Of a DNA stretch of 64,000 nt, positions 1 through 64,000 are shown piece by piece; positions within the stretch are counted from its first letter, which is position 1; each line of letters opens with the position of its first letter. The stretch spans positions 744,001 through 808,000 of the forward strand of contig NZ_VOQQ01000001.1 of NCBI RefSeq assembly GCF_007995055.1. Reading direction: 5' to 3'. The stretch comes from Sphingosinicella ginsenosidimutans. GTDB taxonomy: Bacteria; Pseudomonadota; Alphaproteobacteria; Sphingomonadales; Sphingomonadaceae. The position numbers and the translations under genes were made by a program. The notes beneath the pieces are model-generated. The model was given only the letters and a program-made list of their open reading frames with translations, was not told the DNA's origin and ran no database searches.

Positions 1-1
1 C

Positions 2-40
2 GCCGAAACCAAGAAGATGCTCGCCGAACGCGCCGTCTGA
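2..40 (+). CDS. sdhB: C-terminal end of probable succinate dehydrogenase iron-sulfur subunit (partial)
   Basis: Only the last 12 codons and the TGA stop are in the window. They read AETKKMLAERAV, which resembles the SdhB C-terminus (E. coli SdhB ends with AIGHIKSMLLQRNA, the helix after the last iron-sulfur ligand region). SdhB would carry electrons from the flavoprotein SdhA to the membrane anchor SdhCD. The assignment rests on this short match and on the next gene being zapE, a common neighbour of sdhB in sphingomonads. The anchor genes sdhC and sdhD are not adjacent; they lie near 34.5 kb on the other strand. Identity is an inference from very little sequence. Confidence 0.55.
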   Translation, partial: AETKKMLAERAV

Positions 41-43
41 CCT

Positions 44-67
44 GCCCGCTCCCTTGAACGGGCCTTT
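44..67 (+). terminator. Possible weak terminator after sdhB
   Basis: A short inverted repeat (GCCCG at 44-48, CGGGC at 59-63) is followed by CTTT. The stem is short and the T-run minimal, so this may not terminate efficiently before zapE. Confidence 0.3.
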
Positions 68-83
68 GCGTTAGGGATGCCGG

Positions 84-1217
84 ATGGCGGAGAGGGGCGG
101 CAGCACGGAACTCGAGCAGCGCTACCAGGCCCTCGTCGACGCCGGCGAGCTTCGGCCCGATCCCGATCAGGCCCGCGCCGTCGCGGTGCTGGCGACGCTG
201 GCGGAGAAGCTTGAGCAGCAGCCGCGTCGCGGCAGCCTGATCTGGCGGCTGGCGGGGCGGTTCGAGCGGCCGCCGGGCGGCGTCTACATGTGGGGTGGGG
301 TCGGGCGCGGCAAATCCATGCTGATGGACCTCGCCTACGAGACGATCCATTACGCGCCCAAGCGCCGCGTCCATTTCAGCGAGTTCATGCTGGAGGTCCA
401 CGACCGGCTTCGCGCGATCCGCGGCCGGCATGAGGGCGATCCGATCCCGCCGCTCGCCAGGGACATCGCGGCCGAGGCGAAACTGCTCTGCTTCGACGAG
501 ATGATCGTCAACAACAGCGCCGACGCGATGATCCTCTCGCGCCTGTTCACGCACCTCCTCGATGCGAGCGTCACCGTCGTCACGACATCGAACCGGCCGC
601 CGACCGATCTCTACAAGGACGGGCTCAATCGCGAGCTCTTCCTCCCCTTCATCGCGCTGATCGAGCGCGCGCTGGACGTGGTGCCGTTGAATGGCCCGAC
701 CGACTATCGGCTCGACCGGCTCGGCGGCATCCCCACCTGGTACGTGCCGAACGGGCCGGTGGCGACGAAGGCGCTTTCCGACGCCTTCTTTCGCCTCACC
801 GACTATCCGGTCGAGGATCGCGCAAGGGTGCCGAGCGAGGAGCTGGCGGTGCCCGGCGGGCGCACGCTCCACGTCCCCAAGAGCCTGAAGGGCGTCGCCG
901 TCTTCTCGTTCAGGCGGCTATGCGGCGAGGCGCGCGGATCGGCGGATTATCTGGCGGTCGCGCGCCATTTCCACACGGTCATCATCGTCGGCATCCCGAA
1001 GCTCGGGCCGGAAAACCGCAACGAGGCGGCGCGCTTCGTGAGCCTGATCGACGCGCTTTACGAGCATAAGGTGAAGCTGCTCGCCGCCGCCGATGCCGCG
1101 CCGGAGCAGCTCTACACGGCCGGCGACGGCGCCTTCGAGTTCGAACGCACCGCCTCGCGCCTGATGGAGATGCAGAGCGAGGCCTATCTCGCCGCCGGCC
1201 ACGGCGCGGAGGCCTGA
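84..1217 (+). CDS. zapE: AFG1-family P-loop ATPase, cell division protein ZapE
   Basis: Predicted 377-residue cytoplasmic ATPase of the AFG1/ZapE family. In E. coli ZapE acts at the Z-ring during late division; mitochondrial AFG1 relatives help quality control of respiratory complexes. A Walker A motif (GGVGRGKS) is near residues 72-79 and a Walker B (LLCFDEM) near residues 135-141, followed by the family-typical segment rich in Asn and Ala. The length fits the family (about 350-390). The start ATG at 84 follows AGGGATGCCGG. It lies 43 bp after the probable sdhB end and may be cotranscribed with it. Family assignment is firm; the division role is from homologues. Confidence 0.93.
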   Translation: MAERGGSTELEQRYQALVDAGELRPDPDQARAVAVLATLAEKLEQQPRRGSLIWRLAGRFERPPGGVYMWGGVGRGKSMLMDLAYETIHYAPKRRVHFSEFMLEVHDRLRAIRGRHEGDPIPPLARDIAAEAKLLCFDEMIVNNSADAMILSRLFTHLLDASVTVVTTSNRPPTDLYKDGLNRELFLPFIALIERALDVVPLNGPTDYRLDRLGGIPTWYVPNGPVATKALSDAFFRLTDYPVEDRARVPSEELAVPGGRTLHVPKSLKGVAVFSFRRLCGEARGSADYLAVARHFHTVIIVGIPKLGPENRNEAARFVSLIDALYEHKVKLLAAADAAPEQLYTAGDGAFEFERTASRLMEMQSEAYLAAGHGAEA

Positions 1218-2009
1218 TCAGCCCCGGCGGGCGCGAAGGATCGCCTCGACCTCGGCATGGTCGCTGACCTTGTCGACGTCGATCCCGGCCTCTGCATCGG
1301 GAAGCTCGACGAGCCGCACCGTCACGCCGATCCGGCGGCCGACCCGGTCGAGCGCCTGCTGGAGAGGGATGGTGCGGGTCGCGACGCGCAGCGCGAGACC
1401 CAGCCCGAAATGGCGCAGGAGCTTCAGCGGATGCTTCCGGTCCGCCTCGATCCGCCGGTAGAGATCGAGCGCCGCCAGCGACCGCTCCCCGGTGAGCGCG
1501 AACAGGTTGGCGCCGGTATAGGCCGCGCCCTTGAACTCCTGCCACGTCCGCCGGTTCTCGGGATAGGCGGCCAGCATCACCCTCCGCTCGACCGCGCCGA
1601 AGGCGACGTCGGCGCCGGCGCTGCCGCGCAGGAAGGCTTCGACCATCGGGACGGTGAGCAGCGGATGATCCGCGGTCGTCACAAGGATCGGGAAGGGCGC
1701 GGCGTCACTGCCTGCGACGGCATCGATCGCGTCGGCGAGCCCGCCCGCGCTCGCATGGGCCGAAACGCGCGGATCGGCGGCCATCCAGGCGAGCTCGCCG
1801 GCCATCAGCCGGTCCGGCTGCTGCGCCAGGATCAGCACGCGATCGGCGGACGGGCAATCGAGGAGGGTGCGAACGACCCGCCCGATCATCGGGACGCCAA
1901 GGACCGGCAGCAGCGCCTTGGCCGGCACGCCGAAATGCGCCGCCAGCGGATCGCCGCCCGGCCGCTCGCCGGCCATGACGATCGCCGTCCATGATTGAGT
2001 GTCCGTCAC
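1218..2009 (-). CDS. NTP-transferase family protein (MobA-like nucleotidyltransferase fold)
   Basis: The 263-residue product starts at a GTG (2007-2009), giving VTDTQSWTAIVMAGERPGG, in which the first beta strand and nucleotide-binding loop (TAIVMAGERPGG) are complete; the first ATG downstream would cut the strand. It continues with AKALLPVLGVPMIGRVV and a metal-site-like TTADHPLLT, as in the GT-A nucleotidyltransferase superfamily. Substrate is unknown. Its stop codon directly abuts the zapE stop (convergent). It is divergent, with a 91-bp gap, from a second nucleotidyltransferase at 2101, and the two probably share a promoter region. Its place next to a CDP-alcohol transferase suggests a role in activating or recognising a phospho-alcohol, but this is inference. 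Confidence 0.75.
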   Translation of the reverse strand: MTDTQSWTAIVMAGERPGGDPLAAHFGVPAKALLPVLGVPMIGRVVRTLLDCPSADRVLILAQQPDRLMAGELAWMAADPRVSAHASAGGLADAIDAVAGSDAAPFPILVTTADHPLLTVPMVEAFLRGSAGADVAFGAVERRVMLAAYPENRRTWQEFKGAAYTGANLFALTGERSLAALDLYRRIEADRKHPLKLLRHFGLGLALRVATRTIPLQQALDRVGRRIGVTVRLVELPDAEAGIDVDKVSDHAEVEAILRARRG

Positions 2010-2100
2010 ACGCCGCGATCCGCCCGGGTCATCATTTCGCCACGCCGCCCTTGCACCGGCGCAGCCGCGCGGGCAAGCCGCGCGGATCGAGGAGACGAGC

Positions 2101-2886
2101 ATGATCGAGGGGCGGGCCATCCGTCGCGCCGTGATCCTGAGCGCCGGCAAGGGCTCCCGCCTCTTGCCGCTCACCGAGGACCGGCCGAAATGCCTCATCG
2201 ACTTTTCGGGGCGCACCCTTCTGGAATGGCAGCTCGACGCGCTCGAAGCGGCGGGCGTGGCCCGGGTCGATATCGTCACCGGCTTCAAGCCGGACATGGT
2301 CGATGAGGTGATCGCGGGGCGATCCGGGGTCTCCACGATCTTCAACCCCTTCTATCACGTCGCCGACAATCTGGGTTCGGTCTGGATGGCGCGCCGGAGC
2401 TTCGACGAGGACCTTCTGCTGCTCAACGGCGACACGCTGGTGCCGCCCGATCTCGTCGCGCGCGTCATCGCCGCGCCGGCCGCGCCGATCCGCGTCACGA
2501 TCGACGAGAAGGAGGATTATGACGACGACGACATGAAGGTCCTGCGCGACGGCGACCGGCTGGTCCGGATCGGCAAGAAGCTCCCCACGGGCGGCTACAA
2601 CGCCGAATCGATCGGCGTGCTTCGCTTCCAGGGCGAGGGGCGCCGCGCCTTCATCGATGCGGTGGAGGCGATCATGCGGACCCCGGCCGGAACCGCGGAT
2701 TTCTACCTGCGCGTGATCGACCTGCTGGCGGATACGGGGATCGTCCACACGACGTCGATCCGTGGAATTGCGTGGCAGGAGGTGGATTTTCCGCCCGATG
2801 TCGAGGCGGCGCGCGCGCTCACCGCGGGCTGGGCGAGGGATCTAGCGCCCGGCGGCGGGCCATTTCGCGCGCAGCCACGCGCCTAG
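2101..2886 (+). CDS. Phosphocholine/sugar-phosphate cytidylyltransferase-like nucleotidyltransferase
   Basis: 261 residues. The N-terminus carries the pyrophosphorylase signature AVILSAGKGSRLLPLTEDRP (residues 9-28) with the following KCL lysine, then LLLLNGDTLV for metal binding, and NPFYHVADNLGSVW, which resembles LicC-type phosphocholine cytidylyltransferases. It would condense CTP (or another NTP) with a phosphorylated alcohol to give a CDP-activated head group and PPi. ATG 2101 is preceded by GGAG at 2091-2094. The last 45 bp overlap the 3' end of the HIT gene on the other strand. Located beside a CDP-alcohol phosphatidyltransferase, it is the likely source of that enzyme's activated substrate. 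The exact alcohol (choline, inositol, glycerol or other) cannot be read from the sequence. Confidence 0.82.
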   Translation: MIEGRAIRRAVILSAGKGSRLLPLTEDRPKCLIDFSGRTLLEWQLDALEAAGVARVDIVTGFKPDMVDEVIAGRSGVSTIFNPFYHVADNLGSVWMARRSFDEDLLLLNGDTLVPPDLVARVIAAPAAPIRVTIDEKEDYDDDDMKVLRDGDRLVRIGKKLPTGGYNAESIGVLRFQGEGRRAFIDAVEAIMRTPAGTADFYLRVIDLLADTGIVHTTSIRGIAWQEVDFPPDVEAARALTAGWARDLAPGGGPFRAQPRA

Positions 2887-3282
2887 CTGCGCGATCTGGC
2901 CGGGCGACAGCGTCGCCGCCGCACCGAGCTGCGGCGCCTTCGGCCACCCGGCGTCGGCGATGGTCAGCGCGCCGACGGTCCTTCCCCCCTCGTAGCGCGG
3001 CAGGACGTGCCAGTGGACGTGGGGATCGACCATCATCAGCATCAGATAGTTGATCTTCGCATAGTCGACGGCGTCCTTCAGCGCCGTCTCGATATCGCCG
3101 ACGACCCGCTTCAGTTCGGCGAACGCCTCGGGGGCGAGGGCGGCCAAAGCGGTCGCTTCCCCGGTCGCTGCGAGGACGAGCGAGCCGAGCGTCGGCTGAT
3201 CGGGCCGCAGCAGCACGACCCAATGGTCATAGGCCGCGATCAGCGTGTCCGGATAGCCGAAGCGGCGGATCGTCGCGTTCAT
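2842..3282 (-). CDS. HIT-family nucleotide hydrolase/transferase
   Basis: 146 residues with the histidine triad HVHWHVLPR near residues 93-101, the defining HxHxH catalytic motif of HIT enzymes, which cleave or transfer nucleoside monophosphates. An upstream DHWVVLLRPDQPTLGSLVL segment matches the usual N-terminal strand of the family. The start ATG overlaps the stop of the CDP-alcohol transferase gene (ATGA, 3279-3282), so it is translationally coupled and last in a minus-strand operon. Its role may be hydrolysis of nucleotide by-products or of an activated NMP intermediate of the pathway; that is inference from context. Confidence 0.88.
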   Translation of the reverse strand: MNATIRRFGYPDTLIAAYDHWVVLLRPDQPTLGSLVLAATGEATALAALAPEAFAELKRVVGDIETALKDAVDYAKINYLMLMMVDPHVHWHVLPRYEGGRTVGALTIADAGWPKAPQLGAAATLSPGQIAQLGAWLRAKWPAAGR

Positions 3283-4355
3283 TCGAGCCAGCTCCTGACG
3301 GCGCCGCCACGCCAGCGCAGCGCATAGGCCTGGGCGAGTCGGACGAGATGAAAAAGGCAGGACAGGACCGTCCAGACGGCGACCGCGACAAGGCCGATAT
3401 CGGGGCGCATGGCGAGCGTCGCCACGAACAGGATCACCATGTTCGGATTGCGCCGCGCGGTGATCAGCCGGAAATCCGAATCCACCTTGCGCCAGACGTG
3501 AATGTGCATCCCGAACGAGGCGATGAACGCGCCCTCGATCAGCCGCTGGACGATATAGCCCGCCGCGAGCGCGATCATCACCGTCCAGAAGGTCGGCGGA
3601 TCGAGCGGGCGGCCGTAGGACTCCAGCCCGACGCCCCAGGCGTACCACCAGACCAGCGGGTGGACGAGATCGATGCCGTGATCGAACGCCTCGCCCCATT
3701 TCGACGAGGTGATCGTGCAGCGGGCGAGCTTTCCGTCCACCGTGTCGAGCACCATGAAGACGAGCCCGCTCGCCATCCCGGCCCAATAATGGCCGAACCA
3801 GAAGCAGGCGGTCGCGACCGCGCACAGGACCGCGCCGATGCTCGTCACCATGTTCGGCGACAGGCCGATCCGCGCCGCCAGCCGGGTCAGGTGAAAGGCC
3901 CATCGCGGCCACAGATATTTGGTCAGGAGATCGGTAACGCCCTTGTACGAGGCGCGATAGCTGATCTCCTCGAGCCCGGCGACGCTGTCCGGCGTCAGCC
4001 GTTCCATGAACGGCTGCTCGCGCTTGCGAAGCTCGTCGTTGACGATGTCGCCGAACGTCTCCTGCGCGATGATCTCGGCATCGGCGGGGAGCGCGCCTTT
4101 CCCCTCCATCGCCGCGCGCGCATCGACGCCGTTGGCAAGCACGCTCACCCCGTCCTTCGTCACCACCGCCCCCGGCCGCGCCGCGATCAGCCGGAGCCAC
4201 GCGGGATCGAAGGCGTAGGCGAGATTGACCTGGATCTCGCCCCCTTCGCCGAGGCGCGCGCCCATCCTTGCGGCGATCCGCTCCAGCCGGCGGCGCGCGG
4301 TCAGGCCCCACATGCGCGTTGGATTGTCGCCGATCGGGGTCACGACGAGGCTCAT
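3279..4355 (-). CDS. CDP-alcohol phosphatidyltransferase with extra N-terminal domain
   Basis: 358 residues. The C-terminal two thirds are a multi-helix membrane domain with the complete CDP-alcohol phosphotransferase signature: DTVDGKLAR, eight residues, then GEAFDHGID (pattern DGxxAR-x8-GxxxDxxxD), binding divalent metal and the CDP group. It should transfer a phospho-alcohol from a CDP donor to an acceptor at the inner membrane. The first ~130 residues are soluble and not part of the ordinary ~200-residue family; they begin MSLVVTPIGDNPTRMWGL and contain VTKDGVSVLANGVDARAAME. This could be a degenerate nucleotidyltransferase-like domain, as in the bifunctional inositol-phosphate cytidylyltransferase/DIPP synthase proteins. 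It overlaps both neighbours by ATGA, so it sits in a tight operon with the GMC oxidoreductase and HIT genes. Confidence 0.88.
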   Translation of the reverse strand: MSLVVTPIGDNPTRMWGLTARRRLERIAARMGARLGEGGEIQVNLAYAFDPAWLRLIAARPGAVVTKDGVSVLANGVDARAAMEGKGALPADAEIIAQETFGDIVNDELRKREQPFMERLTPDSVAGLEEISYRASYKGVTDLLTKYLWPRWAFHLTRLAARIGLSPNMVTSIGAVLCAVATACFWFGHYWAGMASGLVFMVLDTVDGKLARCTITSSKWGEAFDHGIDLVHPLVWWYAWGVGLESYGRPLDPPTFWTVMIALAAGYIVQRLIEGAFIASFGMHIHVWRKVDSDFRLITARRNPNMVILFVATLAMRPDIGLVAVAVWTVLSCLFHLVRLAQAYALRWRGGAVRSWLE

Positions 4356-5935
4356 GCCAGCGCTCCCGCGATATCGTCCCCGGTCCTCAGCGCGAGCGCG
4401 GCGATGGTGAGGGTGGGATTGGCCCAGCCGCTGGTCGGGAACAGCGACGATCCAGCGACATAGAGATTGGGCAGGCCGTGGACCCGGCCGCGGCCGTCGG
4501 TCACGCCCTCGCGCGCGCTGTCCGCCATGCGCGTCGTCCCCATATGATGATAGCCGCCGATGGGATGGGCGGAGATCAGCGGATCGGTCCGCCAGCCGCC
4601 GGACGGATCGGCCAGCCATTCGGCCGGTTCGACCCTGCCGAGCCCGAGCCGCTGAAGCTCCTCGCCGAGCGTCCGCGCGAGCACGTCGACGCTGTGCACA
4701 TCGAGCGCGTTCAACCGCCAGTCGAGCCTGACCCGGGGCACGCCGAGCGCGTCGCGATCGTCCGAGAGGGTGAGGCGGCTGTCCGGCGAGGGCGCCTGTT
4801 CGGCGCGAACGAGCAGCGCGACCTCCAGCTGCCCCGCCTTGGTCAGCAGCCAGGGCCGGAGCGGATCGATCCGGCGCTGCGCCCAGCCGGCGAGGCGCTT
4901 GGTCGTGATCCACAGACGCCGGCCGCTCTTCGTCGGCGCCATGTCATGCTTCAGCTTCGAATAGGCCCTCATGCCCCAGAACTGGCTCGATCGCGCCGGT
5001 TGCCGCGCGACGATGGTGAGCGAGGTGTTGAGGATGCCGCGCTCGGCCTGGAGCGCGGGCGCCGGTGCGATCAGCGCGGCGAGATCCTGCCCCTTCACCC
5101 GGTGACGGCGCGCGAACGCCTTCAGCAGCGTCCATGGCGCCCCGCCGATGATCCGGCCGCCACGGGCATGGGGATGCTCCATGAAGAAGCGGCCGACCAG
5201 GTCATGCTCATTGCCCAGCCCGGAGGCGAGCAGCAGCCGCGGATTTTCGATTCCCCCGGCGGCGAGGACGAAGATTGTCGCGGCGACGGCGAGCCGCCGC
5301 CCGTTGAGCGCCTTCGCCTCGACCCCGACGACGCCGCGGCCCGACGGCGCCGCGACGATCCGGGTCACGCTCGCATGAAGGACGATCTCGCAACGCGGAT
5401 GGCGGACCAGATCCTCGCAATTGCCGCGCGAGAAGCGGTCGAAGCGCATGTCGAACGTCCAGACCGGCGTCGCCAGCCTGTCCGCGTCGAAGGCGGGAAT
5501 CGGAACGCCGGCGCGGCGCAACGTATCGGCGTTCTCCGTCTCGGCCCCGAGCCCGAACAGCGGCCGCGCCTCGCGATAATAGCGAGCGAGCTCCTCATAG
5601 CCGATCGGCCAGCCCGAATGCGGCACCCACGGCCGCCGCTCCAGATCGATCGGATCGAGCATCGCGCAGCGGCCGCCCCAGATCGCCGTGGTCCCGCCGA
5701 AGAACCGAAGGCGCGCATGATCGAGCGGATAATAATCCTCGCCGACATTCTCGCCGGCATTGAGATCGGCGACATCGGCTTCGTAATCGAGCCCGCCGCT
5801 TTCCAGCAGGATCACCGAATGGCCGCTGGCGAGCAGCCGGCGCGCGACGATCTGCCCAGCGGCGCCTGCGCCGATCACGCAGACCTGGGCATCGCGCGAA
5901 AGATCGTCCGCCGCGGTGGAAAGATCGATCAGCAT
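4352..5935 (-). CDS. GMC-family FAD-dependent oxidoreductase
   Basis: 527 residues. The N-terminus has the FAD-binding dinucleotide fold VCVIGAGAAGQIVARRL with the acidic strand end ILLESGG; GGTTAIWGG and FVLAAGGIENPRLLLASGL are family-typical internal motifs, and the C-terminus has GGYHHMGTTRM and NLYVAGSSLFPTSGWANPTLT, which form the flavin and active-site His region. GMC enzymes oxidise alcohols. There is no signal peptide, so it is probably cytoplasmic. It precedes the CDP-alcohol transferase by a 4-bp overlap and follows the PAP2 gene by 42 bp. The operon position suggests it modifies the alcohol or lipid product of the pathway, but the substrate is unknown. Confidence 0.9.
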   Translation of the reverse strand: MLIDLSTAADDLSRDAQVCVIGAGAAGQIVARRLLASGHSVILLESGGLDYEADVADLNAGENVGEDYYPLDHARLRFFGGTTAIWGGRCAMLDPIDLERRPWVPHSGWPIGYEELARYYREARPLFGLGAETENADTLRRAGVPIPAFDADRLATPVWTFDMRFDRFSRGNCEDLVRHPRCEIVLHASVTRIVAAPSGRGVVGVEAKALNGRRLAVAATIFVLAAGGIENPRLLLASGLGNEHDLVGRFFMEHPHARGGRIIGGAPWTLLKAFARRHRVKGQDLAALIAPAPALQAERGILNTSLTIVARQPARSSQFWGMRAYSKLKHDMAPTKSGRRLWITTKRLAGWAQRRIDPLRPWLLTKAGQLEVALLVRAEQAPSPDSRLTLSDDRDALGVPRVRLDWRLNALDVHSVDVLARTLGEELQRLGLGRVEPAEWLADPSGGWRTDPLISAHPIGGYHHMGTTRMADSAREGVTDGRGRVHGLPNLYVAGSSLFPTSGWANPTLTIAALALRTGDDIAGALA

Positions 5936-5977
5936 TGCCGGACGATGTCGGCCAGGCGCGCGCCCATCGCAACCGCC

Positions 5978-6613
5978 TCAATCGAAAAAATGATCGAAGA
6001 CGAGCAGGACGCCCGCCGACCAGGCGCCGCCCGCGAGCCAGCCGGCAAGGATGTCGCTCGGCCAGTGGACCCTCAGATAGACCCGCGCCGATCCGATCGC
6101 GATGCTGACCAGCACAGCGACGATCAGCATGAAATTCTGCATCGCCAGCGTGTCGTCGGGCGTCAGCAGCACCGCGGCGGCGACGAGCATCACGGTGGAC
6201 ATCAACGTGTGGCCGCTTGGAAAGCTGGTCGTGTAGGTCGCGACGCCCCGGTCGCGAGCGGGCGGCCGCTGGCGCTGGATCATCTTCTTGAGGAGGACGA
6301 CGAGCAGCCGCGCGCCGAGCACCATGCCGAGGAACCGCACCGCGGTCGCCGGATCGTCCTCGACGAACAGGCCGGAGGCGACGACGATGACGAACGCGCC
6401 GTGCACCGTATCGCCGCCCATCGCCGAAAGATCGCGCATCGCCGAGTCGATCCGCGGCGGACGGCCCTCATGCCCGTTGGTCAACGGCATCCGGGCGATC
6501 ACCGCCCGATCGAGGCGATCGGACCAGCCCCGCGCCACCGCCAGCGTGACGGCTGCGAACGCGGCGAGCAGCGCGCCGAACGCCCAGCCGAGCGTATGGG
6601 CGTTCAGATCCAC
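5978..6613 (-). CDS. PAP2-family membrane phosphatase
   Basis: 211 residues with several hydrophobic helices. All three catalytic motifs of the lipid phosphate phosphatase family are present: KKMIQRQRP (Kx6RP), SFPSGHT (PSGH) and ARVYLRVHWPSD (Rx5HxxxD). It should remove phosphate from a lipid phosphate or polyprenyl phosphate on the outer face of the inner membrane. It is the first gene of the minus-strand group leading into the GMC oxidoreductase, CDP-alcohol transferase and HIT genes. In a CDP-alcohol pathway such an enzyme could dephosphorylate the phospholipid product, as PgpB does for phosphatidylglycerophosphate. That role is an inference. A second PAP2 gene is at 25.0 kb. Confidence 0.9.
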   Translation of the reverse strand: MDLNAHTLGWAFGALLAAFAAVTLAVARGWSDRLDRAVIARMPLTNGHEGRPPRIDSAMRDLSAMGGDTVHGAFVIVVASGLFVEDDPATAVRFLGMVLGARLLVVLLKKMIQRQRPPARDRGVATYTTSFPSGHTLMSTVMLVAAAVLLTPDDTLAMQNFMLIVAVLVSIAIGSARVYLRVHWPSDILAGWLAGGAWSAGVLLVFDHFFD

Positions 6614-6773
6614 GCGACGGCCCGCCCTTGCCAGGCCGCCCGCGCCACGGCGCGATCCATCAGGCTTCCCCCTCGAAGCTTCATGCCGCCACTACCGTGC
6701 TATTCATGGCCTATTCAATGCTTTCTGCTATTTCGCTTGCGAACGTGAGAGATTTTGCAGAGTTCATAAAGTG

Positions 6774-7073
6774 ATGCGTTTCATTTTGCCGCTGGCCGCG
6801 ATGGCCCTGCTCGTGTCCGCGCTTCCCGCAGAGGGGCAGCGCCGCGCCCGCCTGCCGGTGACTCGCGGCGAGCAGGCGGAGGCCTATCGCCAGACCCAGC
6901 AGGGCGAAATCCTGCCGCTGCCCGAGATCAGGGCGCGCGTCAGGCTCCCCGGCGCGGAGTTCATCGGGGCCGATTTCGACGGGCGGGTCTATCGACTGAA
7001 ATTCATGCGCGGCTCGGAGGTCATCTGGATCGACGTCGACGCGCGCACCGGCCAGGTGCTCGGGCGCCAATAG
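6774..7073 (+). CDS. PepSY-domain secreted protein
   Basis: 99 residues. The first ~25 form a signal peptide (MRFILPLAAMALLVSALPAEG). The remainder has the PepSY pattern: an N-terminal helix with EILPLPEIRARV, a strand GAEFIGADFDGRVYRLKF, and the closing WIDVDARTGQVLGRQ. PepSY proteins often sit beside two-component systems or proteases and may act as inhibitors or sensors in the periplasm. The gene is about 100 bp upstream of an OmpR-type regulator and histidine kinase, and PepSY genes preceding PhoPQ-like pairs are common in proteobacteria. ATG 6774 immediately follows a GTG; no strong ribosome-binding site is visible. Confidence 0.8.
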   Translation: MRFILPLAAMALLVSALPAEGQRRARLPVTRGEQAEAYRQTQQGEILPLPEIRARVRLPGAEFIGADFDGRVYRLKFMRGSEVIWIDVDARTGQVLGRQ

Positions 7074-7176
7074 GCGACGTGGCCTTGGCGCGCCGCCGTT
7101 GCTATTCCCATATCCGCGTGACATTTGACGAGACGGATGCCGCCGCGCGGCCGCCGCGAAACGAAGGGACAAGACC

Positions 7177-7842
7177 ATGCGGGTGCTGATCGTCGAGGAC
7201 GAGCCGAATCTCGGCCGGCAGCTCAGGGCCACTCTCGAGGGCGCGGGCTATGCGATCGATCTCGCCACCGATGGCGAGGACGGCCATTATCTCGGCTCCA
7301 CCGAGACCTATGACGCGATCATCCTCGATCTCGGCCTGCCCGAGGTGGACGGGCTGACCGTGCTCGATCGCTGGCGCAAGGAGGGGATCAAGGTTCCCGT
7401 CCTGGTCCTCACCGCGCGCGACAGCTGGTCGGACAAGGTGGCCGGGCTCGATGCGGGCGCCGACGATTATCTCGCCAAGCCATTCCAGACGGAGGAGCTG
7501 ATCGCGCGGCTGCGCGCGCTCATCCGCCGCGCCTCCGGCAATGCGTCGAGCGAGCTGACCGCCGGCGACGTGAGGCTCGACACCCGATCGGGAAAGGTGA
7601 CGCTCGACGGCGAGCCGGTGAAGCTCACCGCGCAGGAATATAAGCTGCTCTCCTATCTCATGCACCACAAGGGCAAGGTGGTGAGCCGCACCGAGCTGAT
7701 CGAACATATTTACGACCAGGATTTCGACCGCGATTCGAACACGATCGAGGTGTTCGTGACTCGCATCCGCAAGAAGCTCGGCCCTGACGTGATCACCACG
7801 ATCCGCGGCCTCGGCTACAGCCTCGAAGAGCCGCGCGCCTGA
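7177..7842 (+). CDS. OmpR/PhoP-family response regulator
   Basis: 221 residues. The N-terminal receiver domain begins MRVLIVEDEPNLGRQL, with the phospho-acceptor Asp at residue 51 (ILDLGLP) and the conserved Lys at residue 101 (YLAKPF). The C-terminal winged-helix DNA-binding domain includes LTAQEYKLLSYLMHHKGKVV and ends with NTIEVFVTRIRKKLG and TIRGLGYSL, typical of OmpR/PhoB. It is the probable partner of the histidine kinase directly downstream. Regulatory targets cannot be read here; the PepSY gene upstream is a likely member of the same regulon. An AAGGGACAAGACC sequence precedes the ATG. Confidence 0.95.
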   Translation: MRVLIVEDEPNLGRQLRATLEGAGYAIDLATDGEDGHYLGSTETYDAIILDLGLPEVDGLTVLDRWRKEGIKVPVLVLTARDSWSDKVAGLDAGADDYLAKPFQTEELIARLRALIRRASGNASSELTAGDVRLDTRSGKVTLDGEPVKLTAQEYKLLSYLMHHKGKVVSRTELIEHIYDQDFDRDSNTIEVFVTRIRKKLGPDVITTIRGLGYSLEEPRA

Positions 7843-7889
7843 GCGATCCCGCGCCCCTCCCGGGGGCCGCCCCGCCGCGCCGCGCCCGC

Positions 7890-9506
7890 GTGGTCGCGAT
7901 CGTCGCGACGCTTCTCGTCTCGATCGGCCTGTGCATCGCCGGAATAATGTTGCGCGACACGGCCTCGCCGTGGATCGGCCGCGGCCTCTTCATCCTCGGC
8001 CTTCTCCTGTTCGCCGGCGGGCTCGGCGTGGCGGCCCTGGGGCGGCGCGCGGCGACGGACGGCGCACCCTCGCGCACCGGCTCGCTCACGAGGCGGATGA
8101 TCGGCATTTCCGCGTTGTGGATCGTCCTCCTGCTCGGGCTCGGCGGCTATACGCTCGATCGCGTGCTGACCTCGGCGGTGACCGCCAATTTCGACGCCCA
8201 GCTCGATTATGTGCTGACCCAGATGATCGGATCGTCGGACATCGGCCCGGATGGCGAGGTGCTGTTCACCCGCCAGCCCGCCGACCAGCGCTTTCTGGAG
8301 CCCTATTCGGGCCTTTACTACCAGATCAGCGGCGCCGGCTTCGATCCGTTCAAGTCGCGCTCGCTGTGGGATCGGCAGCTCACGGTCGAGCCCGGCCATG
8401 TCGATGCCGACGCGCACGCTTATGACAGCGGCGAGTTCGCCGACGAGAAGCTCAGGATCGTCGAGCGCGACGTGCGTCTGCCCGGATCGCCGGTGCGCTG
8501 GCGCTTCCAGATCGCGCAGAGCCGCGACGCGCTCGACGCGCAGATCGGGGTGCTGCGGCGGATCCTGGTCCGCTCCTTCGGCCTGCTCGGCCTCGGCCTG
8601 ATCGCGCTCGCCGCGATCCAGGCGATCTACGGCCTGTGGCCGCTGCGCCGCGTCCGCCGCTCGATCGTCGCGATCCGATCGGGCGAGAAGGCCCGGATCG
8701 ACGAGCGGCTCCCGCGCGAGATCGCCCCGCTTGTCGAGGAGCTCAATGCGCTGCTCGAACATAACGAGACCCAGGCGGAGGAGGCGCGGCGCCATGCCGG
8801 CAACCTTGCCCATGCGCTGAAGACCCCGCTCACCGTCATCAACAACGAGGCGATGGCGCGCAGCCCCGATCTGCCCGACACCGTGATCCGCGAGGCGCGC
8901 ACGATGCGCCGGCAGGTCGATCACCACCTCGCCCGCGCCCGCGCCATCGGCCGGCGCTCCTCCGCCCAGGCGCGCGCGGTCGTGTGGGAATCGCTGGAGG
9001 CGGTGGAGCGCGCCGTGTCGCGCATGTACGAGAACGTGACCGTCGATCTCACGGGGGATCGGAGCGCCGTCGTCCGGGCCGAGCGACAGGATCTCGACGA
9101 AATGCTTGGCAATCTCATCGAAAACGCCGCCAAATATGGCAATGGCCGCGTCTTCGTGACGGTGAAGGGCGGCGGCGCGTGGGTCGAGATCGAGGTCGAG
9201 GATGACGGACCGGGCATTCCGGAGGCCGAGCGCGAGGCGATCTTCGGGCGCGGCAAGCGGCTGGATACCGGCAAGCCGGGCACCGGGCTCGGCCTCGGCA
9301 TCGTTCGCGACGTCGCCGAAATCTATGGCGGCGAGGTCCGGCTCGAGGAGAGCGAGGATCTGGGCGGCCTGCTCGTCCGGCTGAAGCTGCCGCCGGCGGA
9401 GATGACCGCGCTGATGCTGCCGTCCGGGCGGACCGGGCTGGTCCTCCCGGCACAGCGCACCGGACTCTCGCTTCCGGTCGGCCGCCGCAAGCCGCCGAGA
9501 AGCTGA
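7890..9506 (+). CDS. PhoQ-like membrane sensor histidine kinase
   Basis: 538 residues from GTG 7890. The N-terminus holds two hydrophobic segments (VVAIVATLLVSIGLCIAGI and a second around residues 30-50) before the more usual kinase start near SLTRRMIGISALWIVLLLGL; a periplasmic sensor of ~140 residues and another membrane helix follow. Then come a HAMP-like linker (PLRRVRRSIVAIRSGEKARI), the phospho-acceptor His308 in HALKTPL, the N box LGNLIENAAKYG, and ATP-binding motifs DDGPGIP and GTGLGLGIV. The true start is uncertain: no ATG overlaps the regulator stop, and a CTG overlapping it is in frame. The last ~25 residues contain two and a half copies of an LPxxRTGL motif, which is unusual. Confidence 0.92.
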   Translation: MVAIVATLLVSIGLCIAGIMLRDTASPWIGRGLFILGLLLFAGGLGVAALGRRAATDGAPSRTGSLTRRMIGISALWIVLLLGLGGYTLDRVLTSAVTANFDAQLDYVLTQMIGSSDIGPDGEVLFTRQPADQRFLEPYSGLYYQISGAGFDPFKSRSLWDRQLTVEPGHVDADAHAYDSGEFADEKLRIVERDVRLPGSPVRWRFQIAQSRDALDAQIGVLRRILVRSFGLLGLGLIALAAIQAIYGLWPLRRVRRSIVAIRSGEKARIDERLPREIAPLVEELNALLEHNETQAEEARRHAGNLAHALKTPLTVINNEAMARSPDLPDTVIREARTMRRQVDHHLARARAIGRRSSAQARAVVWESLEAVERAVSRMYENVTVDLTGDRSAVVRAERQDLDEMLGNLIENAAKYGNGRVFVTVKGGGAWVEIEVEDDGPGIPEAEREAIFGRGKRLDTGKPGTGLGLGIVRDVAEIYGGEVRLEESEDLGGLLVRLKLPPAEMTALMLPSGRTGLVLPAQRTGLSLPVGRRKPPRS

Positions 9507-9554
9507 GCCGGCCGCCTCTTGCCTTTGCCACGGCCGGGGCGCAGAGCGCAGCCG

Positions 9555-10568
9555 ATGACTGCCACCGTCCATCCCATCGGCGCCGTGCGCGCGGCCTCGC
9601 TCGACCCGATCGTGCAGCTCGTGGCGGCCGATCTCAACCATGTAAACGCGGTGATCCTCGATCGCATGCAGAGCGAGGTCGCGCTGATCCCCGAGCTTGC
9701 GGGGCACCTGATCGCCGGCGGCGGCAAGAGGATGCGGCCGATGCTGACGCTCGCCTGCGCGCGGTTGCTCGACTATCAGGGGTCGCGCCACCACAAGCTC
9801 GCCGCGGCGGTCGAGTTCATCCACACCGCCACCTTGCTCCACGACGACGTGGTCGATGGATCGGGCCTGCGGCGCGGGCGGCGGACGGCCAACATCATCT
9901 GGGGCAATCCCGCGAGCGTCCTCGTCGGCGATTTCCTCTTTTCGCGCAGCTTCGAGCTGATGGTGGAGGACGGCAGCCTCAAGGTGCTGAAGATTCTCTC
10001 CCGCGCCTCCAGCGTGATCGCGGAGGGCGAGGTCGATCAGCTGACCGCCCAGCGCCGGATCGAGACGGGCGAAGACCATTATCTCGAGATCATCGCCGCA
10101 AAGACCGCCGCGCTCTTCGCCGCCGCCTGCCGGATCGCGGCGGTGGTCGCCGAGCGCGAGGAAGCGGTGGAGGAGGCGCTGGACGCCTATGGCCGCAATC
10201 TCGGCGTCGCCTTCCAGCTCGTCGACGACGCGATCGACTATGCCTCCGACGCGAAGACGATGGGCAAGGGCGTGGGCGACGATTTCCGCGACGGCAAGGT
10301 CACGCTCCCCGTCATCCTCGCTTACGCGCGCGGCACCGGGGAGGAGCGCGAGTTCTGGCGCGAGGCGATCGCCGGCCGCCGCGCGGGCGACGAGGATCTG
10401 GCCCACGCCATCCGCCTGATCGAGCGGCACGACGCCATTTCCGACACGCTTGAGCGGGCGCGCCATTATGGCCGCCGCGCGATCGACGCGCTCGGTCCCT
10501 TCCCCGCCGGGCGCGCCCGATCGGCGCTGGTCGAAGCGGTCGAATTCGCGATCGCGCGCGCCTACTGA
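9555..10568 (+). CDS. ispB: Long-chain polyprenyl diphosphate synthase (ubiquinone side chain)
   Basis: 337 residues with the two aspartate-rich motifs of trans-prenyltransferases: LLHDDVVDGS (first DDxxD, flanked by RRGRRTAN) and QLVDDAIDY (second). It also has GGGKRMRPML, the conserved substrate-binding lysine and arginine. It elongates farnesyl or geranyl diphosphate with isopentenyl diphosphate, most likely to the octa- or decaprenyl chain for ubiquinone; sphingomonads use Q-10. Chain length cannot be determined from the motifs by eye. The chosen start, ATG 9555 (MTATVHPIG), begins at the usual family N-terminus; an upstream ATG at 9519 gives a basic extension that looks non-coding. A tiny membrane-protein gene follows by 1 bp. 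Confidence 0.9.
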   Translation: MTATVHPIGAVRAASLDPIVQLVAADLNHVNAVILDRMQSEVALIPELAGHLIAGGGKRMRPMLTLACARLLDYQGSRHHKLAAAVEFIHTATLLHDDVVDGSGLRRGRRTANIIWGNPASVLVGDFLFSRSFELMVEDGSLKVLKILSRASSVIAEGEVDQLTAQRRIETGEDHYLEIIAAKTAALFAAACRIAAVVAEREEAVEEALDAYGRNLGVAFQLVDDAIDYASDAKTMGKGVGDDFRDGKVTLPVILAYARGTGEEREFWREAIAGRRAGDEDLAHAIRLIERHDAISDTLERARHYGRRAIDALGPFPAGRARSALVEAVEFAIARAY

Positions 10569-10569
10569 C

Positions 10570-10755
10570 ATGCTCCGCCGGCCGTTGAGGAGCGGGCTCG
10601 ACCGGATCGGCCCCTTCCATCCCTATCTCGTCTTCGCCGCCGTCCTGCTGCTCGATCTCGCCGCGGCGCTCGCGATCCTGACCGGCATCCTGTGGGCGTG
10701 CGACAAGACCGAGGACGTGATCTCCCCGGGCGGCACGGAATGGCTGCCCTTCTAG
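10570..10755 (+). CDS. Small single-span membrane protein, unknown
   Basis: 61 residues starting at ATG 10570, one base after the ispB stop. It reads MLRRPLRSGLDRIGPFHPYL, then one hydrophobic segment (VFAAVLLLDLAAALAILTGIL) around residues 22-42 and a short acidic tail. It overlaps the MATE gene start by 16 bp, so translation of ispB, this gene and MATE is probably coupled. I do not recognise a family. Support comes from the tight spacing on both sides and the clear membrane segment; it could still be a translated leader with no function of its own. Confidence 0.55.
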   Translation: MLRRPLRSGLDRIGPFHPYLVFAAVLLLDLAAALAILTGILWACDKTEDVISPGGTEWLPF

Positions 10756-12134
10756 AGCCGTCGACGCCCGAGACCGGATTCCGAAGCGAGCTCGGCGCAA
10801 CCGCCCGGCTCGCGCTGCCGCTGATCCTCGGCGGCTTCGCGCAGATGGCGATCAACACGGTCGATGTGCTGATCCTCGGCCGCTACGACGTCGCCGCGCT
10901 CGCCGCCTCGGCGCTGGCGCTCAACCTTCTGTGGGCGATGGCGATCTTCGGGATCGGCGTGGTCACCGCCGCCTCGCCGCTGATCGCCGCCGAACGCGGG
11001 CGGCGGCCTTATTCGGTGCGCGAGGTGCGCCGCACCGTCCGCCAGGCCTGGTGGGCATCGGCCCTGCTGTGCGTGCCGATCTGGCTGGTCGCCTGGCATG
11101 CCGAGGCGGTGTTCGCCCTGCTCGGCCAGGAGCCCGCCCTGTCCCGGGCCGCCGCCGGCTTCCTCAGGATCGCGATGTGGGGCACGCTGCCCTTCCTCCT
11201 CTATGTCGTGCTGCGGCTCTACGTGACGTCGCTCGAACGGCCGGTCTGGGGCCTGGTGGTCACCGCCGGGGGAGTCGCCTTCAACGCACTCTCCTGCTGG
11301 ACGCTCGTCTTCGGCCATTTCGGCTTTCCCGAGCTCGGCCTCACCGGCGCGGCGATCGCCAATTTCCTCGCCAACCTGTTTCTCTTCCTTGGCATGGCGA
11401 CGGTCGTCTCGAGCGTCCGCCGCTTCCGGCGCTACCGCCTGTTCGGGCGCTTCTGGCGATCCGATTGGCCGCGCTTTCGCGAGTTGCTGCGGCTCGGTCT
11501 GCCGATCGGCGTCACGCTGGCGCTGGAAATCACGATCTTCAACGCGGCGGTGTTCCTCATGGGCCTGATCGACCGCGCCTCGCTCGCCGCCCATGCGATC
11601 GCGATCCAGATCGCCGCGCTCGCCTTCCAGCTGCCGTTCGGCATCGCCCAGGCGGCGACGGTCCGCGTCGGCCTGTTCCACGGCCGCGGCGACCGCGCCG
11701 GCATCGCCCGCGCCGGCCATGCCGCGCTGTCGCTCGGGCTCGGCGCGGCGATCCTGCTTTCGCTCGGCATCGCGCTCGGCAGCGAGGGGCTGACCGGCCT
11801 CTTCCTCGGCCGCGAGACGCAAGCCGATCGCCAGGTCTTCGATCTCACGATCAGCTTCCTGTGGGTCGCCGCCTGGTTCCAGCTTTTCGACGGCGCGCAG
11901 ACGATCGGCGCGGGGATGCTTCGCGGCATCCAGGACACGCGCTGGCCGATGGCCTATGCCGCCTTCGGCTATTGGGTGGTCGGGATCATCGTCGCGGTCT
12001 GGCTCGGCTTCCACACCCATTTGCGCGGCGTCGGCATCTGGATCGGGCTTGCCAGCGGGCTCGCGGCCGTCGCCGCGCTGATGCTCGGCCGCTGGGCGCT
12101 GCGCGACCGGCTGAGGCTCGGCGCGGCGGGATGA
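10740..12134 (+). CDS. MATE-family multidrug/sodium antiporter
   Basis: 464 residues, about 12 hydrophobic helices. The beginning is LALPLILGGFAQMAINTVDVLILGR, the MATE pattern with the conserved polar residues in helix 1 and the M..D.. region. Later, QLPFGIAQAATVRVGLFHGRG and LFDGAQTIGAGMLRGIQDTRWPM match the second-half repeat of NorM-type transporters. It should export organic cations or other compounds using a sodium or proton gradient at the inner membrane. ATG 10740 lies inside the upstream 61-codon gene and the stop overlaps hrpB by ATGA, so this is a translationally coupled run of genes. Confidence 0.92.
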   Translation: MAALLEPSTPETGFRSELGATARLALPLILGGFAQMAINTVDVLILGRYDVAALAASALALNLLWAMAIFGIGVVTAASPLIAAERGRRPYSVREVRRTVRQAWWASALLCVPIWLVAWHAEAVFALLGQEPALSRAAAGFLRIAMWGTLPFLLYVVLRLYVTSLERPVWGLVVTAGGVAFNALSCWTLVFGHFGFPELGLTGAAIANFLANLFLFLGMATVVSSVRRFRRYRLFGRFWRSDWPRFRELLRLGLPIGVTLALEITIFNAAVFLMGLIDRASLAAHAIAIQIAALAFQLPFGIAQAATVRVGLFHGRGDRAGIARAGHAALSLGLGAAILLSLGIALGSEGLTGLFLGRETQADRQVFDLTISFLWVAAWFQLFDGAQTIGAGMLRGIQDTRWPMAYAAFGYWVVGIIVAVWLGFHTHLRGVGIWIGLASGLAAVAALMLGRWALRDRLRLGAAG

Positions 12135-14623
12135 CGGGCCTTCCGATCCACGCGGTCCTGCCCGATCTTCTCGCCACGCTGCGGGATCGCCCCAATGCGG
12201 TGCTCGTCGCCCCGCCCGGCGCCGGCAAGACCACCGCCGTCGCCCCGGCCCTGCTCGCCGAGCCCTGGTGCGAGGGCGAAATCCTGCTCCTTTCCCCGCG
12301 CCGCCTCGCCGCCCGCGCCGCCGCCGAGCGGATGGCCGAGCTTGCGGGGGAGCCGGCGGGCAAGACCATCGGCTATGCGACGCGCCTCGACAGCAAGCGA
12401 TCGGCGGCGACCCGGGTCACCGTCCTCACCGAGGGCATTTTCCTGAAGCGGATCCAGGCCGATCCCGAGCTGACGGGCGTCTCGGCGGTGCTGTTCGACG
12501 AGATTCACGAGCGCAGCCTCGACAGCGATTTCGGCCTCGCCCTCGCGCTCGACGCGCAGGGCGCGCTGCGGCCCGACCTCAGGCTCGTCGCCATGTCGGC
12601 GACGCTCGACGGGGCGCGCGTCTCCGCGCTGATGGGCGACGCCCCGGTGGTCGAGAGCGAGGGCCGCGGCTTCCCGCTCAGCATCACCCATCTCGGCCGG
12701 CGGGCCGAGGCGCGGATCGAGGATGAAATGGCGAGCGCGATCCGCCGCGCGCTGGCCGAGGCCGAAGGCGGCCTGCTGGCCTTCCTCCCCGGCGTCGCGG
12801 AGATCGAGCGCACAGCCGAGCGGCTGGACCCGCTGCCCGCCGGCGTCGTGCTCCATCGCCTCCACGGCAGCCTCGATCCGGCCGCCCAGCGCGCCGCGAT
12901 CGCGCCGTCGCCGCCGGGCGTCCGCAAGCTCGTCCTCGCCACCTCGATCGCCGAGACCAGCCTGACGCTCGATGGCGTGCGGATCGTCGTCGATTCCGGC
13001 CTCGCGCGTCGCCCCCGCTACGATCGCGCGGCGGGCCTCACCCGGCTCGTCACCGAGCGGGCGAGCCAGGCCGCCGTCGCGCAGCGCGCGGGCCGCGCCG
13101 GGCGGCAGGGGCCGGGCCAGGTCTACCGCCTGTGGGAAGAGGCGGCGACGGCGGCGCTGCCGCGCTTCGATCCGCCGGAGATATTGGAGGCCGATCTGTC
13201 CGCGCTGCTGCTCGATTGCGCGCTGTGGGGCGTCGCCGATCCGCGCACGCTGCGCTGGCTCGATCCACCCCCGCGCGCCGCGATCGACGAGGCGCGGACG
13301 CGGCTGACGGCGCTCGGCGCGCTCGACCAAGGCGCCCGTCCGACTCCGCACGGCCAGGCGATCGCCGATCTGCCGCTGCCGCCGCGCCTCGCCCATATGC
13401 TGATCGAGGCGGACGCGCGGGGATGGGGCGAGACGGCGGCCGACGTCGCCGTGCTGCTCTCCGAGCGCGGGCTTGGCGGCAATGACGCCGACCTCGAGCT
13501 CCGCCTGAGGCGCTGGCGCGGCGAGAAGGGCAAGCGCGCGCAAGCCGCCCGGGGGCTTGCGCGCAACTGGCTTACGCTGGCCCGCTCGTCCCGGGCGACG
13601 TCGCGGGACGCCGGCGCCGGGGCCGGGGAAGGCCCTTCGAGGGCTCTCGGGCAAGGCGAGATTGGCGGATGCGTCGCGCTCGCCTTTCCCGACCGTGTGT
13701 CGAAGCGACGCGACTCCTCCGGCGCCGACTGGATCAGCGTCGGCGGGCGCGGCTTCCGGCTCGATCCCGCCTCGCCGCTGGCCCGCGAAGACTGGCTGGC
13801 GGTGGCGGAGGTCGGCGGCGCCGCGTCGGGCGCGCGCATCCTCGCCGCCGCGCCGATCGATCAGGCGGGCGTCGAGGCACTGTTCGCGGACCGGATCCGC
13901 GAAGGCACGGATGTCGGCTTCGATCCCGCCACCGGCGGCGTGCGCGCCAGCCACGGGCGGCGGCTCGGCGCGATCCTCCTGTCCGGCGGCCAGGACAGCC
14001 GCGCCGATCCGGCCATGATCGAGGCGGCTCTGTTGGAGGGGGTGCGCGTCCATGGCCTCGATCGGCTGCCGTGGAGCGAGGGGGCACGCGCGCTGCGCCG
14101 CCGCGCCGCCTTTGCGCGCCAGGCCGATGCGTCGATTCCCGATCTGTCGGACGAGGCGTTGCTCGCCACGCTCGACGACTGGCTTCCCCCCGCGCTCGCC
14201 GGCCGCCGACGGCTCGCCGAGATCGATCCCGCCGCCTTGTCCGGTGCGCTGGACGGCCTGCTCGGCTGGGACGCCCGCCAGGCGATCGACCGCCTCGCCC
14301 CGAGCCATTTCACGACCCCGGCGGGCAGCACCCATGCGATCGATTATGATGCCGAGGCGGGCCCGACCGTCACCGCGCGCGTCCAGGCCTTTTTCGGCCT
14401 TGCCGAGCATCCCCGGGCCGGCGGGACGCCGCTCGTCCTCGCACTGACCTCGCCCGCCGGGCGGCCGATCCAGACGACGCGAGACCTGCCCGGCTTCTGG
14501 CGCGGCAGCTGGGCCGCCGTCGCGAAGGAGATGCGCGGGCGCTATCCAAAGCACCCCTGGCCCGACGATCCCGCGGCCGCCGATCCGACCTTGCGGACCA
14601 AGCGCGCCTCCTCGCGCGCCTGA
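12131..14623 (+). CDS. hrpB: ATP-dependent RNA helicase HrpB
   Basis: 830 residues, the usual HrpB length. DEAH-box motifs run in order: VLVAPPGAGKTT (Walker A, residues ~24-35), LLLSPRRLAARAAA (Ia), LFDEIHERS (II, DEIH), MSATLDG (III), LVLATSIAETSLT (V) and QRAGRAGR (VI). The C-terminal HrpB region is recognisable (AIDRLAPSHFTTPAGS, GRPIQTTRDLPGFWRGSWA, RGRYPKHPWPDDP). It probably remodels RNA or ribonucleoprotein; its physiological role is poorly defined in the family. A Gly/Ala/Ser-rich stretch at about residues 484-510 (13580-13660) looks like a local insertion relative to homologues. It starts inside the MATE stop codon (ATGA). Confidence 0.94.
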   Translation: MTGLPIHAVLPDLLATLRDRPNAVLVAPPGAGKTTAVAPALLAEPWCEGEILLLSPRRLAARAAAERMAELAGEPAGKTIGYATRLDSKRSAATRVTVLTEGIFLKRIQADPELTGVSAVLFDEIHERSLDSDFGLALALDAQGALRPDLRLVAMSATLDGARVSALMGDAPVVESEGRGFPLSITHLGRRAEARIEDEMASAIRRALAEAEGGLLAFLPGVAEIERTAERLDPLPAGVVLHRLHGSLDPAAQRAAIAPSPPGVRKLVLATSIAETSLTLDGVRIVVDSGLARRPRYDRAAGLTRLVTERASQAAVAQRAGRAGRQGPGQVYRLWEEAATAALPRFDPPEILEADLSALLLDCALWGVADPRTLRWLDPPPRAAIDEARTRLTALGALDQGARPTPHGQAIADLPLPPRLAHMLIEADARGWGETAADVAVLLSERGLGGNDADLELRLRRWRGEKGKRAQAARGLARNWLTLARSSRATSRDAGAGAGEGPSRALGQGEIGGCVALAFPDRVSKRRDSSGADWISVGGRGFRLDPASPLAREDWLAVAEVGGAASGARILAAAPIDQAGVEALFADRIREGTDVGFDPATGGVRASHGRRLGAILLSGGQDSRADPAMIEAALLEGVRVHGLDRLPWSEGARALRRRAAFARQADASIPDLSDEALLATLDDWLPPALAGRRRLAEIDPAALSGALDGLLGWDARQAIDRLAPSHFTTPAGSTHAIDYDAEAGPTVTARVQAFFGLAEHPRAGGTPLVLALTSPAGRPIQTTRDLPGFWRGSWAAVAKEMRGRYPKHPWPDDPAAADPTLRTKRASSRA

Positions 14624-14871
14624 CACGCGTCCGCTTTCGAACGCGCGGGCGTCCGTATCCGGACGGCACGTTGCCGCCGCCCGGTTCCGCGACCGCCCAA
14701 TGCTTGGCGCAGACCACCGCAATTCGGCGATTTTTCAAGGGATTTTCGCGCGTTCGTAAAGCTAAGTCACTGAAATCCAAGTGCGCCACTGTTTGGCATG
14801 ACTAATGCAGCAACACAGGTGCGGGCGACGTCCGCCCGCATGACCGAAACGTTGAACAAGAGGGACTCCCA

Positions 14872-15132
14872 ATGAGCACGATCCGCCACCTGAGCCGCCA
14901 CGCCGCCGTCGCAGCCGCCGGCCTCATGCTTGCCGGCCTCGCCGTTCCGGCGTCCGCCAACGAAGCCGCTCCCGCCCAGGGACGGGCACAGCACCAGTCC
15001 GCCCAACGCAACGATCGGGACCAGCGTGAGATCTGCGTGCGCACCACGATCACCGGCTCGCGCATGGTGAAGCGCATCTGCAAGACCGCCGCGGAATGGG
15101 AAGCCGAGGGCGGTCTTCCGACCGACGAATAA
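14872..15132 (+). CDS. Small secreted protein of unknown function
   Basis: 86 residues: a signal peptide to about residue 30 (HAAVAAAGLMLAGLAVPASA), a short Gln/Arg-rich linker, and a conserved-looking core EICVRTTITGSRMVKRICKT with two cysteines, then AAEWEAEGGLPTDE. The two cysteines could form a disulfide in the periplasm. Similar short proteins with an ICV...ICKT core are common hypothetical proteins in sphingomonads, but the function is not known to me. The start follows AAGAGGGACTCCC, a good ribosome-binding site, and the gene ends before a clear rho-independent terminator, so it is probably a single-gene transcript. Confidence 0.75.
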   Translation: MSTIRHLSRHAAVAAAGLMLAGLAVPASANEAAPAQGRAQHQSAQRNDRDQREICVRTTITGSRMVKRICKTAAEWEAEGGLPTDE

Positions 15133-15184
15133 TCCTCCGGTTCTTCAGGGGGCGATCGACTTCCTCCGCAGCGGCGGAGGCCAT

Positions 15185-15213
15185 GGGGCGGCGCAGCGGC
15201 GTCGCCCCTTTTT
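15185..15213 (+). terminator. Rho-independent terminator
   Basis: GGGGCGGCG at 15185-15193 pairs with CGTCGCCCC at 15200-15208 (one G-T pair) and is followed by a run of T to 15213. It terminates the small secreted-protein gene ending at 15132. Confidence 0.75.
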
Positions 15214-15268
15214 GCTCGCCGCCCGCGCCCCATATGGGGGCATGACAGACAGGCAGGGTTCAGGAAAA

Positions 15269-15682
15269 ATGGCGCACGCCGCATCGATGGCCGGCCGCAA
15301 GTCGCTCCTCTGGTTGGGATTGTTCGTCGCGGCCGGCGCATTCGTGCAAGGCCCGGCCTTCGCCGGCGATCCGCCCCCCGACCGCGAGATCAGCCTTGTC
15401 GTCTACGGCAATGATGCCTGTCCCCCGCCCCGTGACGAGGATGAGGTGGTGGTCTGTGCCCGCCGTCCCGAGGAAGAGCGCTATCGAATTCCGCCAGCGC
15501 TTCGCCATAGCGACGATCGCCGCACCGAGGTTGCCTGGGGCACCGCCAACGCCCAGCTCGAGCAGGAACAGGCCTATACCCGGCCGAACAGCTGCTCACC
15601 CGTGGGCAGCTTCGGCCAGAGCGGCTGCGCGCAGCAGATGATCAACCAATGGTTTGCGGACCGCGCCGCCCGCCGGCGCTGA
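15269..15682 (+). CDS. Secreted hypothetical protein
   Basis: 137 residues from ATG 15269, with a signal peptide (GRKSLLWLGLFVAAGAFVQG, cleavage probably near PAFA-GD). The mature part starts with a Pro/Asp-rich region and CPPPRDEDEVVVCARRPEEE, and a second pair of cysteines lies near the C-terminus (NSCSPVGSFGQSGCAQQM). An acidic segment between two cysteines followed by RRPEEERYRIP is a pattern I have seen in hypothetical proteins of this order; no function can be given. ATG 15242 is an alternative start in the same frame, giving nine more residues; neither has a strong ribosome-binding site. It is convergent with the GGDEF/EAL gene, with a 19-bp gap. Confidence 0.65.
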   Translation: MAHAASMAGRKSLLWLGLFVAAGAFVQGPAFAGDPPPDREISLVVYGNDACPPPRDEDEVVVCARRPEEERYRIPPALRHSDDRRTEVAWGTANAQLEQEQAYTRPNSCSPVGSFGQSGCAQQMINQWFADRAARRR

Positions 15683-15701
15683 GCCTGGCTGAGCGTCGGG
15701 A

Positions 15702-18041
15702 TCAGGCGCGCAGCCGCCGCTGCATCGTCCCCTGAACGAGCGCCGTCGCGCGTTCGAAGTCCATCGGCCGCCCGAACAGATAGCCCTGGATCTGGTGGCA
15801 GCCGAGATCACGCATCCGCGTGAAATCGTCGGCGGTCTCGACGCCCTCGGCGGTGATCGTCATGCGGAAGCTGCGCGCGAGCTGGACGATCGACTGGATG
15901 ATCGCCACCGTCTCCCGATTGGCCCCCGCCTCGCGGACGAAGCTCCCGTCGATCTTGAGCTTGTGGAAGACCGCCTTGTTCAGATAGCCGAGCGAGGAAT
16001 AGCCGGTGCCGAAATCGTCGAGCGCGATGCCGACGCCGAGCGCACGCAGCCGCTTCAGCACATCGAGCGCATGCGGCGAATCGGACATGAAGATCGATTC
16101 GGTCACCTCCAGCTCGAGCCGGTTCGGCGGCATCCGGTGGCGGCCCAGCGCGTCGGCGATCATGTTGGGCAGCGCCGCCGACGTCAGCTGCTTGGCGGAG
16201 ATGTTGACCGCGACGGTGATGGTGTCGGGCCAGCAGGCTGCGGCGCGGCACGCCTCCTCGATCACCCATTCGCCGAGCTCGACGATCAGGCCCGATTCCT
16301 CGGCAAGCGGGATGAAGGCGTTGGGCGGGATCATCCCGCGCACCGGATGATGCCAGCGGACCAGCGCCTCGAACCCCATCAGGCTCTGGTCGGCGGCATT
16401 GATCAGCGGCTGATAGAGCAGGCGCAGCTGCCCGGCGCCGATGCCGGCCTTCAGATCCTGTTCGAGCCGCAGCCGATCCTCCATCTCGTTCTGCAGCGCC
16501 GCGCTGAAGAAGCAGCATGTCCCGCGTCCCTGCGCCTTCGCCTGATAGAGCGCGAGATCGGCCTTCTGGATGAGATCGTCGACGCTGCGCCCGTCGGCGG
16601 GGCCGAACGCGCAGCCGATCGACACGCCGATCCGGATTTCCGCCTTGTCGAGATTATAGGGTTCGGCGACCGCCTCGATCACCCGCCCGGCAAGCGCCTC
16701 CACCATCTGGCGGCTCGACGCATCCTTGATGACGATGGCGAATTCGTCGCCGCCCATGCGGCCGACATGGCCGCCGCCGCCGACCACCTTGCGCAGTCGC
16801 TTCGCCACCGATTTCAGCACGGCGTCGCCCTTGGGATGGCCGAACGTGTCGTTGACCGGCTTGAAGCCGTCGAGATCGAGGAACATGATCGCGCAGGCCG
16901 TTTCCACCCCGGCCGCGCCCGACAGAGCCTCGGCGAGGAGCTGGCGCACCCGGCCGCGATTGGGCAGGCCCGACAGAAGATCGTGATTGGCGAGGTTGGT
17001 GAGCCTCTCCTGGTTCTTCTTCACCTCGGTCACGTCCTGGCCGACGCCGCGATAGCCCTGGAAGCGGCCGGCCGCGTCGACGATCGGATCGCCGGCAAGG
17101 CTGATCCAGCGTGTGCCGCTGCGCGTCTTGAGCTCCATTTCGAGATTGGCGAAGGGCTGGCGGGAGAGCAGCGCCCGGCCGAGCGCGCTGCTGCCGCCAA
17201 GCGCCGCCGGAAGCGAATGGCCGACGAGCTGGCTGGCCGAGCGGCCGAGCAGCGCCGGCATCCGCGACGAGATGTAGACGACGCGATTTTCGGAATCGAG
17301 CTGCCACAGCCAGCCGACCCCGCGTTGCTCATATTCGTCGAGCAGGCTGCGGACCGATTCGGCCTCGGTCGCCGCCGTCGCGACCGCCTTCAGCTGGGCA
17401 TAGGTCCAGCGCGTGAGGCGCGCGACGCTGAAGGCGCTGGCGCCCGAGATGAGGACGAAGGTGGCGGCGATCTTGGGATCGAGATGGGCGCTCCCGAAAT
17501 AGAAGGCGACGCAGAAGAAAGCGGTCAGCGTCCCGATCCAGGCGATCGCCGCAGCCGGCGTCGCGGCAAGCGCGATCGCCGCGCCGGTCATCGCCGCCAT
17601 CGCCCCGCCGATCACGACCTGGACCTCGGCCGGCTCGGTCGCGAAGGCATAGCAGGGCAGCGCGGACCAGAGCGCGGCGAGGCCCATCGCCTCGACCACC
17701 GCAAGCCAGGTCGCGCGGGCGCCCGCCGATCGCCCGGCGCCGTGCGCCGGCGCGGCCATCGCCCGCTGGCAGGACACGAAATTGGCGATCGTGACGAGCG
17801 CCGCCCAGCCGAACACGACATTGTGGGGCACCGATCCGATCATGGCCCAGGCGGTGATCAGGGCGGCGAGGCTCGCGGTGACGGCGAGCGGCCCCGCGAA
17901 CAGGGCGCGGCCCTCGATCTGCCGCCTGTGGAGGTGCGCCGCGCGCAGGCGATCGCCCGCGTCGTACGGGAGCGCTCCCGCCGGGGCCTCCGCCGTCTCC
18001 CCGAATTGATCGACGTCGGGTGAAAGTACGGCGTTCGGCAT
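15702..18041 (-). CDS. Membrane-anchored PAS-GGDEF-EAL cyclic-di-GMP enzyme
   Basis: 779 residues. The N-terminal ~200 residues contain about five to six hydrophobic helices, followed by a PAS domain (GVGWLWQLDSENRVVYISSR, around residues 235-340), a GGDEF domain with an intact GRMGGDEFAIV near residue 430, and an EAL domain with GFEALVRWHHP near residue 555, NISAKQL and DDFGTGYSSL. It should make or degrade cyclic-di-GMP, the signal controlling motility and biofilm. Both catalytic motifs look intact, so which activity dominates cannot be decided here; the PAS domain probably senses redox, light or ligand state. Monocistronic in appearance, convergent with the secreted protein gene at 15.3-15.7 kb. 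Confidence 0.95.
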   Translation of the reverse strand: MPNAVLSPDVDQFGETAEAPAGALPYDAGDRLRAAHLHRRQIEGRALFAGPLAVTASLAALITAWAMIGSVPHNVVFGWAALVTIANFVSCQRAMAAPAHGAGRSAGARATWLAVVEAMGLAALWSALPCYAFATEPAEVQVVIGGAMAAMTGAAIALAATPAAAIAWIGTLTAFFCVAFYFGSAHLDPKIAATFVLISGASAFSVARLTRWTYAQLKAVATAATEAESVRSLLDEYEQRGVGWLWQLDSENRVVYISSRMPALLGRSASQLVGHSLPAALGGSSALGRALLSRQPFANLEMELKTRSGTRWISLAGDPIVDAAGRFQGYRGVGQDVTEVKKNQERLTNLANHDLLSGLPNRGRVRQLLAEALSGAAGVETACAIMFLDLDGFKPVNDTFGHPKGDAVLKSVAKRLRKVVGGGGHVGRMGGDEFAIVIKDASSRQMVEALAGRVIEAVAEPYNLDKAEIRIGVSIGCAFGPADGRSVDDLIQKADLALYQAKAQGRGTCCFFSAALQNEMEDRLRLEQDLKAGIGAGQLRLLYQPLINAADQSLMGFEALVRWHHPVRGMIPPNAFIPLAEESGLIVELGEWVIEEACRAAACWPDTITVAVNISAKQLTSAALPNMIADALGRHRMPPNRLELEVTESIFMSDSPHALDVLKRLRALGVGIALDDFGTGYSSLGYLNKAVFHKLKIDGSFVREAGANRETVAIIQSIVQLARSFRMTITAEGVETADDFTRMRDLGCHQIQGYLFGRPMDFERATALVQGTMQRRLRA

Positions 18042-18309
18042 CGCGTTCCGCTGGCTGGAGAACAGTGGCCGGCTCCTACGCGCCAGACCTTTGACGGAAG
18101 GTTAAGTTCGGCGCACCCGACGGCTTGTCCGGGCACGGCGGAAAGGCGTATTCCGGCGCGCGCGGCGGGGATGAGCATCCGAGTCCCGAAGGGTCCGCGA
18201 AAGGGAGGAACGGCGGCTCGCGGCCAGGGCCGGAGCGCGCCGTCGCGTGGACCCGACGACCCCGTCCGCATGTTGGCGCCAGGGGGCCTTATCGAAGGGA
18301 GAAGATGCG

Positions 18310-18516
18310 ATGAAGATGCTCAAACTGGCTCTTGCCGCCGCGATCGCCGTCGGCAGCATCGGCATGCCGGCCGCCCCAGCCGCGGCGCAGCACAATCGCG
18401 AATGGCAGAACCGCCATCATGGCTGGCATAATCGCCGCCACCGGCGCGTTCGCGTCTGCCGCACGGTGTGGCGCCACCATCATCAGCGGCAGGTGTGCCG
18501 CTGGGTCTGGCGCTAG
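18310..18516 (+). CDS. Small secreted His/Arg/Trp-rich protein
   Basis: 68 residues. A signal peptide (MKMLKLALAAAIAVGSIGMP, cleaved probably after AAPAAA) precedes a mature ~42-residue peptide made almost wholly of His, Arg, Trp, Asn, Gln and Cys, e.g. WQNRHHGWHNRRHRRVRVC and WRHHHQRQVCRWVWR. It has two cysteines about 15 residues apart. Related short basic proteins with a CRxVWRHHH pattern occur widely in sphingomonads; their function is unknown. Clustered His and Cys suggest metal binding, and the Arg/Trp content suggests interaction with membranes or anionic polymers; both are inference. AAGGGAGAAG lies just before the start. A strong hairpin follows the stop. Confidence 0.7.
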   Translation: MKMLKLALAAAIAVGSIGMPAAPAAAQHNREWQNRHHGWHNRRHRRVRVCRTVWRHHHQRQVCRWVWR

Positions 18517-18525
18517 AATCGCATC

Positions 18526-18555
18526 GCCGCCTTCCGGCCCGCGCCGGGAGGCGGC
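18526..18555. repeat. Strong hairpin between convergent genes
   Basis: A 13-bp inverted repeat (18526-18538 and 18543-18555, one mismatch) with a 4-base loop lies just after the His/Arg/Trp-rich gene and before the 3' end of the SleB gene. It has no T-run on either side, so it may be an mRNA-stabilising or weak bidirectional terminator structure. Confidence 0.5.
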
Positions 18556-18600
18556 CTGCCGGCGTGGCATGACGGGCCCACGCAACCGGCGTGACGGCGA

Positions 18601-19251
18601 TCAGCTGTAGAAGATATGGAGCCCGATCTGCGTGGTCCGGGCCAGCCGCCGGCCCCAGGACGGGCGGACATAATCGGCGTGATACCACAAGACGCTGGGC
18701 GGCAGGGCGCGGGGCGCCGCGCCCTTTTCGGCGATCCGGGCGATGCCGACCGCCTTGCGCCAGGGCTCCGATCGCCGATCCGCCTGCGGGATCCGGCCCC
18801 GCACCACGAACGAAAATTGCGCCGGCTGGCGAACGACCCCGCAGATCGTTGCCGGATAGCGGCCGGATCGCGCGCGGTTCAGCACCACCTCCGCCACCGC
18901 GAGCTGGCCCTCGAGCGGCTCGCCCTGCGCCTCGAAATAGACGGCGCTCGCGAGGCAGCCCTGCTCGGCATCGTCCGGTTGTGCGCCCGCATAGGTTTCG
19001 ACCAGCTCGCCGAGCGGCGGCGGCGGCGCGACGACCGGCACCGGATCGGGCGCGGCGGGGGCAGCGTCCGGCGCCGCATCGACGTTGAGCCCAAGCGTGC
19101 CCGGATCGAACCGGGCGGTTTCGTGATCCGACCAGGCCGTCGGCTGCGGCGCCGCGGCGCCCTGCCAGGCGCGCAGCGGCCCGCCCCAGCCGAGCGTCGC
19201 GATCATGAGCGCAAGCGCAGGCAAGCCCGCCGCGCGAACCCATCGATACAT
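18601..19251 (-). CDS. SleB-type cell wall hydrolase
   Basis: 216 residues. An N-terminal signal or anchor (LPALALMIATLGWGG) is followed by a Pro/Ala-rich linker, and the C-terminal ~125 residues form a Hydrolase_2 (SleB) domain: CLASAVYFEAQGEPLEGQ carries the catalytic Glu, then AEVVLNRARSGRYPATICGV, and a C-terminal LWYHADYVRPSW. The family comprises lytic transglycosylases acting on peptidoglycan, first known from spore germination; in Gram-negative bacteria they remodel the wall in the periplasm. It is divergent from the cytochrome b561 gene across a 293-bp gap. No operon partner is visible. Confidence 0.88.
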   Translation of the reverse strand: MYRWVRAAGLPALALMIATLGWGGPLRAWQGAAAPQPTAWSDHETARFDPGTLGLNVDAAPDAAPAAPDPVPVVAPPPPLGELVETYAGAQPDDAEQGCLASAVYFEAQGEPLEGQLAVAEVVLNRARSGRYPATICGVVRQPAQFSFVVRGRIPQADRRSEPWRKAVGIARIAEKGAAPRALPPSVLWYHADYVRPSWGRRLARTTQIGLHIFYS

Positions 19252-19544
19252 GAATGACCGTTATCCACTGCGGTGAGGCGGCCCCTGGGACCGCCCCCGC
19301 GATCCGCCAGCCTCCCCGACTTGCTCGGTCGCGCAAGGAATGCGCGACGCCCGCTCTTGTTCAGGTGACAGGCGACTTACGGGAGAAATGGCGCCGGACA
19401 AGGCTTATGCTGCACTGCAGCGACGAATCGGGCCATGTTCGGGACGAACGCCGGGAACTTCGGCGGCGGCGCTGCATCCAAGAGGGAGCTGCCAAGGAAC
19501 ACCACGCGGCCGCGGCCGTTGCTCACCGAACTGCAGGAGGGGTT
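19252..19544. other. Divergent intergenic region, no gene recognised
   Basis: 293 bp between the divergent SleB and cytochrome b561 genes. It should hold both promoters. I see no convincing -35/-10 pair and no RNA motif. An ATG at 19388 with a GGGAGAA upstream opens a frame that runs into the cytochrome gene out of frame and has a non-protein-like composition, so it is not called. Confidence 0.5.
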
Positions 19545-20153
19545 ATGCTCACCGTTCCCGACGTGAGGCCGCAGCGCGACGAGATCCTGCGCTATGGCAA
19601 TGGCGCCGTGGTCCTCCACTGGGTGACGGCGGCGCTGGTGATCGCGCAGGTCATCGTCGGCTTCACCTTCAAGCTGCTGCCGCGCGGGCCGGCGCACGGC
19701 GAATGGTTCGCCTGGCACAAGACGCTTGGCGCAACCATCCTGCTGCTCGCGCTCGTCCGCCTCGCCTGGCGCCTCGCGCACAAGCCGCCGCCCTTCCCCG
19801 AAACCCTCGGCCGGTGGGAGCGGATCGCCGCCACCTGGAACCACCGCGCCTTCTATGCCCTGCTCATCCTCCTCCCGCTGACCGGCCTCGTCGCGGTGTC
19901 CGATGGGGCGCGAAGCGGCTTCGTCGCGCTGGTCGGCGGCCTCAAGGTGCCCGCGGTCCCGGGCGTGAGCGAGGCGACCGGCGAGCTTTCGGGCGACGTG
20001 CATGTGGTGCTGGTCTTCACCACCCTCGCCCTCCTCGTCCTCCATGTCGGGGCGGCGCTGAAGCACCAGTTCTTCGACTCCAGTCGCGCGGCGGGGCGAA
20101 TGCCGCCCTTCCGCGAGCGCCGCGGCGCGGCTAGTTTACCGGGCCTGTACTGA
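19545..20153 (+). CDS. Cytochrome b561-family membrane protein
   Basis: 202 residues with four hydrophobic helices. Candidate haem-ligand histidines sit in the helices: VVLHWVTAALVIAQ, WFAWHKTLGATILLL, a third near DVHVVLVFTTLALLVLHVG, and GAALKHQFF, the last being the typical C-terminal motif of bacterial b561 proteins (CybB). Such proteins transfer electrons within the inner membrane, in CybB from superoxide to ubiquinone. ATG 19545 has a perfect AGGAGG at 19535-19540, which fixes the start. It stands alone. Confidence 0.9.
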   Translation: MLTVPDVRPQRDEILRYGNGAVVLHWVTAALVIAQVIVGFTFKLLPRGPAHGEWFAWHKTLGATILLLALVRLAWRLAHKPPPFPETLGRWERIAATWNHRAFYALLILLPLTGLVAVSDGARSGFVALVGGLKVPAVPGVSEATGELSGDVHVVLVFTTLALLVLHVGAALKHQFFDSSRAAGRMPPFRERRGAASLPGLY

Positions 20154-20197
20154 GGGCGCCCGCCATCCGGCGCGCCCGCCGCCGGGAGAAAGCGTGC

Positions 20198-20602
20198 ATG
20201 GCCAAGTGGCTGATGAAGTCCGAACCCCACGTCTACAGCTGGGACGATCTGGTGCGCGACGGGGAGACCGACTGGGACGGCGTCCGCAACAACGCCGCGC
20301 GCCTGCACCTGCGCGCGATGCGCGAAGGGGACGAGGCCTTTTTCTACCACAGCAATGCGGACAAGGCGGTGGTCGGCATCATGCGGATCGCCGGCGCGCA
20401 GAAGCCGGACGGCCCCGATGGCGCGTGGGTGAAGGTGCCGGTCCAGCCGGTCCGCAAGCTCCCCCGCCCCGTCACCCTCGCCGAGATCAAGGCCGAGCCG
20501 AAGCTGGCGGCGATGGAGCTCGTCCGCCAGTCGCGGCTGTCGGTGAGCCCGGTCCGGGAGGAGGAATGGGCGTTGATTCTGGAGATGAGCGCCGGGGCGT
20601 AG
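20198..20602 (+). CDS. EVE-domain protein
   Basis: 134 residues making a single EVE domain (PUA-like fold): KWLMKSEPHVYSWDDLV at the N-terminus, then WDGVRNNAARLHLRAMREGD, FFYHSNADKAVVGIMRI and VRQSRLSVSPVREEEW. This is the bacterial relative of human THYN1. EVE/PUA-like domains bind modified bases in DNA or RNA, and EVE proteins are sometimes linked to restriction of modified DNA; no restriction genes are near here, so it is probably the housekeeping form. The KWLMKSEP start is intact. Convergent with typA. Confidence 0.93.
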   Translation: MAKWLMKSEPHVYSWDDLVRDGETDWDGVRNNAARLHLRAMREGDEAFFYHSNADKAVVGIMRIAGAQKPDGPDGAWVKVPVQPVRKLPRPVTLAEIKAEPKLAAMELVRQSRLSVSPVREEEWALILEMSAGA

Positions 20603-20654
20603 CGACCGGCCCTCGCACCCGCCCGCGCGGCGCGCAGAGGGCGCGAGTGGCGGC

Positions 20655-22490
20655 TCAGGCCGCCTCCGCCTTCCGCGACTGCCGCTTGCGCTCATGCGGA
20701 TCGAGATAGCGCTTGCGGATCCGCACCACCTTGGGCGTCACTTCGACCAGCTCGTCGTCCTGGATATAGGCGATCGCCTGTTCCAGCGTCATGCGGCGGG
20801 GCGGGGTGAGGCGGATGCCTTCGTCCTTGCCGCTGGCGCGGAAGTTGGTGAGCTGCTTGCTCTTGAGCGGGTTCACCTCGAGGTCCTGGGGCTTGGCGTT
20901 CTCGCCGATCACCATGCCTTCGTAGAGCTTGTCGCCCGGCGAGATGAACAGGACGCCGCGCTCCTCGAGCGCGTTGAGCGCATAGGCGACGGCCTCGCCC
21001 TGCTCCATCGAGATGAGGACGCCGTTCTGCCGGCCGGAAATCGGGCCCTTGTACGGCCCGTATTTCTCGAACAGCCGGTTCATGATGCCGGTGCCGCGCG
21101 TGTCGGACAGGAACTCGCCATGATAGCCGATCAGGCCGCGCGACGGGGCGCTGAAGGTGAGGCGGGTCTTGCCGCCGCCTGAGGGGCGCATGTCGGTCAT
21201 CTCGGCCTTGCGCTGCGCCATCTTCTCGACGACCGTGCCCGAATGCTCGTCGTCGACGTCGATGACGACCGTCTCATAGGGCTCCTCGCGGCCATTGGGG
21301 CCGTCGCGGAAGAGGACTCGGGGGCGGGAGATCGAAAGCTCGAAGCCCTCGCGCCGCATCGTCTCGATGAGCACGCCGAGCTGAAGCTCGCCGCGGCCCG
21401 CGACCTCGAACGCGTCATTGTCGTGCGCGGCGGTGACGCGGATCGCGACATTGGTCTCCGCCTCGCGCTCCAGCCGGTCGCGGATGACGCGGCTCTGCAC
21501 CTTGTCGCCGTCCTTGCCGGCATAGGGGCTGTCGTTGACCGCGAAGCTCATCGCGAGCGTCGGCGGATCGATCGGGCGCGCGGCGACCGGCGTGGTGACG
21601 CCCGGCGCGGCGATGGTGTTGGAAACGGTCGCCTTGGTCAGGCCGGCAATGGCGATGATGTCGCCCGCCTGCGCGGTCTCGACGGGCACGCGATCGAGCC
21701 CGCGAAAGGCGAACATCTTGGTCGCGCGGCCGGCCTCGACCGGATTGCCCTCGACGTCGATCGCCTGGATCGGCGCGTTGACCTCGAGCCGGCCGCTCTC
21801 GATCCGGCCGGTCAGGATGCGGCCGAGGAAGGGATCGCGATCGAGCAGGGTCGCGAGCATCTTGAACTCGCCTTCGGTGTCGAGGCCGGGCTCCGGGATG
21901 TGGCTGACGATCGTCTCGAACAAGGGCGTGAGATCGCCGGAGCGGACATCGTCGGTGCGGCCGGCATAGCCGGCGCGGCCCGACGCGTAGAGCGTCGGGA
22001 AATCGAGCTGCTCGTCATTGGCGTCGAGGCTGAGGAACAGCTCGAAACATTCGTCGAGCACCTCGGCCGGGCGCGCATCGGGCCGGTCGATCTTGTTGAC
22101 CACGACGATCGGCTTGAGGCCGAGCGCGAGCGCCTTGCCGGTGACGAACTTGGTCTGCGGCATCGGCCCTTCCGCCGCATCGACGAGCAGGATCACGCCA
22201 TCGACCATCGACAGGATGCGTTCCACCTCGGCGCCGAAATCGGCGTGGCCGGGCGTGTCGACGATGTTGATGCGTACGGCCTCGCCCCCTGCGGGCGGCG
22301 TCCATTCGACCGACGTGCACTTGGCGAGGATGGTGATCCCGCGCTCCTTTTCGAGGTCGTTCGAATCCATCGCCCGCTCCTCCACGCGCTGATTGTCGCG
22401 GAAGGTGCCGGATTGGCGGAACAGCTGGTCGACAAGGGTCGTCTTGCCGTGATCGACGTGGGCGATGATCGCCACGTTGCGAAGGCTCAT
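20655..22490 (-). CDS. typA: Translational GTPase TypA/BipA
   Basis: 611 residues. The GTPase domain starts [20 protein letters not shown] (G1), with [10 protein letters not shown] (G2), DTPGHADFG (G3) and [12 protein letters not shown] (G4). Elongation-factor-like domains follow, including [20 protein letters not shown] and the TypA-specific C-terminal region [18 protein letters not shown] and a basic end. It binds ribosomes and assists 50S assembly and stress or low-temperature growth. The start chosen, ATG 22488-22490 (MSLRNVAI), is the family start; an in-frame ATG 57 bp upstream would add non-conserved residues. Its promoter is in the 150-bp divergent gap with the DUF885 gene. Confidence 0.96.
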
Positions 22491-22640
22491 CTTATTGGCT
22501 CTCGAATAGCGGGGAATGTCGGCGCGCATATAGCCGCGATGGTGCATCGCAACAAGTGCGCGCCTGCACGGGGAATCGGTTGAACTGTCGCAAGCGGCTG
22601 ATTAGGCCAAATCCTGACAAAAGACAGGGAGGACAAGGAC

Positions 22641-24464
22641 ATGCTCGATCGCCGCGCGTTTCTCGCCAGCTCATCCGCCGCAATCGCGGTTGCCGCGGTC
22701 GGCGGATTCGCACCGCTCGTCGCCCACGACGGCGCCGAGACGCGCGATGCCGCGCTCGATCGGCTGCTCACCGGCTGGTTCAACGAGGATATCCGCGAAA
22801 ACCCGACCTATGCGACCGCGCTCGGGCTCGACACGGGCGCGCTTGCGCCGCTGCGCGGACAGCTCGGCGATTCCTCGCAGGCGAGGGCCGACAGCGATCG
22901 GGCGAAGGCGGTGCGGCGGCACCGGGAGCTCCGGCAGTTCGGCCGCGAGGGCCTCAGCGGCGCGGGCCAGATCAACTATGACATCGCCGAGTTCCGCGGC
23001 GCGGCCGCCGAGATGGGCGCGGCCTTCCACTTCGGCGGCGGCGGGCGGCCCTCGCCTTATGTGGTGAGCCAGCTCGGCGGCGCCTATTATCAGGTGCCCG
23101 ACTTCCTCGACACGCAGCATCCGATCCACGACGCGCAGGATTGCGACCATTATCTCTCGCGGCTCGAGGATTTCGCGCGCAACCTCGATCAGGAGACCGA
23201 GCGGGTCCGCCACGATGCGGGGCTCGGCGTCACGCCGCCCGATTTCATCCTCGACAAGACGATCGGCAATCTTCGCCAGCTGCGCGGCCAGCCGGCCGGC
23301 GAGACGACATTGGTGCGCTCGATCGCGCGCCGTGCCGCCGCGGCCAATGTCCAGGGCGATTATGAAGCGCGCGCCGCCGCGCTCGTCTCCGGCCCGATCG
23401 CGCAGGCGCTCGACCGGCAGATCGCCGCGCTCCAGGCGCTGAGGCCGAATGCGACCCACGAGGCGGGCTGCGGACGCCTTCCGGACCCGGAGGCCTACTA
23501 TGCCTGGGGCATCCGCGCCAACACGACGACGGAGATGACCGGCGAGGAAATCCACCAGATGGGCCTCCAGCAGGTCGCCGAAATCCAGGGCGAGCTCGAT
23601 CCCCTGCTGCGCGCGCGGGGAATGACGCAGGGGACGGTCGGCGCGCGGATGAACGCGCTCGCGCAGGAAGCGGACAATCTCTACCCGAACACGGACGAAG
23701 GCCGCGCCGCGCTCCTCGCCTCGCTCAACGACATCCTTGCCGACATTCGCCCGCGTTTGCCGCGCGCCTTCAACCACATTCCACGCGCGAACCTCGAAAT
23801 CCACCGCGTTCCCCCCGCCATCCAGGACGGCGCGCCGGGCGGCTATTACCAGGGCGGCCCGCTCGATGGCTCGCGGCCCGGCATCTACTATATCAACCTC
23901 AAGGACACGCACGAATGGCCCAAGATGGGCCTCAAGACGCTGACCTATCACGAAGGCATTCCCGGCCACCATTTCCAGATCAGCCTCTCGCGCGAGCAGG
24001 GGGCGCTGCCGCTCTATCGCCGCGCCGGCGGCTTTTCCGCCTATGCCGAGGGCTGGGGCCTTTATGCCGAGCACCTCGCCGGCGAGCTCGGCGTCTATGA
24101 CGACGATCCGCTGGGCCGGATCGGCTATCTCCAGTCCTACCTCTTCCGAGCGACCCGGCTGGTCGTCGATTCAGGGCTCCACCACAAGGGCTGGAGCCGC
24201 GAACAGGCGATCCGCTACATGATCGACAATGCCGCCGAGCCGGAAGGCTTCGCGGTGCGCGAGATCGAGCGCTACTGCGTGTGGCCGGGCCAGGCGTGCA
24301 GCTACAAGGTCGGCCAGACGGTGATCATGGACCTGCGCAACGAAGCGCAACAGCGCATGGGCCAGCGCTTCGACCTCAAGGCGTTTCACGACATCGTGCT
24401 GCTGAACGGCGCCCTGCCGCTCACCGTGCTTCAGCAGCATGTCCGCGCCTGGTCCTCCGCCTAG
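22641..24464 (+). CDS. DUF885 family zinc-metallopeptidase-like secreted protein
   Basis: 607 residues. The N-terminus MLDRRAFLASSSAAIAV is a twin-arginine-type signal (RRAFLA), so export folded through Tat is likely. The catalytic-type motif HEGIPGHH begins at His437 and is followed by EGWGLYAE, the usual second metal-ligand region of DUF885. The length matches the family (about 580-620). DUF885 proteins are widespread in sphingomonads as putative carboxypeptidase-like hydrolases; substrates are generally unknown. GGGAGGACAAGGAC precedes the ATG. Divergent from typA with a 150-bp gap; a TTGAAC about 17 bp before TAGGCC is a weak promoter candidate. Confidence 0.9.
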   Translation: MLDRRAFLASSSAAIAVAAVGGFAPLVAHDGAETRDAALDRLLTGWFNEDIRENPTYATALGLDTGALAPLRGQLGDSSQARADSDRAKAVRRHRELRQFGREGLSGAGQINYDIAEFRGAAAEMGAAFHFGGGGRPSPYVVSQLGGAYYQVPDFLDTQHPIHDAQDCDHYLSRLEDFARNLDQETERVRHDAGLGVTPPDFILDKTIGNLRQLRGQPAGETTLVRSIARRAAAANVQGDYEARAAALVSGPIAQALDRQIAALQALRPNATHEAGCGRLPDPEAYYAWGIRANTTTEMTGEEIHQMGLQQVAEIQGELDPLLRARGMTQGTVGARMNALAQEADNLYPNTDEGRAALLASLNDILADIRPRLPRAFNHIPRANLEIHRVPPAIQDGAPGGYYQGGPLDGSRPGIYYINLKDTHEWPKMGLKTLTYHEGIPGHHFQISLSREQGALPLYRRAGGFSAYAEGWGLYAEHLAGELGVYDDDPLGRIGYLQSYLFRATRLVVDSGLHHKGWSREQAIRYMIDNAAEPEGFAVREIERYCVWPGQACSYKVGQTVIMDLRNEAQQRMGQRFDLKAFHDIVLLNGALPLTVLQQHVRAWSSA

Positions 24465-24518
24465 CAACCCGGCGCGCGAATGCGCGTTGGGCAGCCGTGG
24501 GGCGCGAAGGAGAGGATC

Positions 24519-24815
24519 ATGCCACGCGGCGACAAGAGCAGCTATACCGACAAGCAGAAGCGCAAGGCCGAACATATCGAGGAAGGCTATGAGGATCGCG
24601 GCGTCAGCCACAAGGAGGCCGAACGGCGCGCCTGGGCGACGGTGAATGCGGAAAGCGGCGGCGGCAAGAAATCGGGATCCGGCCGCGGCAAGAAGGAAAA
24701 TCACGCCTCGTCGCGCAAGGGCGGCCGGATCGGCGGCTCCTCGCAAAGCCACGCCAGCCGCAGCGCCGCGGCGAAAAAGGGCTGGGAGACGCGGCGCCGC
24801 AAGGGCAACGGCTGA
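24519..24815 (+). CDS. Small basic Lys/Gly-rich protein, often annotated 'plasmid stabilization protein'
   Basis: 98 residues, very basic and probably disordered in its second half. It starts MPRGDKSSYTDKQKRKAEHI and continues EEGYEDRGVSHKEAERRAWA, a ChaB/KGG-like helix, then GGGKKSGSGRGKK and a C-terminal SAAAKKGWETRRRKGNG. Homologues are commonly labelled plasmid stabilization protein, but nothing here shows a toxin-antitoxin function; a nucleic-acid-binding or stress role is more likely. The start at 24519 follows GGAGAGG; an in-frame ATG at 24480 would add 13 residues that do not look conserved. Convergent with a tiny membrane-protein gene, 4 bp apart. Confidence 0.82.
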   Translation: MPRGDKSSYTDKQKRKAEHIEEGYEDRGVSHKEAERRAWATVNAESGGGKKSGSGRGKKENHASSRKGGRIGGSSQSHASRSAAAKKGWETRRRKGNG

Positions 24816-24819
24816 GCCT

Positions 24820-24942
24820 TCAGGGCTTCAACCAGAGCCGGATCACCCAGGCGACCGCGCCGAAGGCCGCGACGCTCGCGACCCACAGCGCGGCGAACCA
24901 GGCGAGGCACTTCCAGAGCGGCGCGGGGGCGGGCGTGGACAT
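24820..24942 (-). CDS. DUF2474-like 40-residue membrane protein
   Basis: A 40-codon frame on the minus strand, ATG at 24940-24942 preceded by AAGGTGG, stop TGA at 24820-24822. The product begins MSTPAPAPLWKCLAWFAALW and ends VIRLWLKP, with one strong hydrophobic helix and flanking Trp/Lys. This matches the DUF2474 pattern (PLWKRL.WF..LW..., then a V..IR.. end), a family of ~40-residue proteins usually encoded beside cydAB and thought to be small subunits of the cytochrome bd oxidase. No cyd genes are in this window, so it is an orphan copy or a relative with another partner. The family match is from memory and would need a profile search. Confidence 0.65.
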   Translation of the reverse strand: MSTPAPAPLWKCLAWFAALWVASVAAFGAVAWVIRLWLKP

Positions 24943-25001
24943 CGCCACCTTCTAGGCGCTCGTCGCCGTGCCCGGCCAGCCGTCGCGAGCCGGGCGGAAG
25001 A

Positions 25002-25538
25002 TCAAAAGGCGAAGCCCATCGCGATGCCGCCGCCGTGCGTGTCGCCCCAGGGCAGGACGCGCACGTCGCGGTCGTGGCGGCGGGTGATGAGGAAGCCGGA
25101 CGCCTCTCCGATCGCGGCGCCGGCGACCACATCGTACCAATGGTGCCGATCCGCCCGCACCCGCGCATAGCCGACAAAGGCGGCCAGCACCGTCGCGGGC
25201 AGGCCGACCCGCCAGCCATAGCGGTTCTGCATCGTCGCCGCCGCGGCGAAGGAGAGCGAGGTGTGGCCCGACGGGAAGCTGCGCCGGTCGCTGCCGTCCG
25301 GGCGGGTTTCGGGAAAGGTTCGCTTCAGCCCCTCGGTCACCAGCCAGGCGGCGCCGACGCTGCCGCCGGCCTGGAGCGTCCCGTTCCAGTCGCCCTGGAC
25401 CGAGGGCAGGCCGAGCGCGGTGCCGACCAGGACGACCTCGCCGACCCGGCTGGCGTCGCTCCAGCCCTGATCGCTGGCGGCGGCCCGGGACGAAATCGCG
25501 GCGGCGACGGCTGCGCCGGCCAACAAAATCCTTCGCAT
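25002..25538 (-). CDS. Secreted PAP2-family phosphatase
   Basis: 178 residues starting MRRILLAGAAVAAAIS (signal peptide, cleaved near RAAA-SD) with a GAGGAGAGG just upstream, which decides the start. All catalytic motifs are present: KRTFPETRP (Kx6RP), SFPSGHTS (PSGH) and RVRADRHHWYDV (Rx5HxxxD). It lacks the clear multi-helix pattern of the PAP2 at 6.0 kb and is more like periplasmic acid phosphatases, acting on lipid phosphates or soluble phosphoesters. It sits divergent from mdh, separated by 228 bp, with no operon partner. Confidence 0.9.
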   Translation of the reverse strand: MRRILLAGAAVAAAISSRAAASDQGWSDASRVGEVVLVGTALGLPSVQGDWNGTLQAGGSVGAAWLVTEGLKRTFPETRPDGSDRRSFPSGHTSLSFAAAATMQNRYGWRVGLPATVLAAFVGYARVRADRHHWYDVVAGAAIGEASGFLITRRHDRDVRVLPWGDTHGGGIAMGFAF

Positions 25539-25667
25539 GGGCCTCTCCTCCCGGATCGTCATTACGCCTCCGCGCGGCGCGAGCGAAGCGATATCCGCGC
25601 GCCGGAAATTTGTAATGTTGCGCGCGGCCGCGCGCGGCCGGCGCGTCATTCGCACAATCGCCTCTGA

Positions 25668-26729
<1,062 letters not shown>

Positions 26730-26735
26730 TTTGAC

Positions 26736-26823
26736 CTGTTCCCCGGCGAAGGCCGGGGCCCAGGCGGCGCGCCCGCGCCGTTCTTTGTAGAGCAGGACCC
26801 CGGCCTCCGCGGGGAACGTGAAG
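26736..26823. repeat. Dispersed palindromic repeat between mdh and sucD
   Basis: The left arm GTTCCCCGGCGAAGGCCGGG at about 26737-26756 and the right arm, which reads GTTCCCCGCGGAGGCCGGGG on the other strand and ends at 26820, form a large imperfect stem with a central segment rich in CG. The core GCGAAGGCCGGG is the well-known dispersed repeat of alphaproteobacterial genomes (often between genes). It could fold into an mRNA hairpin and separate mdh from sucD expression. Another copy was not seen elsewhere in the window. Confidence 0.75.
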
Positions 26824-26830
26824 GACAAGA

Positions 26831-27715
<885 letters not shown>

Positions 27716-27738
27716 CTCCCGCAACGGGCCAGGACACA

Positions 27739-30552
27739 ATGACCGACCAAGGCATCTTTTCCGAACCGCGCGAACCGGGGCCGAGCTGGGCGCGGACCGG
27801 CTGGCCGCTCGATACGCTGGACGACGTCAATGCCGGGCTGGACCCGACCCGCCAGACCATCGAGAAGCTCGCCGCGGGCGCGAAGGCGGCGGCGCAGGCC
27901 GCCGGCGCCTCGGCTGCCGAGGTCGAGCAGGCGGCCAAGGATTCGATCAATGCGATGATGCTGATCCGCACCTATCGGGTGCGCGGGCATCTTGCCGCCG
28001 ATCTCGATCCGCTTGGCCTCTCCAAGCGCGAGCTGCCATCCGATCTGACGCCGGAATTTCACGGCTTTTCGGGCGCCGCGCTGGACCGGCCGGTCTGGCT
28101 CGGCGGGACGCTCGGCCTCGAAAAAGCGACGGTCCGCGAGATCGTGGCGATCCTTCGGCGCAATTACTGCGGCAAGGTCGGCCTCGAATATATGCACATC
28201 AACGATCTCGAGGAGCGCCGCTTCCTCCAGGATCGGATGGAAGGCAAGGATGCCGCCATCAGCTTCACGCCCGAAGGCAAGAAGGCGATCCTGACCAAGG
28301 TCGTGCAGGCCGAGCAGTGGGAGCAGTTCCTCGCCAGGAAATATGTCGGCACGAAGCGCTTCGGGCTCGACGGCGGCGAATCGATGATCCCGGCGATGGA
28401 GGCCGTGATCAAATATGGCGGCCAATATGGCGTGAAGGAGATCGTGTTCGGCATGCCGCACCGCGGCCGGCTCAACATGCTCTCCAACGTGATGGGCAAG
28501 CCCTATCGCGCGATCTTCTCCGAATTCGCCGGCGGTTCGGCCAATCCCGACGATGTCGGTGGATCGGGCGACGTCAAATATCACCTCGGCACCTCTTCGG
28601 ACCGCAGCTTCGACGGGATCAGCGTCCATCTCTCGCTGGTCGCCAATCCGAGCCATCTGGAGGCGGTTGATCCCGTCGTCCTCGGCAAGACGCACGCGAC
28701 CCAGGTCCTGCGCGGCGATCGTGAGGGCAAGGAGGTGCTCCCCGTCCTGCTGCACGGCGACGCGGCCTTTGCTGGCCAGGGGATCGTCGCCGAATGCCTC
28801 GGCTTCTCCGGCATTCCGGGCTATGCGACCGGCGGCTGCCTCCATTTCATCGTCAACAACCAGATCGGCTTCACGACGAGCCCGCAATTCGCCCGCTCAT
28901 CGCCCTATCCTTCGGACGTGGCGAAGATGGTCCAGGCGCCGATCCTCCACGTCAACGGCGACGATCCCGAGGCGGTGACCTTCGCCTGCAAGCTCGCGAT
29001 GGATTTCCGCCACGCCTTCAAGCGCGACATCGTGATCGACATGTGGTGCTATCGCCGCTTCGGCCATAACGAGGGCGACGAGCCGAGCTTCACCCAGCCG
29101 CTCATGTATCGCGAGATCCGCAAGCACCCGGCGGTGTCCAAGCTCTATGCGGCGCGCCTCGAGGCGGAGGGCGTGATCCCGACCGGCTGGACCGCCGGGG
29201 AGGAGGCGGCGTTCACCTCCCTGCTCGAAGCCGAGTTCGAGGCGGCCAATTCGTATCTGCCCAACAAGGCCGACTGGTTCGAAGGGCGGTGGAGCGGCCT
29301 TGGCCGGCCATCGACGCCGGAAAGCGAGCGCCGCAACGTCGTCACCGCGGTCGATGACGCGCTCTTCGACGAGATTGGCGCGATCCTCACCAAGGTCCCG
29401 GACAGCTGTGCGATCCACCGGACCCTGGTCCGCGTCGTCGATGCCCGCCGCCAGATGTTCGAGACCGGCGAAGGGTTCGATTGGGCAACCGGCGAGGCGC
29501 TCGCCTTCGGCACGCTGCTGCGCGAGGGCTATCCGGTGCGCCTGTCCGGCCAGGATTCCGGGCGCGGCACGTTCAGCCAGCGCCACGCCGTGTGGGTCGA
29601 TCAGAATAACGGGTCCAAATATATCCCGCTGACCGAGGTCGGCCCCGCCCGGTTCGAGGTGCGCGACAGCCCGCTGTCCGAATATGGCGTCCTCGGCTTC
29701 GAATATGGCTATGCGCTCGCCGACCCGAAGACCCTGGTGCTCTGGGAGGCGCAGTTCGGCGATTTCGCCAACGGCGCGCAGATCATGATCGACCAGTTCA
29801 TCGCCGCCGGCGAGGCCAAATGGCTGCGCGCCAACGGCCTGGTGATGCTGTTGCCGCACGGCTATGAGGGCCAGGGGCCGGAGCACAGTTCCGCCCGCCC
29901 GGAGCGCTTCCTGCAATTGTGCGCCGAGGACAATATCCAGGTCGCCAACTGCACGACGCCGGCCAATTATTTCCACCTGCTTCGCCGGCAGATGCACCGC
30001 GATTTCAGGAAGCCGCTGGTGGTGCTGACGCCCAAGTCGCTGCTGCGGAGCAAGCATGCCGTCTCGTCGCGCGCCGACTTCACCGGCGACAGCCACTTCC
30101 GCCGCCTGCTCTCCGATCCCGCGGCGCCCGCCGACAAGGATGTGAAGCGGCTGATCCTGTGCACCGGCAAGGTCGCCTACGATCTGATCGAGGCCCGCGA
30201 CGAAGCCGGGCTTGCCGACACGGCGATCGTGCGCATCGAGCAGCTCTATCCGTTCCCCGGCGATCCGCTGGTCGCGCGTCTCAAACGCATGACCAATGTC
30301 GAGGATGTGGTGTGGTGCCAGGAGGAGCCCAAGAATCAGGGCTATTGGTATTTCATCGAGGATCGGCTGGAGGCCTGCCTGGCCAAGGCGGGCGCGAAGC
30401 CGGCGCGCGCGCGCTATGCCGGCCGCGCCGAGGCGGCCTCTCCCGCCACCGGCCTTGCCAGGCGCCATGCCGCGGAGCAGCAGGCGCTGGTCCATGACGC
30501 GCTCGGCCTCGCCGCCGCCGCCGCGCAACCGCAACGCAAAAAAGCCAGTTAG
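27739..30552 (+). CDS. sucA: 2-oxoglutarate dehydrogenase E1 component
   Basis: 937 residues, the normal length. It opens with the E1-specific N-terminal region (LDDVNAGLDPTRQ), then RVRGHLAADLDPLGL; thiamine diphosphate motif starting HGDAAFAGQGIVAE with a following NNQIGFTT; GHNEGDEPSFTQPLMY; and the C-terminal LLPHGYEGQGPEHSSARPER. It decarboxylates 2-oxoglutarate and transfers the succinyl group to lipoyl-E2. The E1-E2-E3 genes follow one another here. It is 23 bp after sucD and 12 bp before odhB, in one operon. Confidence 0.97.
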   Translation: MTDQGIFSEPREPGPSWARTGWPLDTLDDVNAGLDPTRQTIEKLAAGAKAAAQAAGASAAEVEQAAKDSINAMMLIRTYRVRGHLAADLDPLGLSKRELPSDLTPEFHGFSGAALDRPVWLGGTLGLEKATVREIVAILRRNYCGKVGLEYMHINDLEERRFLQDRMEGKDAAISFTPEGKKAILTKVVQAEQWEQFLARKYVGTKRFGLDGGESMIPAMEAVIKYGGQYGVKEIVFGMPHRGRLNMLSNVMGKPYRAIFSEFAGGSANPDDVGGSGDVKYHLGTSSDRSFDGISVHLSLVANPSHLEAVDPVVLGKTHATQVLRGDREGKEVLPVLLHGDAAFAGQGIVAECLGFSGIPGYATGGCLHFIVNNQIGFTTSPQFARSSPYPSDVAKMVQAPILHVNGDDPEAVTFACKLAMDFRHAFKRDIVIDMWCYRRFGHNEGDEPSFTQPLMYREIRKHPAVSKLYAARLEAEGVIPTGWTAGEEAAFTSLLEAEFEAANSYLPNKADWFEGRWSGLGRPSTPESERRNVVTAVDDALFDEIGAILTKVPDSCAIHRTLVRVVDARRQMFETGEGFDWATGEALAFGTLLREGYPVRLSGQDSGRGTFSQRHAVWVDQNNGSKYIPLTEVGPARFEVRDSPLSEYGVLGFEYGYALADPKTLVLWEAQFGDFANGAQIMIDQFIAAGEAKWLRANGLVMLLPHGYEGQGPEHSSARPERFLQLCAEDNIQVANCTTPANYFHLLRRQMHRDFRKPLVVLTPKSLLRSKHAVSSRADFTGDSHFRRLLSDPAAPADKDVKRLILCTGKVAYDLIEARDEAGLADTAIVRIEQLYPFPGDPLVARLKRMTNVEDVVWCQEEPKNQGYWYFIEDRLEACLAKAGAKPARARYAGRAEAASPATGLARRHAAEQQALVHDALGLAAAAAQPQRKKAS

Positions 30553-30564
30553 AAGGAAAACAGG

Positions 30565-31857
30565 ATGGCGACCGAGGTCAAGGTTCCGACGCTTGGGGAG
30601 TCGATCACGGAGGCGACGCTTGGCGCATGGCTGAAGCAGCCCGGCGATCCGGTCGCCGCGGACGAGCCGATCGCGAGCCTGGAGACGGACAAGGTCGCGC
30701 TCGACGTGCCCTCTCCGGTCGCCGGCGTGATGGGCGAGCAGCGCGTCAAGGAGGGCGACAATGTCTCCGTCGGCGCGGTCATCGCGACGATCGAGGCGGG
30801 GGGCAGCGCAGCGGCGACCCCTCCGGTCGCCGACGCCAACCCGCCGGGCCCGGGCGAAACGCCGACCCTCAAGGGCGACGAGACGGCCCCGGTCGCCGCG
30901 GACGCAGGTGGGGAAGAGAGCGGGGAATCGAATCTCACCTTGTCGCCGGCGGTCCGCCGTGCGGTGCTCGAAAACCATGTCGATCCGTCGAAGATCAAGG
31001 GCACCGGCAAGGACGGCCGGGTCACCAAGGATGACGTGCTGACCGCCGCCAAGGCCCAGAAGGCCGAGGCCCCGGCGCCGAGCGTCGCCGCGCCGGCCCC
31101 GCCGTCAGCGCCGTCATCCGCCCCCGCCGCGCCGCCGCGCAGCGCCGCGGCCGGCGAACGGCGCGAGGAGCGGGTGCGGATGACGCGCCTGCGCCAGACC
31201 GTCGCCCGCCGCCTCAAGGAGGCGCAGAATACCGCGGCGATGCTGACCACCTTCAACGACGTCGACATGACGGCGGTGATGGAGGCGCGCGCCCGCTACA
31301 AGGACCTGTTCGAAAAGAAGCACGGCATCCGGCTCGGCTTCATGGCTTTCTTCGTGAAGGCCGCGGCCCTCGCCGCGCGCGACGTCCCGTCGGTGAACGC
31401 CTCGATCGACGGCGACGAGATCGTCTATCACGACTATCTCGACGTCTCGGTCGCCGTGTCGGCGCCGCAGGGCCTGGTGGTTCCAGTCATCCGCGACGCG
31501 CAGGCGCTCTCCTTCGCCGAGATCGAGACGACGATCGCCGATTTCGGAAATCGCGCGAAGGCGGGCACGCTCACCATCGAGGAGATGCAGGGCGGCACCT
31601 TCACCATCTCCAATGGCGGCGTGTTCGGCTCGCTGCTCTCGACCCCGATCATCAACCCGCCGCAATCGGCCGTGCTCGGCATGCACCGGATCGAGGAGCG
31701 CCCGGTGGTGAAGGGCGGCCAGATCGTCGCGCGGCCGATGATGTATCTGGCGCTCAGCTACGATCACCGCCTGATCGACGGCCGCGAAGCGGTCACCTTC
31801 CTCGTGCGCATGAAGGAAGCGCTGGAGGATCCGACGCGACTCTTGATCGATCTGTAA
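30565..31857 (+). CDS. odhB: Dihydrolipoamide succinyltransferase (E2 of 2-oxoglutarate dehydrogenase)
   Basis: 430 residues. One lipoyl domain ([12 protein letters not shown], lipoylated Lys43), an Ala/Pro-rich linker, a peripheral-subunit-binding domain ([20 protein letters not shown], about residues 125-165), another Ala/Pro linker, and the catalytic domain ending with [13 protein letters not shown], where the His is catalytic. The [17 protein letters not shown] region is typical of succinyltransferase rather than acetyltransferase E2. It moves succinyl from lipoate to CoA. Placed between sucA and lpdA, with a 12-bp gap to the former. A hairpin lies between it and lpdA. Confidence 0.97.
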
Positions 31858-31869
31858 GGCGAGGCGCTG

Positions 31870-31889
31870 GCTCCCTGCTTTCGGGGAGC
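31870..31889 (+). repeat. Intercistronic hairpin between odhB and lpdA
   Basis: GCTCCC at 31870-31875 pairs with GGGAGC at 31884-31889. It has no T-run, so it is more likely an mRNA stability or translation-control element than a terminator. Confidence 0.4.
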
Positions 31890-31906
31890 ACGACTGAGGA
31901 ACGAAA

Positions 31907-33303
<1,397 letters not shown>

Positions 33304-33304
<1 letters not shown>

Positions 33305-34146
33305 TGCGCCCGCGGCTGCTCCTCGCCGCACTCCCCCTGCTCGCCGCCGCCGCGCCGGTCGCGGACAATTACCGGGTCGACGCGCCGATGGCGCGCCCCG
33401 CCGACGCGCGCCTCGTCTGGTCCGACGAGTTCGACGGCGACCGGCTCGATCCGGCGAAGTGGCGCTACGACACCAGCCGCAACCGCGACGGCTGGTATAA
33501 TGGCGAGCAGCAATATTATGCCGCCGATCGGCCCGAGAACGTCCGCGTCGAAAATGGTCGGCTGATCATCGAGGCGCGGCGCGAGGCGCTCGATCGCGCC
33601 CGCCATCCCGATTGGGGCGGCCAGCATTACACGTCGGGCCGCATCGACACGCGCGGCCATGCGAGTTGGACCTATGGCTTCTACGAAATCCGCGCGAAGC
33701 TGCCCTGCGCGCGCGGCACCTGGCCGGCGATCTGGATGCTGCCCGACACCGGCACATGGCCGGACGGCGGCGAGATCGACATCATGGAACATGTCGGATC
33801 GCAGCCCGAGGTCGTCCACGCCACCGTGCACAGCGCGCTCTTCGTCCACACGCGCGGCACCCAGCGCGGCGCCGAGCGGCCGCTTCCCGGCGCCTGCGGC
33901 GCGTTCCACGATTATCAGCTCGACTGGCGACCCGATTCGATCGCCATCGGAGTCGACGGCCGCGCTTATATGCGGGTGACGAACGACCGGCCCGGCGGCC
34001 GCGCCGCCTGGCCCTTCGACGCGCCATTCCACCTCATCCTCAATCTCGCGATTGGTGGATCATGGGCGGCCGCGCAGGGCATGGACGATGCCGCCCTGCC
34101 CCAGCGGATGGAGATCGACTACATACGGGTCTGGCAGCGCCCCTGA
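33304..34146 (+). CDS. Secreted glycoside hydrolase family 16 (beta-glucanase/laminarinase type)
   Basis: 280 residues. A signal peptide (MRPRLLLAALPLLAAAAPV) is followed by a GH16 domain: LVWSDEFDGDRLDPAKWRYD, GRIDTRGHASWTYGFYEIRAKLP, the catalytic motif GGEIDIMEHVG with the nucleophile Glu157 and acid/base Glu162, and a C-terminal FHLILNLAIGGSW. It should cleave beta-1,3- or mixed-linked glucans outside the inner membrane. Its start codon overlaps the lpdA stop, so it is read from the TCA operon message unless it has an internal promoter. It runs convergently to sdhD with a 3-bp gap. Confidence 0.93.
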
Positions 34147-34149
34147 CGC

Positions 34150-34533
34150 TCAGGCGGCCGCCACGCTGAACGCGATCTTGAGCACCGCGAAGGCGGCCAG
34201 CGCGCCGCCGAAGATCGACGCGAAGTTGATCACCAGCAGCCAGAAGAACCTATCGCCCTCCTCGTGGACATAATCCTCGATCACCACCTGAAGGCCCATT
34301 TTCAGGTGCCAGAAGGTCGCGACGATCAGCAGCAGCATCGGCACCGCGGCGAGCGTGCCGTGGAGCCATTCGTTGATCGTGGCATAGCCGAGGTCCGGCA
34401 GCCGCCACAGCGAGACGGCGAGCCAGACGAAAAGGACCAAAGTCGCGACCGAGACGAGACGCTCGATCCACCAATGATGCCCGCCTTGCTTGGCGGAGCC
34501 GAGCCCGCGGACCTGTCCGAGCGGCGTTTCCAT
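34150..34533 (-). CDS. sdhD: Succinate dehydrogenase membrane anchor subunit
   Basis: 127 residues with three hydrophobic helices. It starts METPLGQVRGLGSAKQGGHH, then WWIERLVSVATLVLFVW, and ATFWHLKMGLQVVIEDYVHE, which resembles the haem- and quinone-site region of SdhD (His and Asp/Tyr). It anchors SdhAB to the inner membrane and forms the ubiquinone site with SdhC. One base separates it from the sdhC stop (TGA C ATG), so the two are cotranscribed. Downstream there is no sdhA; instead the GH16 gene ends 3 bp away on the other strand. Confidence 0.93.
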   Translation of the reverse strand: METPLGQVRGLGSAKQGGHHWWIERLVSVATLVLFVWLAVSLWRLPDLGYATINEWLHGTLAAVPMLLLIVATFWHLKMGLQVVIEDYVHEEGDRFFWLLVINFASIFGGALAAFAVLKIAFSVAAA

Positions 34534-34534
34534 G

Positions 34535-34933
34535 TCAGGCGCTCCTCACAAGGATGATCCATGCCCAAAGCAGCGCCGTGAGCAGCACCGATCCGACCAT
34601 TGTCGCGATCGCCCAGGTCCTGTTGGTCCTGAGCTCGAAGCCGGCGCCGATGTCCATGACGAAGTGGCGCAGCCCCGAAAAGAGGTGCTGGAAGAAGGCC
34701 CAGGTGAGGCCGATCGGCACGATCAGCGTCCATTTCCACGTCGCCCAGCCGACGAAGCTCGCATAGGCTTCGGGTCCCGAGGCCGCCGCGAGCAGCCACC
34801 AGACGAACAGGACGCCGCCCACCACCGACAGGCCCACGCCGGTGATCCGGTGCAGGATCGAGACCGCCATGTGCGGCCCCCATTTCCAGATGGTGAGATG
34901 AGGCGACAGAGGCCTGGACGGATTTCGAGTCAT
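34535..34933 (-). CDS. sdhC: Succinate dehydrogenase cytochrome b556 subunit
   Basis: 132 residues with three helices. The N-terminal SdhC signature RPLSPHLTIWKWGPHMAVSI continues to LHRITG (SIxHRxTG pattern), and a second motif FFQHLFSGLRHFVMD contains the haem-ligand His. ATG 34931-34933 (MTRNPSRPLSPHL) is the usual start; a farther upstream in-frame start would add unrelated sequence. SdhC binds haem b and ubiquinone with SdhD. A TTGACA-like element lies upstream at 35080-35075, and two AAGTGTCA copies are near it. Confidence 0.94.
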   Translation of the reverse strand: MTRNPSRPLSPHLTIWKWGPHMAVSILHRITGVGLSVVGGVLFVWWLLAAASGPEAYASFVGWATWKWTLIVPIGLTWAFFQHLFSGLRHFVMDIGAGFELRTNRTWAIATMVGSVLLTALLWAWIILVRSA

Positions 34934-35071
34934 GAAAGCGACGCTCCCCTTCGCTGCGCGCCCCGCTTTAGGGCCTGCACCGAGCATCGGCAATGGGCGT
35001 GATCGCGCGCGCCCGCCCGCCGGCGAGAAGACGCGCCCTGCCCAAACCGCGCGCGCAAACGGGGTTAAGTA

Positions 35072-35098
35072 AAGTGTCAACCCTAGCCCGAAGTGTCA
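35072..35098. promoter_or_regulatory. Direct repeat and TTGACA upstream of sdhC
   Basis: AAGTGTCA occurs at 35072-35079 and again at 35091-35098, 19 bp apart. On the minus strand the first copy is part of TTGACA (35080-35075), a possible -35 element of the sdhCD promoter. No convincing -10 is visible. The pair could be a regulator site; its right copy touches the 3' end of the TPR gene. Confidence 0.3.
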
Positions 35099-36256
35099 CC
35101 GCAGCGCGCTGTCCTGCGCCAGCGAGGTCAGCCAAAAGTAGGCGATATCGGCATAGCCTCCGCCCGCCGGGTCTTCTTCCGCGGCGCGGAACGCCGCCTC
35201 GGCCTCGGCTCGCCGTCCGGCAAGAAGCCGCGACAGGCCCAAACGGACCTGTGCGCCCGCCCTGTTCGTCGGCGCCGATCTCTGCGTCGACCCACTCCGC
35301 GGGTTGGCGACCGCCCGGTCCATTTCGGCGATGATCTCGCGCGTCGGCGACGTTCCGGCGTCGAGCAGGCCGCGCGCTATCCCTTCGTCGAGCACCGCCT
35401 TTGCTTCGATCGGCTCGCCCAACCGCCCGAGAAGTTGAGCCATGCGCTGATATTCAGCCGCCTGAGCGAGCGCGCCGACATGGCGCATCAGGCGGAAAAA
35501 ATCGATCTCCATCGCCCCTTCGGGCAAGGCCAGCTGTCGGTAGACGCTCAATGCCGCGCGCCAATTTGCCGGGCTTGGATAGGCGCTGACAAGCGCCCGT
35601 GCGGCGTCGATGCCCGGTGCGACGAGATGACCTTGCTGGGCAATGCCAAGCCGTTGCCGATACCATCCTTCCGGCACCGGCTGATGAGCCGCCCCACGGG
35701 CGGCGATGGCGCGCATCAGCAAATCCATTGCACCAGGCGCGTCGCCCTGCGCCAATCGGGCTTGCGCCAGGTTGGCGAACACGTCGGGATCGGACGGCGT
35801 CAGTTCGGCCAATCGCCCCCAGAATTCTCCCGCCGCCGCAAAATCTCCCATCCGATAGGCGATCTGCCCGCGAATCCCCAGATAACCCGGCAATCTGTCA
35901 CGCCTGGTGAGAGGGTTGGCGATCAATACGTCCAGCGCCCGCGCACGCATCGTATCGTCATCGCGCTGCGTACCGATCTCTACCTCATAGAGCGCCAGCG
36001 CATAGCGAGCATCGCTCCCGTTCGAGACGCGCCGCGCCTCCGCCAACGCGCGATCCTGAGCGCCCCTCTGCCCGCTGCGAACCAAGTTGCCGAGTTCAGA
36101 GAGGGCTCTCATTTCCTGCGGCGAGACCGCGAGCCTGCTCCCGTCGAGCTCCATGATCGTGCCCACCGGCTGTTGCGCATTGGTGGACGAGGCCGCGCAG
36201 CCGAGCCCGGACAGGAACATGGGGGCGGCAGCAAGACGCAATGCCACCGTCCCCAT
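35096..36256 (-). CDS. TPR-containing secreted protein or lipoprotein
   Basis: 386 residues from ATG 36254-36256, with AAGGG six bases upstream. The signal sequence reads MGTVALRLAAAPMFLSGLGC, and a cysteine in LSGLGCAAS is a possible lipid-attachment site, though the lipobox is imperfect. The body is alpha-helical with TPR-like units such as LGIRGQIAYRMGDFAAAGEF, DVFANLAQARLAQGDAPGAM and QVRLGLSRLLAGRRAEAEAA. An upstream in-frame ATG at 36295 is an alternative. Role unknown; TPR lipoproteins often serve envelope complexes. G+C is slightly lower than the neighbours toward its 5' end, next to an AT-rich island. Confidence 0.75.
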   Translation of the reverse strand: MGTVALRLAAAPMFLSGLGCAASSTNAQQPVGTIMELDGSRLAVSPQEMRALSELGNLVRSGQRGAQDRALAEARRVSNGSDARYALALYEVEIGTQRDDDTMRARALDVLIANPLTRRDRLPGYLGIRGQIAYRMGDFAAAGEFWGRLAELTPSDPDVFANLAQARLAQGDAPGAMDLLMRAIAARGAAHQPVPEGWYRQRLGIAQQGHLVAPGIDAARALVSAYPSPANWRAALSVYRQLALPEGAMEIDFFRLMRHVGALAQAAEYQRMAQLLGRLGEPIEAKAVLDEGIARGLLDAGTSPTREIIAEMDRAVANPRSGSTQRSAPTNRAGAQVRLGLSRLLAGRRAEAEAAFRAAEEDPAGGGYADIAYFWLTSLAQDSALR

Positions 36257-36438
36257 CGGCGCCCTTGATCCACCGATCTTCCTGAGTTGTCGCATTGCCT
36301 CGCAACTTACCCGCTTGCGGCTTCCAGCTTACCACCGCTGCGGGTGCCTAGACTATCTCAACTCACTCTTCGAATGCACTTCACTGAATGATCGGCGCCG
36401 ACTCCTTAAAGCGCTCGATCACCGTGAGTTTATCGCGT

Positions 36439-36603
36439 TTAAGGCTCACAATAGCATCGTTGAGTGATTTCATCAAAAGAGCAGCCCGGCAGACAAAATT
36501 TCGGACCATCCAGCTGAGCTGAGGTGGCAAGGCGCGACGTGGCTGCCTGACCGGAGGCGGTCAAGGATCCGAACAGCATCAGTCCAATGAGTTTTCTGAT
36601 CAT
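36439..36603 (-). CDS. Small secreted four-cysteine peptide precursor
   Basis: A 54-codon gene read on the minus strand: ATG at 36601-36603, TAA at 36439-36441, with a run of six G about 9 bases upstream as ribosome-binding site. It begins MIRKLIGLMLFGSLTASGQA, an ideal signal peptide (basic n-region, hydrophobic core, A-x-A-like cleavage around residues 19-21), giving a mature peptide of about 34 residues. Its end carries four cysteines, FCLPGCSFDEITQRCYCEP (spacing C-x3-C-x8-C-x-C), enough for two disulfides. The gene lies in an AT-rich island with G+C near one half by eye, unlike the surrounding DNA, suggesting acquisition or a poorly constrained region. I recognise no family. It could be a secreted effector, bacteriocin-like or signalling peptide; none can be shown. 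Confidence 0.6.
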   Translation of the reverse strand: MIRKLIGLMLFGSLTASGQAATSRLATSAQLDGPKFCLPGCSFDEITQRCYCEP

Positions 36604-36711
36604 GTTATTATCCCCCCATTCGGTTCAGAATCAATTTCTGAGAAGTGGAATTTACCATATGATGAGTTAGGTGAAAAGCAGAATTTAAGACTACGGTGCC
36701 AGTTTAGATTA

Positions 36712-36736
36712 CACCGAAATCACGGGAATTACGGTG
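36712..36736. promoter_or_regulatory. Operator-like inverted repeat in AT-rich island
   Basis: CACCGAAAT at 36712-36720 and ATTACGGTG at 36728-36736 are inverted with one mismatched pair and a 7-base spacer. It lies about 110 bp upstream of the cysteine-rich peptide gene and could be a repressor or activator site. Confidence 0.35.
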
Positions 36737-36963
36737 ACGGTACAATAATTTGAAACAGCCGTTCCGGGACGCAATTCCATGGGGCGCATGTCTGATTTAC
36801 CTCTGCCCCGTAGAGCCAAATATGGCGTCGTCCCGCAATTCGGAAATGCGCGCCGTCACTGCGGTTGCCAGTCCCGGACGCAAGCCCTGGGCGCGGTCCG
36901 TTGCAAGGGCGCCCGCCGGCGTGGCGGAAAAGTGGCGTAGGGCGGGGGATGACTAAGACCATC

Positions 36964-36971
36964 TTAACCAT
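36964..36971 (+). promoter_or_regulatory. CtrA-type half-site upstream of chemoreceptor gene
   Basis: TTAACCAT matches the classical CtrA half-site of alphaproteobacteria. It lies 41 bp upstream of a chemoreceptor gene start, and CtrA commonly controls motility genes. A single 8-bp match can occur by chance. Confidence 0.4.
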
Positions 36972-37011
36972 TGGCGCCTAGAGCCGGGGCGACGTGAACA
37001 AGGAAGGCGAA

Positions 37012-38355
37012 ATGGCGCGCACGACGAAGGATTTGGACGCGGCTGCACTGGAAAGCCGGATCGCGACCTATGACCCGGACGGCACCATGCGCGCCGGCGT
37101 GCGCGAGATCTGGGCGCTGATCGAGCCGGAAAAGCGCGACATCGCCCGCCAGTTCTGGATCGAATATGGCCGCGCGCCCGATCTTCCCGTGGACTTCGAT
37201 CCGGGCCGGATCGAAGAGCTGACGGACCGGCTGCTCGGCTATGTCGAGGCGCGCTACAGCGACATCGGCAATCCCGCCTGGGTTTCGATGGTCGGCCAGC
37301 ATGTCGGCGCGGCGGCGGCGGCGAAGGTGCCGCTCACCGTCCTTTATGCCGGCATCGCGGCGGCGGCCGATCTTGCGATCGACATCCTCGCGCGCAAGCT
37401 GCCCGACGATCCGGCGCGCCAGCTTCGCCTCGCCCGAATCGCCACCCGGGCGGCGCTGCTCGAGGTCGACATTCACGGCGACCATTTCGAACGGCTCCGG
37501 GCCGAGGGCGAGCGCGCGCGGCGCGGCGCGCTCGGCGCCGATTTCAGCAAGGAGATCCTCTCCGTCGTCGACAATGCCGCGGGCGGCAGCCGCAAGGTCC
37601 GCGATCAGGCGGCCGAGGCGAGCCAGGCGGCGCGCGGGATGCTCGGCAAGACCAGCGAGGTCGCCGCGGCCGCCGAGCAATCCGCAGTCGCGATGCGCGA
37701 GGCAGCGCAGACCGCCGCCGGGCTCATCATGGCGATCGACGAGGCACGCAACGAGGTGGAGGTCGCCGCCGGCGTCGCGACCCGCGCCGGCGATCAGTCC
37801 GCCAAGGCGGTCGAGGTCAGCAAGATGCTGTCCGATCATGTCGAGGCGATCGAATCGATCCTTGGCCTCATCCGCGACATTGCCGGCCAGACCAATTTGC
37901 TCGCGCTCAACGCGACGATCGAGGCGGCCCGCGCTGGCGATGCCGGCCGCGGCTTCGCGGTGGTCGCCAACGAGGTGAAGAGCCTCGCCAACCAGACGGC
38001 GCGCGCCACCGACGATATCGCCGCCAAGATCGCCGCGATCCAGTCGGCCACGCGCCAGACGGTCGAGGCCAATGATTCGATCCAGCACACGGTCGAGGAA
38101 GTCCAGGTCAGCGCCGATCGCATCCGCAAGGCGATGGAAATGCAGGCGCAGACGGTGACGATGATCACCGCCGCGGTCGACGAAACCGCGCTCGCCGCGG
38201 ATTCCATGTCCTCGACCATCGCCGCGATCCGGGCCGACACCGAAAGCGTTGCCGCGGAGATCGACGAGGTCGAGCAGAGCTTCGCCGAGGTCGACGAGCA
38301 GATGACGCGGTTCAAGGCGACGGCCGGCAAGTTCGTCCAGACGCTCGCCGCCTGA
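37012..38355 (+). CDS. Soluble globin-sensor-like methyl-accepting chemotaxis protein
   Basis: 447 residues with no membrane helix. The C-terminal half is a chemoreceptor signalling domain with the highly conserved hairpin [20 protein letters not shown], then [18 protein letters not shown]. The N-terminal ~170 residues are helical: [20 protein letters not shown] followed by His97 and [19 protein letters not shown] resemble the protoglobin of HemAT-type aerotaxis sensors, with His97 as candidate proximal haem ligand. It probably senses oxygen or another gas from the cytoplasm and signals to CheA. Start ATG 37012 follows AAGGAAGGCGAA; a GTG at 36994 is an in-frame alternative. No other che genes are nearby. 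A CtrA-like half-site lies upstream. Confidence 0.85.
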
Positions 38356-38396
38356 TCCACCTTTCCACGCCGGGCCGTGGCGCGTAACGACGCGCC

Positions 38397-39107
38397 ATGA
38401 CCGAGCCACGCAACATCCTTGTCACCGGCGCCAGCCGCGGCATCGGCGCTGCCATCGTCGAAGCCTTCGCCGGCCACCGGGTCGCCGGCCATTCCAGCGC
38501 CGGCGGCGACGGCCGCATTGCGGCCGACCTCGCTCTGCCCGGTGCCGCCGAGGCGCTCTGGGCCGAAGCGCTGGGCCGTCTCGACGGGCGGATCGACGTC
38601 CTCGTCAACAATGCCGGCATCTTCGAGGCGGCGCCGATCTCTCTTCCCCATGACGAATGGGTCGCCGAGTGGGAGCGCACGCAGCGCGTGAACCTCACCG
38701 CCAGCGCGGAGCTGTGCCGCCTTGCCGTCCGCCATTTCCAGGACCGCGGCGGGGGCGGGCGGATCGTCAACGTCGCCAGCCGCGCCGCCTATCGCGGCGA
38801 CAGCCCCGATCACTGGCATTATGCCGCGTCGAAGGCGGGCATGATCGGCATGACCAAATCGATCGCGCGCGGCTATGCGGGCGAGAACATCCTCGCCTTC
38901 GCCGTCTGCCCCGGCTTCACCGTCACCGGCATGGTCGAGGACTATCTGGAAAGCCGGGGCGGTCCGAAGCTGCTGGCCGACATCCCGCTCGGCCGCCCGG
39001 CGGAGACGGAGGAGATCGGCGAGATCGTCCGCTGGCTCGCGACGTCGGCGCCCGCTTCGGCGACCGGCGCGGTGATCGACGCCAATGGGGCGAGCTATGT
39101 TCGCTGA
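38397..39107 (+). CDS. Short-chain dehydrogenase/reductase
   Basis: 236 residues. The classical SDR motifs are present: ILVTGASRGIGAAIV for NAD(P) binding, VLVNNAGIFEA (NNAG), NVASRAAYRG with the catalytic Ser region, and YAASKAG with the catalytic Tyr and Lys. The C-terminal DANGASYVR matches the usual GG...xYxR ending. It reduces a ketone or oxidises an alcohol with NAD(P)(H); substrate unknown. FabG-like, but shorter and in a different context. It is followed by prmA after 27 bp and may be cotranscribed with it. Confidence 0.9.
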   Translation: MTEPRNILVTGASRGIGAAIVEAFAGHRVAGHSSAGGDGRIAADLALPGAAEALWAEALGRLDGRIDVLVNNAGIFEAAPISLPHDEWVAEWERTQRVNLTASAELCRLAVRHFQDRGGGGRIVNVASRAAYRGDSPDHWHYAASKAGMIGMTKSIARGYAGENILAFAVCPGFTVTGMVEDYLESRGGPKLLADIPLGRPAETEEIGEIVRWLATSAPASATGAVIDANGASYVR

Positions 39108-39134
39108 GACGTTCCGCAGGGAAGGCGGGCCGGA

Positions 39135-40043
39135 ATGAGCTGGAAGGTCACCCTGCCCTGCACGCGCACGGAGGCCGAGGCGCTGAAGGGCGACATCGTC
39201 GCCTTCGCAGCGCTCGATTTTCCGCCCGCGTTGATGACGAGCGAGCCCGATCCGGCGCAGCCCGACGCCTGGCGGCTCGATGCCTATTTCGAGGCCGAGC
39301 CGTCCCCGGCCGACATCGCGACGCTTCGCGCCCTGGTGCCGAGCGCCGGTCGGGCGAAGGCGGCGGTCGAACGGCTCCCCGACGAGGACTGGCTGACGCT
39401 GTCCCAGGCCGGGCTCGAGCCGATCCGGGCCGGCCGCTTCTTCGTCCACACGCCGGCGCACCGCGACGAGGTGCCGGCCGGCGCGATCGCGTTCGAGATC
39501 GACGCCGGCCGCGCCTTCGGCACCGGACAGCATGAAACCACCACCGGCTGCCTCGTCGCGCTGGACCGGCTGAAGCGCGAGGGCGCGGTATTCGCGAACG
39601 TCGCCGATATCGGCACCGGGACGGGCCTGCTCGCCTTCGCGGCGATGCGGCTGTGGCCGGCCGCCCGCGCCATCGCATCGGACATCGATCCGGTCGCGAT
39701 CGAGGTGGCGGCTGAGAATGCGGCGATCAACCGCGTGCCGATCGGTCGCGGACCCGGCCGGCTGGCGCTCGCGGTCGCCGCGGGGCTCGATCATCGCGCG
39801 CTGGCTGCGCGCGCCCCTTACGACCTGATCGTCGCCAACATCCTCGCCGGCCCGCTGATCGATCTCGCCCCCGCTTTCGCGGCCGCGCTCGCGCCGGGCG
39901 GACGGCTGATCCTCGCCGGGCTGCTCGAGAGCCAGAAGGCGCGCGTGCTCGCCGCCTGCCGGCGCCGCGGCTTCGATCCGTCCTTCGAGATAATGCGCGG
40001 CGACTGGCCGACCCTGGTGCTCCGCCGCCGGGCGCGCCGCTGA
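39135..40043 (+). CDS. prmA: Ribosomal protein L11 methyltransferase
   Basis: 302 residues. The N-terminal ferredoxin-like substrate domain starts MSWKVTLPCTRTEAEALKGD; the catalytic domain has the PrmA signature AFGTGQHETTTGCLVALDRL, the S-adenosylmethionine loop VADIGTGTGLLAFAAMRL, and DLIVANILAGPLIDLAPAF (NILA motif). It trimethylates lysines and the N-terminus of L11 in the cytoplasm. The length fits the family. Likely in an operon with the SDR gene upstream. It is convergent with the GH108 gene, 18 bp apart. Confidence 0.93.
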   Translation: MSWKVTLPCTRTEAEALKGDIVAFAALDFPPALMTSEPDPAQPDAWRLDAYFEAEPSPADIATLRALVPSAGRAKAAVERLPDEDWLTLSQAGLEPIRAGRFFVHTPAHRDEVPAGAIAFEIDAGRAFGTGQHETTTGCLVALDRLKREGAVFANVADIGTGTGLLAFAAMRLWPAARAIASDIDPVAIEVAAENAAINRVPIGRGPGRLALAVAAGLDHRALAARAPYDLIVANILAGPLIDLAPAFAAALAPGGRLILAGLLESQKARVLAACRRRGFDPSFEIMRGDWPTLVLRRRARR

Positions 40044-40061
40044 CGAAGCCGGCGCGCCGGT

Positions 40062-40613
40062 TCAGCCGACCCGGCCCGCAAGCCAGCCGTAGAGGAACGC
40101 CTCATTGGCCGGGCGCGATTCGGCGAGCGCGATATAGCGTTCGCCCTGGAGCGCGTTCAGCGCTTTCAGCAGCACCGCCTCGCCCGATCGGCCGCGCACC
40201 TGCACGAAGGCCGCGAGTGCCGCCAGCGTCTTCGGGCCGATCCGCCGATCGACTGCGACATCGGCATAATCGCTGCCGTTACGGTTGAGCGCGTTGAGCG
40301 CGCGCTGGAAAAAGCCGGTCGCGGTCTCCGGCCCCATGTTGACCGCCGTGTCGAACAGCTCGGCCGCGACGTCGGGCGCAAGCGCCGCAACCCGGTCATA
40401 GCCCGGCCGCAACCAGTAGAGCCGGCGATAGATCGCCGCCGCCGTCTCCCTCGGCATTGCCTTCATCGCGCCGCCATAACCCTGGGCGCGGGCCACCTGT
40501 TCGGTGATCCCCCAGCATGTCGGTCCGCCCCGATCCACGGGATGGTTCACATAGCCGCCTTCGCGCGCGATCAGATCGTCGATCAGCTCTTCCACATCCA
40601 TGTTTCGCACCAT
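40062..40613 (-). CDS. GH108 lysozyme-type peptidoglycan hydrolase with PG-binding domain
   Basis: 183 residues. The N-terminal GH108 domain contains IAREGGYVNHPVDRGGPTCW with the catalytic Glu, and YWLRPGYDRVAALAPDVAAE; the C-terminal half is a PG_binding_3-like domain (VDRRIGPKTLAALAAFVQVR, ending NEAFLYGWLAGR). The family includes phage endolysins and secretion activators (ZliS). It has no signal peptide, as is usual for endolysins that leave through a holin, but no phage genes or holin are adjacent. MDVEELIDDL (ATG 40601) is an alternative start. An inverted repeat sits directly upstream. Confidence 0.88.
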   Translation of the reverse strand: MVRNMDVEELIDDLIAREGGYVNHPVDRGGPTCWGITEQVARAQGYGGAMKAMPRETAAAIYRRLYWLRPGYDRVAALAPDVAAELFDTAVNMGPETATGFFQRALNALNRNGSDYADVAVDRRIGPKTLAALAAFVQVRGRSGEAVLLKALNALQGERYIALAESRPANEAFLYGWLAGRVG

Positions 40614-40643
40614 TGGTTCAGTTTGTGACGACTAAATGAACCA
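40614..40643. promoter_or_regulatory. Operator-like inverted repeat before the GH108 gene
   Basis: TGGTTCA at 40614-40620 and TGAACCA at 40637-40643 form a perfect 7-bp inverted repeat with 16 bases between. It touches the lysozyme start codon and lies in the divergent gap with the DUF2339 gene, so it could control one or both. Confidence 0.5.
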
Positions 40644-40710
40644 TATAGGATCGCGGTAGGAAAACGGTTTTTGCGCTGACAGCAACGCCGCGGCCCGCTA
40701 GCTAGAAAGG

Positions 40711-42363
40711 ATGGCGGTTCTGGTCGCCCTGTTGCTCGCGGGCATGGTGGCCCTGTGGGTGTCCAATCGCAGCCTCGCGCAGCGGCTGGAGACGCTTGAG
40801 CGGCGCCTGGACGCGCCCGGGCGGGCGGCGTCGGCCGATCCCACGCCCGGCGCGCCGCCGGCCCTCCGGCCCACCTCGCCGCCGCCGCAACCGCGCGAGA
40901 CGCTCGGCACGCTCTTCGAGCGATTCGTCGCCGGCCGTCTCCTGATCTGGGCCGGCGGCGTCGCGCTCGTCGCGGCGGCCGGCTTCCTGATCCGCTATTC
41001 GATCGAAATCGGGCTGATCACGCCGGCGGCGCGGATGATCGCCGCCGCGCTCTTTGGTCTGGCATTGATGGCAGCCAGCGAATTCGCGCGCGCGGGACGC
41101 GGCCTGGCCGAAGACCCGCGCGTCTCGCAGGCGCTGGCCGGCGCCGGCCTCGCGATCCTCTTCGCCACCGCTTATGGCAGCTACATCCTCTATGCGCTGA
41201 TCGGCCCCGGCCAGGCGGCTGCGGCGATGGTCGCGATCACGCTCGCCGCGCTCGCCCTGTCGCTTCGCAATGGCGAGCCGACGGCGGCGCTCGGCCTGAT
41301 CGGCGGCTTCGCGACGCCATTGCTCGTCGGAGACCGCGCGCCGGGCGCGCTGATCCTCCTCGGTTGCTTCGCCTTGCTCGATCTCGCGGCCCTCGCGCTG
41401 GCCTGGCGGCGCGGCTGGAGCCGGATCGCGGGCCTCGCAGTGCTGCTGAGCTTCGCCTGGTCAGGCTGGTTCCTGCTCGGCGCGCCTGCGGACGCAGCGG
41501 CGGCGGGGCTGTTCGTCCTCATCCTCGCCCTCGCCGGCTCCGCCGCTCCCGCCGAGGCGGTGCGTGAGGCGGCGCCGGCGGCGGCGGTGATCGGTGCGGC
41601 CGAGCTTGCGATGCTCGCCGTCCGATCGGATGTCGGCGCGACCGGGCTCGCGCTCTATGGCCTGCTGTCGGCGGCGCTGCTTGCGCTCGCCGCGATCCGG
41701 CCGGCGATGCGGATCGCGCCGGGGGCCGCGCTGGCCTTCGCGCTGGTCGTGCTGGTCGCGCGCGCCGCGATGGCGACCCAGCCCTTCACCCCTCAGGCCG
41801 CGATCGGCGCGACATTGCTCTTCGGGCTCGGCGGCGCGGCATTGGCGATCCGGATGCGCGCCGCCGGCCTCGCGATCGGCGCCGCGGCGCTCGCCGGGCC
41901 GTTCCTGATCCTGCGGCTGATCCAGCCGGCGCTGCTGGCACGACCCGATTGGGGGCTCGTTGCCATGCCGCTCGCGATCGCCGCACTCGCGCTGACCTGG
42001 CTCGGCCAGCGTGGCGCAGCCCCCGACGCGCGCGGCCCCGCCTTTTTCGCCGGGGCCGTCGCCGCGCTTCTGCTCGCCGTCGCCGCCGCCGATCTCGCCC
42101 CGGCCCGCGCCGTCTCGATCGCCTGGCTGCTGCTCGCGGCCGCGCTGCTGTCGGCCGGCATCATTCTTCGCGACCGCGCCTTCCGCCTGGCCGGCCTCGC
42201 GCTGCTGACCGTGACCGCGTTCAAGGTCTTCCTGATCGATGCGGCGCGGCTGGAGGGCGTGTGGCGGATTCTCTCCTTCCTCGGGCTCGGCATCGCGCTG
42301 ATCGGGATCGGCAGGCTCTACGGGCCGCTGCTGCGGGCGGAGAAAGGCGCGGTCGAAGATTGA
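40711..42363 (+). CDS. DUF2339 polytopic membrane protein
   Basis: 550 residues. After a coiled-coil-like N-terminal anchor (LVALLLAGMVALWVSNRSLA) and a Pro-rich linker, it is a long series of hydrophobic helices with the family start LFERFVAGRLLIWAGGVALV and LGLIGGFATPLLVGD, and the typical C-terminal FKVFLIDAARLEGVWRILSF. Most DUF2339 proteins are 800-1000 residues, so this one is short, lacking part of the middle helices, although both conserved ends are present. Function unknown; acts in the inner membrane. Divergent from the GH108 gene by 97 bp. Confidence 0.88.
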   Translation: MAVLVALLLAGMVALWVSNRSLAQRLETLERRLDAPGRAASADPTPGAPPALRPTSPPPQPRETLGTLFERFVAGRLLIWAGGVALVAAAGFLIRYSIEIGLITPAARMIAAALFGLALMAASEFARAGRGLAEDPRVSQALAGAGLAILFATAYGSYILYALIGPGQAAAAMVAITLAALALSLRNGEPTAALGLIGGFATPLLVGDRAPGALILLGCFALLDLAALALAWRRGWSRIAGLAVLLSFAWSGWFLLGAPADAAAAGLFVLILALAGSAAPAEAVREAAPAAAVIGAAELAMLAVRSDVGATGLALYGLLSAALLALAAIRPAMRIAPGAALAFALVVLVARAAMATQPFTPQAAIGATLLFGLGGAALAIRMRAAGLAIGAAALAGPFLILRLIQPALLARPDWGLVAMPLAIAALALTWLGQRGAAPDARGPAFFAGAVAALLLAVAAADLAPARAVSIAWLLLAAALLSAGIILRDRAFRLAGLALLTVTAFKVFLIDAARLEGVWRILSFLGLGIALIGIGRLYGPLLRAEKGAVED

Positions 42364-42404
42364 TCCTCGGCCCGGGCGGCGACCCCGCCGCGGCGGGCGA
42401 TCGA

Positions 42405-42481
42405 TGGTCGGGGCGACTGGATTCGAACCAGCGACCCCCACACCCCCAGTGTGATGCGCTACCAGGCTGCGCTACGCCCCG
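42405..42481 (-). tRNA. tRNA-Pro (anticodon GGG)
   Basis: A 77-nt tRNA on the minus strand. The 7-bp acceptor stem is CGGGGCG/CGCCCCG; the D arm is GCGC...GCGC, the anticodon loop is CTGGGGG with anticodon GGG (decodes CCC/CCU), and the T arm has TTCGAATCC. The 3' CCA is encoded (42405-42407). It lies between DUF2339 and yajC and fits the cloverleaf fully. It can serve as a site for integrating elements, but no integrase is near. Confidence 0.96.
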
Positions 42482-42695
42482 ACCAGGGATCGGGCCTTTA
42501 GGCGGGCTGTCGCGGCAAGGCAAGCCGTGCCAGGCCAGCGGCTTCTTCGGCGGACCCCATGCGCGCGGCCACAGCGTTGCCGAACGGCAACAGCCGCCCT
42601 CATGCCCGCGCCTTGGCAAGCCCGCATCCGCATGTTAGGCGCCTGCGGTTTCAGGGCCCGCATCCGTGCGCCGGCCGACTTTCCAGGTAGGATCC

Positions 42696-43031
42696 ATGTT
42701 CGAATCTCCAGCCTACGCCGCGAGCGCCGGCACCGCCGCCACAGGCGCGGCGGGTCTCATCGTCAACGTCCTTCCCTTCATCGCCATCCTGGTGATCTTC
42801 TACGTGCTGATGATCCGGCCGCAGCAGCGCCAGATGAAGACGCATCGCGAGATGATCGCCGGCGTGAAGCCGCGCGACGTTGCGGTGACAACCGGCGGCC
42901 TGATCGGCAAGGTCACCAAGGTCGACGAGAACGAGATCGAGCTCGAGATCGCGCAGAATGTGCGCGTGCGCGTCGTCAAGTCGATGCTGAGCGACGTGAA
43001 GCCTTACGGCTCCAAGCCCGCGAACGACTGA
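42696..43031 (+). CDS. yajC: Preprotein translocase subunit YajC
   Basis: 111 residues with one N-terminal membrane helix (LPFIAILVIFYVLMIRPQQR) and a soluble tail with GVKPRDVAVTTGGLIGKVTK, the family signature. YajC associates with SecDF and YidC to help secretion. Start ATG 42696 gives MFESPAYA; the region 364 bp before it contains the tRNA and no other gene. It is 7 bp before secD, and the order yajC-secD-secF is conserved. Confidence 0.95.
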   Translation: MFESPAYAASAGTAATGAAGLIVNVLPFIAILVIFYVLMIRPQQRQMKTHREMIAGVKPRDVAVTTGGLIGKVTKVDENEIELEIAQNVRVRVVKSMLSDVKPYGSKPAND

Positions 43032-43038
43032 GGCCGCC

Positions 43039-44631
43039 ATGCTCGATTTTCCCCGCTGGAAGGTGATCGGCATCTGGGCGCTGCTCGCGCTCGGCGTCCT
43101 GCTGTCCGTCCCCAGCCTGCTGCCGCGCGACATCGCGCACCGGATGCCGGCCTGGGTCCAGAAGATCCACGTCAACCTGGGCCTCGACCTCGCCGGCGGG
43201 AGCCACCTGCTGCTCGAGGCGCAGACCGGCGATGTCGCCCGCCAGCGGGTCGAGATGATGGAGGACAATATCCGCCGCGCGATGCGGACGGCCTCTCCGC
43301 AGATCGAGATCGGCGACGTCTCCACCCAGAATGGCCAGCTCGCCTTCGCCGTGCGCGATCCGGCGCGCGTCAACGACGCCCTCGGCCTCGCCCGCCAGCA
43401 GGCGCAGCCCTCCAGCTTCGGCGGCACCCGCGAATGGGATGTGAGCGCGAACGGCGCCACCATCGTGATGCGGCCGACCCAGGCCGGGCTCGATTCGGCC
43501 GTGAGCTCCGCGATGGAAAGCGCGCGGGACGTCATCGATCGGCGCATCAACGCGCTCGGCACGCTCGAGCCGACGATCATCCGCCAGGGATCGAACCGGA
43601 TCCTCGTCCAGGTGCCGGGCCTCCAGAACCCGGAGGCGCTGAAGCAGCTGATCGGCCGCACCGCCCGTCTCGAATTCCGCATGGTCGACGAGAATGCGAC
43701 GCCGCAGCAGATCCAGTCGGGCCGCGCCCCGATCGGCAGCCAGATCCTGCCGCTCGCCCAGGGCGGCCGGATCGCCGTGCAACGCCGGGCGATCATCACC
43801 GGCGACATGATCTCCGATGCCCGCCAGGCTTTCGATCAGCAGGATGGCAGCCCCAATGTGGTCCTGACCTTCGACAGCAACGGCGCGCGGCGATTCGCGC
43901 ACACCACGCAGGAGAATGTCGGCAAGCCCTTCGCCATCATCCTCGACAATGTGGTCCTCTCCTACCCCGTGATCCGCGAGCCGATCCTTGGCGGCACCGC
44001 GTCGATCAGCGGCGGCGGTTTCACCGTCGAAACCGCGAACCAGCTTGCGATCTCGCTTCGCTCGGGTCGCCTTCCGGTCGAGCTGAACGTCATCGAGGAG
44101 CGGACGGTCGGGCCCGACCTCGGCGCCGATTCGATCCGCGCCGGCATCATCGCCTGCATCGTCGCGACGGTCGCCGTGCTCATCTTCATGTTCCTGAGCT
44201 ACGGCCGGTTCGGTCTCTATGCGGACCTCGCCGTCATCATCAACCTGTTCGTGATCGTCGGCATCATGGCGCTGCTCAATGCGACGCTGACGCTGCCCGG
44301 CATCGCGGGCTTCGTCTTGACCGTCGGCACCGCGGTCGACGCCAACGTTCTGATCGACGAGCGCATCCGCGAGGAGCGAAGGCGCGGCCGATCCGTTCTG
44401 ATGGCCGTGGAAAACGGCTATAAGGAAGCGAGCCGGACGATCTTCGAGGCGAACGTCGTGCACACGATCGCCGGGCTCATCATGCTCGTGCTCGGCACCG
44501 GGCCGATCAAGGGCTTCGCGATCGTGCTGCTGATCGGCATCGCCACCTCGGTGTTCACCGCGGTCGTCTTCACCCGCATGCTCGTCGCCGGCTGGATCCG
44601 CAGGAACCGCCCGACCGAGATCAACATCTGA
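43039..44631 (+). CDS. secD: Protein translocase subunit SecD
   Basis: 530 residues. Helix 1 (VIGIWALLALGVLLSVPSLL) is followed by the conserved LGLDLAGGSHLLLEA, a periplasmic P1 region, and five helices at the C-terminus with NVVLSYPVIREPILGGTASI upstream and the VGTAVDANVLIDERIREE motif, typical of SecD D5. It drives late steps of export with the proton gradient. It forms a complex with SecF and YajC; secF follows by 14 bp. Confidence 0.97.
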   Translation: MLDFPRWKVIGIWALLALGVLLSVPSLLPRDIAHRMPAWVQKIHVNLGLDLAGGSHLLLEAQTGDVARQRVEMMEDNIRRAMRTASPQIEIGDVSTQNGQLAFAVRDPARVNDALGLARQQAQPSSFGGTREWDVSANGATIVMRPTQAGLDSAVSSAMESARDVIDRRINALGTLEPTIIRQGSNRILVQVPGLQNPEALKQLIGRTARLEFRMVDENATPQQIQSGRAPIGSQILPLAQGGRIAVQRRAIITGDMISDARQAFDQQDGSPNVVLTFDSNGARRFAHTTQENVGKPFAIILDNVVLSYPVIREPILGGTASISGGGFTVETANQLAISLRSGRLPVELNVIEERTVGPDLGADSIRAGIIACIVATVAVLIFMFLSYGRFGLYADLAVIINLFVIVGIMALLNATLTLPGIAGFVLTVGTAVDANVLIDERIREERRRGRSVLMAVENGYKEASRTIFEANVVHTIAGLIMLVLGTGPIKGFAIVLLIGIATSVFTAVVFTRMLVAGWIRRNRPTEINI

Positions 44632-44645
44632 CGGGATGAATTGAA

Positions 44646-45623
44646 ATGCGTCTGCTGAAGCTCATTCCCGAAGATACCAATATCGGCTTCGTGCGCCTGC
44701 GCCACTGGGCGTTCGGCATCACCGCCCTGCTGACCGTGCTCGCGGTCGGCGCCGTGGCCTGGAAAGGGCTCAATCTCGGCGTCGACTTCGTCGGCGGCCT
44801 GATGATCGAGGCCCATTTCCAGGAGCCGCCGCACCTCGACGAGCTGCGCGCCAATGTCGACCGGATCGGCGCCGGCCAGGGCGCGCTCCAGGCCTATGGC
44901 GATCCGCGCGTGGTCGCGATCCGCCTGCCCCCGCCCGAAGGCGGCCCGGGCGCCGCGAGCCAGGTGGTGGATCGGGTGAACAACGCGCTGCGCGCGGATT
45001 ATCCGGGCGTCACCATCGCGCGTTACGACACCGTGTCGGGCAAGGTTTCGGGCGAACTCATCCGGAACGGCATCCTCGCCGTCTTCCTCGCCATCCTCGG
45101 CATCGCCGTCTTCTCGTGGATCCGCTACGAATGGCAGTTCGGCGTGTCGACCTTCGTCGCCGTCCTCCACGACGTGCTGATGACATTGGGCTTCTTCGCG
45201 ATCAGCCGGTTCGAATTCGATCTTTCGACCGTGGCGGCGGTGCTCACCATCATCGGCTATTCGATCAACGACAAGATCGTCGTCGACGACCGCATCCGCG
45301 AGAATATGCGCAAATATCGCAAGATGGAGATGGGGCCGCTGATCGATCTTTCGGTCAACGAGGTGCTGCCACGCACCGTGATGACCTCGATCACCGTGCT
45401 GCTCGCGCTCGGCGCGCTGCTGATCTTCGGCGGCCATGTGCTGCGCGGGTTCACCGCTGCGATGATGCTCGGCATCATCATCGGCACCTATTCGTCGATC
45501 TACGTCTCCGCCTCGATGCTGATCACGCTCGGGCTCAACGCGAATGCGCCGGGCAAGAGCGGTCCGACGCCCCGCGAGAAGGGCGGCACGCGCAACGAGG
45601 GCTATGACGGGGCGCAGGTGTGA
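44646..45623 (+). CDS. secF: Protein translocase subunit SecF
   Basis: 325 residues. Six helices with the SecF signature NLGVDFVGGLMIEAHF, then SVAVFSWIRYEWQFGVSTFV-like region and TIIGYSINDKIVVDDRIREN, and SLNEVLPRTVMTSI-like (SVNEVLPRTVMTS) near the end. It works with SecD and YajC at the inner membrane. ATG 44646 is preceded by GGGATGAATTG. Its stop overlaps the GTG start of the next small gene by four bases. Confidence 0.97.
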   Translation: MRLLKLIPEDTNIGFVRLRHWAFGITALLTVLAVGAVAWKGLNLGVDFVGGLMIEAHFQEPPHLDELRANVDRIGAGQGALQAYGDPRVVAIRLPPPEGGPGAASQVVDRVNNALRADYPGVTIARYDTVSGKVSGELIRNGILAVFLAILGIAVFSWIRYEWQFGVSTFVAVLHDVLMTLGFFAISRFEFDLSTVAAVLTIIGYSINDKIVVDDRIRENMRKYRKMEMGPLIDLSVNEVLPRTVMTSITVLLALGALLIFGGHVLRGFTAAMMLGIIIGTYSSIYVSASMLITLGLNANAPGKSGPTPREKGGTRNEGYDGAQV

Positions 45624-45985
45624 AGCGGACGCCGCCAGCCGCGGGGCCTGTCGTCCAGCGGCTGACGGCCAGCGGCTTCGCGATCGACGGCGCGGTCCAT
45701 CGCGCCGCGCTGCTGACGCCCGATCGCGTTCTTTCATGGTCGCCGCCGCCGCTCGCTGAGCTGAGTGAGGAGGATCTCGCGCCGCTGCTCGCGCTCGATC
45801 CGGCACCTGAATTCGTGCTGATCGGCGCCGGGCCGCGCCACGCCTTCGCGCCTCCCGCGCTCATCGCCGCGCTCGATGCGCGAGGGATCGGGGTCGAGGC
45901 GATGGACAGCCGCGCCGCCGCCCGTGCCTGGAGCCTGCTCCGCGCCGAGGGACGCTGGATCGCCGCCGCGCTGATGCCGCTCTAG
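45620..45985 (+). CDS. Mth938-like domain protein (NDUFAF3/DUF498 family)
   Basis: 121 residues from GTG 45620, which overlaps the secF stop (GTGA). The Mth938-like fold is indicated by RLTASGFAIDGAVHRAALLT, the strand EFVLIGAGPRHAFAPPALI, and the closing ARGIGVEAMDSRAAARAWSL and LRAEGR. The mitochondrial relative NDUFAF3 helps assemble complex I; in alphaproteobacteria the gene commonly follows secDF, as here. A role in membrane protein assembly is plausible, but inferred. The last 4 bases overlap the glycosyltransferase gene on the other strand. Confidence 0.88.
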   Translation: MKRTPPAAGPVVQRLTASGFAIDGAVHRAALLTPDRVLSWSPPPLAELSEEDLAPLLALDPAPEFVLIGAGPRHAFAPPALIAALDARGIGVEAMDSRAAARAWSLLRAEGRWIAAALMPL

Positions 45986-47130
45986 CGTCCGGCCAGGCCG
46001 GCGAGATGGGCTTCGAGCGCCGCGGCGTTCGCATCCCAGCTGAAGCCCTCCGCCGCGGCGCGCGTCTCGGCCTGGGAGGGAGGGCTGGCGAGCACCTCCG
46101 CAATGCCCGCCGCCACCGCGGCGCTCGTGCGCTCGACCAGCCGGCCAGCCGCCGGGCGGTCGACGATCTCGCGGGCGCCGCCGACGTCGCAGGTCACCAC
46201 CGGCGTGCCGCAGGCAAGCGATTCGACCCAGGCGTTGGCGAGGCCTTCCGACGCGGTCGGCAGGACCATGACGCGGGCCGAGGCGAGCAGCGCGGGCAGC
46301 TCTTCATGCGGACGGCTGCCGAGGAAGCGGACCCGGTCCGCGACCCCCAGCGCGCGGGCCTGCGCTTCGAGCGCGGCGCGATCCGGGCCATCGCCGACCA
46401 GCACCAGTTCGGCGTCCGCGGCCGCCAGCCTCGCCAATGCCTCGATCGCGATCCCCTGCCCCTTGCGCTCGATCAACGCGCCGACGCAGACCAAAGTCAC
46501 GCCGGGGCCCCGCTCGATCGGCCGGAAGCGATCGAGGTCGACGCCGGTATGATGAACGCGGATCGAGCGCTCCGGCATTCCCATCGCGACCATGTCCCGC
46601 TTAAGCGCGGCGCTGACTGCGAGCAGGCCGCCGGCGCGCCGCCCGGCCTCGACGATCTGCGCGCTTATGCCCGGCCGCTTGCCCCACAGATGAATGTCGC
46701 TGCCCCGCGCCTTGACCGAGAACGGGACGCCGAGCTGCCCTGAGAGCCGCATCGCCGCCGGCCCGTCCGGCCAGAAGAATTCGGCATCGATCACGTCGAA
46801 GGGGAAGCGTTCGCGAATCTCCCGAAGCAGGGGGAGCAGCGTATCGGCCATGTCCCGTGCCGTGCGCGCATGGCCGATGCGCGGCCACACACGGTAATGC
46901 GGGCGATGGACTGCGAGGCCTTTCCACCTCTCCTCGCGCGGCAGGGCGGCGAGCGGCGCATAATGCGGATGGCGCGACAGCGGCCACACCGGAAGCCCGA
47001 TCGGGGCGACGACTTCCACTTCGACGCCCGGCCGCGCGGCGAGCCCGAGCGTCTGGCGCTCGACGAACACGCCGAGCACCGGCCGGTGCGCGTTCGGGAA
47101 CAAGGTGGCGAGGGTCAGCACGCGAAGCAT
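45982..47130 (-). CDS. Family 4 glycosyltransferase
   Basis: 382 residues. The N-terminal MLRVLTLATLFPNAHRPVLG, typical of GT4 proteins acting in exopolysaccharide synthesis, is followed by VSAALKRDMVAMGMPERSIR and the donor domain VTLVCVGALIERKGQGIAIE with GDGPDRAALE and the EX7E-type EGLANAWVESLACGTPVV. It would add a sugar from a nucleotide-sugar donor to a polysaccharide or lipid acceptor in the cytoplasm. No polysaccharide cluster is nearby, so it may be an orphan. Its stop overlaps the Mth938 gene; it is divergent from bamD by 130 bp. Confidence 0.92.
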   Translation of the reverse strand: MLRVLTLATLFPNAHRPVLGVFVERQTLGLAARPGVEVEVVAPIGLPVWPLSRHPHYAPLAALPREERWKGLAVHRPHYRVWPRIGHARTARDMADTLLPLLREIRERFPFDVIDAEFFWPDGPAAMRLSGQLGVPFSVKARGSDIHLWGKRPGISAQIVEAGRRAGGLLAVSAALKRDMVAMGMPERSIRVHHTGVDLDRFRPIERGPGVTLVCVGALIERKGQGIAIEALARLAAADAELVLVGDGPDRAALEAQARALGVADRVRFLGSRPHEELPALLASARVMVLPTASEGLANAWVESLACGTPVVTCDVGGAREIVDRPAAGRLVERTSAAVAAGIAEVLASPPSQAETRAAAEGFSWDANAAALEAHLAGLAGR

Positions 47131-47260
47131 GGCGGGGCCCTAGCAATTCCCGCCTAGCGGGACGTTAAGGACAGCATTAAAGCCCGGTTCATCGCGCCCG
47201 GTCCTTCTGGCGCGGCAAGGCCGCTTGGCCTTGTCCGAACCCTTCGCTAAGAAGTCCTCC

Positions 47261-48163
47261 ATGCATCGTCTTTCCCGCCCGCTTGCCCTGGCCGCAATCG
47301 CCCTCGCACTGCTGCCGCTGGGCGCGTGCAACACGCTCGGCCGCAACCGCAACAGCCTGCGCGCTGACACGCGTTACGTCGCACGCGATGTCAACTCGCT
47401 CTACAATGCGGGCCTCGCCCGGCTGCAGCAGCGCAATTACGCGCTCGCCGGCGCGCTGTTCGACGAGACCGAGCGGCAGCATCCCTATTCGGTGTGGGCG
47501 CGCCGGGCGCAGCTGATGAGCGCCTTTTCCTATTATGCGGCGGGCGATCACCAGAAATCGATCGATGCGGCGCGTCGCTTCCTGTCGATCCATCCGGGCA
47601 ATCGCGACGCGCCCTATGCGCTCTACCTGATCGGCATCAACTATTACGAGCAGATCACCGACATCACCCGGGATCAGGCGAGCTCGCGGCAGGCGCTGAC
47701 GGCGTTCGGCGAGCTGATTCGGCGTTATCCGGGGACGCCCTATGCGGACGATGCCCAGCTCAAGATCGATCTGGTCCGCGACCATCTTGCCGGCAAGGAG
47801 ATGGAGATCGGCCGCTTCTACCAGCGCCGGCACCAGTGGCTGGCCTCGGTGGTCCGTTTCCGCACCGTGATCGACCAGTATCAGACGACCGCGCACGCGC
47901 CCGAGGCGCTGATGCGGCTCACCGAATCCTATCTGGCGCTCGGCATCCCGGTCGAGGCGCGCCGCGCCGCCGCCGTGCTCGGCGCCAATTATCCCGAGAC
48001 GCGCTGGTATCGCCGCGCGCACGACCTGATCGAGCGCGATGCCCCCAATGTTGAAGCCGGCACCGCCGATCCGGGCCCGCCCGAGGCGACCCCGCCCGAG
48101 CATATCCATGTGCCGCAACCGCAGCAGCCGCAGCAGCAACCCGACGACGACGGCGGCAACTGA
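47261..48163 (+). CDS. bamD: Outer membrane assembly lipoprotein BamD
   Basis: 300 residues from ATG 47261. The lipoprotein signal reads ALALLPLGAC with the acylated Cys at LGAC, then five TPR-like units including YNAGLARLQQRNYALAGALF, FDETERQHPYSVWARRAQLM and AFGELIRRYPGTPYADDAQL. BamD is the essential lipoprotein of the BAM complex, which inserts beta-barrels (such as the autotransporter at 56.5 kb) into the outer membrane. The C-terminal PQPQQPQQQPDDDGG tail is low complexity. recN follows by 37 bp; this pairing is common in alphaproteobacteria. Confidence 0.95.
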   Translation: MHRLSRPLALAAIALALLPLGACNTLGRNRNSLRADTRYVARDVNSLYNAGLARLQQRNYALAGALFDETERQHPYSVWARRAQLMSAFSYYAAGDHQKSIDAARRFLSIHPGNRDAPYALYLIGINYYEQITDITRDQASSRQALTAFGELIRRYPGTPYADDAQLKIDLVRDHLAGKEMEIGRFYQRRHQWLASVVRFRTVIDQYQTTAHAPEALMRLTESYLALGIPVEARRAAAVLGANYPETRWYRRAHDLIERDAPNVEAGTADPGPPEATPPEHIHVPQPQQPQQQPDDDGGN

Positions 48164-48200
48164 TATTGATCCTCCGCCCCCCGGGGTGGCAGACAGGGCC

Positions 48201-52011
<3,811 letters not shown>

Positions 52012-52125
52012 TTTTTCACGGCAAAGATGGTACAAGGCGGGGCGGAGGGCCGCGTCCCTAGGGCGGCCAATTCGGCTGGCACTTTTTGCTGTCCTACAAT
52101 GTGCCAGATCGGTTAGTCCGCGCGG

Positions 52126-52401
52126 ATGACGGATTCGCCCCCTCCCCTCCCGCCGGACCGGCGCGACGGCGGCCCCTATCGCGTCGCGCTCGGCCTCGTT
52201 GCCCTGATCGGCGGCCTCGCCGGGCTTGCCGGCCTCTATTTCATCCCGATCCCCGAAGGAAATCGCGAGCCGCTGCTGCTTGCGCTGGGCCTCGTGCTCG
52301 GCTGGGGATCGACGGTGATCGGCTTCGAATTCGGCTCCTCGCCGGCCGGACGCAAGGCCGCCGCCGCGGGCGTTCGCAACGAAGGTTCGCCGCAGCCCTG
52401 A
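52126..52401 (+). CDS. Small two-helix membrane protein, holin-like pattern
   Basis: 91 residues with a Pro-rich start (MTDSPPPLPPDRRDGG) and two hydrophobic helices (VALGLVALIGGLAGLAGLYF and LLLALGLVLGWGSTVIGFEF), ending FEFGSSPAGRKAAAAG. The FGSSxGxxxK-like end resembles that of small phage and prophage membrane proteins near lysis genes. No phage genes are adjacent, and the function is unknown. A candidate -10 box TACAAT at 52095-52100 lies 26 bp upstream. It is between ligA and hslV. Confidence 0.7.
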   Translation: MTDSPPPLPPDRRDGGPYRVALGLVALIGGLAGLAGLYFIPIPEGNREPLLLALGLVLGWGSTVIGFEFGSSPAGRKAAAAGVRNEGSPQP

Positions 52402-52470
52402 ATCGTTGCGCCGGCGACGCGCGCTCCCCACATTCGCGGCCAAGCGAATGCAAGCGGGAGTTTCTCACCA

Positions 52471-53028
52471 ATGGAAGTCTGGCACGGCACGACGATCATC
52501 GGCGTGCGCAAGAACGGCAAGGTCGTGGTCGCCGGAGACGGGCAGGTCTCGCTCCAGTCCACCGTCATCAAGCCCAATGCGAAGAAGGTGCGGCGGCTAG
52601 GCGGCGGCACCGGGTCCGGACAGTCCGGCGTGATCGGCGGCTTCGCCGGCGCGACCGCCGACGCCTTCACCCTCTTCGAACGGCTGGAGCGCAAGCTGGA
52701 GCAGCATAACGGCCAGTTGCTGCGCGCCGCGGTCGAGCTCGCCAAGGATTGGCGCACCGACAAATATCTTCGCAACCTCGAGGCGATGATGATCGTCGCC
52801 GACAGGGACGTGACGTTGATCCTCACCGGCAATGGCGATGTGCTGGAGCCGGCGAACGGCGTCGCGGCGATCGGGTCCGGCGGCAATTTCGCCCTCGCCG
52901 CCGCCAATGCGCTCTACGATTATGAGGAGGATGCGGAGGTCATCGCGCGCAAGGCGATGAAGATCGCCGCCGACATCTGCGTCTACACCAACGAAAATCT
53001 CACCGTGGAGACGATCGAAGCGAAGTGA
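52471..53028 (+). CDS. hslV: ATP-dependent protease proteolytic subunit HslV
   Basis: 185 residues. The proteasome-beta-like core begins at Thr7 ([20 protein letters not shown]), after a five-to-six-residue MEVWHG leader expected to be removed to free the catalytic N-terminal Thr; E. coli HslV has only Met before it. Conserved features follow: [40 protein letters not shown] and [13 protein letters not shown]. An extra Gly/Ser-rich loop ([10 protein letters not shown] after KKVRRL) is about six residues longer than the E. coli loop. It forms the HslVU protease with HslU, but the two genes are here separated by an oxidoreductase gene. Confidence 0.96.
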
Positions 53029-53099
53029 GGGCGGATCGCGCGGCGGCGCGGACGAAAACGGCCTTTCGCCCGCGCGACGAAGGCGGTTACGGTGTCCCC

Positions 53100-54179
53100 A
53101 TGCACCGCCGCGCCTTTCTCGGGTCCGCCGCCGCCACGCTTGCGCTTCCCGCCTGCGCGACCGTGCAGCCACGGATGGCGGCGCGCGGCTGCCTGCCGGC
53201 GGTGGACGTCTCGCCCGATCGCGTGATCCGAACGCTCGCCGGGCTGCGTCCCTTCCGGCCGGCTGGCTTCCGGGTCGAGGCGGCGACGCTCGGCGACAAG
53301 CGCATCGTCCACAATTACGGCCATGGCGGCGCTGGGATCACGCTGTCCTGGGGCACGTCGAAGCTCGCCTGCGACATCGGCCTGCAGGGGCATGAGGGCC
53401 CCGTCGCGGTGATCGGCGCCGGCGTGATGGGCCTCTCGACCGCGCGGCTCGCGCAGGAAGCGGGTTTCGACGTCACGATCTACACGAAGGCGCTGCCGCC
53501 CGAGACGACCTCGAACATCGCTGGCGGCCAGTGGCATCCCTTCGGCCATTTCGACCGCAGCGCCGTGACGGACGAGTGGCGCGCCCGCTACCTCGCGGCG
53601 GCCGCCTATAGCTGGCGGCGGTTCCAGATCATGGTCGGCGACGATTATGGCGTCCGCTGGCTGCCGACCTACAGCCAGGGCGGCGCCGAGGAGCAGCTCT
53701 TCCCCTCTTTCCCGCCGAACAGCCGCGCGCTCCGCCCGGAGGAGCACCCCTTCCCGCTCGATCGCGTCTCGCGCTTCGACACCATCTATGTCGAGGTCGG
53801 CCGCTATCTCCGCCAGATGATCCGCGACGTGCAGGTTGCCGGCGGCGCGGTCCATGTCCGCGATTTCGCGTCCCCGGCCGATGTCGCGGCGCTCCCTGAG
53901 CGGCTGATCTTCAATTGCACCGGGCTCGGCGCGCGGGCGCTCTTCGGCGACGAGACCCTGATCCCGATCCGGGGCCAGCTCGCCATCCTGGAGCCGCAGC
54001 CGGAGATCGCCTACGCCTTCACCGGCGATGCGGGCTATATGTTCCCCCGGCCCGACGGCATCCTGCTTGGCGGCACGTTCGAGCGGAATGTCTGGGACGC
54101 GACGCCGCAGCCCGACGCCATCGCCCGTATCGTCGCCTCGCATCAACGCCTGTTCGCCGGCTTCCGCTGCACCGCTTGA
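53100..54179 (+). CDS. D-amino-acid-oxidase-type FAD oxidoreductase with permuted domain order, Tat lipoprotein
   Basis: 359 residues. Signal: [20 protein letters not shown] has a twin arginine and a lipobox (LPAC, Cys19), so export via Tat and lipid anchoring are likely. The mature protein is arranged unusually. Residues 41-95 ([13 protein letters not shown], then [18 protein letters not shown] at 68-85) match the C-terminal segment of canonical D-amino acid oxidases; R50 aligns with the substrate-carboxylate Arg283 of mammalian enzyme. Only then comes the FAD Rossmann start [20 protein letters not shown] (102-121), [10 protein letters not shown], and [14 protein letters not shown], and the protein ends at [20 protein letters not shown] and ...[12 protein letters not shown], where canonical enzymes continue into GFRPVRP. 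This looks like a natural circular permutation. Placed between hslV (71-bp gap) and hslU (119-bp gap). Activity is not proven. Confidence 0.88.
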
Positions 54180-54298
54180 ACTCGATTGCCGCGCGCCCAA
54201 TCTTGTCGCCCAAGATGGATTACGAACCCCGCGTGCCGGACGCGTCCGGCGTCACCGAACCCCAGAGCGACACCCCAACCCCGAGGAAAGCCGGCCGG

Positions 54299-55600
54299 AT
54301 GAACGACGCCCTCACCCCCAAGGCCGTGGTCGCCGCGCTGGATCAGCACATCATCGGTCAGGACGAGGCCAAGCGCGCCGTCGCGGTGGCGCTTCGCAAC
54401 CGCTGGCGCCGCCAGCAGCTCCCCGACGGGCTGCGCGACGAGGTGACGCCCAAGAACATCCTGATGATCGGCCCCACCGGCTGCGGCAAGACCGAGATCA
54501 GCCGGCGGCTGGCCAAGCTCGCCGATGCGCCGTTCGTGAAGGTCGAGGCGACCAAGTTCACCGAAGTCGGCTATGTCGGCCGCGACGTCGAGCAGATCGC
54601 CCGCGATCTCGTCGAGGAAGCGGTGCGGCTCGAGCGCGAGCGCCGGCGCGAGGCGGTGAAGGGCGCGGCCGAGGCGGCGGCGATCGAGCGGCTGCTCGAC
54701 GCGCTGACGGGCAAGGACGCGTCGGCCGCCACCCGCGAGAGCTTCCGCCGGATGCTCGGCGAAGGCCACCTCAACGATCGCGAGGTCGAGATCGACGTCT
54801 CCGATCAGCCGCAGACGCCGTTCGAGATCCCGGGCCTCGGCGGCCAGGTCGGCATGATCAACCTGAGCGACATGATGAGCAAGGCGATGGGCCAGCAGCC
54901 CAGGAAGAAGCGCAAGATGCCGGTGCGCGAGGCGCTCGCCAAGCTGGTCGAGGAGGAACAGGACAAGAGGCTCGATCCCGATGACCTCAACCGCACCGCG
55001 CTTCGCGATGCCGAGGCGAACGGGATCGTCTTCATCGACGAGATCGACAAGATCGCCGTCTCCGACGTGCGCGGCGGATCGGTGAGCCGCGAAGGCGTGC
55101 AGCGCGACCTGCTGCCGCTGATCGAGGGCACCACGGTCGCCACCAAATACGGGCCGATGAAGACCGATCACATCCTCTTCATCGCCTCGGGCGCGTTCCA
55201 CGTCGCCAAGCCGAGCGACCTGCTTCCCGAGCTCCAGGGCCGCCTGCCGATCCGGGTGGAGCTCAAGGCGCTGACCGAGGCCGATTTCATCCGCATCCTC
55301 TCCGACACGCGCGCGAGCCTGACCGAGCAATATCGCGCCCTGCTCGGGACCGAGGGGGTCAGCGTCGAATTCGCCGAAGACGGGATCGCCGCGCTCGCCC
55401 GCATCGCCGCCGAGGTCAATGAGAGCCTGGAGAATATCGGCGCGCGCCGGCTCCAGACGGTCATGGAAAAGCTGCTCGATGGCGTGAGCTTCGAGGCCGA
55501 GGATCGGCGCGGCGAGACGATTACCGTCGATGCCGCCTATGTCGAGGCGCAGCTCCAGAGCATCGCCCGCAACGCCGATCTCAGCAAATACGTGCTCTGA
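54299..55600 (+). CDS. hslU: ATP-dependent protease ATPase subunit HslU
   Basis: 433 residues. AAA+ unfoldase: [20 protein letters not shown], Walker [21 protein letters not shown], the pore-loop region [18 protein letters not shown], the I-domain (about residues 110-230), Walker [17 protein letters not shown], and sensor/second-region [20 protein letters not shown]. The C-terminal end [13 protein letters not shown] fits the HslV-docking tail. ATG 54299 follows GAGGAAAG. It works with HslV at 52.5 kb, from which it is separated by the permuted oxidase gene. Confidence 0.97.
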
Positions 55601-55637
55601 CGAACCGGCGGAAAACCTGCGGTTTTCCGTTGGTTCG
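55601..55637. repeat. Long hairpin after hslU
   Basis: CGAACC...GGAAAAC at 55601-55616 pairs with GTTTTCC...GGTTCG ending at 55637, leaving a loop of about five bases and a few internal mismatches. No T-run follows, so it may be a dispersed palindrome or an mRNA-stabilising structure rather than an intrinsic terminator. Confidence 0.5.
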
Positions 55638-55755
55638 CGCAGATCGTTACGCCTCCCGTCGTCAACGGCGAACGATTCATCGCGCGGGATGCACCCCGAA
55701 GGGGTGGCGCCGCATTGGTCCTTCAAACCCCCCTGTCCATTTATCGGAGGACCAG

Positions 55756-56277
55756 ATGAAGACCCTCAAGATCGCACTTGTCGCCGGCGCCGCGCTGCTC
55801 CCGGCCTCGCTCGCCGCCCAGGCCACGGGGACGCCCGGAAGCGAGATGCAGCCGCCCACCGGAACGCTGACGCCGCCGCCGACCCAGACGCCGGATACCC
55901 CGCCGACCCAGACGCCCGATACCTCGCTGCCGACGCCGACGCCGACGCCGGACACCGGCCAGGCCGCCGACCAGATGACGCCGGGCACCCAGGCGACCAC
56001 GCCGGGGGCACAGGCCAATGCCCAGGCGGGCGCGACGACCCCGGCCACGGCGGCCGATCTCCAGACCGGCGCGACCGTCCATGACACCCAGGGCGGCACG
56101 GTCGGGACGATCGAATCGGCCGACGCCAGCGGCGCGGTGGTGAACACCGGGACGGCGCGCGCGCGCCTTCCCCTGACGAGCTTCGCACGCAACGATTCGG
56201 GCCTCGTCATCTCGTTGACCAAGGCGCAGCTCGAAGCCGCGGCGAGCCCGCAGGCGAATCCGTCCAATCCGTCCTGA
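55756..56277 (+). CDS. Secreted Pro/Thr-rich protein with PRC-barrel-like C-terminus
   Basis: 173 residues. Signal peptide MKTLKIALVAGAALLPASLA cleaved near AQA. The middle (about residues 30-110) is low-complexity Pro/Thr/Gln/Ala with the repeats PTQTPDTPPTQTPDT and PTPTPTPDTG. The C-terminal ~65 residues resemble a PRC-barrel: DLQTGATVHDTQGGTVGTIE, SADASGAVVNTGTARARLPL and NDSGLVISLTKAQLEAAA. PRC-barrel proteins are common in this order; the function is unknown. ATG 55756 is preceded by CGGAGGACCAG. A strong terminator at 56301 ends the transcript. Confidence 0.8.
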   Translation: MKTLKIALVAGAALLPASLAAQATGTPGSEMQPPTGTLTPPPTQTPDTPPTQTPDTSLPTPTPTPDTGQAADQMTPGTQATTPGAQANAQAGATTPATAADLQTGATVHDTQGGTVGTIESADASGAVVNTGTARARLPLTSFARNDSGLVISLTKAQLEAAASPQANPSNPS

Positions 56278-56300
56278 TCCGGATCGCCGGACCTTGAAGA

Positions 56301-56336
56301 GACCGCGCCGGACCCCGTGTCCGGCGCGGTCTTTTG
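56301..56336 (+). terminator. Rho-independent terminator
   Basis: A perfect 13-bp stem GACCGCGCCGGAC (56301-56313) / GTCCGGCGCGGTC (56319-56331) with a 5-base loop and a following TTTT. It ends the Pro/Thr-rich gene. Confidence 0.9.
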
Positions 56337-56343
56337 TGTTTGA

Positions 56344-56359
56344 TCACAATAGATTGTGA
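56344..56359. promoter_or_regulatory. Perfect palindrome upstream of the autotransporter
   Basis: TCACAATAGATTGTGA: seven-base arms TCACAAT and ATTGTGA with a 2-base centre. It looks like a dimeric regulator operator; the half sites TCACA/TGTGA are in the reverse order of CRP-FNR sites (TGTGA-N6-TCACA). It lies 159 bp before the autotransporter start. Confidence 0.45.
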
Positions 56360-56419
56360 GCCGGGATAGTCGAACGTCCCGGAAAGGGACGGAATACAGT
56401 AAAAACCCTTTGTTCTTGG

Positions 56420-56434
56420 TTAATCTTGGCTTAG
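56420..56434. promoter_or_regulatory. CtrA-like site upstream of the autotransporter
   Basis: TTAA-N7-TTAG (56420-56434) is one base from the full CtrA consensus TTAA-N7-TTAA. It lies 84 bp before the start codon. A second regulatory element (palindrome) is just upstream. Confidence 0.4.
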
Positions 56435-56517
56435 CCTTGCGGTAGGAGTTGGGGGGCGACTCGATTTGGCGCGGGATCATCCCCCTTCTTCAAGCTCAGC
56501 TTTGAGGGGGTGTAGCC

Positions 56518-59500
56518 ATGAATCATAAGTCGTTATTTATGTCGGCCGCGGCAGTCATTGCCCTGGCGGCGCCGTCGGTGGCGGCGGCGGAATCACTCGA
56601 CGATTTCAGCATCTCGCCCAACACGTCCAGCCAGGCGCTTGCGACCCGCAGCCTGGTGAGCGCCCAATCGGCGGTCATTTCGACGCCGAACGGCCCCGAG
56701 CAGATGGTGAACGATCCGCAGATCGTCGTCCGCAGCGATCATAATGCCAACCAGCCGCCCCCCACTGGCCCGCTCAGCACGGGCATCAACGGAATCGGCC
56801 AGATCGTCACCGACCAGGGCGGCGGCTTCGTCGGCCTGTGCACCGGCACCCTCATCAACCCGCGCACCGTGATCTTCGCGGCGCACTGCGTGAACGAGGA
56901 AGCGGCCTCGGCCTATGGCGCCGCCAGCGGCGGCACCGCGATCATGGTCGATTTCAACGACAACACGCTGGCGACGCTTCGCCAGTGGCTCGGCCTGGAT
57001 GGCGGAACGCTCTATGCGAGCAATCCGAACGCCCATTACTTCAACATCAACCAGGTCTGGTACGATCCGCGCTCGCTGGCGGATAATTCGTGCACCGCGC
57101 CCGGTTCCTGCTTCCTGCAGGCCGACGTTGCGCTCGGCACGCTCGACACGCCGGCCACCGGCATCCCGACCTGGGCGCTGCTCTTCTCGCCGCTCAGCGG
57201 GCCGACCCACGGGGTCATCACCGGCTACGGCAACAGCGGAACCTCCGCGTCGCGCTCGCTCGCCAACGACTGGCGCCGCCGCGCGGCCGAGAACATCATT
57301 TCGCTGCTCGGCTCGCTCGATGATGTCGACAACTGGCTGTTCTCGGGCGGCCCGTTCACCGACAATCCGCAAAACCTGTACCAGCTGGACTTCAACGATC
57401 CGGCCGGCACCGGCGGTTTCAACGGCACCCGGAACTTCGATTTCGGCATCTTCAACGATTCGGCGCTGCCGAACGAGGGGATCACCGCGCCGGGCGATTC
57501 GGGCGGCCCGCTGATCGCCGACCAGGCCTATAACCGCAGCGTCGTCGTCGGCGTCCTGTCGGGCGGCTCGCGCTATTTCTCGGCGCAGCTGAACAACAAT
57601 TACGGGGCGACCAGCTTCTATCAGCCGCTCTATCTGTTCTGGGACGTCATCGTCGCCAACAATCCCTACGCCTACACCGCCGCGAAGGCCGGCGACGGCG
57701 CCTGGGAGGATCCCAATCACTGGGTCCAGCTGATGGATCCGAACTATTTCGTCGATATCGGCGGCAGCCTGGTCAACGCGCTGCCGACGACGCCGGCGAA
57801 CGGAACCGCCGGCGGCGGCCCGAAGTTCGGTTCGGTCTGCTTCCTCGGCGACTGCATCGATCTCACCCAGTTCGGCACCTCGCTCGGTGCGAACCAGACG
57901 ATCGTCATTCCCGGCGGCCCCGGCTCGACCAACTTCGTGCCGAACAATGTCGATCCGGATCCGGCCCACGGGGTTCGCGCGCATTATTATGACGTGACCC
58001 TGTCGAAGGTCGGCACGACGACGCTGAGCTCGGCCGTGACGGTCGACCGCTTCTCGATCCAGGGAACGGTGCTGACGCTGCTCAACGTCCGTCCGAACGG
58101 CACACTGACGTCGCTGGTCGATTACACGCAGCTCGGCGGCCAGACCAATGTCGACGGTCGGATCAACGTCGGCGGCGATTATCTGCTTGCCGCCGGCCTG
58201 CTCACCGGCCTCGGCACGATCCGCACGCCGTTCCTGACCTCGGCCGCGGGCCGGATCGCGCCGGCGCAGGTCGGCCCGATCGGCACGCTGACCGTCGAAG
58301 GCAATGTCATCCTGGCCTCCGGATCCCGGCTCCAGATCGACCTGACCCGCACGGGTTCGGACGTCCTGCGCGTCGTCGCCGGCGCCGGCAGCCCCGGCCA
58401 GGCCTCGCTCGGGGGCATCGTGCAGTTCCAGACCGGCCTCGGCACCGCGCCGCGCGCCGGCCAGAGCTACACGTTCCTGACCGCGGCCGGCGGCGTCGAC
58501 CTCACCTTCGATTCGGTGCAGTCGAACCTCGGCACGCTCCAGCCCACCGTCACCTACGGTCCGAACAGCGTCACCGTGTCGCTCGCGGCCGGCAGCCTCG
58601 CTGCGACGGCGGCGGCCGGTGGCGGCGGCGGCGGGATCGCCGACACGATCGCCAACCTGCTCGACCAGATCCGCAACGGATCCTATGACGCCCTGTACGG
58701 CCTCTACGGCGCGATCGACGTCATGAATCCGCAGATGCTGGCGGCGACGCTGCGCGGGCTCGCGCCCGATCTCGCGGCGGACGGGGTCGTGATGCAGGAT
58801 CGCCAGAGCCGGATGATGATGAACAACATCACCGACCGTCTCGGCATGCTCGGCACGATCGCTGACGGCACGATGAGCTTCAGCGCCGACAGCGGCCTGT
58901 TCTCGGTGATGGCGGGCAACAGCGCGCCGTCGACGCTCGGCGTCGCAAGCGTCGTCCCCGCAAGCACGGCGATGCACGCCCTTCCGCGCGGCGTCACCGG
59001 CTTCGCGGCGAGCGGCTTCACCAACTCGGCGTCGACGATCGGCAGCAGCCAGGCCGGCGTCTATGGCGGCCAGCGCAACTGGTATGCGAGCATGGGCCTT
59101 GAAACCCAGGTCGCGGATCACGTCACCTTCGGTACCGCGTTCGGCTACTCGCACGGCATTACCCAGCCGGGCGCGGCGCTGTCGCAGAACCAGTCGACGA
59201 TCAGCCAGGTCGCGGCCTATGGCAGCTATCGCCTCGGCCACGGCGCCTATGTGGCCGGCGTCGCCTCGGCGGAAATCAGCCGGTTCGACGTCAACCGCGC
59301 GTTCAGCGCCGGCAACTTCGCCCAGTATTTCGGCGGGGCGACCTCGGCCAGCCGCTATACCGCGATGGCCGAGACCGGCATGAACCTGCCGTTCCACGGC
59401 CTGACCGTCACGCCGCGGGCCTCGCTCACTTATTCGAACTACCATCTGAGCGGGTTCCAGGAGCAGGGCGGCGAAGACGCGCTGAAGTTCGACAGCCTGA

Positions 59501-59832
59501 ACATCCAGCGTCTCGAAAGCCGGATCGGCGCGAGCGTCGGTGGCGAAATGCGGATCGGCCGCAGCGGCTGGCGGTTCCAGCCGCAGCTGCGGGCCGATTT
59601 CGTCAGTGCGCTGTCGGGCGCCAATAACGGCCTCAGCGTCCGCTTCGCGGCGGCGCCGGATGCGGCCTTCATGCTCCCGATCGCCGGCGGCGACCGGGCG
59701 TGGGGCGAAGTCCGCGGTGGCCTGCATATCGGCAACGGCCGGATGAACTTCGGCGCCGGTGTCGAAAGCAGCCTCGGCCGGTCCGATTATCGGGACGACC
59801 GTGCGGTGGCCGACTTCACCGTCAACTTCTAA
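56518..59832 (+). CDS. Trypsin-like serine protease autotransporter
   Basis: 1104 residues. Signal peptide MNHKSLFMSAAAVIALAAPS ends near AAA. An S1-type protease follows with the catalytic triad His123 (FAAHC), Asp203 (QADVALGTLD) and Ser328 (GDSGGPL). A passenger domain of repeats (GTLTVEGNVILASGSRLQID, region residues ~430-700) resembles the beta-helix of autotransporters, and the last ~270 residues form a beta-barrel (QVAAYGSYRLGHGAYVAGVA, FQPQLRADFVSA) ending in VADFTVNF with the terminal Phe recognised by BamA. It should be secreted through its own barrel (type V) and act outside the cell. Terminator follows. Two candidate regulatory sites are upstream. Confidence 0.94.
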   Translation: MNHKSLFMSAAAVIALAAPSVAAAESLDDFSISPNTSSQALATRSLVSAQSAVISTPNGPEQMVNDPQIVVRSDHNANQPPPTGPLSTGINGIGQIVTDQGGGFVGLCTGTLINPRTVIFAAHCVNEEAASAYGAASGGTAIMVDFNDNTLATLRQWLGLDGGTLYASNPNAHYFNINQVWYDPRSLADNSCTAPGSCFLQADVALGTLDTPATGIPTWALLFSPLSGPTHGVITGYGNSGTSASRSLANDWRRRAAENIISLLGSLDDVDNWLFSGGPFTDNPQNLYQLDFNDPAGTGGFNGTRNFDFGIFNDSALPNEGITAPGDSGGPLIADQAYNRSVVVGVLSGGSRYFSAQLNNNYGATSFYQPLYLFWDVIVANNPYAYTAAKAGDGAWEDPNHWVQLMDPNYFVDIGGSLVNALPTTPANGTAGGGPKFGSVCFLGDCIDLTQFGTSLGANQTIVIPGGPGSTNFVPNNVDPDPAHGVRAHYYDVTLSKVGTTTLSSAVTVDRFSIQGTVLTLLNVRPNGTLTSLVDYTQLGGQTNVDGRINVGGDYLLAAGLLTGLGTIRTPFLTSAAGRIAPAQVGPIGTLTVEGNVILASGSRLQIDLTRTGSDVLRVVAGAGSPGQASLGGIVQFQTGLGTAPRAGQSYTFLTAAGGVDLTFDSVQSNLGTLQPTVTYGPNSVTVSLAAGSLAATAAAGGGGGGIADTIANLLDQIRNGSYDALYGLYGAIDVMNPQMLAATLRGLAPDLAADGVVMQDRQSRMMMNNITDRLGMLGTIADGTMSFSADSGLFSVMAGNSAPSTLGVASVVPASTAMHALPRGVTGFAASGFTNSASTIGSSQAGVYGGQRNWYASMGLETQVADHVTFGTAFGYSHGITQPGAALSQNQSTISQVAAYGSYRLGHGAYVAGVASAEISRFDVNRAFSAGNFAQYFGGATSASRYTAMAETGMNLPFHGLTVTPRASLTYSNYHLSGFQEQGGEDALKFDSLNIQRLESRIGASVGGEMRIGRSGWRFQPQLRADFVSALSGANNGLSVRFAAAPDAAFMLPIAGGDRAWGEVRGGLHIGNGRMNFGAGVESSLGRSDYRDDRAVADFTVNF

Positions 59833-59849
59833 CCCACGGGGGGGAAGGG

Positions 59850-59883
59850 ACCCGCGGGCGGCGATGTCGCCCGCGGGTTTTTT
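59850..59883 (+). terminator. Rho-independent terminator
   Basis: ACCCGCGGGCG (59850-59860) pairs with CGCCCGCGGGT (59868-59878), followed by TTTTT to 59883. It ends the autotransporter gene. Confidence 0.9.
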
Positions 59884-59904
59884 CTTGCCCGCCGCCCGCC
59901 GCGA

Positions 59905-60651
59905 TCAGCGCAGGCAGCGCTCCATCCACTTGGTGCCGAACGCGACCAGGTCGGCCGCATCGATCAGTTCGGCCCGCGCCGCGCCAACCGGGCCCTCGCG
60001 ATGCCGTCCGAGCGCGAGATAGGCCTTCAGGATTCGCGCGAAATAATCCTCGCCCGGCAGCCGCACGATCCCCTCGGCATCGTCGAGGCATTCGATCCAG
60101 ACATGTTCCGGCCCCTCCGGCCCGGCGATGAGATAATCCCACCGCGTCCGCCGCTTGGCCGGAATCTCGGCCAGATATTCGGCATAATGGAGGGCCGTCG
60201 CGGTATCGGGCGACGCGCCGAGCCGAAGCAGCCGGCCGCCGGATTCGCACAGCTTCTGAAGCGGCGATCCCGGCCCGTAATAATCGTGCCAGGGCTGGTC
60301 GGCCATGAGCCACCGGGCTCGCGCGCCGCGGGCCCCGAACCGGCCGCTCGGATTATCGCTTTCGACCGTGCCCGCGCGCCGCCGGAACGCTTCGCCAAGC
60401 CAGCCGACATCGGGCTGCGCCGGCGCCTTGCGCCAGTCGAAGGCCGCGCTGCCGGCAAGCAGCGCCCCGCGCTCCGCCTCCGGGCGAAGGTTCACCCAGT
60501 CCATCGGATAGAAGGCGCCGAGCGTCGCCATCAGCGTGCCGCCCGGCCCGACCGCGGCGTCGAGCACGTCCAGAAGCAGTTCGGCCCCGCCCGCCCCATG
60601 ACAGGAGCGGGCGAGGCCGAGCCGACGCAGCGACGCATGGATCATCAGCAT
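59905..60651 (-). CDS. AAC(3)-family N-acetyltransferase
   Basis: 248 residues from ATG 60651. Family motifs: MLMIHASLRRLG at the N-terminus, LLDAAVGPGGTLMATLGAFY-like, NPSGRFGARGARARWLMADQ and GSPLQKLCESGGRLLRLG. AAC(3) enzymes acetylate the 3-amino group of aminoglycosides, but chromosomal copies often have other natural substrates. The reading frame upstream of the ATG continues the family sequence (LTRGTLLEQLGALGVCSGD) without any ATG, GTG or TTG, so the true start is unclear and the annotated product may lack its first ~25 residues, or initiation may be at a non-standard codon. The gene is 85 bp after the SWIB gene on the same strand. Confidence 0.8.
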   Translation of the reverse strand: MLMIHASLRRLGLARSCHGAGGAELLLDVLDAAVGPGGTLMATLGAFYPMDWVNLRPEAERGALLAGSAAFDWRKAPAQPDVGWLGEAFRRRAGTVESDNPSGRFGARGARARWLMADQPWHDYYGPGSPLQKLCESGGRLLRLGASPDTATALHYAEYLAEIPAKRRTRWDYLIAGPEGPEHVWIECLDDAEGIVRLPGEDYFARILKAYLALGRHREGPVGAARAELIDAADLVAFGTKWMERCLR

Positions 60652-60736
60652 GTCGCCGGAGCAGACCCCCAGCGCGCCAAGCTGCTCCAGCAGCGTCCCG
60701 CGGGTGAGGCCGGAGGTCGCCTCCGGCCGGATGGGT

Positions 60737-60991
60737 CTAGCTGAGATGCTTCGACAGATGCTTGTTCATCTCGAACATGGTGACGCGATCCTTGCCGAAG
60801 ATCTTCTTCAGCTTGTCGTCGGCGACGATCTCGCGCTTGTTCTGCGGATTTTGCAGATTGTTCTTCTTGATATGGTCCCAGACCTTGCTGACCACCTGGC
60901 TGCGCGGCAGCGCCGCCGAACCGGTGATCTCGGCGAGTTCTTTCGAGGGCGTGACCGGCCGCTGCAATCCGCTCTGCCTGCCTTGTGCCAT
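60737..60991 (-). CDS. SWIB/MDM2 domain protein
   Basis: 84 residues. A single SWIB domain: LQRPVTPSKELAEITGSAAL, RSQVVSKVWDHIKKNNLQNP, KREIVADDKLKKIFGKDRVT and MFEMNKHLSKHL. SWIB domains are known in eukaryotic chromatin remodelling and occur in small bacterial proteins, with chlamydial and alphaproteobacterial examples, of unclear function, possibly nucleoid-linked. ATG 60991 has GGAGGAAAGT directly upstream, which fixes the start. The first gene upstream of the AAC(3) gene on the same strand. Confidence 0.92.
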   Translation of the reverse strand: MAQGRQSGLQRPVTPSKELAEITGSAALPRSQVVSKVWDHIKKNNLQNPQNKREIVADDKLKKIFGKDRVTMFEMNKHLSKHLS

Positions 60992-61116
60992 ACTTTCCTC
61001 CCTTTGAAGCACTGCCGAGTGGATAGAGCGCAATTCCCCCGCCTTGGCAATGGCCGAGCCCGGCAAATCCGGTTTCCCAAAGCCGATCCAGGCGCTTTTC
61101 TGTGGATAGAGCGCTC

Positions 61117-61944
61117 TTAGAGCGAGCCGAACGGCACCACCTTGTTCGCCGCATCGTGGCCGATGTCGGCGCGGCCGAGCCATTCGATGCCGGCCCGGGC
61201 GCACCAGAAGCGCGCGATCTCCTCCTCGCTCTCACCGAAGTCCGGATCGTTCGGCGGCACGTCGCTGACCCGGCCGAGGCGCAGGCCGGCAACGGCGCGG
61301 ATGCCTCGCTGCGCGGTCAGGTGGCCAAGCGCGCGATCGGTGCGATAGGCATATTCGGAGACGTCCTCGAGCAAGAGGACATGGCCGGCGAGGTCGGGCT
61401 CGAGCGGGGTTCCGACGATCGCGCCAAGAACGGCGATATTGAAGGCCGCGTGACGCTCGCCCGGCTCAAGCCCGCCTTCGAGGGAGGCGGGATCGCGCCG
61501 CGTCAGCCAGGCAAGGGCGCGCTCCACCGCCGCCTCGCCGCCGTCGCGAAGCGCATCCTGCGGCATTGGCCCGTGGGCGACATCGGGAAAGCCGGCGCGA
61601 TAAAGGCCGGCGAGCAGGAAGCCGGCGTCGCTATAGCCGAGATAGGCCTTGTCCCGCGCCGCCGGGCCGAGCGCGGCGATCGCCGCCTCGGCGATCCGCC
61701 CCGCGCCATAGCCGCCCCGCGCGAACCAGACCGCGTCGAAGCCCGGATCGTTCGCGACCGTGACCAGCGCGTGGGCGCGCGCCTCGTCGGTCCCCGCGAA
61801 ATGATTGTGGCGGAAGAAGCATTGCGGATGGAAGACGATCTCAACGCCCGCAAAGCGCTCGGCCGCGATCGCCTCGACGCGTGCGGCGGCCTCCTCGCTG
61901 AAGCGGGAGCTCGGCGCGACCACCGCGATCTTCATAGGCTTCAC
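61117..61944 (-). CDS. LD-carboxypeptidase (S66 family)
   Basis: 275 residues. MKPMKIAVVAPSSRFSEEAA start, FARGGYGAGRI, the nucleophile Ser in LGYSDAGFLL, GPMPQ, and the C-terminal catalytic His in ADIGHDAANKVVPFG with FNIAVLGAIVGTP between. It cleaves the terminal D-Ala from L,D-linked muropeptides in the cytoplasm, producing tripeptide for recycling. It is divergent, with a 44-bp gap, from a Mur ligase, a sensible pair: LdcA trims the peptide and the ligase reattaches it to UDP-MurNAc. The S66 family match is strong. Confidence 0.93.
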   Translation of the reverse strand: MKPMKIAVVAPSSRFSEEAAARVEAIAAERFAGVEIVFHPQCFFRHNHFAGTDEARAHALVTVANDPGFDAVWFARGGYGAGRIAEAAIAALGPAARDKAYLGYSDAGFLLAGLYRAGFPDVAHGPMPQDALRDGGEAAVERALAWLTRRDPASLEGGLEPGERHAAFNIAVLGAIVGTPLEPDLAGHVLLLEDVSEYAYRTDRALGHLTAQRGIRAVAGLRLGRVSDVPPNDPDFGESEEEIARFWCARAGIEWLGRADIGHDAANKVVPFGSL

Positions 61945-61988
61945 CTCGCCGGCGTTGAAATGCCCCGCGCTTCCAATAAAGCGGCGCG

Positions 61989-63371
61989 ATGGACGCAGCC
62001 AAATCCTATTTCTTCGTCGGCATCGGCGGCAGCGGGATGCTGCCGCTCGCGCTGATCGTGCAGGGGCGCGGCGCTGCCGTCGCCGGATCGGACCGGACGC
62101 TCGACCAGGGCCGGCTCGCGCCGAAGTTCGAGTTCCTGCGACAACGCGGAATCGATCTCTTCCCCCAAGACGGCAGCGGCCTCACCGGCGCCGACCAGAT
62201 CGTCGTCGCCTCCGCCGCGGTCGAGGAGACCGTGCCCGACATCGTCCGGGCGAAGGCGATCGGCGCGCAGCGCCTGTCGCGTCCCCAATTGCTCGCGGAC
62301 CTGTTCAACGGCGCGGCGCTTCCAATCGCGGTCGGCGGCACCAGCGGCAAATCGACCGTCACCGGGATGATCGGCTGGATCCTCCACAGCTGTGGGCGCG
62401 ATCCCACCGTGATGAACGGCGCGGTGATGAAGAATTTCGTTTCCGCGCAGGCTCCGTTCGCAAGCGCGCTGGTCGGCAACGGCGATGCCTTCGTCAGCGA
62501 AGTGGACGAAAGCGACGGATCGATCGCGCTCTATCGCCCGAAGATCGCGGTCCTCAACAACATCACGCTCGATCACAAGAGCCTGGACGAGCTTCGCCGC
62601 CTGTTCGGCGACTTCGCGATGAAGGCGGAAACGGTCGTGCTCAATCTCGACGATGACGAGACCCGGCTGCTCGCGGCGGCGTTGCCGGCGCAGAAGCTCG
62701 CCACCTATTCGTTCGAGGACGAGAGCGCGGGCCTGGTCGGATCGGACGTCGCCGAGGAGCCCTGGGCCATTTCGTTCAAGGCCAATGGAGTCCCCGTCCG
62801 CCTTCGGATACCCGGCCGCCACAATGCCGAAAATGCGCTCGCCGCGCTCGCCGCCGCCCGCGCCGCCGGTATCACTCTGGAGGAGGCCGCGGCGGCGCTG
62901 GCCGGCTTCACCGGTCTCAGGCGCCGCTTCGAGAAGGTCGGCGAGGCGGATGGCGTCACCGTGATCGACGATTTCGGGCACAATCCAGACAAGATCGCCG
63001 CCACGTTGCGGACGCTCCACGCCTTTCCCGGGCGGCTGCTCGTCCTCTTCCAGCCGCACGGCTACGGGCCGCTGAAGACGATGAAGGACGAGCTGATCGC
63101 GACCTTCGCGGCCGGACTCGCGCCGGGCGACCTGCTCGTCCTCACCGCTCCGGTCTATTATGGGGGCACGACCGATCGAAGCGTGGGGAGCGCCGACATC
63201 GTCGCCGGCGTCAGCGAACGCGGCCGCGATGCCGAGCATATTCCCGATCGCGCTGAGGCCGCACGCCGCCTGACCGCCCTCGCCCGCCCCGGCGACCGCA
63301 TCGTCGTCATGGGCGCGCGCGACGATACGCTGACCCAGCTCGCGGAGGAGATGGTGGCCGCGCTCGGCTAG
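61989..63371 (+). CDS. Mur ligase (MurC/Mpl-type)
   Basis: 460 residues. The N-terminal UDP-binding region [19 protein letters not shown]-binding [27 protein letters not shown] and NNITLDHK of the central domain, and the C-terminal [14 protein letters not shown] and PHGYGPLK. The order and length fit MurC or the recycling ligase Mpl, which joins UDP-MurNAc to a recycled tripeptide. Lying next to an LD-carboxypeptidase supports Mpl, but MurC proper cannot be excluded because another murC would have to be located outside the window. No mur/fts cluster is here. Cytoplasmic enzyme. Confidence 0.85.
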
Positions 63372-63401
63372 AGCGCGGCGCCACCTGGCCTGGCGGCCAG
63401 A

Positions 63402-63950
63402 TCAGCCGGCGACCGTCATATCCACCTTCTCCACCCATTCGGGGAAGAAGGCCGGCTCGCGGTTCGACCAGCCGGGGGCGGTCGCCGCGGCCTCGCTGAT
63501 CGATTGCAGCAGGATGCGGCGGCGATCGGGATGGAGGTGCGGAAGCGCCGCCGCGGCGCAGAAGGCGCCCGGAAGCCACGGGCGCACGCTGGCGCCGATC
63601 AGCCGTTCATAGAGGAACCGATAGGAGGCGAAGCAGGGAAGCCGATCCTGGCCCAGATCGAACGCCGTCATCGTGATGAGCGGCGTCATCAGCGGCTCCA
63701 TCGCGTCGAGACCGCTGTCGTCGGGGATGAAGGCGCGGATCTGGTCGAGCCGGCCATAGACGCGCTGCTGGGCACGGATCCCCGCCGCCTCGCCCGGATC
63801 GCGCGACCAGCGCTTCACCGGATCGCGCCGGCCGAGCCCGATATCGAGCGCCCGACGGATGTAGCGCTGCGTGCCTTTGGAAAAGCCCGCAAATTCCTTC
63901 ATCTCGGCCAGAGCCGCCGCTCCGCTGGCGGGCCGAGTCCTCGTACTCAT
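63402..63950 (-). CDS. Hypothetical protein
   Basis: 182 residues from ATG 63948-63950, with AAGGAG nine bases upstream. No signal peptide or membrane helix. It begins MSTRTRPASGAAALAEMKEF, has a basic region (GTQRYIRRALDIGLGRRDPV) and a C-terminal part with the phrases PLITMTAFDLGQDRLPCFAS and NREPAFFPEWVEKVDMTVAG. A hydrophobic helical centre suggests a globular soluble protein. I do not recognise the family. Convergent with the Mur ligase gene, 30 bp apart; the upstream end is at the window edge. Confidence 0.7.
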   Translation of the reverse strand: MSTRTRPASGAAALAEMKEFAGFSKGTQRYIRRALDIGLGRRDPVKRWSRDPGEAAGIRAQQRVYGRLDQIRAFIPDDSGLDAMEPLMTPLITMTAFDLGQDRLPCFASYRFLYERLIGASVRPWLPGAFCAAAALPHLHPDRRRILLQSISEAAATAPGWSNREPAFFPEWVEKVDMTVAG

Positions 63951-64000
63951 GGTCCCACACTCCTTTTGCCCAAGCGTGGGATTACGCCCCAACGGCTGAA

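Follow-up and report, generated by a model that had tools for sequence, protein, structure and literature searches.

Segment order of the encoded protein

The gene at 53100..54179 of the window, a 64,000-nucleotide stretch of the Sphingosinicella ginsenosidimutans genome, encodes a natural circular permutant of D-amino-acid oxidase (DAAO), in which the segment that normally closes the chain stands ahead of the part that normally opens it. The best explanation of the whole is a permuted FAD enzyme, homologous to DAAO, which probably acts as a Tat-exported, lipid-anchored oxidase of D-amino acids. The 359-aa protein translated from the forward strand (P0001) was used as the query. The features of the gene and its neighbors are as follows.

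52471..53028, + strand: hslV, upstream neighbor (NCBIfam HslV, 271.6 bits against a cut-off of 137)
53100..54179, + strand: circularly permuted D-amino-acid oxidase-like gene, 359 aa, ATG start (translation)
53100..53156, + strand: Tat lipoprotein signal [19 protein letters not shown], residues 1-19 (50-sequence alignment)
53190..53192, + strand: Cys31, on the new N-terminal flank of the opened loop (invariant across the 50 aligned sequences)
53193..53390, + strand: moved segment, residues 32-97, corresponding to the C-terminal part of DAAO, with Arg50 (pig Arg283) and HNYGHGGAG at 71-79
53391..53399, + strand: joint of the old C-terminus and the old N-terminus, about residues 98-100, without extra linker
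53400..54167, + strand: N-terminal and middle part of DAAO, residues 101-356, with GAGVMG at 106-111, NCTG at 272-275 and Tyr313 (pig Tyr228)
54168..54170, + strand: Cys357 near the new C-terminus, proposed partner of Cys31 (invariant in the 50-sequence alignment)
54299..55600, + strand: hslU, downstream neighbor (NCBIfam hslU, 581.1 bits against a cut-off of 362.45; ATG at 54299)

In the translation, GLRPFRP occupies residues 48-54, HNYGHGG residues 71-77, and GAGVMG residues 106-111, and the chain ends in [10 protein letters not shown]. The start Met is common to most close homologues. Pfam DAO was assigned to residues 102-354 with 116.7 bits (cut-off 27.9). Because the canonical order, with the Rossmann motif first and the NYGHGG segment last, is swapped, P0001 was filed as a permuted variant and not as a canonical member of the DAAO family.

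In a PDB search, native P0001 matched Rasamsonia DAAO (7ct4) in two swapped stretches, with residues 101-345 assigned to 25-298 and residues 38-93 to 316-371, and against human DASPO and pig DAAO it likewise gave two swapped stretches. Once the chain was rotated at residue 100, a single stretch covered 3-323 of 329 residues and 26-371 of 388 in 7ct4, with a bit score of 102.2 compared to 94.9 for the native sequence and E values of 3e-28 and 5.2e-26, respectively. Two stretches became one upon rotation in 16 of the 17 DAAO/DASPO sequences common to both tables, the remaining one (1c0i) giving one stretch in either form. Sequence homology extends over the full catalytic chain of the DAAO family. 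The reversed order within one reading frame and the direct joining of the old C-terminus to the old N-terminus, which the first-pass annotation had proposed together with a colinear alignment after rotation, were thereby borne out: the native match is swapped, the rotated match is colinear over nearly the whole chain, and the joint has no extra linker and a conserved motif spacing.

Predicted fold

The AlphaFold model of P0001 is a single confident globule (pLDDT 87, pTM 0.85), and its nearest folds by structural aligners are DAAO and D-aspartate oxidase. The DAAO fold was found over residues 98-354, the only part superposed; the moved segment was left unplaced by the aligners used, so that its docking rests on the pTM and the sequence alignment. 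The structural check suggested by the first-pass annotation thus turned out as expected for the single fold, but the superposition did not extend to the moved segment.

Compared with DAAO (EC 1.4.3.3; pig, human, yeast, and Rasamsonia; 1KIF, 4QFD, 1C0K, and 7CT4), P0001 is homologous and shares the fold over residues 98-354, the carboxylate Arg, the Tyr228 site, and the NYGHGG motif, whereas it differs by the swapped order, the Tat lipoprotein signal, a short lid region, and the proposed disulfide at its new ends. It also differs from D-aspartate oxidase (human 6RKF) in segment order and perhaps in the binding of a second carboxylate by its side-chain pocket. Glycine oxidase ThiO and other enzymes of the DAO superfamily are more distant, the curated ThiO score of 60.8 bits falling short of the cut-off of 250.8. 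The canonical DAAO-like proteins of actinobacteria (L105, L106, L107, L112, L113, and L116) are homologous to and colinear with rotated P0001 and serve as the bacterial canonical rows of the trees, whereas their Rossmann motif comes first and their NYGHGG-type motif last and, unlike P0001, they show no signal peptide by eye.

Conservation and spread of the permuted order

The protein search with P0001 returned 7919 of 7998 scored candidates at E <= 1e-3. GxGxxG was located exactly 34 residues past NYGHGG, with none before, in 120 of 120 sequences (the best 120 of 7919, including one 99% identical to P0001), and so the conservation of the permuted order that the first-pass annotation had proposed to check holds in all best-ranked homologues. 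Of 103 genomic rows, 90 showed the same spacing. The motif lies 24 to 30 residues from the chain end in six canonical actinobacterial proteins, with a few more residues ahead of GxGxxG, and comparison of the 34-residue spacing with these tail and lead lengths points to a joint without added linker. Chance order is excluded since both order and spacing are conserved in homologues. A search from the signal-less permuted protein of Nonomuraea returned 2809 matches, with the Rossmann motif 38 to 40 residues past the NYGHGG-type motif in all of the best 120 (query included).

The genome scan yielded at least 594 pattern stretches and 589 relatives, of which the best 80 loci were retained. By record title, these 80 belong to Pseudomonadota, Acidobacteriota, Gemmatimonadota, Verrucomicrobiota, Bacteroidota, Zixiibacteriota, Eremiobacterota, and a Dadabacteria bin, and many of them are metagenome bins. 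All 103 genomic rows examined have the permuted order, and their record titles point to at least seven phyla; among loci L001-L103, it was detected in 100 by script and in the other three by a looser pattern. The 103 rotated rows consist of 95 ORFs from loci L001-L103 (with six second copies or truncations left out), the three rows L014, L017, and L053, and five plasmid rows. As relatives were ranked against the permuted alignment, with canonical proteins lower, these counts describe conservation and not the permuted share of all DAAOs. A restriction of the permutation to the Sphingosinicella genome is rejected by the many homologues and loci with the same order. A metagenome bin labelled Thalassovita (L074) carries two tandem permuted copies that group with a Bacteroidota sequence, and its label may be wrong.

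On plasmids, the rotated query matched 62 records, including 37 from Burkholderia and 10 from Vibrio. Thirteen of them were examined: seven are canonical (six actinobacterial and one haloarchaeal), five are permuted (Niveispirillum, Nonomuraea, Bradyrhizobium, Rhizobium, and Kozakia), and one, from Mesorhizobium, is permuted yet frame-broken. The latter (L108:1474-2537, Mesorhizobium onobrychidis) is annotated as two oxidoreductase genes. In the search listing, Burkholderia glumae plasmid rows appear as single-piece matches to the rotated query with 27% identity; as they are colinear with it, Proteobacteria also have members in canonical order. Of 398 Pseudomonadota genomes, among them that of Sphingosinicella, 20 were matched by the permuted query (E <= 1e-20), and a single canonical Streptomyces query, with up to five candidates scored per genome, matched 11 (E <= 1e-10), in each case the permuted gene already found. 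Within the Sphingomonadales, the order of the host, the permuted gene was matched in 16 of 147 genomes and is thus patchy.

Signal and predicted export

P0001 carries a twin-arginine motif, a hydrophobic stretch, and a lipobox Cys, and Arg3, Arg4, and Cys19 do not vary across 50 aligned sequences. A twin arginine followed by a hydrophobic stretch was detected by script in 88 of 92 representatives, or 87 without L111, a false match by eye, so that the Tat lipoprotein signal noted in the first-pass annotation stands. The lipobox was found in 71 of 92 by script and in a few more by eye. TatC and Lgt genes were found in the genome, and P0001 is presumably exported and lipidated, judging by its sequence. 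The signal is absent in L091, L097 (a fragment), L109, L110, and L111. Four of these, L091, L109, L110, and L111, form the clade nearest the canonical side in the careful tree together with the Tat-bearing L094. Permutation and export are therefore separable, as a permuted clade mostly without signal exists, and a permutation serving solely as a device for export is unsupported.

Active site and genomic neighborhood

Residues were mapped to pig DAAO over 92 permuted rows, in which Arg283 and Tyr228 bind the substrate carboxylate and Tyr224 is the lid residue. Arg283 corresponds to Arg50 of P0001 and is Arg in 92 of 92 rows; Tyr228 corresponds to Tyr313 and is Tyr in 77 rows and different in 15. 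Pro284, Gly313, and GxGxxG are likewise conserved in all 92, and the Thr317 column holds Thr in 66 and Ser in 26. At the column of the lid Tyr224, P0001 has a gap, as do 80 of 92 rows. Canonical bacterial rows mostly differ there too, Tyr not being the common residue among the 11 canonical rows, which marks the lid Tyr as a mammalian rather than a family trait. Given its homology, predicted fold, and catalytic residues, the permuted protein probably works like DAAO. Its side-chain specificity may differ, as Gln144 and His146 occupy the positions of Leu51 and Gln53 in mammalian DAAO.

The oxidase gene starts 71 bases past hslV and ends 119 bases ahead of hslU. The arrangement hslV-gene-hslU occurs in 21 of 23 Sphingomonadales loci and in none of the 57 others (best 80 of 589 relatives); of the two exceptions, L006 has hslV followed by the contig end, and L010 has neither gene within the locus. 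In most of the Sphingomonadales loci covered, the gene of an apparently exported oxidase thus separates hslV from hslU, whose products together form a cytoplasmic protease. A crude scan of 52471 to 55600 revealed no terminator-like sites, in keeping with a single transcript across hslV, the oxidase gene, and hslU. Further downstream in the window, an autotransporter beta-domain protein is encoded at 56518-59832 on the forward strand (Pfam PF03797, 110.1 bits), with a short trypsin-like match in its passenger (PF00089, 36.7 bits).

Apart from hslV and hslU in Sphingomonadales, the only strong recurrent neighbors, the surroundings vary, and the counts given for other neighbors are lower bounds, the target ORF being lost in 18 of 86 loci. 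Genes of TPP enzymes lie beside rhizobial permuted copies. On the plasmids L110 and L111, a signal-less permuted oxidase has a TPP enzyme and a further FAD-binding oxidoreductase as neighbors, possibly in a catabolic operon.

The neighborhood and the pocket both bear on an alternative that is less likely than not, in which the permuted fold and the export are the same but the enzyme either acts on something else than free D-amino acids, such as a fragment of the cell wall or a compound of the N-substituted or imino type, or is a dehydrogenase that passes electrons to a cytochrome. In its favor, the pocket is unlike that of mammalian DAAO at Gln144 and His146, and the permuted oxidase of Kozakia (L114:1366-3026) is followed by a c-type cytochrome gene (PF13442, PF00034), a hint that electrons may go elsewhere than to O2. 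A recurrent gene near nine proteobacterial copies points the same way, one representative having given a weak cytochrome match of 22.4 bits, which falls short of the Pfam cut-off of 27. Against the alternative, the carboxylate-binding Arg and the Gly of the NYGHGG region are invariant, and a redoxin-family gene (one representative tested) adjoins five proteobacterial copies on the opposite strand and would suit the release of peroxide.

Origin of the permutation

When rotated sequences, 92 permuted and 11 canonical, were placed in a tree, the permuted ones fell on one side of a single branch (SH-aLRT 94). A careful tree of 66 permuted and 10 canonical sequences, from which 26 permuted rows and a long haloarchaeal row were removed by hand, supports this branch with 100/99, and it is present in 100% of 200 bootstrap trees. 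Both trees are unrooted and give the split only, the root on the canonical side being inferred. The split fits a single origin. Other DAO-superfamily structures match residues 98-354 of P0001 from their own N-terminal ends; the canonical order is on this ground taken as ancestral, and one permutation then suffices. Several independent permutations, or a reversion to the canonical order, would be compatible with permuted rows that span many phyla and include exported and signal-less forms alike, and with a root that the data do not provide; the single branch in both trees and the nearly constant joint spacing across permuted rows make this improbable. By eye, the short repeats detected in the DNA do not bracket the moved segment. 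No duplicate with this segment at either end of the chain, as expected of an intermediate, turned up in searches built for other ends.

Two unrelated domains side by side, one of the refutations named in the first-pass annotation, might explain why structural aligners cover only residues 98-354. The N-terminal segment by itself, however, matches the C-terminal segment of DAAO with 27.8 bits, and the rotated query aligns across both parts as one; together with the PDB matches and the single-fold model, this leads us to reject the two-domain reading as very improbable. The other refutation named, a canonical C-terminal signature missed through a frameshift near 54179, or else an assembly error or gene fusion that mimics a permutation, has a parallel in the broken Mesorhizobium copy and is nonetheless refuted to a practically negligible chance by the uninterrupted frame, the order and 34-residue spacing conserved in the best 120 of 7919 homologues, and the lack of GxRP or YGHG-type motifs in the three forward frames of about 54001-55600, where hslU is the next gene.

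Cysteine pair at the new chain ends

In the circular permutant, the chain break is located in the loop following the last helix and is flanked by Cys31 and Cys357, which are both invariant in the 50-sequence alignment. Among 101 rows, both Cys occurred in 33, neither in 68, and only one in none; this set includes additional rows for ORFs already represented (L101-L103) and some truncated at contig ends (L067, L073, and L080). The Fisher test for co-occurrence (p 2e-27) ignores kinship and was not used as a measure of evidence strength. In the 92 representatives, both Cys were present in 28 and neither in 59, with an undefined tail in three and only the N-side Cys in two, which are rhizobial and signal-less. 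L024 has neither Cys, but L030, L037, and L048, to which it is closely related, carry the pair. Three independent contrasts were obtained for the pair, two concordant and one with the C side unchanged, on a tree whose alignment had not been deliberately stripped of the Cys columns. The pattern suggests a disulfide between Cys31 and Cys357 that would staple the opened loop.

Proposed mechanism and meaning

In the proposed course of events, the loop that connects the last helix to the GxRPxRP strand would have been opened and the old ends joined directly, placing the old C-terminal substrate-binding segment first in the chain. The protein would fold with FAD in the cytoplasm and then be exported by Tat, with a lipid anchor at Cys19 facing the periplasm. 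Arg50 and Tyr313 would most likely bind the carboxylate of a D-amino acid, which would be oxidised to the imino acid and then yield keto acid and ammonia, the electrons being taken up by O2 or by a carrier in the periplasm. In the lineage to which the Sphingosinicella genome belongs, the Cys31-Cys357 disulfide probably re-closes the opened loop.

The permuted proteins bear the source names D-amino-acid oxidase or FAD-dependent oxidoreductase, and under such plain names the rearrangement passes unseen. The first-pass annotation knew of no described permuted DAAO, and none was found in the titles and abstract openings of the literature covered, a partial selection on permutation of DAAO and flavoproteins and on bacterial or exported DAAO. 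A real and conserved permuted branch homologous to a famous enzyme is thus apparently undescribed.

Tentatively, and with a little less than even confidence, one ancient permutation may have founded this bacterial DAAO branch and moved the chain ends from a buried Rossmann strand to a surface loop. If true, chain ends at the surface would let most of the branch be lipid-tethered outside the cytoplasm, and the Cys31-Cys357 bond would replace the lost peptide connection in one lineage, making it a natural cut-and-staple enzyme. With so large a natural branch of permuted proteins, permutants are available ready-made, and what a permutation gains in export, anchoring, and stapling can be tested by evolutionary comparison.
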